From an uncultured Planctomycetaceae bacterium (lineage in GTDB: Bacteria > Planctomycetota > Planctomycetia > Planctomycetales > Planctomycetaceae): a stretch of DNA of 32,353 nucleotides. Where the stretch lies: the NCBI GenBank assembly GCA_913031625.1, contig CAJWGB010000040.1, positions 1 through 32,353 on the forward strand, written 5' to 3'. The notes under the pieces are model-generated. The model ran no database searches. It was not told the origin of the DNA and saw only the letters and a list, made by a program, of their open reading frames with translations. Positions 1 through 32,353 of the stretch are shown here, piece after piece (position 1 is the first letter of the stretch; each line of letters begins with the position of its first letter). The position numbers and the translations under genes are program-made.

Positions 1-960
1 GAGCCCAATATCCGCGAAGTCATCGCCTTCCCGCTCAACGGGCAGGGGCAGGATCTGATCGAGACAGATGAATTGGCGGACGAATCCCGCTTTAAAATCC
101 CACGCCCGGAGCCTCTCCCTGAACCAGTGACGCGAATGGGGGTCACATCGTTCAGAACATACCTCGCGTGCCCGTATCGCTATTATCTCAGACACGTGCT
201 TCGACTTCGAGAAATTGACGACCGGGCAAATGAGCTTAATGCTCTGATGTTTGGCAACCTGATGCATGATGTGCTCAGTCAGTTCGGCAATGGCCCGCTC
301 AGGAACAGCACTGACCCTGATGTCCTGCGTGACCACCTGAGAGATCTGCTCGAACAGACAGCACAGGATTCACTCAGCCACTCCCGAATGGCAGCTGTCA
401 ACGTGCAGATCATGCAGCTTCGCTGGCGGCTGGACGCATTTGCTGAGTGGCAGGCGAGGTGGGCTCAGGACGGATGGCGAATCATCTTCAGTGAACTTTC
501 GTTTCAGGATGCGGGCGTGACTCTGAAGCTTGACGACGACCGGGAGGTATTCCTCGACGGGCGTATCGACCGCATTGATCAGCGCGGCAACGAGTACATT
601 ATTTTCGACTACAAGAGCAGTGAAAGTGTTCATCCACCGGGGCCATCTCATCTAAAAAAGAAAGACGGCTGGGTCGACCTGCAGCTGCCCCTGTATCGTC
701 ACCTCGCGCACCATCTGGGGCTCCACGGTAAGATTGACCTGGGCTACATCGTCCTGCCTAAGGACACCAAAAAAGTTCAACACCTGCTTGCAGACTGGAC
801 CGACGAACAACTGGCAGACGCCGATCAGACCGCACGGCAGGTCGTGGAGAATGTTCTTGACGAGCAGTTCTGGCCGCCGGCCTCCGTTGACGGAACGTTC
901 TACGAGGAGTTTGCACCGATCTGCCAGGACAAGGCGTTTGATCGAGAGGTGCTGTCATGA
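1..960 (+). CDS. AddB/RecB-like PD-(D/E)XK nuclease, C-terminal part (5' truncated by window)
   Basis: The frame is open from base 1, so only the C-terminal part of a larger protein is seen. It carries the signatures of the RecB/AddB nuclease domain: a Cys in the LACPYRYYLR segment that opens the domain, GNLMHD with the motif His at 265-267, GRIDRID with the catalytic Asp at 568-570, the DYKS Asp and Lys at 607-615, and a QLPLYR helix. Only one further Cys (ICQD) lies near the C-terminus, so the four-Cys iron-sulfur cluster of classical AddB is not obvious. In the family this domain cuts single strands behind a helicase during double-strand-break resection. The stop overlaps the start of the AddA-like gene by four bases (ATGA), indicating translational coupling. 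The first 20 codons look instead like the C-terminus of an aspartyl-tRNA synthetase (see findings). A TTG at 73 is an in-frame codon but no reason exists to call it the start. Confidence 0.8.
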   Translation, partial: EPNIREVIAFPLNGQGQDLIETDELADESRFKIPRPEPLPEPVTRMGVTSFRTYLACPYRYYLRHVLRLREIDDRANELNALMFGNLMHDVLSQFGNGPLRNSTDPDVLRDHLRDLLEQTAQDSLSHSRMAAVNVQIMQLRWRLDAFAEWQARWAQDGWRIIFSELSFQDAGVTLKLDDDREVFLDGRIDRIDQRGNEYIIFDYKSSESVHPPGPSHLKKKDGWVDLQLPLYRHLAHHLGLHGKIDLGYIVLPKDTKKVQHLLADWTDEQLADADQTARQVVENVLDEQFWPPASVDGTFYEEFAPICQDKAFDREVLS

Positions 961-3900
961 GTGCCATTGTTACCAAGACTGACACTGCACGTCCTGAACG
1001 GATCTCTTCGAACGTCATCATCCGCGCCTCGGCAGGGACCGGAAAGACGTTTCAGCTGTCCAATCGCTACCTTCGTCAGCTGTTTCAGGGGGCAGCTCCG
1101 GATGAAATTCTCGCGACGACATTTACCCGCAAAGCTGCCGGGGAAATCCTCGAACGCAACATGTTGCGTCTGGCAGAGGCGGCTCTCAATCAGCAGGCCT
1201 GCACCGAACTCGGCCAGTTCCTGGAACTCCCCGACCTCAGTCCGGAACAGTGTCGGAAACTGCTGCAGAAACTGACCCGCGGCCTCCATCGAATTCGCAT
1301 CTGTACGCTCGACAGCTTCTTTTCGCAGATCACGTCCAGCTTTGGATTTGAAATGGGGCTGCCCCCCGACTGGACCATTGTCGACGAAATCGACCAGGTG
1401 CGACTGAAGACCAAAGCGGTCGACGCCGTCCTGCGTAACGAAACCACAAAGGATGCCGTCAAGCTCATGCACCTTCTGACAAAGGGGGAAACCAACCGCA
1501 CCGTCAGTGAGCTGATTCAGCAGACTGTGAATTCTCTGTACCCCATTTTTCAGGAGACCGGACCAGAGGCCTGGGACACGTTTCCGCGAACACGACTGCT
1601 GCCACCGGAAGAGCTCAAATCGGCGATCGAGGAGTTAAGAACAGTCTGGCTTCCGGATGACAAGCGGTTCGAAAAGATCCGGCAGCAGGATCTGGATCGT
1701 GCCATCACGTTGGACTGGGAAGCGTTCGTCCAGAAGGGCCTTGCCAGCAAGGTCTCTCAGGGCCAGACGACCTATTATCGAAAAGAAATCGGAGAAAGCG
1801 CGATTGGCGTGTACAAGCTGTTACTGCGTCACGCGACAGCCGTCCTGATTGACCTCGTTGCCCGGCAGACAAAGGCAACTTACGAATTACTGAAGCGTTT
1901 TGACGTCCGCTACAGTCAGCTTAAGGACGAAGCCCGAGTCCTGCAGTTCAATGATATCACTCGATTGCTCAATCGAATCGCCGCTGACAATGATGTAGAT
2001 CGTCTCGCGTATCGTATGGATGGCAAGATCTCCCATCTGCTCCTCGATGAGTTTCAGGATACTTCTCTCCCACAATGGCACGTCATCCGCCCATTTGCCC
2101 GACATGTAACGGCCCGCAGCAGCAGCCGTTCTTTCTTCTGTGTTGGGGACGGTAAGCAGGCCATTTATGGCTGGCGCGGAGGAGTGGCAGAAATCTTCGA
2201 TGCCATCGAAGATGAACTCACGGGACTGCAGCGGGAATCTCTCAATCGGAGCTTCCGTTCAGCGCCAGCGATCGTGGAAACAACAAACCGCATCTTTGAA
2301 GGATTGAGCCGGCAACTGGATGAAGACGACGACACCAGTTCCATTAGGCGATGGTGTGAGCAGTTCATCGAACACTCGACCGCCCGAGAGAATCTCAACG
2401 GATATGCGTGCCTGGAAACAGCACCAATCAGCGAGGAGAAACCTGACCAGTTCGGCCTGACGATGACGCACACAGCTCAGCGAGTTGCTGAGCTCGCTCG
2501 AAAGGTTCCGAAGGCATCAATTGGTGTCCTCGCTCGCAAAAACAGTGTCGTCAGCAGACTGATCTACGAACTGCGTCGACTGGGAATAGCGGCCAGTGAG
2601 GAAGGAGGCAACCCGCTGTCTGACAGTGTCGCCGTGCAACTCGTCATGTCAGTACTTCAGGTCGCCGACCATCCAGGCAACACGATAGCTCGGTTCCACG
2701 TCGCCCAATCGCCCTTAGGAAAAGCCCTGGGGTACACAAACCACCGGCGCCACGATCTGGCGGAACAGTTCGCGCGTCGAATCCGCCGCAGACTTCAGGC
2801 TGAGGGATATGGAAAAGTCCTTCGGGAGTGGGCCGATGAGTTGCTGCCATTTTGTGGTCCCCGAGGCCGGCGGCGTCTCAACCAGATGGTTGAGCTGTCC
2901 TACACATGGCAGGCACATGCCACACTGCGAACTTCTGACTTCCTGCGGTTCCTCAGCAGAAAACAGGTTCCGGACCCAACAACGGACAATATCCGCGTGA
3001 TGACCGTTCACCAGTCAAAGGGGCTTGAGTTCGATATCGTCGTACTGCCGGACCTGGATGGACGACTGATCGGACAGCCTAATGAGTTCGTCGTTAATAA
3101 ACCCTCACCCACAGAACCAATTGACCGAGTGTGTCGATACCGAAACGCGAGCATTCAGGATCTGCTGCCAGACGGCTTTCAGAAGATGTTTGCCGACGAG
3201 CGTCACAGCGACATCTCCGAAGCATTGTGTGTGCTCTACGTAGCCATCACTCGAGCTCGACATGCACTGCATATGGTGGTTGCACCTTCCCGGCCATCTG
3301 AAAAGAAGATTCCGGAGACCGCTGCCGGACTATTGCGGCAGGTACTCTACGACGGGGCACTTGCTGAACCTGAAAAGGTACTGTTCGAACATGGCAGCAG
3401 CAGCTGGTACGAGGAGGAGTCTGGAGAGTCGAAATCGGTTCCGGCACCTGCCGAGACTCCGACTCGATCCGGTCCACGGAGGATTAAATTCCGTGATATG
3501 GCCAACGGGCGTTCACGCGGCCTGCAGCGTTCAGCACCGTCGCGTCATGACACGAGCCGAATCGTCAAGCTCAGCAGTGTGATCCGTCACGGATCTACGG
3601 AAGCAATGGAACGCGGAACCCTCATCCATGCGTGGTTCGAACGAATCGAGTGGCTGGATGGCTCCGCCTGGCCGACCGAAGAAGAACTGCATTCCACAGC
3701 TGAAGAGATTGGGGCCACTCACCTGGATGTTCCTCGCCTGATCAACGAATTCCATGCCATGCTGCGGAGTCCAAAGATTGCGTGGGGATTGTCTCAAAAA
3801 TCGTACCAGCCCCCGAAAGATCTGCAGCTGCCTGTTGATGTTTGCGGAAGTCTGGAAGCGGCCGCGGCAGGTCAAATCCGAATGGAAGTCAAAAACGAAC

Positions 3901-4181
3901 ACTCGTTCGCCGTGCGGGAAGCGGGAGAAATCGTCTCGGGATATATCGACCGCCTGGTTCTGATTTACCTCGACAATCAACTCGTGGCCTGCGACGTGAT
4001 CGACTTCAAGACGGATACATTTGCCTTTGATGACCAGCGAGCGTTTGCTGCCAAGGTCAATTATTATCAGGAGCAACTGGACTCGTATCGGCGAGTCGTT
4101 TCCCGGTTGTATCGCATCCCGGTTGACTGCGTTTCCACACGGCTGTTTATGGTAGGGGCCGGGACGATTACCAATGTCTGA
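957..4181 (+). CDS. AddA/UvrD-like ATP-dependent helicase-nuclease
   Basis: A complete 1074-residue superfamily 1 helicase with a C-terminal RecB-type nuclease, the architecture and approximate length of AddA. Helicase motifs in order: Walker A ASAGTGKT (24-31), TFTRKAA, Walker B LLLDEFQDT with D364/E365, the VGDGKQAIYGWRGG segment, LNRSFRS, TVHQSKGLEFD (about 683-693) and LYVAITRARH (about 759-768). The nuclease follows with GTLIHAW (H891), GYIDR (D998), DFK (D1016 and K1018) and QEQLDSYR. All catalytic residues are present, so it should be both helicase and nuclease. It starts inside the stop of the upstream nuclease gene and ends eight bases into the YhaO-like gene, so the three form one operon for processing DNA ends before recombination. 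The ATG at 957 is chosen because of the overlap and because the Walker A lies at the expected distance. Confidence 0.92.
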   Translation: MSAIVTKTDTARPERISSNVIIRASAGTGKTFQLSNRYLRQLFQGAAPDEILATTFTRKAAGEILERNMLRLAEAALNQQACTELGQFLELPDLSPEQCRKLLQKLTRGLHRIRICTLDSFFSQITSSFGFEMGLPPDWTIVDEIDQVRLKTKAVDAVLRNETTKDAVKLMHLLTKGETNRTVSELIQQTVNSLYPIFQETGPEAWDTFPRTRLLPPEELKSAIEELRTVWLPDDKRFEKIRQQDLDRAITLDWEAFVQKGLASKVSQGQTTYYRKEIGESAIGVYKLLLRHATAVLIDLVARQTKATYELLKRFDVRYSQLKDEARVLQFNDITRLLNRIAADNDVDRLAYRMDGKISHLLLDEFQDTSLPQWHVIRPFARHVTARSSSRSFFCVGDGKQAIYGWRGGVAEIFDAIEDELTGLQRESLNRSFRSAPAIVETTNRIFEGLSRQLDEDDDTSSIRRWCEQFIEHSTARENLNGYACLETAPISEEKPDQFGLTMTHTAQRVAELARKVPKASIGVLARKNSVVSRLIYELRRLGIAASEEGGNPLSDSVAVQLVMSVLQVADHPGNTIARFHVAQSPLGKALGYTNHRRHDLAEQFARRIRRRLQAEGYGKVLREWADELLPFCGPRGRRRLNQMVELSYTWQAHATLRTSDFLRFLSRKQVPDPTTDNIRVMTVHQSKGLEFDIVVLPDLDGRLIGQPNEFVVNKPSPTEPIDRVCRYRNASIQDLLPDGFQKMFADERHSDISEALCVLYVAITRARHALHMVVAPSRPSEKKIPETAAGLLRQVLYDGALAEPEKVLFEHGSSSWYEEESGESKSVPAPAETPTRSGPRRIKFRDMANGRSRGLQRSAPSRHDTSRIVKLSSVIRHGSTEAMERGTLIHAWFERIEWLDGSAWPTEEELHSTAEEIGATHLDVPRLINEFHAMLRSPKIAWGLSQKSYQPPKDLQLPVDVCGSLEAAAAGQIRMEVKNEHSFAVREAGEIVSGYIDRLVLIYLDNQLVACDVIDFKTDTFAFDDQRAFAAKVNYYQEQLDSYRRVVSRLYRIPVDCVSTRLFMVGAGTITNV

Positions 4182-5433
4182 TTTCAGGTTTATTCACTGC
4201 GCAGACCTTCACATCGACAGCCCCCTGCGCGGGCTGCAGGCGTACGAAGGAGCACCCGTCGACCGCCTCCGTCGTGCAACACGTGACGCGTTCCAAAACC
4301 TGATTACCCTGGCGATAGATGAAGCCGTTGCCTTTGTCCTGATTGCCGGGGATCTGTTCGATGGTCGCTGGCCGGACATGTCGACCGGGCTCTGGACGGC
4401 TCGACAGTTCCGCAGACTTGCAGAGAAGAACATCCGTGTGTTTATGATCCGCGGCAATCACGACGCCATGAATGAAGTCGGACAGCGGATGCAGTGGCCC
4501 GACAATGTCCATGAACTCAGCTGCGACTCACCGGAGACGGTTGTCCTTGATGACTTCAACACTGCCATTCACGGCCAGGGATTTGCCAACCAGAAGGTGC
4601 CGGACGACATTGCGGCCGGATACCCGGATGCCCGAACCGGGCTCATCAACATTGGTCTGCTGCACACCAGTCTGACGGGCGATCCACAACATGATCCGTA
4701 TGCCCCCACATCCGAGGACACTCTGAAACTCAAGGGCTATGACTACTGGGCCCTTGGTCACATCCACTTGCGCAGAACGGTCAACGAAGACCCGTGGATT
4801 GGCTACTGCGGCAATTCGCAGGGACGTCATATCCACGAACGAGGCGCTAAAGGCTGCCTCCTTGTGACCGTTCAGGACAATCGTATCCTGCCGCCGCAGT
4901 TCAGATCGACTGACGTGCTACGATGGTTTGAAACCGACATCACAGTCGCGGAACGGGACGACGTTGACGAACTCTATGATCAGGTTCGCGGGCGACTCAA
5001 TGAATTGCGTACAGATGCTGAAGGAAGATTCTGTGCTGTTCGGATCCTGGTCACAGGAGCGTGTGCGGCTCACGCCACTCTGGTTACTCGATCAGGACAG
5101 GAAGAAGTAATCGCCGGGATTCGCAACATCGCGGCTGAGTTTGACGATGTCTGGGTCGAAAAGATCAAGCTGCGAACATCAGCACCAGTCGATGTCGAGC
5201 GGCTTCGAAGAGGCAGTGATCTGATGGGTGATCTGCTGCGTGGTTTCGACGACGTGATCGATGGCACTGACGCCGAAGTACTTGAGTTCGCTGAAGCACT
5301 TGGAACACTCCGAACCAAGGCCGGCCATGACCTGCAGCAGGCAGATATCAACCTCGACGATCCGGAGCGAGTTCGGGAGTGGCTGCGACAGGCAGAAAGC
5401 ATCCTCGTGTCGATGCTGACGGAAGCCGAATGA
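4174..5433 (+). CDS. YhaO/SbcD-like DNA repair metallo-exonuclease
   Basis: A 419-residue calcineurin-like phosphoesterase of the Mre11/SbcD/YhaO type, close to the usual YhaO length. The five metal-binding motifs are visible: CADLHID (D11, H13), AGDLFDG (D60), RGNHD (N95, H96), LLHTSL (H164) and LGHIHLR (H196, H198). The remaining C-terminal half is the less conserved capping and partner-binding region. The family processes blocked or hairpin DNA ends together with an SMC-like ATPase. The start overlaps the helicase-nuclease gene by eight bases. In many bacteria the next gene encodes the coiled-coil ATPase YhaN/SbcC; here it does not (see findings), so the ATPase partner must be elsewhere or missing. 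Confidence 0.88.
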   Translation: MSDFRFIHCADLHIDSPLRGLQAYEGAPVDRLRRATRDAFQNLITLAIDEAVAFVLIAGDLFDGRWPDMSTGLWTARQFRRLAEKNIRVFMIRGNHDAMNEVGQRMQWPDNVHELSCDSPETVVLDDFNTAIHGQGFANQKVPDDIAAGYPDARTGLINIGLLHTSLTGDPQHDPYAPTSEDTLKLKGYDYWALGHIHLRRTVNEDPWIGYCGNSQGRHIHERGAKGCLLVTVQDNRILPPQFRSTDVLRWFETDITVAERDDVDELYDQVRGRLNELRTDAEGRFCAVRILVTGACAAHATLVTRSGQEEVIAGIRNIAAEFDDVWVEKIKLRTSAPVDVERLRRGSDLMGDLLRGFDDVIDGTDAEVLEFAEALGTLRTKAGHDLQQADINLDDPERVREWLRQAESILVSMLTEAE

Positions 5434-5487
5434 GATCTCGTTCCAACAGTCTTCTGAAGTCGGTGGATACAGCGGGAAACTCGACCA

Positions 5488-5928
5488 ATGACGAGTGAAG
5501 GACTAACACCACCCAATCGCCAGCCGTTCGTTCTCCGGTGGCTTGTGGTGAGAGTCATCGCACCGTTGTGTGTCGCGCTGGTCCTCCTGCATTTCACGCG
5601 TGATGTCAGGGATCCCGGCGATCGCGGGAACGCCTTATTGTGGACAGTGTTCATTGTCCATTTGACCGGAGTATTCACTGCCCCAAAGACGAACGTGCTT
5701 GACGTCGGCGCGTTGTCATCCTGGTTCCGGTCGCCTTTTCACTTGCAGAGATGGAACGCAGAGAATACTCGGCGCAGCTCTGGGTCACGCCGGTGCTTTC
5801 CTTTGGTGCTTACGCATTCCTCACATGGGTTGGCAGGCGGCGAGCGGCTCGACAGGTGCACGTACCAAACAGCGTGCGACTTCCTCACGTCATTCTTGCA
5901 TTCACCGGACTCGTGGTTGCGATTGTGA
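5488..5928 (+). pseudogene. Small membrane protein, N-terminal half of a frameshifted gene
   Basis: Only the first 70 or so codons look like protein: a short polar start, a hydrophobic segment (RVIAPLCVALVLLHF) and a second one (LLWTVFIVHLTGVF). After about 5703 this frame turns into an Arg/Ser/Cys-rich, non-membrane tail, while the -1 frame becomes clearly membrane-protein-like from 5703 onward. I therefore read 5488 to about 5705 as the 5' half of one gene whose 3' half lies in the next entry. The gene sits 54 bases after the YhaO-like gene on the same strand. No family was recognised. Confidence 0.45.
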
Positions 5929-6065
5929 TTTGTGGCGCAACAAAGGCAGGTGCCGGACTGCTGTTGCTGCCAGGCTGCGGCCTGATCCCGTTTTTGCTGT
6001 GGGCACTGGCCGTTAACCGCAGCAGCAGACCGAATCAGCTCAGTCAGTCTGCAGACGCCGATTGA
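5703..6065 (+). pseudogene. Small membrane protein, C-terminal half of the frameshifted gene
   Basis: This frame runs from just after a TGA at 5700-5702 to the TGA at 6063-6065. It encodes RRVVILVPVAFSLAEMERRE, then three further hydrophobic stretches (LWVTPVLSFGAYAFLTWVG, VILAFTGLVVAIVICG and LLLLPGCGLIPFLLWALAV) and a short polar tail. The first ATG in the frame is at 5751, inside the conserved-looking MERREYSAQLW segment, so translation from there would remove the first helix. The intact ancestor would be a protein of about 190 residues with five or so membrane helices. Whether the shift is a real mutation or a single-base sequencing error cannot be told from one sequence. Function unknown. 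Confidence 0.5.
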
Positions 6066-6125
6066 ATTTCAATCCTTCAGGCTGTAAACAGAAGCCCTGC
6101 GATATCGTTCTCAAGGGAGTTTCTT

Positions 6126-7394
6126 ATGGTTCGTCCGCCCGTCCGCCAACTGCTGCCCCTCCTGCTGTTCCCGATCCTTTCGACCCTGCTTGTTGCCGGC
6201 GAACCATCGCTTCGGTTTGAGAAAACTGACTGGCCATGGTGGCGAGGCCAAAACAGAAATGGCATTGCCGATCCGGATCAGGATCCTCCGTTGACATGGA
6301 GTGAGACGGAAAACGTATTGTGGAAGACTCCCATTCCGGGCCGTGGCCATGGTGCTGTGTCTGTCGTAGGTAATTATGTATTCATTAACGCGGCTGACCC
6401 AAATTCCGAGCAGCAGTCGTTGATATGCCTCAATCGAGACTCCGGCAAAGTACTCTGGAAATGTGTTGTGCACGAAGGTGGCTTTTCAAAGAAGGGGAAC
6501 AAGAAAGCATCTCTTGCGTCCTCAACACCTGCCTGTGACGGCAAACAAATCTACGTCACCTTCCTGAACGCAGGGGCCATCTACACGTCTTCGATTTCGC
6601 TGGACGGCCGACTGCTGTGGCAGACTAAGATCAGTGACTATGTTGTGCATCAGGGCTACGGAGCGTCTCCCGCGATCTATGAAGAGCTCGTCATTGTGGG
6701 CGCTGACAACAAAGGAGGCGGAGCTGTCGCCGGTCTGAGCCGGGAAACAGGGAAGATCGTCTGGAAACGAGACCGGCCCGCAAAACCAAACTATGCGTCG
6801 CCCGTCATCTTGAACGTAGCAGGCAGGGATCAGCTGATTTTTACCGGCTGTGATCTTGTCACCAGCCTGAATCCACTCACAGGCGAAGTGTATTGGGAGG
6901 CGGAAGGTGCCACGACGGAAGTCGTGACAACCTCTGTCACTGACGGAGAACGAATCTTTACCAGTGGTGGCTACCCGAAGAACCACATCTCAGCCGTGAC
7001 TGCAGACGGCTCGAAGAAAGTCGTCTGGGAGAACACAGTTCGAACTTATGTCCCGTCGATGGTGATTCGTGACGGAGTCATCTACACGGTCCAGGATGCC
7101 GGGATCGCCTCATGCTGGGAAAGTGCTACCGGCCAGCAACTGTGGAAAGGGCGTCTGGGTGGGACCTTCAGCAGTTCGCCCGTTCTGGTGGGCGACAGGA
7201 TGTACGCAACGAATGAAGGTGGAAAAACGTTTGTTCTTCGCGCGAGCGCGGACGGGTTTGAGAAGCTGGCTGAGAATCAGCTGGGGGACAGTGTGTTTTC
7301 CACTCCTGTGATCTGTGGCAGCAGAATCTACACTCGTGTCGCGCACCACATCGACGGTAAACGGAAAGAGTTTCTGTATTGCCTTGGCAAATAG
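6126..7394 (+). CDS. Exported PQQ-like beta-propeller repeat protein
   Basis: A 422-residue protein with a Sec signal peptide (Arg near the start, hydrophobic core LLPLLLFPILSTLLVA, cleavage near residue 24). The mature part begins with WPWWRGQNRNG, a signature of planctomycete PQQ/BamB-like proteins, followed by repeated blades in which a Gly-rich strand is followed by a Trp: GKVLWK, GRLLWQ, GKIVWK, GEVYWE, GQQLWKG. This gives a seven- or eight-bladed propeller in the periplasm. Such proteins act as scaffolds or quinoprotein-like domains; no catalytic role can be assigned. A good ribosome-binding site (AAGGGAG) lies about eight bases before the ATG. The gene ends two bases before the convergent gene at 7397. 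Confidence 0.85.
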   Translation: MVRPPVRQLLPLLLFPILSTLLVAGEPSLRFEKTDWPWWRGQNRNGIADPDQDPPLTWSETENVLWKTPIPGRGHGAVSVVGNYVFINAADPNSEQQSLICLNRDSGKVLWKCVVHEGGFSKKGNKKASLASSTPACDGKQIYVTFLNAGAIYTSSISLDGRLLWQTKISDYVVHQGYGASPAIYEELVIVGADNKGGGAVAGLSRETGKIVWKRDRPAKPNYASPVILNVAGRDQLIFTGCDLVTSLNPLTGEVYWEAEGATTEVVTTSVTDGERIFTSGGYPKNHISAVTADGSKKVVWENTVRTYVPSMVIRDGVIYTVQDAGIASCWESATGQQLWKGRLGGTFSSSPVLVGDRMYATNEGGKTFVLRASADGFEKLAENQLGDSVFSTPVICGSRIYTRVAHHIDGKRKEFLYCLGK

Positions 7395-7396
7395 AG

Positions 7397-7954
7397 TCAG
7401 GCCTGAAATGCGTCGTTGATCTGCCGTGATGTATGGTCGTTCGGCAGTGTCAGCCCGAAGCCTTCAACGCAGGCAGTGACAGATCGGGTGGCGTGCAGAA
7501 TCGCCCGGCGCAGCTGTTCAAATACGTCCGGTGACATAACTCGTTTCAGAGCACTCACATAATCGCGCCACACGTCAAACATTCTTGGCTCCGGCCGTGC
7601 AATCAGCCATGCCCTGAGCAGCTGGTGAGCGGGTGAGTTTCGGCGAATACCAAGCTCCACCACTCTTTCCATGATTCTGCCGACCTGCAGACTGTTGGGA
7701 GAATCCTGAGACCATGCCGCCTGAGCGAGGGGAACAAGGGTCAGAAAGTACACCTTGCTTTCCGGTACTTTCATGCCAAGGATTTCCTGCATGACACGCT
7801 CTGGCAGCAGGCGAATGTCGTTGGCGACACCTTCCTGCGCATCGAACTTCTGCTCAGGCTTCAGAAACGTTCGGCGGAAGCTCGCTTCCACATGAAAACC
7901 AAAGACATCGTCCAGCGTGGTCGCAGCTGGTTGCTGCAAGGCATACGTGGTCAT
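7397..7954 (-). CDS. Conserved-looking hypothetical protein, all-helical
   Basis: Not recognised. The protein of about 185 residues is soluble, without signal peptide or membrane segment, and appears largely alpha-helical (PERVMQEIL, KVYFLTLVPLAQAAW, VGRIMERVVELGI, HQLLRAWLIARP, FEQLRRAILHATRSV). The KVYFLTLVPLAQAAW..D pattern loosely resembles TerB-like helical domains, which is only a hint. The frame can be extended to an ATG at 7981, but the ATG at 7954 is preceded by GGCGGG and an A-run at good spacing and is preferred. It is convergent with the propeller gene, with only two bases between the stops. Confidence 0.65.
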   Translation of the reverse strand: MTTYALQQPAATTLDDVFGFHVEASFRRTFLKPEQKFDAQEGVANDIRLLPERVMQEILGMKVPESKVYFLTLVPLAQAAWSQDSPNSLQVGRIMERVVELGIRRNSPAHQLLRAWLIARPEPRMFDVWRDYVSALKRVMSPDVFEQLRRAILHATRSVTACVEGFGLTLPNDHTSRQINDAFQA

Positions 7955-8348
7955 TTTTTTCCCGCCCATAAATAGATGCATACCTCACATCCCATGCGGC
8001 ACCCGACAGCCAGAAGGGGAAGCTACGTCACTGGCTGAATTCGCTCGAGCCACGAAGGACCGTGCGCACAAGGTGCTAATGAGACCATGGGTCAGCATTC
8101 CGCACCAAACATCTTTCATGCAGGAATCAGAGCTCGTTTTAGCCGGCAGACATATGGCAGGTTGCAGACTTCACGAATGGATTGATTCTGCGGGGGGAGG
8201 AAAACCGAGTAGTGCATCTGCAGATCAACAGAGAGGCAGGGGATACCCGCGTGGTGTGTCGCGCGGTGAGCGACCGAAGTCGGATTGGCCGGTACGAGCT
8301 GTAACTGGTCTGCAGACGGGGTTGTAAGAGCCACCGACGGGCTGTTGA
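7955..8348. other. Intergenic stretch without a supported gene
   Basis: About 390 bases lie between two genes that both point left. Open frames on either strand here have unbiased, low-complexity composition and no recognisable motif. No tRNA-like fold, repeat or strong terminator was seen. The right part should hold the 3' end of the 8349-9704 transcript and the promoter of the 7397-7954 gene. Confidence 0.5.
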
Positions 8349-9704
8349 TCAGGGAACCTCGATTGCAGCCCCCACATCAATCGAACGGCCACCGTTTTTC
8401 GCGTCGTCGACGGCGCCTCCATCGTCGTTAAAGTCTTCTCCAATGCTGTACACAATCAGCCGCTCGCCATCTCGCGTCAACAACAGCGCTTTGCCTGAAA
8501 AGGGATCCCTCAGTTTCTCTCGGGCTCCCTCCGGAAAATACTGTTCAGGAATTGCGTCGAGTGAGCCCGGCACCGCTCCACCGGCCAGCAAGTGACGCTT
8601 CACAGCCAGCACCACAATGAAACAGTGACGCTCAGACTCAGTTCGAGCGGCAACCACACTTGCCTGCTTAATGGCCGGCATCAGCTGCATCACTCCCATA
8701 TGGGTGATCCGACTCCATGTCGACCGAGCCATCCTCATCACGCGTGCGTTAAAGCTGTCTGCCATCTCAAACAGATCCAGCCATGACGATTCCGATGCCG
8801 CGACTGCCGCCGAAAAGAAACGCAGCATCTCTCTTTCGTTTGTTGCACGGGTGGGACCCAGCATCAACAGAGTCAGCATGTCCAGGCAGCCCGCCCGTTC
8901 ACCGATGAATCCCATACGAAGTGTCCGACGTGCGTCTGTCCGTATCAATTCCTCCTGAAGAGAGGCCATTTGCTCATCTGACCATGACGCTTTGGAAAGA
9001 AAGCTGCCGAGACTTTCACAGGCCATCGAGTGATGCGCGAACTGAATCAGACTCGATATCAGAATCGGTTCGTTACTGAATGTATGCGCCAAAGCCAGCA
9101 TTGCCTGAATGTCTCGCGCAACTCGATCGTGATCACCTCGATGTGCGGCCACCCATGCATCAAGTCGGAGCAGCCGTGTAATCTTTCTGGAGTCCTGGCA
9201 GATCGAGAGGTCTGCATTGATTCCCTTTGAAAGGTCGACTGGATAGCGAGCCACGCCTCCGACTTCTGACGCTTTCCATGCAGCGACAATCGGAGTCTGC
9301 ATCTCAGCAAGGAACTCTTCAGCCGACTCAAGCTCATTCCACTCCTCACCGGGAAGCGGGGGTCGCTCGCCCGTGCCGAGAAACGGCAGCTCTTCGGCGT
9401 GTTCTTCCAGCTTCAGTTCTTCGACCTGCTTAATCACCGGCACCCAGCGATCAGTGACGTCGGTCTGATCCTCACTCACCTGATACCATGCATCCAGTTC
9501 CTTCGAATTTGTCGGCATGCCGTTTGCGCGAAGCTCATCCTTCAGGGATGTGTTGACCCAACTGTTCCAGAACACAAATGCACCAAGCGAGGCCATAACT
9601 GCAGCAATTCCACCGAACCAGACTCGTTTCTTTCTGTAGAAAGGGCGGCTGTCGAACTCCCGATCCACCGAAGAGGTCTGTGGAGCTGTTTCAGTTTCAG
9701 ACAT
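8349..9704 (-). CDS. Single-pass membrane hypothetical protein with planctomycete-type C-terminus
   Basis: A 451-residue protein: a polar N-terminus, one membrane helix (VWFGGIAAVMASLGAFVFW, about 28-46), then a large helical domain predicted to lie outside the membrane. The last 60 residues (DPFSGKALLL, YSIGEDFNDDGG) match a pattern common in planctomycete hypothetical proteins, where a DPFSGKPL..Y.....YSIG..G.DDGG segment closes the protein. I cannot assign a function. The ATG at 9704 is the only start that keeps the membrane anchor. It is divergent to a decayed gene that begins a few bases away on the other strand. Confidence 0.75.
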   Translation of the reverse strand: MSETETAPQTSSVDREFDSRPFYRKKRVWFGGIAAVMASLGAFVFWNSWVNTSLKDELRANGMPTNSKELDAWYQVSEDQTDVTDRWVPVIKQVEELKLEEHAEELPFLGTGERPPLPGEEWNELESAEEFLAEMQTPIVAAWKASEVGGVARYPVDLSKGINADLSICQDSRKITRLLRLDAWVAAHRGDHDRVARDIQAMLALAHTFSNEPILISSLIQFAHHSMACESLGSFLSKASWSDEQMASLQEELIRTDARRTLRMGFIGERAGCLDMLTLLMLGPTRATNEREMLRFFSAAVAASESSWLDLFEMADSFNARVMRMARSTWSRITHMGVMQLMPAIKQASVVAARTESERHCFIVVLAVKRHLLAGGAVPGSLDAIPEQYFPEGAREKLRDPFSGKALLLTRDGERLIVYSIGEDFNDDGGAVDDAKNGGRSIDVGAAIEVP

Positions 9705-9708
9705 AAGT

Positions 9709-10440
9709 TTGGTTCAAAGAATCGAGATCGAGTGGAAGAGAAGGACTGCGCAGGAACTCACAGAATACTGGCAACGCCTCTGTGAGCAGCTTGTGGTGGA
9801 AGACGAACGGACCGAGATCGAATTCATCCGGACCGATCTCACTCTCAACGACTGGAGGCTCACCTCGGAATCACGCTGCCGCTAAGTTACCAGACGTTTA
9901 TGAGAACGAGCGAGCCGGGATATTTGTGCAGCAGTTTCCAGTTGCTGGCACCGGGTTACAAGTGTGCCAGTGTGGTGGACTCTGTGGCCGGCAACAAATG
10001 ACAGTCATGGTACATCGAACAGAATATCTATCCGGCTGTACCAGATGAGCAAATCCTTGGACTCATCAATTTCTGATGGGCATCTCGACGGCCGGTTTTC
10101 CGGGACACCGCCCAGCGGACTCAATTGAACGAGCTAATCGAATATCCGATCTACTGGATGCTCCGGAATCTGACTGACGATCCCATGCTGTTCATCACTT
10201 CCGACTTTCACTCCTTCACATTGAGGATGCGTGTATCGCCGGCGCATTCTGGAAGTCAGTTGGTATACGACTGACACACTCATGGGAAGACGAAGAAGGA
10301 AACCAACGATCTGATCCCAATTCGATCCGATGGGACAGGCTCCTGCGTCACCGGTCCATCTGGAGGCTCATCGCAGCTTGTCGGGATTGCCTGAAAGAAG
10401 CAGTGCCCCTCTGGCACCCCACCTCCGAATCAGGCCGCCG
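9709..10440 (+). pseudogene. Decayed gene with two frameshifts and two in-frame TGA codons
   Basis: No intact frame exists, but three consecutive frames read like one protein. From 9709 to about 9855, frame 1 gives EYWQRLCEQL and RTEIEFIRTDLTLNDWR. From about 9855 to 10259, frame 3 gives LGITLPLSYQTFM, EPGYLCSSFQLLAPGYKC, QSWYIEQNIYPAVPDEQ, RPVFRDTAQRTQLNELIEYP and IYWMLRNLTDDPMLFITSDF, interrupted by TGA at 9999-10001 and 10074-10076. From about 10260, frame 2 gives THSWEDEEGN, IRWDRLLRHRSIWRLIAACR and DCLKEAVPLW. The total is roughly 240 residues. The Trp- and Tyr-rich, acid-rich composition is typical of coding sequence and not of chance frames. The LGI.LP.SY..FM stretch faintly recalls SMI1/KNR4-type proteins, but the family is not established. 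The ends are approximate. Confidence 0.6.
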
Positions 10441-10441
10441 G

Positions 10442-11755
10442 CTATTCGAGAATCATCCACGCAGCATTGAGATAATCTGTCTCTGGATCGTTGCCGCCAA
10501 CCGGATGACAGGGAGCAGCGCCGGTCCGCGCAATAATCTTCATTTCCCGCGCGGCGTGTCGTGCCTTCTTTTCTGCCGTTGCCGGAGTAATCTCAGGTCC
10601 GGCCTGGCGCGCTGCCGAACAAAGCAGTCGCATGAATTCAGATTCCTGCAGCAGCCCGGAACAGGTGCAGCTCAGCAGAAGTCCACCCGGAGCGACCAGT
10701 CGCATAGCGAGTCGATTCAGGTCAAAGTGGCGACGAGTCCCTTCTTCGATCTCTGCGCGATTTCGAATCAGCTTAGGAGGATCAAGGACAACAACATCGA
10801 ACTTCCGGCCTGTTCGAATCATGTCTCGCATGTAATTGAACGCGTCTGACTGAACAAACTTTGCTCGCACCTGATTCAAATTGGCATTCTCTTTCGCAAC
10901 CTCCAGCGGATTCTCATCAAGGTCAACGCCGACAACCTCTTTGGCGCTGCCGAGCTTCATCGCCTGCACAGCAAAGCCTCCCGTGTAGCAACACAGATCC
11001 AGAACAGTCTTACCCGGCGTGAAGTCGGCGAGGCGTTTGCGATTCTCTCGCTGATCGCAGAAGAATCCCGTTTTGTGCCCACCTGAGAATCTCACCCGAA
11101 ACCGCGTGCCATACTCCTGCACCACAACGCTCTGCGGGCAGCCCGGCGAAATGCGGTCGGGAGCAAAGATGCCCTCCTGCTGCTTAAACTGAGGACTCGT
11201 CTGAATGACTGTGTGCTGCGTCCCAAGAATCCCTGCCAGACGTTTCAGCAGTACAGTTGCCCGCTGGTACATCCCAAGGCTGAACGCTTCCGCCGACAGG
11301 ACATCTCCAAAACGATCGATCATCAGTCCGGGCAGGCCATCTGATTCCGCATGTGCAACACGGTAGGTATCAGTGACCGCATCCAAATCAAGTACCGATT
11401 GCCGCAGCGTCACAGCGGTCTGCAGTTTTTGATCCCATGAAGCTTCGGTCGGAGCTTCATTGCCACGCCACAACAGCCGAACTGCCAGCTCACTGCGTGG
11501 ATTGTAGATCCCGTAACCAATCAGGTGGCCATCGCCCGCTTTGACGACAACCAGGTCTCCGGGGTCAGCGTTGTCGGAAGAAGCGACCTGCTTCCGATAG
11601 ATGGACGTGTGAGAAATCCGAGTCTTGAGCGTGACGGTCGGAATCGGATCTTTGAGCCCCAGATCAAAGACCTGTTCGACCGATGCAGGTGGAAGAGATG
11701 CCTGATTGCGAGGTCGCCCACGTCCACCAGGTCGAGGTCTGTACTTGCCTTTCAT
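10442..11755 (-). CDS. RlmI-like class I SAM-dependent rRNA methyltransferase
   Basis: A protein of about 437 residues with the RlmI/YccW architecture: a basic N-terminal tail, a PUA-like RNA-binding domain (DPGDLVVVKAGDGHLIGYG), a central domain with the ESDGLPGLMIDRFGD motif, and a Rossmann methyltransferase. Typical motifs are GGHKTGFFCDQRENR, the SAM-binding VLDLCCYTGGFAVQA, VVGVDLDE, VVLDPPKL and the LLLSCTCSG catalytic region with candidate catalytic Cys. RlmI methylates a cytosine of 23S rRNA at C5; the exact target here is inferred only. The frame is open back to a TTG directly after the gyrB stop (11791), but the ATG at 11755 is preferred because the preceding residues are not family-like. 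It follows gyrB on the same strand and is likely cotranscribed. Confidence 0.87.
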   Translation of the reverse strand: MKGKYRPRPGGRGRPRNQASLPPASVEQVFDLGLKDPIPTVTLKTRISHTSIYRKQVASSDNADPGDLVVVKAGDGHLIGYGIYNPRSELAVRLLWRGNEAPTEASWDQKLQTAVTLRQSVLDLDAVTDTYRVAHAESDGLPGLMIDRFGDVLSAEAFSLGMYQRATVLLKRLAGILGTQHTVIQTSPQFKQQEGIFAPDRISPGCPQSVVVQEYGTRFRVRFSGGHKTGFFCDQRENRKRLADFTPGKTVLDLCCYTGGFAVQAMKLGSAKEVVGVDLDENPLEVAKENANLNQVRAKFVQSDAFNYMRDMIRTGRKFDVVVLDPPKLIRNRAEIEEGTRRHFDLNRLAMRLVAPGGLLLSCTCSGLLQESEFMRLLCSAARQAGPEITPATAEKKARHAAREMKIIARTGAAPCHPVGGNDPETDYLNAAWMILE

Positions 11756-11791
11756 GCGCAGCAGCTGGAATGCTGATGGTCGAACGACCAA

Positions 11792-14308
<2,517 letters not shown>

Positions 14309-14626
14309 TCAGCCCTGATTGACGCGAACAAACTTCAACGACGAGATTTTTTGATCGGGATAGTTCTGCTGAAGCTCAGTCAGCAGATCATGCTTCAAAT
14401 AACAGGTAAGTTCTTCGAGGATTCCGCCATTACGAACTGCAATTTCCAGAACACCTTCTCTGAGTTTTCGGACCCACGATACTTTCGCAACTCGCTCGCC
14501 GGCCGTCTTTTTCCACATCTGGTCGAGGTGTGCCTGAGCAGACTCTTCGGCGATTCCACGAGTCCGAACCAGCTGCCGCATCACCGAACTGACTCGGAGC
14601 GGGCGTCCCGCAGACAAATCGTCCAT
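14309..14626 (-). CDS. dciA: DciA-like DUF721 protein
   Basis: A 105-residue protein matching the DUF721 pattern: an N-terminal helix (VMRQLVRTRGI), a central W..TAGERVAKVSWVRKLREGVLEIAV segment, then helices ending in EELTCYLKHDLLTEL and a short basic strand. DUF721 includes DciA, the replicative helicase operator that helps deliver DnaB in bacteria lacking DnaC; that role is inferred here from family and position. A strong Shine-Dalgarno (AAGGAG) lies six bases before the ATG. It sits between dnaN and gyrB, where recF lies in many bacteria. Confidence 0.85.
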   Translation of the reverse strand: MDDLSAGRPLRVSSVMRQLVRTRGIAEESAQAHLDQMWKKTAGERVAKVSWVRKLREGVLEIAVRNGGILEELTCYLKHDLLTELQQNYPDQKISSLKFVRVNQG

Positions 14627-14674
14627 TTGAGTCTCCTTACTTCGCCTGACAATCCTGAATGCCAGACGCCTGAA

Positions 14675-15790
14675 TTACCGTCCTGTCTGTGCCAGCGGCA
14701 TAATCACATAGGTGTATGACTCTTCGACTCGCAGTACGGCTGCATGCTCGGCGCTCGTCAGCTGGAGATTGACGAGGGTCTCCGGAGACAGAACTTTCAG
14801 AAAGTCAGCTACGTAGCGAGGATCAAACGTAATGCAGATCTGTTCGTGGTTGTACTCAATCGGCAGATCGACTTTGGACTCACCAACATCCTGAGCACGA
14901 CTTGCCAGACTCAGCAGAGAGTCATCAAACACAAAATCGACGCCACGGCTCTCTTCGTCCGTAACAATCTGAGCCTGTCGTACACAGGCATGAAATGGAC
15001 CGGCGGTCAGTGGAACTGTCACAGCTCCGGAAGCAGGAATCACGTCGCGATATTTGGGGAACCGCCCCTCTACGAGTCGACTGTAAATCACACATCTCCC
15101 CGAACGCATCAGGACATCATTCTCCCGCACAGCGATGTCAACATACTCTGCTTCGTTGTCGATCGACCGTTCCAGCAATGCCATCGCTCTTGTCGGCACG
15201 ACCGTGTCCTTTTCAGGTGGAGTCGGACTGCCTTCTGACTCACACGCCGCACTGGCAACAGCAAGCCGACGTCCATCCGTCGCAGCGATTGTGACTGTGC
15301 CGTCCAGGAATTCGATGAGCAACCCACCCATCGCATACCGAGTGCTCTCGGCATCGGTCGCAAATGATGTGCGCCGAATAATCTGCCGCAGGACAGCAGC
15401 CGGCACGCGAAAAAAGTCTGTCGCATCAAACTCAGGAACCGGCGGATAGTCGCGTGGGTCCTCTGAGGACAGACGAAAGTTGGACGCGGCCGTTTTGAGC
15501 GTCAGCGTCTGGTCCTCGACTGAGATCTCGAACTGATCGTCCTGCAGTTCTCTCAGGATCGACGAGACTCGGGCAGTTGGCAGCAGGGTTTCACCGGTTG
15601 AAGTTGTATTGATCCCATCCACTGCAAACCGGATGGCAACCTCCTGATCGGTTCCGACAAGCTCCACCCCCTGTGATGAAAGCTGCATGTAGACGTTTCT
15701 GAGAACGTCTTTCGGAGTACGAGCCGGGACAGCTGACGCAGCCGTCTGGAAGGCGGAAGAGAACAAAGCGCGGTCACAGGTTAGCTGCAT
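14675..15790 (-). CDS. dnaN: DNA polymerase III beta clamp
   Basis: A 371-residue sliding clamp, the normal family length, starting MQLTCDRALF at the ATG at 15788-15790. Typical segments are the early strand pattern (ASAVPARTPKDVLRNVYMQ), FRLSSEDPRDYPPVPEFD, FATDAESTRYAMGGLLIEF, ATDGRRLAVA, VEGRFPKYRDVIP and the C-terminal YVIMPLAQTGR that forms the partner-binding pocket edge. It encircles DNA and tethers polymerase III. The frame is open upstream to 16057, but those added residues are Arg/Ser/Phe-rich and unlike any clamp, so the shorter start is chosen; no clear ribosome-binding site precedes it. It heads the leftward dnaN-dciA-gyrB series. Confidence 0.96.
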   Translation of the reverse strand: MQLTCDRALFSSAFQTAASAVPARTPKDVLRNVYMQLSSQGVELVGTDQEVAIRFAVDGINTTSTGETLLPTARVSSILRELQDDQFEISVEDQTLTLKTAASNFRLSSEDPRDYPPVPEFDATDFFRVPAAVLRQIIRRTSFATDAESTRYAMGGLLIEFLDGTVTIAATDGRRLAVASAACESEGSPTPPEKDTVVPTRAMALLERSIDNEAEYVDIAVRENDVLMRSGRCVIYSRLVEGRFPKYRDVIPASGAVTVPLTAGPFHACVRQAQIVTDEESRGVDFVFDDSLLSLASRAQDVGESKVDLPIEYNHEQICITFDPRYVADFLKVLSPETLVNLQLTSAEHAAVLRVEESYTYVIMPLAQTGR

Positions 15791-16390
15791 TTTTTCGTGT
15801 CTGAGCAATAGGAGGAAGGTCCGGAATCGCAGACCAAAGTTGCCGTCAGCGGACCAACGTTCCGGAGTCCCTGAAGGCTGATTTCTCTTTGATTTTTGCG
15901 GTCTTTTTAGTCGAGATCCAGCATACCAGAAGGGGCTCTGATTTACTCCCGCACGGGCCCCGGAAAGCCCCCAAAATGCGGCGAAAATCGGACTGACCAG
16001 GGGGCGAACCAATGCCGAGAATGCAGACTCAGAAACCCTCGCAGAAACGACAGGCAATGAGGATTCCGGGACGCGGTATGGAAACCGAATTCAGAGGCTC
16101 CTGGTGCCCGTTCTGTGGGACCCGAAAGAAAAAAACAGTGCGTTCGTAGACATTGGTGCCGCTCGAGGCAGCCGATTCCACAGAGTGCCCAGGGGGCTTC
16201 GCTGTCAAGTCTGTTGGGGCGGTCAGGAAACCGTCCCGGAACCGGGGAGATGGCCCCACAACCACCATCGAAATCTGGTGACAACCCTGCTCGGGCAATG
16301 AGGCTACGATTCTCCGCGCCGCCTGGACAGGAAAACGGCAAAGGCCTGTTGATCTGCGACGCTTCTGACAATCTACGACAGGCGACCTGA
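15791..16390. other. 600-base gap upstream of dnaN, no convincing gene
   Basis: This is where dnaA would be expected in many planctomycetes, but no DnaA-like frame is present. There is no TTATCCACA-type DnaA box in either orientation by eye and only a modest AT-rich patch near 15880-15915, so it cannot be called oriC. The stretch should hold the dnaN promoter. On the plus strand a short frame (16012-16149) contains RGSWCPFCGTRKKKTVRS, and another frame shortly downstream contains RGLRCQVCWGGQ. These could be the two halves of a decayed zinc ribbon or chance. Confidence 0.45.
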
Positions 16391-17359
16391 TCAATCGGGA
16401 CCAAATCCCTCTGTGAAGCCAATCTGCTCCAGTTGCTCCGCAGCCGGGAATTCAATCACTCGATAACGCGGAGGATAATGCTCTTCTTCCTCATACATCA
16501 GCTCGCCAACCACACTCTGAACGTGGCTCCACTCGCCGGAAGCCAGCGTCCCGTCTTCGCCCATGAACACGATGATCTGAGTTCGAGGCAGCAGAGAAAT
16601 CACATCCTCGCCCCACACACAATACGATCTGATCGCCCCCGACTCATTCAGCTGAATGGCCGAAAACGAAGCGACAAAAGCGTAATCGTCGACGTCGGCA
16701 TCCAGCAGTTCATCCAGCAAAGGCTTTTGCTGGTTGTACAAACCCGCAAGGAAGAACACTTCGAGGCGATCGAATTCAGACCGCAATACGTGATTGGCGG
16801 GTGGGATCCAGTCCTGCCACCCGTCCTCCGTCAGCACGAGCGGAACCGGACAGATGGGCCGTGCATTCTCTGATGCCTGGTCGGTCAGCGAGACCATCAG
16901 TTTCAGCCCCGTCTCATCCCGACTGCCCGTGATGTACAGACCATCCCGCTCGGCCACCATCGCCACGCATTCACCGGGCGTGTCCAGGCCTTCAATCCGA
17001 TCAATCTGCATCACTCGAGCGGAGTCGTAGTTGTCGCCGGTCGCGGGTGCGAAAAAGTGATCACCAATCTGAGCAATCGCCGAAGTTGACTCTTCCAGAT
17101 TCACCACCGCGACATCAAAGGCCTGCTCGAAGCTGACTCCCCACTCGTCAAGCTGCTCGCAGGAAATCGACTGCATCGCGTGCTCTGTGTCGTAAACCAG
17201 CGAGTAGTACATATGGCTGCCGAGAGGCTTGAGCGGCAGATTGGCAAACTCCTGCCCTTGAATCTCGTGCTGCAATGCGGCCAGGTCCAACGTTCCGCGT
17301 GCCCAGATCTTTGGACGAAGCCCGGCTTTAGCACTTGCGAAATCAGCAGGTACCTCCAT
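16391..17359 (-). CDS. DUF1444/YtpQ-like protein, C-terminal portion (separated by in-frame TAG)
   Basis: A 322-residue open frame that matches the DUF1444 (YtpQ) pattern: YYSLVYDTEHAMQSISCEQL, WGVSFEQAFDVAVVNL, then the F..A.GDNYDSARV motif and EVFFLAGLYNQ. Its function is uncharacterised. The first residues (EVPADFASAKAGLRPKIWAR) look like the middle of the family, not a start. In the same frame, three codons upstream of the ATG at 17359, lies a TAG (17366-17368), beyond which the frame continues into the N-terminal portion of the family. The natural gene would therefore run from 17593 to 16391. No ribosome-binding site at usable spacing precedes the internal ATG. Isolated leftward gene. 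Confidence 0.75.
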   Translation of the reverse strand: MEVPADFASAKAGLRPKIWARGTLDLAALQHEIQGQEFANLPLKPLGSHMYYSLVYDTEHAMQSISCEQLDEWGVSFEQAFDVAVVNLEESTSAIAQIGDHFFAPATGDNYDSARVMQIDRIEGLDTPGECVAMVAERDGLYITGSRDETGLKLMVSLTDQASENARPICPVPLVLTEDGWQDWIPPANHVLRSEFDRLEVFFLAGLYNQQKPLLDELLDADVDDYAFVASFSAIQLNESGAIRSYCVWGEDVISLLPRTQIIVFMGEDGTLASGEWSHVQSVVGELMYEEEEHYPPRYRVIEFPAAEQLEQIGFTEGFGPD

Positions 17360-17365
17360 GCCTTC

Positions 17366-17593
17366 CTAGCAGACGACACTCACCAGCCCCTGCAAATGAG
17401 CGGGACGCTCGTCTTCCGACTTGTCACAGTGTTCCTGGTACAACGCCCCAAGATTCAGGAATCCGTCACCATCGGGCTCAATCAGACGAAACTCGGAATC
17501 ATCAAACGTGAATTCCCGACCACTGGCCTCCTGAATGGCCTGAATCAGCCGCTGGGCAAATTCATCTGGTGTGATCTTTCCGGATTGAACCAT
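17366..17593 (-). CDS. DUF1444/YtpQ-like protein, N-terminal portion
   Basis: A 75-residue frame starting MVQSGKITPDEFAQ at the ATG at 17591-17593, preceded by AGGAG six bases away, which decides the start over an upstream ATG at 17656. It contains FDDSEFRLIEPDGDGFLNLG, the beginning typical of planctomycete DUF1444 proteins (acidic loop, then NLGALYQEHC). It ends at TAG, in the same frame as the longer downstream portion, so the two are one interrupted gene. On its own this fragment is unlikely to be functional. Confidence 0.65.
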   Translation of the reverse strand: MVQSGKITPDEFAQRLIQAIQEASGREFTFDDSEFRLIEPDGDGFLNLGALYQEHCDKSEDERPAHLQGLVSVVC

Positions 17594-17806
17594 AAGTTCT
17601 CCTGACCTGTGCGCCTTTCGGGCACTGATTTTCAGGAGAACACCGTCCGAGGTCAATCACACATCCGCGGGATGTCACGCAGATCGCACGTCTCGTCAGG
17701 GAATTCCGGTATCGCCCTCGTGATTCGCGTTTCCGGGGTTGCCCTGAACCAACGCTCAGACCGACAATCAGAATTTCCAGTCTCCAGATGAAATCCGGGA
17801 TTGCCT

Positions 17807-17824
17807 GGCGGATACAAATCCGCC
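17807..17824. promoter_or_regulatory. Perfect dyad upstream of RNase D-like gene
   Basis: GGCGGAT and ATCCGCC form a perfect 7-bp inverted repeat around a 4-base loop (ACAA), ending 26 bases before the preferred ATG at 17851. It could be an operator or a 5'-UTR hairpin near the ribosome-binding site. It lies in the divergent region between the DUF1444 and RNase D-like genes. No T-run follows, so it is not a typical terminator. Confidence 0.35.
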
Positions 17825-17850
17825 GAAATGTAGTCCCAGCACTAATATCC

Positions 17851-19047
17851 ATGTCAGTTTTGCTTATAGAGTCTCAGGACGAATTCCTCGATGTGTGCCG
17901 ACACATTCAGGAATCCGGTCGAGTCGCCTTCGATACAGAATTCGTGTCGGAAAGCACTTACCGTCCAGCACTGGGGCTGCTGCAATTCGCGACCGAAACC
18001 AGAGCCTGTGCAGTGGATCCACTGGCCATTGAGGATCTCACGCCGTGGTGGGAAATCATGGCGGACACAGAAACGGAAGTGGTTGTCCACGGCGGTCAGG
18101 CCGAAATTCGCTTCTGCCTTCACGCCATTGGACGTCCACCTGATTGCCTCTTCGACATTCAGGTGGCCGAAGGGTTTCGAAGCCGCAGCTATCCACTCTC
18201 CTATTCAGCGATCGTCAATCGCGTCCTCAACAAACGCGTCGACGGCAGCCAGACACGAACCGACTGGACCCGCCGACCACTCTCTTCCGACCAGCTGAAG
18301 TACGCTCTGGAAGACGTTACGCACGTCCTTGAAATTCACCGCAGGCAATGCAAGTGGCTCAAGACTCACAGTCGACTCGATTGGGCGACCGACGAGATGC
18401 AGCGACTGGTCGATGACATCGCTGCTGATGACCAAACCCCTCCCTGGAAAAAGATCAGCGGAACGCACAAACTTTCTCGTCGGGAACTGGCGATCCTTCA
18501 AAAGCTGGCCGACTGGCGAGAGAGCTCCGCAGCAGAACGGAATCGACCTCTGCGTCGAGTCATGCGTGACGACCTGTTAATCGATCTCGCCCGCCGGAAA
18601 CCGCAGAGTCTGAAGCAGGCACTCGCAACACGTGACATGAATCGTCCCGAATACAAGCGACAGCTTGATCAGATCGTGGCCGTGATTCGCGACGCACTCG
18701 ACATTCCTGACAACGACCTCCCTCCCAGAGTCGGCAATCGGCGTCAGGAGTCGACGTCTGATGAACAGGTGATTTCAAAACTGCTGTCTCTGTCGCTCGC
18801 CAATCGATGTGCCGAACTGGAGATTTCACAAACTCTGGTCGCAAACAACCGAGAACTGACTGAACTCGTCAGGTATCACCGGTTCAATGACCAAAAAAAC
18901 GGAACTCCTCGGCTATTGACCGGATGGCGACAGCAACAGTTCGGGCAGTTGATGCTTGACGTCATGGACGGCCATGTAGGGTTTCGAGTTTCTCCGCCAG
19001 GCGCGGACACTCCGCTGCTGTTCCAGCGCTCAGATACCAATTCCTGA
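17851..19047 (+). CDS. RNase D-like 3'-5' exonuclease with HRDC domain
   Basis: A DEDD-type exonuclease of about 398 residues. ExoI is VAFDTEF (D28, E30). ExoII is VVVHGGQAEIRF with the conserved His at 80, but Glu85 stands where RNase D normally has Asp. ExoIII is YALEDVTHV (Y151, D155). A FDIQVAEGF segment and LSYSAIVNRVLNK also match RNase D. An HRDC-like helical domain follows (about 220-280). The family trims tRNA and other structured RNA 3' ends. The frame extends to an ATG at 17788, but those 21 extra residues are not family-like and contain the dyad described separately, so the ATG at 17851 is preferred. Confidence 0.85.
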   Translation: MSVLLIESQDEFLDVCRHIQESGRVAFDTEFVSESTYRPALGLLQFATETRACAVDPLAIEDLTPWWEIMADTETEVVVHGGQAEIRFCLHAIGRPPDCLFDIQVAEGFRSRSYPLSYSAIVNRVLNKRVDGSQTRTDWTRRPLSSDQLKYALEDVTHVLEIHRRQCKWLKTHSRLDWATDEMQRLVDDIAADDQTPPWKKISGTHKLSRRELAILQKLADWRESSAAERNRPLRRVMRDDLLIDLARRKPQSLKQALATRDMNRPEYKRQLDQIVAVIRDALDIPDNDLPPRVGNRRQESTSDEQVISKLLSLSLANRCAELEISQTLVANNRELTELVRYHRFNDQKNGTPRLLTGWRQQQFGQLMLDVMDGHVGFRVSPPGADTPLLFQRSDTNS

Positions 19048-19119
19048 GCGGTATCGTTTGCGAGCGTGAGCGATACAATTGCTGCAGTTCATCACTCTGT
19101 CTCGCAGCAGGATTCTCCA

Positions 19120-20094
19120 ATGCGTCACTCGCTCCTTCCGGCATGTCTGTCCCTCACTCTCTGCTTCGGCCTCAGCTTCGCTCAGGAACAGCAGTATGCA
19201 ATCGTCATTCACGGAGGCGCCGGAAGAATCTCCTCCAACCCCGAACGCCGTGCAGAACGCGAACGGATCCTCAAGCACGCGCTGACAACCGGACAGAAAA
19301 TGCTGCAGGAAAAACGCAGCAGCCTTGATACCGTCGAGGCCGTCGTCCGGATCCTCGAAGACTCCCCCATGTTTAATGCCGGCAAAGGGGCTGTGTTCAA
19401 CGCGGCAGGCACACACGAACTCGACGCAACCATCATGGATGGCAGTACACGGTCCACGGGCGCCGTCGGCGGTGTGACTACCGTCCGGAATCCGGTGTCC
19501 CTTGCACGACGCGTCATGACGGATACCCGGCACGTACTGTTAGTCGCCGCGGGGGCAGACAGATTCGCGGACAACTATGCCAGCGACCCAATGATCCAGC
19601 GAGTCGCCAACAGTTACTTTTCAACGGAGTATCGACGGGCCAGTCTGAAGCGAGTGCAGCAGCAGGAAAAACAAAAGGAGTCCGACAGCATGGGAACAGT
19701 CGGCTGCGTGGCTCTGGACATGAATGGAAACATTGCCGCTGCCACGTCGACAGGCGGGCTGACAAACAAGAAATTCGGACGGATCGGCGACTCACCGATC
19801 GCTGGCGCCGGTACATATGCGGACAACAGGACATGTGGAGTGTCCTGCACCGGAATCGGTGAGGACTTTATTCGTAATGCGGTCGCCTACGATGTTTCTG
19901 CTCGAATGGCCTACAAAGGTGTGTCAGCGAAGACAGCTATCGAACAGATTCTGAGCAGCAAAGAACACCAGGTGCGAGGCGGTATCATCGCAGTGAGCCA
20001 CGACGGGCAGATTGTGACGGAGTTCAACACTCCGGGAATGTCCAGAGCGGCGGCAGATTCGGGCGGTCGATTCGAGGTGCATGTTGCTGAGTAA
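19120..20094 (+). CDS. Exported isoaspartyl peptidase/L-asparaginase (Ntn hydrolase)
   Basis: A type 2 asparaginase of about 324 residues. From the ATG at 19120 (AGGA about nine bases upstream) a Sec signal peptide is seen ([21 protein letters not shown]), giving a periplasmic or secreted enzyme; an in-frame ATG at 19066 would bury the signal. Family motifs are [20 protein letters not shown], the self-cleavage site [10 protein letters not shown] with nucleophile Thr193, STGGLTNK and [13 protein letters not shown]. Autoproteolysis before Thr193 should yield alpha and beta subunits. It hydrolyses isoaspartyl dipeptides and asparagine. It follows the RNase D-like gene on the same strand, 72 bases after its stop. 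Confidence 0.9.
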
Positions 20095-20127
20095 GATCTG
20101 GATTCACCAGGAATCACGCAGGACTAT

Positions 20128-20790
20128 TTAGCCGCACAAATCAAATTCAGCAGCGCACTCAACGCGAAGCGGTTCCTTCCGAACTGGATGTTCGAGATCC
20201 AGAGCGACAGCATGCAGCAGGATCCGGTGTCCCAATCCCCGGCTCGCGCCATACTTCACGTCACCGACGATCGGCATCTCACGAGAGCTTAACTGCACGC
20301 GGATCTGATGGCTCCGACCCGTTTTCGGCCGAATCTCCAGACGTGTGCCAGATTCCTCATTTCCAAGCAGTCGATAGTCCAGCACCGCTTTTTTGGCGCG
20401 ATCTGTTTTGGATGTCACACAGCGAACCGTATTGGTGGCGGAATCCTTCAGCAGCCAGTCGGTTAGAGTTGCTTCCGGATCATCAGGAGCCTTCTCGACA
20501 ATCGCATGGTACGTCTTCTGGACGGTTCCTGCCCGAAACTGATTGGAAAGTCGTCCGGCCGCCTTGCTGGTCCGAGCCAGCAACAGCACTCCCGAGACCG
20601 GCCGATCCAGTCGGTGCACAACACCCACGTAAACGTTGCCCGGTTTGTTGTATTTCTCTCGAAGATAGTTGCGCACAAGATCGACGACCGTTTCGTCACC
20701 CGTGTCGTCACCCATTGTGAGCAGACCTGCCGGCTTGTTGACGGCCAGAAGGTGGTTATCCTCATAGAGGACAGTCAGAGGTTCAGTCAC
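20128..20790 (-). CDS. RluA-family pseudouridine synthase
   Basis: A compact 220-residue pseudouridine synthase. Motif I is NKPAGLLT, the catalytic motif is VVHRLDRPVSGVLL with Asp62, and later motifs are KTYHAIVE, RPKTGRSHQIRVQL and GDVKYG. There is no N-terminal S4 domain, so it resembles the smaller RluA/RluC-like members; the target RNA cannot be named. The start is GTG (20788-20790), overlapping the end of truD by eight bases, which implies coupled translation of two uridine-isomerising enzymes. Confidence 0.9.
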   Translation of the reverse strand: MTEPLTVLYEDNHLLAVNKPAGLLTMGDDTGDETVVDLVRNYLREKYNKPGNVYVGVVHRLDRPVSGVLLLARTSKAAGRLSNQFRAGTVQKTYHAIVEKAPDDPEATLTDWLLKDSATNTVRCVTSKTDRAKKAVLDYRLLGNEESGTRLEIRPKTGRSHQIRVQLSSREMPIVGDVKYGASRGLGHRILLHAVALDLEHPVRKEPLRVECAAEFDLCG

Positions 20791-21928
20791 CGTGAAGGGA
20801 CTCCGTAAGAAACCGAATCAGCATGGTTGCGTAACACCCGCGCGGCAAATCAAAGCTGAGAGTCATTTTTTGTCGGCCCGAGTACAGGTCGTCGGTGTCC
20901 ACCACTGCCCTCAGATTCTGCGGGACGACCATCGTCTCGCGACGGGCACGCGAAAACCAGCGATCACGGGGGAAAGAAATCTTCATTTCTCCCGGTTTCA
21001 TCTCATAAGGCTGCAAAGCCGATTCATACAGCCCTTTTAGTTCCGGCGAGAGCCCCTTCGCACGTACCGATGGAAGCGGAATCAGGGCCACCGATGGAAT
21101 GTTGCCCGGAGCAAATGGCAGGACTGCGTCCGCAATTTCGATGGTCGCAGACGAGCTCCGATCCCTGAATGCCAACCCCAGCATTCGATTCCAAACGGCG
21201 CTCTGAAAGGCGGACAGGAGAATCCCTCTCAGGTCCGGGCTGACCAGTGCAAACGCCTTTTTGAATCCCGTGGGATGATCAACAAGATAAGTGACGACGC
21301 TGCGCCGGTGAGACCTGTCCAGTTGAGCTTTCAAATCATCCCAGTCGCCCCACAGATCGCGTGTCAACTGCTTTTGATTTCGTTCCTCCGCATCGTCATG
21401 AACGTTGTGCTCTGCAAAGGTCAGCCAGAGTGCGCGCTCATAGTCTCTGCGGCACCACGCCTGACAGACGTACTCCCGGGAGGGCCCTAAGGATCCGAAT
21501 CTCTGTTCATCGAAATAGTTTGGGTAACCAGTCTCAGCTGCGATCGGCAGGACAGACTGAATCTCATCGCATTCGCCCAGCGTCAGTGAGCGCACAACCA
21601 CTTCAAAGGAGTTGGCCTCAATGTCCGCTGCATCGAGATGAGAGTCTGTTCCGCCGAGAAACTCAAGGTGAATGCTTTCAGTATGCAGGTCTGCCTCCGG
21701 TCCACGGGCGATCGTCAGGTGTTGAACCGTGCAGGCATGTCGGTCCTTGAGCCCGGCGTGCCGACATTGTCTCGGCGCCAGGTTCCACTGGCGGCAGATT
21801 CTCTGGACTGCATCCGGAGTGGTAAATCCGGTCTTCGTAAGCCGATACAGCGAATACTCGCCGTGCCCCGTTTGCCGACGAATCTGTTCCGTGACTCGAA
21901 AGTCCTCCGGACGGCACTTGAGTTTCAT
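20783..21928 (-). CDS. truD: tRNA pseudouridine(13) synthase
   Basis: A 381-residue TruD. The N-terminal KCRPEDFRVTE, the catalytic HAGLKDRHACTVQHL with Asp62, ANSFEVVVR and YPNYFDEQRFGS are all characteristic of TruD, and RFLTESLHGD closes the protein. A Phe replaces nothing essential by eye; the NYFDEQRFG motif differs from the usual NYFG.QRFG by one residue. The enzyme converts U13 of tRNA. It lies 20 bases after the membrane cassette gene at 21949 and overlaps the RluA-like gene, so it may be cotranscribed with both. Confidence 0.9.
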   Translation of the reverse strand: MKLKCRPEDFRVTEQIRRQTGHGEYSLYRLTKTGFTTPDAVQRICRQWNLAPRQCRHAGLKDRHACTVQHLTIARGPEADLHTESIHLEFLGGTDSHLDAADIEANSFEVVVRSLTLGECDEIQSVLPIAAETGYPNYFDEQRFGSLGPSREYVCQAWCRRDYERALWLTFAEHNVHDDAEERNQKQLTRDLWGDWDDLKAQLDRSHRRSVVTYLVDHPTGFKKAFALVSPDLRGILLSAFQSAVWNRMLGLAFRDRSSSATIEIADAVLPFAPGNIPSVALIPLPSVRAKGLSPELKGLYESALQPYEMKPGEMKISFPRDRWFSRARRETMVVPQNLRAVVDTDDLYSGRQKMTLSFDLPRGCYATMLIRFLTESLHGD

Positions 21929-21948
21929 AGTGGAGTTTCAGCAGAAGC

Positions 21949-22467
21949 CTACTGAGCAGGCAGAAGTTCGCTGGGCATGTACACGGCATCATCGCCGATA
22001 CCGGCATCCTCCAACGCCTGTTTCAGGTCCACTTCGGCTTTGGTGCGCGAAGTCTCACGCCGCAGGATCCTGACGCGAATCCCGTTGGAATCACCCTTCG
22101 CCTGACCAGCCAGTCTGACAAGGTCAGCCATCGGTGTCGGCCGATAAACTGGTTCCTCTCCCGGCAACACGAGGAAGTATTCGGTGTCGTCGATCAGCAA
22201 TTCAACAACACCATCCTCGAGCGCTTTCTTTTCATCATCCGTCAGTCCTCCGGCTACATCCGAGTCTTCGTCCGAGTCCTGCTCATCTTTCTGCGGGTCT
22301 GAGGACACCATCAGGTTATTGCCGCCATCGTCTGAGTCCGAGTCCCCGTCTCCCGATCCAAATCCATTCATAAACATCAGCAGGATGACTGCGATCACAG
22401 CGGCAATTCCACCGGTCGCGGCTCGAGTCACATTCTTTGCGAAAGCGGGTTTCCTGGATTCAGACAT
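21949..22467 (-). CDS. Single-pass membrane protein, third gene of a TolQ/ExbD-like cassette
   Basis: A 172-residue protein with a basic N-terminus, one membrane helix (ATGGIAAVIAVILLMFM, about 17-33), an extremely acidic, Gly/Asp/Ser-rich linker (about 37-75) and a C-terminal alpha/beta domain (ELLIDDTEYFLVLPGE, PMADLVRLAGQA, IRVRILRRETSRTKAEVDL). The topology resembles the small ExbD/TolR-type partner, but the helix lacks the charged Asp that those carry, so it is more probably an accessory subunit. It follows the ExbD/MotB-like gene by 12 bases. Not assignable to a known family by eye. Confidence 0.75.
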   Translation of the reverse strand: MSESRKPAFAKNVTRAATGGIAAVIAVILLMFMNGFGSGDGDSDSDDGGNNLMVSSDPQKDEQDSDEDSDVAGGLTDDEKKALEDGVVELLIDDTEYFLVLPGEEPVYRPTPMADLVRLAGQAKGDSNGIRVRILRRETSRTKAEVDLKQALEDAGIGDDAVYMPSELLPAQ

Positions 22468-22479
22468 CGTAAGCCTGCT

Positions 22480-23298
22480 CTATTCTTCAATCGGAGTCAG
22501 TGTTGGTCGCGTGAGCCGATAGCCCATGAGAGAGTAGTCAAACCACCGGGTGTTACCGGCGTCCCGACGAAGCTGTTCCATCAACAGTGGCATGGCTTTG
22601 GTCGCTCGCTGACGCTGGCCCGCCTGAGTACTCCCCCAAGACAACAGGATAATGACAAGTGGTCTGGGTTCCGTAAATCCTTTCGTCGCCATCAGACAAC
22701 GGGAAGCAAATTCTTCTGAGGACGAGAACATGACTGCTTTCTCCTGATCACCGTCGGAGATCATCGCCTGTCCGTTGTCCTGCAGGTACACATCCCAGAT
22801 GGTGACGTGTTTCTGCATTTCATCGTACCGGCGAAGAAACTGAATCATCCGGTCGCCTCGCGAGTCCAGTTCCGAGTTCAGAGACTTGACCGCCTCCGCC
22901 AAAGCAGCAGCTTCCTCCGGGTTGCCGCTCTTCCTCAGTCGCAGAACCTCTTCCATCAACCGCCCGGACAGGTTCAGGGAGTCCGCCAGGGTTTCACCTG
23001 CCTGCTGGTGCTGTCGCAGAATCTGTTCGAACTGCTGACTGTAGGTCTCACGTTTACGATTCAGTTCCTGAGACTTTCGATCGAAGTCTGCCTGCATACT
23101 GGCAGCCTGCTCTCGGAGATCGGCTTCCTGCTTTTGTCTCGCTTCCTGCGCCTCCGCCTGCAGTGATTCTCGCTTCCTGTCCAGTTCAGCGCGTCCGTCC
23201 GCTGCGCTCTGCTGCACTTCCATGTACTGAGCGAAGATCACAATGAGCAGGAGGTCCACGAGTGGAGCAAGCTGAAATGTGAGCCGACGCTGAGTCAT
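22480..23298 (-). CDS. ExbD/MotB-like protein with long coiled coil
   Basis: A 272-residue protein. The N-terminal helix LAPLVDLLLIVIFAQYMEVQ places Asp15 in the membrane, the hallmark of ExbD/TolR/MotB proton-channel subunits. It is followed by a long Gln/Glu/Arg-rich coiled coil (about 28-150) and a globular C-terminal domain (KHVTIWDVYLQD, PLVIILLSWGS, WFDYSLMGYRL). Such proteins are energised by a TolQ/MotA partner and act on the envelope. The ATG overlaps the upstream TolQ-like stop by four bases. The C-terminal domain is not the OmpA-like peptidoglycan-binding domain, as far as motifs show. Confidence 0.75.
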   Translation of the reverse strand: MTQRRLTFQLAPLVDLLLIVIFAQYMEVQQSAADGRAELDRKRESLQAEAQEARQKQEADLREQAASMQADFDRKSQELNRKRETYSQQFEQILRQHQQAGETLADSLNLSGRLMEEVLRLRKSGNPEEAAALAEAVKSLNSELDSRGDRMIQFLRRYDEMQKHVTIWDVYLQDNGQAMISDGDQEKAVMFSSSEEFASRCLMATKGFTEPRPLVIILLSWGSTQAGQRQRATKAMPLLMEQLRRDAGNTRWFDYSLMGYRLTRPTLTPIEE

Positions 23299-24059
23299 GA
23301 CACTTCCGCCTGCTGTGTCTGCTGAGCTTCCGTCGTTTCCTCAGTTTCCGAGACTGCAGAGGCCTCAGGCGAAGAAACACGAGCGCCAGGGACAGCTGTC
23401 ATCGCCAGTTCACGTTTAGCTCGAGCAACAACATCACGTACATGAGATCGACTCTGAGTGAGACGAGAAAAGCGAGTCTCGAGAAGGCTGTTGACGAACA
23501 TCAGCAGAATGGCTGCAGCCAGTCCACAGAACGTGGACCACACAGCGTCACCAAAGCGAGTCACGATCCCGGACATCGTAGCAGCTGCCTCTGCCGTCTT
23601 AGACGACTGCATTGCAGAACCAATCGCGAGAATCGTTCCCAGGACACCTGCCAACGGGTAGGCCTCAATCATGACTCGCGCGACATTACGTGCTGTTTCG
23701 AACGAGAGCGAATCAAGATAACTGCGACGTTCATCGAGAATGTGCATACGACGCAAACACTCCGCGCGATCTTCTGTTCGCGTTGGATCATTCAGCACAT
23801 CATTGACGTCTTCCACGAATGCGTCGATCTGATTTGTCAGCGGCGCTGCTCTTCCCAACACACTGCGGTGTTTTAAGCCTCGCGTAAAGTCATCGAGGCT
23901 TACGGCAATTGTTTTCAGGTCGCGGCGATACCAGATCACCAGCACCAGAAAGAACAGTAAGTGAATACCGGCTGCTCCCAGAATAATGGGGGCCGTCAGA
24001 CTGGAGATTTGCTCCAGAATCGGACCGAGGTCTTTGGTAATGAAAGACTGAGACAGCAC
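23295..24059 (-). CDS. TolQ/ExbB/MotA-like membrane protein
   Basis: A 254-residue protein with three membrane helices: about 22-44, 131-150 and 172-192. The second contains AYPLAGVLGTILAIGSAM, the P..G.LGT hallmark of MotA/TolQ/ExbB channels, and the third begins FGDAVWSTFCGLAAAILL, matching the conserved A..T..GL.AAI segment. A cytoplasmic loop of about 85 residues separates helices 1 and 2, and the C-terminal tail is Thr/Glu/Gln-rich. The start is GTG, with two inverted repeats in the 50 bases upstream. It is the first gene of a leftward cassette and should form the stator ring around the ExbD-like helix. Confidence 0.8.
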   Translation of the reverse strand: MLSQSFITKDLGPILEQISSLTAPIILGAAGIHLLFFLVLVIWYRRDLKTIAVSLDDFTRGLKHRSVLGRAAPLTNQIDAFVEDVNDVLNDPTRTEDRAECLRRMHILDERRSYLDSLSFETARNVARVMIEAYPLAGVLGTILAIGSAMQSSKTAEAAATMSGIVTRFGDAVWSTFCGLAAAILLMFVNSLLETRFSRLTQSRSHVRDVVARAKRELAMTAVPGARVSSPEASAVSETEETTEAQQTQQAEVS

Positions 24060-24516
24060 AGAAGTGTTCCCGCGAAGAACTGATGACTGTTCCTACGCAG
24101 GAACAGTCCGTGACGTTGATTATTTGCAACACCAGACAAATCTGGCCCAAAAATCCGGGCCGGCAACGGAGAAAGCAGAGGACCGGATCAAACCGGCTTT
24201 TAAAAACGCAGAGTTTGCCTGTTCTGCAGGGTTCACCTGCCCGGCCCCCGTCAATCTGTCCTGATTTCGGCGATTGCACCGGTTTTGACGCGAAGGTTGG
24301 CGGGGGCAGGTCGAATCACACGGTTGGTCCCGCCGCCGAAAATGCCGGAAGCTGTAGGGGAAATGCAAATCACGCAATCATCGCCTCACCATTCCCTCAG
24401 CACGGTGACGAGGCACAAGAAAGAAATTGACTTTTGGCCCCTCCAGGCAAGTGTTAAGCACGCCGTGCGAGGGTGCGCACGGATAATCTCCAGAACAGTC
24501 TGCTTAATCCCCTCCC
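24060..24516. other. Divergent intergenic region between motor cassette and FtsQ-like gene
   Basis: About 450 bases separate two divergently transcribed genes. No frame here has a recognisable motif or coding-like composition. The left end carries the GTTC/GAAC dyads listed next; a small GGCCC/GGGCC inverted repeat lies near 24145-24165. The promoters of both operons should be here, but no clear -35/-10 pair could be fixed. Confidence 0.5.
24066..24108. promoter_or_regulatory. Tandem GTTC/GAAC inverted repeats upstream of motor cassette
   Basis: GACTGTTCC (24085-24093) and GGAACAGTC (24100-24108) form a perfect 9-bp dyad with a 6-base spacer. Beside it, GTTC (24066-24069) and GAAC (24077-24080) form a second, shorter dyad with a 7-base spacer. 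They lie 7 to 49 bases before the GTG start of the TolQ-like gene. They could be a double operator, or in the transcript a strong hairpin close to the ribosome-binding site. Confidence 0.4.
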
Positions 24517-25455
24517 ATGCCACGTTCGTCGAAAAGATCAAGCCGCAAACGTCAGTCGCTGCATCAGCGAATGGTCGGCTGGATGTTTCGTCCCACGCGG
24601 CTGTCTGGTGTGGCGATGCTGCTGATGGCATGGCTCTGCTGGCCCATCCTGAAAGGGCAGCTGCCTGATCTCGAGGATCGTGAAGAGTACCGGGTCACTG
24701 CAGCTCAGGTGACCGTCACACCACCTCCGCGATGGGTGCCGGAAAATGTTGCAGAGAAAGTCTTTGACCGGGCCGGGTTTGATGAATCACTCTCGCTGCT
24801 CGATCCACGGCTGAATGAGAAAGTAGCGGTCGCGTTTCATACATGGCCATGGGTTGAGCAGCTGGTGCAGGTTCGGCGAACATGGCCAGCCGGAGTTTAC
24901 GTGGAAGTCGTTTATCGCCGACCTGTCGCAATGGTGGAAGTCGTTGGTCGCGGCTATCTGCCCGTCGATCGTCATGGTCATCTGCTCCCGGAGAAGGACT
25001 TCAGCCCCGCAGACATCGACCGTTATCCACTGATCGGACGAATCACCACAGTTCCAACCGGATATCAGGGAGAATCCTGGGGAGATCCGGCAGTTGCGGG
25101 AGCCGCCCAACTGGCCGCTCTGCTGACTGAAGAACACGACGGACGATCTCTCTGGCAGTCTTTTCAACTCAAACGAATTCTGGCTCCGCGCCGACTGTCG
25201 GTTGCATCCCGACCAGATCAGCTGCAATTCGAAATTGAGACCAACGGTGGATCGCGAATCGTCTGGGGCCGCCCCCCCGGTACCCAGCATCCCGGTGAGC
25301 TTTCGGTCGAGAAAAAGATCGCTCGTCTCGCCGAATATCAGCGCCAATACGATGGATTCGACAGTGGCCCGGCAGCTGTCAGCATCGACATTCGAGACTG
25401 GCAGGGCACTCGCCGCAGCCTGCTGGCGACCGAAGATAAACGACCGCGGCACTAA
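24517..25455 (+). CDS. FtsQ/DivIB-like POTRA protein
   Basis: A 312-residue bitopic membrane protein: a highly basic cytoplasmic tail (RSSKRSSRKR), one membrane helix (about 30-46), then a POTRA-like domain. The pattern HTWPWVEQLVQVRRTWPAGVYVEV followed by YRRPVAMVE and GYLPVDRHGHLLP matches FtsQ, where W..V..V.V.R.WP..L.V.V.E..P.A...... is followed by a VD..G.....P strand. The C-terminal half has LQFEIETNGGSRIVWGRP, like the beta domain of FtsQ, and ends with a dRDW segment. FtsQ links divisome proteins in FtsZ-using bacteria. Function here is unknown because planctomycetes lack FtsZ. No strong ribosome-binding site precedes the ATG. Confidence 0.7.
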   Translation: MPRSSKRSSRKRQSLHQRMVGWMFRPTRLSGVAMLLMAWLCWPILKGQLPDLEDREEYRVTAAQVTVTPPPRWVPENVAEKVFDRAGFDESLSLLDPRLNEKVAVAFHTWPWVEQLVQVRRTWPAGVYVEVVYRRPVAMVEVVGRGYLPVDRHGHLLPEKDFSPADIDRYPLIGRITTVPTGYQGESWGDPAVAGAAQLAALLTEEHDGRSLWQSFQLKRILAPRRLSVASRPDQLQFEIETNGGSRIVWGRPPGTQHPGELSVEKKIARLAEYQRQYDGFDSGPAAVSIDIRDWQGTRRSLLATEDKRPRH

Positions 25456-25635
25456 TTCTGGCTACGCTCGCCAGAGCGTGTTGCGTCGCACTAACTCGAG
25501 CGTTAAACCAGCCCGCAGCGCAAACAAGTGAAGGACAGCGAGCCCTGCTGGACGCGCGCTCGTGTCAGACTGAACGCCGCCACCGTCTGGAAACGCTGAA
25601 ACTCGCACCGTCAGGCGATGGCAGCCACAGACCAT

Positions 25636-26940
25636 TCACGACGTAGCGGGCCACTCAGGATGCTTGGCCAGTTCTTCAATGTCCGTCGCGGCAACGATTA
25701 CCTGAGCCAGATCCGAAAGCGAGGCCTCCGCCTCAAAACCATTAGCAACTGCTCTTCGAACATGCGGCTGCAGATTCCAGTCTGGCGACCGGACTCCATC
25801 ATTCAGCATGCGCAAGACTTCGTTCAGGCATTTGCCACGTTCGGCCACGGGACCATGAACGTACCGACTGAATGCCAGCTCGATCTCCAGTTCGAGATCA
25901 TCATGGTCCACCACGTTCGCACGATCGATCAACTCCATGCCGCGATCGTAATTGCCCTGGCAAAGCAGGAGCTGTCCGTAGTTACCAAAGTAACTGGCGG
26001 TGTCCGCGCCCAGTTCCCCGGCACGCTCAAAAAGCTCACCTGCCCGCTCGACGTCATCTCGAGCTGAATAAAGAAAGCCGGCAAAGTTGATCATGTTGTT
26101 AGAGTGATCGGGCCCGGCCTTCAGAGCGCGCTCATACATTTCTTCTGCCCGACCAGAGTCCTGGCGTTCTTTATGATAGAACACAGCAAAGTTTCCAAGG
26201 ATACTGGCGTTATTCGGATCATTTGCGACTGACGCATTCAGCAGTTCCTCTGCGCGATCGAAGTTCTGGCGATCCTGAATCTGAAACAGCGCATACTCAC
26301 AAAGAAGTTCCGCGTCGGCGGGATCGACATCCAGTGCCCGATCGTAGAACTCTTCCGCCCGGTCCGTGTCATCTCTGATGTGACGCAAAAACCGAGCGAA
26401 TCGGAACAAAGTCGTGAAGTCATTCGGAGAAATCTCAATGGCTGATTCATACAACGACTCAGCTCGATCCCAGTCCATCCCCTCAAGCGTATGAAACCAT
26501 GCAAACCGGGAATGCACCTCCCCAACGTTGGGCGAAAGCTCCAACGCGCGTTCGTAAAGGGACTCTGCTTCGTCGGTCGCATCCTGAATACACCTGAGGG
26601 TGCCATAACAGGCAACAACGAGACCGTTCTCCGGATCCGATTCCATCGCTCGCCGGAGTAATTCCCCCGCCCGCTCACGATCATCCGATACGCTCATCAA
26701 CAGATCAGCGAAGTCGCACAGCACATCTGCGTTGTCAGGCTGAATCACAATTGCGCGTTCGTACATCTGCAACGCGCGATCAAAGTTTTCGATCGACCTC
26801 AGGAATCCGGCATAATCCGACAGCAGTTCCGAATTCTCCGGATCCTTCCGCAACAACTCCCGAAATAACTGATCCACCTGAGCAGGCTCAAGCGGACGGT
26901 CGGGTGGTGGTGAAGAGGTCTGTCTGGATGTCCGGTACAT
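25636..26940 (-). CDS. TPR-repeat protein
   Basis: A 434-residue protein made mostly of about nine tandem helical repeats of 35-37 residues. Each unit follows the pattern NFA.FL....D..RAEELYERAL...P.(D/N), e.g. DRALQMYERAIVIQPDNADV, DRAEELLNASVANDPNNASI and GRAEEMYERALKAGPDHSNN. The repeats run from about residue 15 to 350. The remainder is a helical cap ending HPEWPATS. There is no signal peptide or membrane segment, so it is cytoplasmic. TPR arrays bind protein partners; the partner is unknown. It is convergent with the FtsQ-like gene. Confidence 0.85.
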   Translation of the reverse strand: MYRTSRQTSSPPPDRPLEPAQVDQLFRELLRKDPENSELLSDYAGFLRSIENFDRALQMYERAIVIQPDNADVLCDFADLLMSVSDDRERAGELLRRAMESDPENGLVVACYGTLRCIQDATDEAESLYERALELSPNVGEVHSRFAWFHTLEGMDWDRAESLYESAIEISPNDFTTLFRFARFLRHIRDDTDRAEEFYDRALDVDPADAELLCEYALFQIQDRQNFDRAEELLNASVANDPNNASILGNFAVFYHKERQDSGRAEEMYERALKAGPDHSNNMINFAGFLYSARDDVERAGELFERAGELGADTASYFGNYGQLLLCQGNYDRGMELIDRANVVDHDDLELEIELAFSRYVHGPVAERGKCLNEVLRMLNDGVRSPDWNLQPHVRRAVANGFEAEASLSDLAQVIVAATDIEELAKHPEWPATS

Positions 26941-27029
26941 GGGAACAACTCTTTATGAAACGAGAGCGAGTGACCAAATGGTAACAGATCGTCAAATCTC
27001 ACCGGAGCCTGCGTCCCTGACAGACTCAG

Positions 27030-27058
27030 CTGACAGTGGAGTCGGTCCGCTGTAGCAT
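27030..27058 (+). promoter_or_regulatory. Predicted sigma70-type promoter for the sulfatase gene
   Basis: CTGACA (27030-27035) and TAGCAT (27053-27058) are separated by exactly 17 bases and lie about 40 bases before the sulfatase ATG. Each hexamer differs from the TTGACA/TATAAT consensus at one or two positions. A similar pair precedes the esterase gene near the window end. Prediction by eye only. Confidence 0.35.
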
Positions 27059-27098
27059 GAACCGCTGAAAGCTTCCGAGTTCTTCCGAGACAACCTCC

Positions 27099-28523
27099 AT
27101 GACACGTCTGTTCGCGCTTATTCTCTGCCTGTTTCTCATTTCGTTTGCAGGAGCCGAAGAACGGTCTCCCAACATTGTTGTCATCTTCATGGATGACATG
27201 GGATATGCAGACATTGGTCCGTTTGGGGCAGAAGGATACGAAACACCTCACCTGAATCGAATGGCCAAAGAAGGGCGAATCTTTACCGACTTTTATGTAA
27301 CCCAGGCTGTGTGTTCGGCCTCCCGCGCTGGACTGCTGACAGGCTGTTACAACGTTCGTGTTGGCATTTTTGGTGCGCTCGGCCCGAAATCGAATATCGG
27401 CATCAGTGACAAAGAGGTGACTCTCGCCGAAATCGCCAAACAGAAGGGTTACGCCACAGCCTGCTACGGCAAGTGGCACCTTGGTCACCATAAGAAGTTT
27501 CTCCCCATGCAGCATGGGTTTGACGACTACTTCGGACTGCCATACAGCAATGACATGTGGCCGTATCATCCGGGAGTACGCCACCTGCCGGAAGCAGAAC
27601 GGGTCAAGAGGTGGCCGCACCTGCCACTGATTGACGGCAACCGGATTGTTAACGATCAGGTAAGTCCGAAAGATCAGGAGCAATTGACCACGCAGTACAC
27701 TGAACGGGCAGTGCAGTTCATCGAAAAGAACAGGGAGAATCCGTTTCTGCTGTATGTCCCTCACAGCATGGTCCATGTGCCGCTTTACGTCTCTGATAAG
27801 TTTCGAGGCAAAAGCAAACGCGGACTGTTCGGTGACGTCATGATGGAAGTCGACTGGTCCGTTGGGCAGATTCTCGACACGCTTCGCAGGAATGAACTCG
27901 ACGACAACACGCTTGTCATTTTCACTTCAGACAACGGGCCATGGTTAAGCTACGGAGACCACTGCGGAAGTGCGGGGCCACTGCGAGAGGGCAAAGGAAC
28001 GATGTTTGACGGCGGTTGTCGTGAAAGCTGCGTGATGTGGTGGCCAGGTAAGATCCCGGCAGGTACGTTCTGCAGCATACCGGCCATGACCATCGATATT
28101 CTGCCAACGGTTGCTGAACTGATCGGCGCCAGACTGCCGGATCATAGAATTGACGGAAAGAACATCTGGCCGCTGATGGCAGGCGAAAACGGAGCAAGGT
28201 CACCGCAGGAGGCCTACTATCTTTACTACGGGCGGCAGTTGCAGGCAGTCCGCAGCGGCCGCTGGAAGCTCCATTTCCCTCACGGTTACCGCACGATGGC
28301 CGGACGTCCGGGTGGCAAAGACGGTATTCCGACAAACTACAGCCAGGCAAAGATTGGACTGGCTCTGTTTGACCTTGAAGCAGACATCGGCGAAACCAAC
28401 AACGTCGCCGATAAGCACCCGGAAGTCGTCAAACGCCTCAGCGAACTTGGTGAACAGATGCGTCAGGATCTGGGCGACAACAACCGCCGAGGCTCGGGGA
28501 TGCGAGCCGCCGGCAAACTGTAG
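27099..28523 (+). CDS. Exported sulfatase (arylsulfatase-like)
   Basis: A 474-residue S1-type sulfatase with a Sec signal peptide ([19 protein letters not shown]). The catalytic formylglycine precursor is Cys72 in [12 protein letters not shown] (C-x-A-x-R, so anaerobic or FGE-type maturation is needed). Metal ligands D32 and D33 lie in FMDDMGYAD, and the KWHLGH motif (K125, H127) and FTSDNGPW supply other active-site residues. Length and C-terminal half ([26 protein letters not shown]) match planctomycete sulfatases, which release sulfate from algal polysaccharides. The substrate cannot be read from the sequence. No DUF1501/DUF1553 partner lies next to it. Confidence 0.93.
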
Positions 28524-28613
28524 AGTCCATGAGGGGGAACCGGCAAACGCAGCGTTGCAAACGTGGCTGCTTTTGAACGCGCCTGAGGAAACGTTCAAAG
28601 TGGACAGGATCAA

Positions 28614-29903
28614 TCAGGACACCTTCCAGTCTGCCTGCCCGCTGACACGACGGAACAGTTCCACACAATAGCGGTCCGTCATTCCGCTGACCTGGTCGGT
28701 GCAGGCAACGAGCTTCTGGTACGTCGACATTTCATCAGTAATTTCCAGGTTGTTCAGTTTCCGAATGTGGAGATCGAATCCGCTGGGACTTTCTGCCAGT
28801 GCTGCAGACGTCAGGACCTGCATCAGTCCCTGAATCGCTCGGTAGCCTGCAGCTTCGAGCTCAAGAACCCGCGGGCTGTTAAAGATTCGTTCAACAGCAA
28901 TCGACTTGGCCGCCTTGTAGGCGTCGGCAACGGCAATCAGGTCGATCAGTGATCCATCGAATGTCCCCTCAAGAATGGCGGCCTGTTGCGACTGGAACAC
29001 TTCCGCACATTGTTGCACCAGTTGGCCAATGACAATGGCCCGTCCCATGGAAAGCCGATCGGCATTGGGCATTTTTTCAGTCCCCGTACATCCGATTCGC
29101 AGACCCTCAAGGATGCTCAGGCCTTCGTCCCATGAAATGAGTCCTGCTTTGCAGCCATCTTCCAGATCAATCACGGCATAACAAATATCGTCGGCGGCCT
29201 CAGAAAGAAGTGCTAACGGGTGCCGGCTGAACTGCTGAAACTCGTCCACCACTCGGCCTGCACGCTCAAACACTTCATCGAACAGCGGACGGTCATCCTG
29301 AAACACTCCGTGCTTCTTATATCGTTTCGACTCTCCCGCCACGCTGCCTCGCGGATACTTAATCAACGCTCCCAGAGTGGCCGCGGTCAACTGCATTCCA
29401 CCGGGCCGATTGGCCATCTGTAGCCGTGTCAGAATTCGGAAGCTCTGAGCATTTCCTTCAAACCGTGTCAGGTCCGCTCGTTCTGACTCAGTGAGAGAAC
29501 TGAATTCCGGTTCCTTCAGGCGCCACTCGGCCCATTCCTGAATTGCCTTCTCTCCGAAGTGCCCAAATGGTGGGTTTCCGATATCGTGAGCAAGACACGC
29601 CGCCGCGACGATGGCTTCGAAATCTCCCTGGGAAACAAGATCCCCGATCTCACTTCGGACAGCCTCAAAAACGCTGGTCGCCAGCGAGCGACCGACACAC
29701 GAAACTTCGAGACTGTGAGTCAACCGCTGGCGCGTGTAGTCTGATTCCGGGAACGGAACCACCTGCGTCTTATCCGCAAGCCGACGGAACGCGCTGCTGA
29801 AAATAATGCGATCGTAGTCCTTGTGGAACTCGGAGCGCGAAACATCCGTGGCGGAAGACCGCCGACTGCCGATGCGATGACTGGAAAGAAACTGCTGCCA
29901 CAT
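28614..29903 (-). CDS. dgt: Deoxyguanosinetriphosphate triphosphohydrolase-like HD protein
   Basis: A 429-residue dNTPase. The segment DYDRIIFSSAFRRLADKTQV at the N-terminus is highly characteristic of Dgt proteins. The HD metal site is formed by H63 in QRLTHSLEV, H106/D107 in LAHDIGNPPFGH and Asp238/239 in AADDICYAV. FEGNAQSFRIL is also conserved. The family hydrolyses dNTPs (dGTP in the type enzyme) to nucleoside and triphosphate, controlling nucleotide pools. It is convergent with the sulfatase gene. No strong ribosome-binding site is visible before the ATG. Confidence 0.9.
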   Translation of the reverse strand: MWQQFLSSHRIGSRRSSATDVSRSEFHKDYDRIIFSSAFRRLADKTQVVPFPESDYTRQRLTHSLEVSCVGRSLATSVFEAVRSEIGDLVSQGDFEAIVAAACLAHDIGNPPFGHFGEKAIQEWAEWRLKEPEFSSLTESERADLTRFEGNAQSFRILTRLQMANRPGGMQLTAATLGALIKYPRGSVAGESKRYKKHGVFQDDRPLFDEVFERAGRVVDEFQQFSRHPLALLSEAADDICYAVIDLEDGCKAGLISWDEGLSILEGLRIGCTGTEKMPNADRLSMGRAIVIGQLVQQCAEVFQSQQAAILEGTFDGSLIDLIAVADAYKAAKSIAVERIFNSPRVLELEAAGYRAIQGLMQVLTSAALAESPSGFDLHIRKLNNLEITDEMSTYQKLVACTDQVSGMTDRYCVELFRRVSGQADWKVS

Positions 29904-30194
29904 GATTATGGCCGCATTGTGACGCCTTTAGAGCACAGATACAGGGACCCGGTCGATCTTTTGAGGCGCAGGAGCGATTTGTCAGCCCGCGGAAATTGTG
30001 GCGCTAACCCGGCAATGACGAGCATCTGCAATTTCAAGTGCCGGCTGAACGTACTCATGCAGGCGGTCGATTCGCAGTTTCTTCGCAATTTAAACCGGTC
30101 GACGATCTCCTGTGCTGTTCGCTCGACGAATCCACAGGTCGCAATCAATTCCTCAGACTCAATTCCACCATTGCCGGTTGAGATCCTCAGCGAA

Positions 30195-31544
30195 TCAAAT
30201 CAGTTCACGAGGTACCTGACCGCCGGGCACGAGATGCACAGGGCGGCCGGACATATCGATCACTTCATCATCGATCCGCAGTCCCAGTGAGTGATAGACA
30301 GTCGCACAGAAATCTTCGACTCCGATCTTCCGCGACACCGGGTGCTCGGCCTTTTCATTGGTGGCACCAATGACCTGACCATGTTTGTAGCCCCCTCCGG
30401 CCAGCAGGATACTCTGAGCCTGAGGCCAGTGGTCACGTCCCGCGTTGGCGTTGATCCGAGGTGTATGTCCGAATTCTCCGGCGACGATCACCAACGTATC
30501 GTCCAACATGCCACGATCAGCAAGGTCCTGAATCAAAACTCCGACAGCCTTGTCATGACGGGGCAGCTTGTCACGCAGTGCGCGTTCGATATTCCCATGG
30601 TCATCGAAGTACCCGGTATTAAGCGAAACGTAGCGAACACCGGCTTCGATCAGCCGTCGCGCCAGCAGCGCCTGTTCGCCCCAGCCTTTTCCATACTTCG
30701 CTCGCAGTGGCTCGGGCTCTTCAGAAACATCGAATGCTTTTCTAACTCGCCCGGACAGCACAATATCCAGTGCCTGCTGGTTGACCGAATCCATCTGATC
30801 AAACGTTCGATTTCGATCAACACTCTTCTTGACGGAATCCAGTTGCTGCTGAAGTGCAACTCGATTCATCATTCGCTTCTCAGACAGTCCATCGACAAGT
30901 GAAAAACTCTTGTGATCACCTGTCGGCAACCGGCCGGCTTCATTGCCGTAGCTGAATTCGCCATATCGAAATGGATTGTAGTTCACTCCGAGCCATGCCC
31001 CGCCATGAAATCCGAACCCACCGTCATTCATGTTGACGCTGGCAAGGGAACCACGCTGAGTCGGCCCGAGAAGATGAGAGGCAACCGCCCCCATCGATGG
31101 CTGTCGCGGTTTGCGATCGCTGCCGGTTGAACCAAGTCGTCCAGTCAGCATCCAGTGGGCGGCCGCCCAATGGTCTCCGTTGCCGTGACTAAAGCTGCGG
31201 ATCACCGTGCACTTGTCCATCACCTTCGCATGCTCGGGCAGCAGTTCGCACACATCAAGTCCGGGCAGGTTCGATCGCACCGGCGAAAACGGCCCACGAT
31301 ACTCCTTCGGCGCCAGCGGTTTCATGTCGTACATGTCCAACTGGGAGGGGCCCCCATGCATCCACACAAGAATCACCGACTTCTTCGAAGCGGCTGCCGG
31401 GTGTACATGGCTGTTTTCTGCGCTCAAAAGCCCGGGCAGCCCCAGACCAAAAGCGCCGAGTGCACCGATCTGAAGTGTCTTGCGACGAGTCAGGTTATCG
31501 CAGAATTCATTGCGTGCAGAGGCCTGTCCGAAAATATTCAGCAT
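30195..31544 (-). CDS. Tat-exported DUF1501 protein
   Basis: A protein of about 449 residues with a twin-arginine signal (LTRRKTLQIGALGAFGLGLPGLLSA, about 18-42) and the DUF1501 pattern: SVILVWMHGGPSQLDMYDMKP, SHGNGDHWAAAHWMLTG, GWGEQALLARRLIEAGVRYVS, DTLVIVAGEFGHTPRINANAGRDHWPQA and VEDFCATVYHSLGL. The fold is alkaline-phosphatase-like and the protein is exported. The exact reaction is unknown. DUF1501 genes usually lie next to a DUF1549/DUF1553 cytochrome-like partner; none is in this window. A GTG at 31553 opens the frame, but the ATG at 31544 is preferred. Confidence 0.92.
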   Translation of the reverse strand: MLNIFGQASARNEFCDNLTRRKTLQIGALGAFGLGLPGLLSAENSHVHPAAASKKSVILVWMHGGPSQLDMYDMKPLAPKEYRGPFSPVRSNLPGLDVCELLPEHAKVMDKCTVIRSFSHGNGDHWAAAHWMLTGRLGSTGSDRKPRQPSMGAVASHLLGPTQRGSLASVNMNDGGFGFHGGAWLGVNYNPFRYGEFSYGNEAGRLPTGDHKSFSLVDGLSEKRMMNRVALQQQLDSVKKSVDRNRTFDQMDSVNQQALDIVLSGRVRKAFDVSEEPEPLRAKYGKGWGEQALLARRLIEAGVRYVSLNTGYFDDHGNIERALRDKLPRHDKAVGVLIQDLADRGMLDDTLVIVAGEFGHTPRINANAGRDHWPQAQSILLAGGGYKHGQVIGATNEKAEHPVSRKIGVEDFCATVYHSLGLRIDDEVIDMSGRPVHLVPGGQVPRELI

Positions 31545-31663
31545 GATTGGCACTCGTCGATTAGGTGGGACAAAGTGTGAGCGTCAGCGAATGTGGGGAA
31601 CGCTCGGGAAGGTGAAACTCTTCAAATATATCAGATTCTGAAGTCTGTTCGGCATATGGAATT

Positions 31664-31692
31664 CTGACATAAATCGACATCAGGGATAGAAT
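31664..31692 (+). promoter_or_regulatory. Predicted sigma70-type promoter for the esterase gene
   Basis: CTGACA (31664-31669) and TAGAAT (31687-31692) are separated by 17 bases, each with one mismatch to the TTGACA/TATAAT consensus. They lie about 110 bases before the ATG at 31802 in an AT-rich stretch, and a direct GAATTCTG repeat overlaps them (near 31660 and 31689). Prediction by eye. Confidence 0.4.
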
Positions 31693-31801
31693 TCTGGCCG
31701 AAAAAGTGGACCTTGCACAGTGAAACGTGGTCATTTCCCCTCAGATCCGGCGGACCACAAACACTCTCCGGCCTTCACCCTGTCGTCGAGAAAGGACTGC
31801 T

Positions 31802-32353
31802 ATGAGCAGTGTGATTGAACATGCCAAATCTGGTCGCGCAAAATGTGGTAAGGGCCGCGACAAGGATGAATTGCGATTCGGCCACAAAGTAGCACCCGCA
31901 ACAGTGAAATCGAACATCACCCTCATTCTGGTAATCGGAGCTCTTATTCTGACGCTGGTCGGCAGCGTATCTGCTGGAGAGAAGCTCAAAGTGTTCATCC
32001 TCGCTGGCCAATCTAATACCGTTGGTCATGCCCGGGGTCATACCATTGCCACGCTGCACAAGACAGGCAAGCCCAGAGATGCAGAGCTGGCCAGGATGGT
32101 GTTCAACGACGGCGACGCTTCCAGCGCGTTCGATGAGCAGATCACCAGAGCTCAGGAGCTCGATACGATCTCCGGCGGGATTGGGTTCCCGGTGCTGAAG
32201 GCGATGGCCGACGGTGCTGAGAAGACCGCGCTGGAAACCAAGATCAACAAGTTGGTTGCCGAGCACGAAGCCTACAAGGCAAAGGTCATCGACGCCTGTA
32301 ATGTGTCTGATCGAGTCTACATCGCATCCATCGCAGATAGAAACACCAGGTCG
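31802..32353 (+). CDS. SASA/DUF303-type esterase, N-terminal part (3' truncated by window), with PARP-zinc-finger-like leader
   Basis: The frame is open to the end of the window (184 codons). Domain order: a 35-residue leader (EHAKSGRAKC, DKDELRFG) that resembles a PARP-type zinc finger but lacks most of its metal-binding residues; a hydrophobic segment SNITLILVIGALILTLVGSVSA (about 37-58), acting as a signal peptide or anchor; then EKLKVFILAGQSNTVGHA, the start of the sialate O-acetylesterase-like SASA domain with candidate nucleophile Ser71 in the GQSN motif (GQSNM in most members, GQSNT here). An AAGGA lies seven bases before the ATG at 31802, favouring that start over the GTG at 31904 that would give a plain signal peptide. 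The family deacetylates carbohydrates; the rest of the domain lies beyond the window. Confidence 0.8.
   Translation, partial: MSSVIEHAKSGRAKCGKGRDKDELRFGHKVAPATVKSNITLILVIGALILTLVGSVSAGEKLKVFILAGQSNTVGHARGHTIATLHKTGKPRDAELARMVFNDGDASSAFDEQITRAQELDTISGGIGFPVLKAMADGAEKTALETKINKLVAEHEAYKAKVIDACNVSDRVYIASIADRNTRS

Follow-up and report, generated by a model that had tools for sequence, protein, structure and literature searches.

Three open reading frames, P0001, P0002 and P0003, follow one another on the same strand of the window, by which we mean the whole analyzed stretch of 32,353 nucleotides from an uncultured Planctomycetaceae bacterium (Table 1). The stop codon of P0001 overlaps the start codon of P0002 by 4 bases and, as read from the sequence, a gap of 12 bases separates P0002 from P0003. 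An earlier note on this DNA had described three tightly linked genes with these two spacings, and their coordinates and strand were verified here. We refer to the three products as the ring, axle and third subunits, and to the genes together as the trio.

Table 1. Features of the three-gene locus in the window
Feature	Position	Strand	Basis
P0001, ring subunit	23295-24059	minus	ORF, 254 aa, GTG start
P0002, axle subunit	22480-23298	minus	ORF, 272 aa
P0003, third subunit	21949-22467	minus	ORF, 172 aa
Overlap of P0001 stop and P0002 start codons, 4 bases	23295-23298	minus	sequence; same overlap in 62/77 loci

The arrangement was compared across 77 loci, namely, the window and 76 loci obtained from a scan with the P0002 alignment, one genome per species, of which 75 were assigned to planctomycetes. 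The ring and axle genes adjoin in every one of the 77 loci; in 62 of them, the overlap is exactly 4 bases. In 52 loci, the third gene comes after the axle gene, at -92 to +535 bases. In the remaining 25 loci, no local ORF matched the third-gene profile at an E value of ≤1e-3; in three of these (L103, L161, and L164) the contig ends at most 205 bases from the axle gene. Since the scan was filtered by two peptide patterns of the axle membrane helix, absence elsewhere is not demonstrable from it. Both the adjacency of the ring and axle genes and the linkage of the third gene are more than chance would give.

Furthermore, the three genes occur together throughout the window's family. Of 198 genomes sampled across the class (51 in the family and 147 outside it), some had also supplied sequences to the search profiles; presence was called at E ≤ 1e-12 for the ring protein and at E ≤ 0.001 for the axle and third proteins. 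Each of the three proteins was detected in 49 of the 51 family genomes, and all three were detected in 48, the exceptions being G025, which has none of them, G142, which has the third only, and G206, which has the ring and axle only. Among the 48 complete genomes, 27 have the third gene at most 428 bases from the axle match, and 21 have it elsewhere, either on the same contig at a distance of 13 kb to 6.6 Mb (12 genomes) or on another contig (9 genomes). Its presence in these 21 genomes although it lies elsewhere indicates that it is kept when the linkage is lost. The neighbors of unlinked third genes, inspected in three loci, were uninformative. A search with the single P0002 sequence gave matches in 34 of 58 related genomes, including 33 of the 36 in the window's family (genus included); the one match outside the family, in G054, concerns mainly the coiled part. 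The co-occurrence of the three genes fits a functional tie and is no proof of one, as three core genes would show the same pattern. The earlier note had held that a trio not conserved together would speak against its proposal; we found the genes conserved together in 48 of 51 family genomes and in six other families (see below), though with the third gene unlinked in 21 of the 48, and the trio is a real unit.

P0001 matches PF01618 with an E value of 4.1e-10 and 39.9 bits (cut-off, 22.9 bits), which makes it the weakest of the eight PF01618 matches in the genome. Its hydropathy profile contains three membrane segments (best windows, residues 25-43, 129-147, and 175-193), and ExbB and TolQ have three membrane helices, whereas MotA has four. 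Thus, P0001 is an ExbB/TolQ-type ring protein, in agreement with its earlier description as TolQ/ExbB/MotA-like. A search of PDB sequences with the ring profile gave a weak ExbB match (best E value, 0.0044). Based on an alignment of 69 family rows, from which 8 of the 76 loci were left out (ORF of ≥280 aa or incomplete), Thr142 in the second membrane segment and Thr176 in the third are Thr without exception, and the same holds for all 19 rows of a second alignment, which includes two members from outside the family. His33 in the first segment is His in 69 of 69 family rows and in 17 of the 19 rows that include out-of-family members. In TolQR, the axle Asp is placed near Thr145 and Thr178 of TolQ by PMC12215075.

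P0002 has one membrane segment as judged from hydropathy. The membrane Asp that had been noticed in it earlier, Asp15, proved to be invariant, being Asp in 71 of 71 aligned family rows (the window and 70 of the 76 loci; six loci with an ORF outside 236-309 aa were left out, and the rows kept range from 243 to 304 aa), and the equivalent column is Asp in 16 of 16 rows when five out-of-family members are included. The long coiled coil claimed at the same time also finds a counterpart in the AlphaFold2 single-chain model (mean pLDDT, 87.9), in which a continuous helix is predicted for residues 10-107 and further helices up to residue 164, with pLDDT going down to 64-86 around residues 101-160. 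Beyond this putative stalk, the model has an end domain (residues 165-260) with the order three strands, helix, strand, helix, strand. Searches of Pfam, NCBIfam and PADLOC with P0002 returned coiled-coil type matches and one match to DUF2935 (24.8 bits against a cut-off of 24.4; residues 62-167), which we read as coiled-coil similarity; nothing useful for P0002 came from NCBIfam, PADLOC or PHROGs. In Pfam up to E=10, where filters remove most rows above 0.1, no PF02472 row was obtained for P0002, and none of the 11 PF02472 matches of the genome is on the contig of the trio. Nor did Pfam up to E=10 give an OmpA-like (MotB-type peptidoglycan-binding) row for P0002 or P0003.

For profile comparisons, we used an alignment of 18 ExbD proteins from the sampled genomes. 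Whole-length P0002 matched this ExbD profile with an E value of 1.1e-4, at the N terminus only. The N terminus by itself scored 25.5 (probability, 85%), whereas the highest of 40 column shuffles reached 17.7 and the reversed control 9.8; judged from its sequence, the N-terminal membrane helix of P0002 is of the ExbD type and carries the putative channel Asp. The C terminus scored 19.7 against the ExbD profile (best of 40 shuffles, 15.2). The modeled end domain aligned with ExbD (8p9r) over 71 residues at a Z score of 6.5 (rmsd, 2.8), on a par with RNase H-like and ribosomal folds (best row, 7.1), and the structure tool cautions that models without true kinship commonly reach a best Z of 7 to 8. 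A search of PDB sequences with the P0002 and P0003 profiles yielded nothing usable. The order of the elements is as in ExbD/TolR, and the end domain of P0002 is probably a divergent ExbD/TolR relative, on weaker evidence than for P0003. The earlier note had called the C-terminal domain of P0002 unfamiliar and had held that a standard TolR, MotB or OmpA-like domain here would speak against its proposal. This objection applies in part, at the level of the fold, as the domain is probably not of a new kind, although PF02472 misses it.

P0003 begins with one N-terminal membrane segment (hydropathy), which is followed by a Gly-rich stretch, a disordered linker and an end domain. The Gly-rich stretch behind the membrane segment is found among the relatives of P0003 as well; its 14 residues contain 5.1 Gly on average and at least 1, against a background of 0.106 per residue. 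The strongly acidic linker by which the earlier note had characterized this single-pass protein is true of P0003, with 16 Asp or Glu in residues 35-83, and less marked in its relatives: the net acidic fraction of the whole protein is on average 0.03 over 50 rows versus 0.10 in P0003 (alignment without ORFs of ≥210 aa, 2 of 51). In the AlphaFold2 single-chain model (mean pLDDT, 79.7), the anchor and linker are of low confidence, residues 81-170 reach a pLDDT of 96-98, and an end domain is predicted at about residues 84-169, with an order of elements nearly as in the end domain of P0002. With Foldseek, neither the P0002 nor the P0003 model had a match at E ≤ 0.001; for P0003, ExbD (8pek) and TolR (5by4) stood at ranks 1 and 2 with a probability of 1.00 and an E value of 5.2e-3. 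VIA-align superimposed P0003 on TolR 5by4 with a Z score of 8.1 (rmsd, 3.0; 79 residues); its top six rows are all ExbD/TolR (8.1-6.5), and the first unrelated row follows at 5.5. The caution on Z scores given above concerns this model as well. At the level of the fold, the modeled end domain of P0003 is an ExbD/TolR domain.

The sequence of P0003 is less informative. Whole-length P0003 matched the ExbD profile at an E value of 0.0021, and its C terminus scored 22.4 (best shuffle, 19.7); the reversed control reached 25.2 and thus exceeded this score, so that the relatedness of the P0003 and ExbD end domains in sequence is not significant. No row was obtained for P0003 in Pfam, NCBIfam and PADLOC, and PHROGs gave one weak match of unknown function (E value, 0.098). 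In a direct profile comparison, nothing pointed to similarity between the end domains of P0002 and P0003 (12.8, with shuffles up to 15.9), and on this account we do not propose that either domain arose by duplication of the other.

As both end domains look ExbD/TolR-like, P0002 and P0003 could be thought to form a mixed axle inside the ring, an arrangement left open by PMC9389320 for AglQ and AglS of Myxococcus. The gliding motor AglR-AglQ-AglS resembles the trio in having one ring gene and two axle genes whose products have TolR-like end domains, and according to the same source AglQ and AglS both carry the channel Asp (PMC9389320). P0003 differs in this respect: the membrane segment of its relatives contains no conserved acidic residue (Asp or Glu in 14 of 67 rows, from two alignments sharing members), its N-terminal profile does not match the N terminus of ExbD (7.2, with shuffles up to 9.7), and its gene is often unlinked, 21 of 48 genomes having it apart from the ring and axle genes. 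Since its N terminus scores below its own shuffles, P0003 is not an ExbD-type axle, and we consider a mixed axle unlikely.

A doubtful, though possible, alternative is that P0003 is a force transducer with the layout of TonB, TolA and the von Willebrand-type (vWA) transducers, binding the exterior of the ring and pulling a partner in the outer membrane or cell wall. A helix, a disordered linker and a globular end make up the layout that PMC12204202 describes for TonB/TolA and for vWA transducers, planctomycetes included, and in the PVC group, the vWA force transducers encoded next to TolQR-like genes are the same helix-linker-globule kind of companion to a proton motor. The frequent separation of the third gene also has a parallel in tonB (PMC12204202). 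On the other hand, the His of the SHLS motif, which docks TonB and TolA, is absent from P0003 and its relatives (His in 1 of 67 membrane segments from the two overlapping alignments). The end domain resembles ExbD/TolR in the fold search, with no TonB/TolA domain among the matches listed. The trio also differs from the vWA systems in that its axle has a stalk and in that, of the 76 other loci, a single one has a relative of the window's TPR gene close to the trio. Having no channel Asp, no ExbD-type helix and no TonB/TolA His, P0003 is neither a second axle like AglQ/S nor a TonB.

Beyond the window's family, one of the 147 sampled class genomes, G043, gave a significant axle match. Among 392 genomes sampled across the phylum, the axle profile matched four that lie outside the family, and four of four have the three-gene order; the deep-profile searches were confined to Planctomycetota. 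Ring-like, axle-like and third-like genes in the order of the trio are present in G043 (f4), G234 (f31), G225 (f22), G288 (f70), and G504 (f92). A sixth out-of-family trio, in G256 (f51), was found by a third-protein profile built without G256 (E value, 1.3e-5); here, a ring gene (E value, 4.1e-8) and an axle gene with a 4-base overlap stand directly before the third gene. The G256 axle reaches 25.3 bits with the ordinary ExbD profile, slightly more than the 22.4 bits with the axle profile, and was missed by the axle search, which speaks slightly against our main reading (see below). The ring-profile matches of the other five genomes had E values of 2.2e-8 (G043), 1.7e-16 (G234), 3.5e-20 (G504), 1.4e-6 (G225), and 2.5e-5 (G288). 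Third-protein profiles that excluded the proteins in question matched, within small ORF sets, those of G234 (9.5e-8), G225 (5.6e-8), and G504 (4.6e-5), and the third proteins of G043 (E value, 0.033) and G288 (no match before its inclusion) were identified mainly by position and layout.

The axles of the six out-of-family loci are 191-500 aa long, with variation mainly in the coiled part. Five of the six out-of-family ring proteins were scanned with PF01618, and three pass (27.5-28.7 bits) and two fail (16.0 and 15.4 bits). Likewise, PF02472 gave 14.0 and 21.6 bits for two out-of-family axles (L213 and L291), both below the cut-off of 25.4, and no match for a third (L237). In the 6 kb read of G337, an axle-like gene is present and a ring match is absent; the contig ends shortly after this axle gene. 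G337 is a partial counterexample to the unity of the trio. Some further candidates were set aside: for the axle matches of G514 and G538, ordinary ExbD gives the higher score, and those of G054, G261, G221, G239, G231 and other weak rows, which match mainly in the coiled part, were not accepted as axles. The accepted out-of-family loci also leave out G312, third-gene rows weaker than 1e-4 and eight weak third-gene rows of the class sample.

The genome holds 8 PF01618 and 11 PF02472 matches in total, and with so many copies the trio might be an additional ordinary ExbBD set for outer-membrane uptake (Ton). This is improbable. The single TonB_C match that the genome yielded adjoins ExbB and ExbD on another contig (C91), away from the trio; P0002 is missed by PF02472 and has a long stalk; and, apart from ring, axle, third and ORFs antisense to them, no gene is conserved at the trio in the 77 loci, many of which have short flanks. 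The only PF00691 (OmpA-like, Pal) match found in the genome is likewise away from the trio, on contig C117. The trio locus has no TonB gene and no Pal gene, so the earlier observation that no TonB is nearby is true of the locus, with the qualification that a TonB_C protein exists beside ExbB and ExbD elsewhere in the genome. With the ExbB/ExbD (Ton) and TolQ/TolR (Tol-Pal) systems, the trio has in common a three-segment PF01618 ring, a single-pass axle with one channel-type Asp, the conserved Thr pair and a periplasmic fold that is modeled as ExbD/TolR-like in P0003 and is probably related in P0002. It differs from them in the long helical stalk of the axle, in the failure of the window's axle to match PF02472, in the locus without TonB or Pal, and in the additional third protein, whose modeled ExbD/TolR-fold domain comes without the Asp.

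Zorya defense systems use a motor of the MotA/MotB type, and a trio built around such a motor could in principle belong to a defense system of this kind. We regard this as very improbable, as no Zor model (ZorA/ZorB) was among the PADLOC matches up to E=10, and the trio is near-universal in one family rather than patchy, with no conserved effector gene adjoining it. The flagellar stator MotA/MotB itself shares with the trio the ring-and-axle logic and the Asp in the axle helix, whereas the trio ring has three helices instead of four, and no OmpA-like cell-wall domain was found. Thus, the statement of the earlier note that the trio differs from Tol-Pal, ExbBD-TonB and flagellar stators is borne out by sequence and gene content and can be extended to AglRQS and Zorya. 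A study of MotAB relatives treats ExbBD, TolQR and AglRS as "generic ion transporters", a group with widely differing structures, and mentions Zorya systems as more distantly related (PMC12505986); the trio would be a variant within this broad kind.

Taken with a probability of roughly 60%, our main reading is that the trio is a distinct subtype of the MotA/TolQ/ExbB-type proton motor, composed of a ring, a stalked axle with Asp15 and a dedicated, tethered third subunit, P0003. This reading builds on the gene architecture, conservation, channel residues, predicted folds and co-occurrence reported above. For the motor part, family membership gives good support: the relatives of the ring and axle that are treated in PMC9389320 are proton-driven 5:2 motors, and a 5:2 ring-axle assembly, proton drive and rotation would by analogy be expected of the trio. 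P0001 would form the membrane ring, and P0002 would be the axle, with the Asp15 helix inside the ring and a proton path made up of Asp15 and the conserved ring threonines. The helical stalk of P0002 would hold its small end domain away from the membrane, in the periplasm, and P0003 would contribute a domain of the ExbD/TolR fold, joined by a flexible linker to a membrane anchor of its own. We infer that P0003 most likely docks on the axle end domain or on a (shared) envelope target and transmits or regulates force. Of the proposal in the earlier note, a distinct proton-powered system working on the envelope, the conserved three-gene cassette stands and action on the envelope is probable; the end domain of P0003 is not of a new kind, and that of P0002 probably is not either.

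More tentatively, the trio may be an ancient planctomycete envelope motor, in which force from the ring would travel along a long coiled stalk and reach an ExbD/TolR-fold partner that has its own anchor and no proton site, perhaps in a Tol-Pal-like role that it has taken over where the cell divides or buds. If this speculative view is true, the trio would link a proton motor to the envelope by a further route, in addition to those of TonB/TolA, vWA, MotB, and GldM. Proton motors of this superfamily drive flagella, gliding, nutrient import and outer-membrane upkeep, and planctomycetes are known for unusual envelopes and division. In our literature search, no description of the trio was found, and none of the profile libraries used (Pfam, NCBIfam, PADLOC, and PHROGs) names it. 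That more such motors await discovery is stressed in a recent study (PMC12204202). Being near-universal in one planctomycete family and also present in far-off families of the phylum, the trio offers planctomycete genetics a defined three-gene set and a natural test of a stalked axle with an Asp-less ExbD-fold partner.

Among the other genes around the trio, the widest cluster is a MetW-type methyltransferase gene upstream, in at least 14 of the 77 loci; the flanks are short in many loci, and such neighbor counts are therefore lower bounds. As for the window's own neighbors, relatives of its FtsQ-like gene, as of its TPR gene, lie near the trio in one other locus of 76, and those of its TruD and RluA-type genes do so in 3 and 4 other loci of 76, respectively.

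In the family alignment, a histidine (His33) in the first transmembrane helix of the ExbB/TolQ-type ring protein P0001 was invariant in all 69 rows, and so was a leucine seven residues after it (69 of 69 rows). The SHLS motif, by which the TonB and TolA helices dock on the ring, has a His-Leu core with the same seven-residue spacing. P0001 shares the core spacing of the motif but differs from TonB and TolA in that the pair sits within the ring protein itself and that the motif's serines are not conserved. No comparable histidine inside this helix was seen by eye in the four ring paralogues inspected, out of seven others in the genome. Alignment with out-of-family members revealed that His33 is not kept in two deep relatives.

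Features of the ring protein and of the genes around the trio and its relatives
Feature	Location	Strand	Basis
His33 codon of P0001	window 23961-23963	-	invariant in family alignment
FtsQ/DivIB-like protein gene	window 24517-25455	+	Pfam profile scan
TPR protein gene, 434 aa	window 25636-26940	-	Pfam scan
TruD-type (PF01142) and RluA-type (PF00849) pseudouridine synthase genes	window 20128-21928	-	Pfam scan
Ribonuclease D-like gene	window 17788-19047		3'-5' exonuclease and HRDC domains
Ribonuclease D-like gene	L237 7492-8466		3'-5' exonuclease and HRDC domains
MetW-type methyltransferase gene	L148 4312-5028	same as axle gene	PF07021, E=2e-61
MetW-type methyltransferase gene	L160 4560-5213	same as axle gene	neighbour comparison
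Caspase-domain/TPR protein and axle-like protein region of G337	L292 99-3434	-	profile scans

The FtsQ-like gene and the trio point apart in transcription. Its product scored below the Pfam cut-offs, with 15.3 bits against PF03799 (cut-off, 21) and 12.2 bits against the FtsQ-type POTRA domain (cut-off, 23), and neighbour comparisons placed a relative close to the trio in one other locus of 34 (L051) and in one other of 76 (L162). Farther out, upstream of the trio and on its strand, lies the TPR gene. The vWA motor clusters also have TPR genes alongside (PMC12204202), but a near-trio relative of the window's TPR gene occurs in only one of the 76 other loci (L094).

Next after the trio, and sharing its strand, come the TruD-type and RluA-type genes, whose relatives were found close to the trio only in same-genus loci; in L026, the TruD-like match is spread across two ORFs. 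The ribonuclease D-like gene lies about 3 kb past the trio in the window and directly past it in L237, and neighbour comparison detected no relative of the window gene in the other 76 loci. In 14 of the 77 loci (L148, L160, and 12 others), the axle gene has a MetW-type gene on its strand some 1.5 kb upstream.

In G337, a planctomycete genome outside the family, a gene for a caspase-domain (PF00656) and TPR protein is followed directly by one encoding a 428-residue coiled-coil axle-like protein. A profile search of this locus gave no ring match near the axle-like gene, whose product perhaps represents a different use of the axle.
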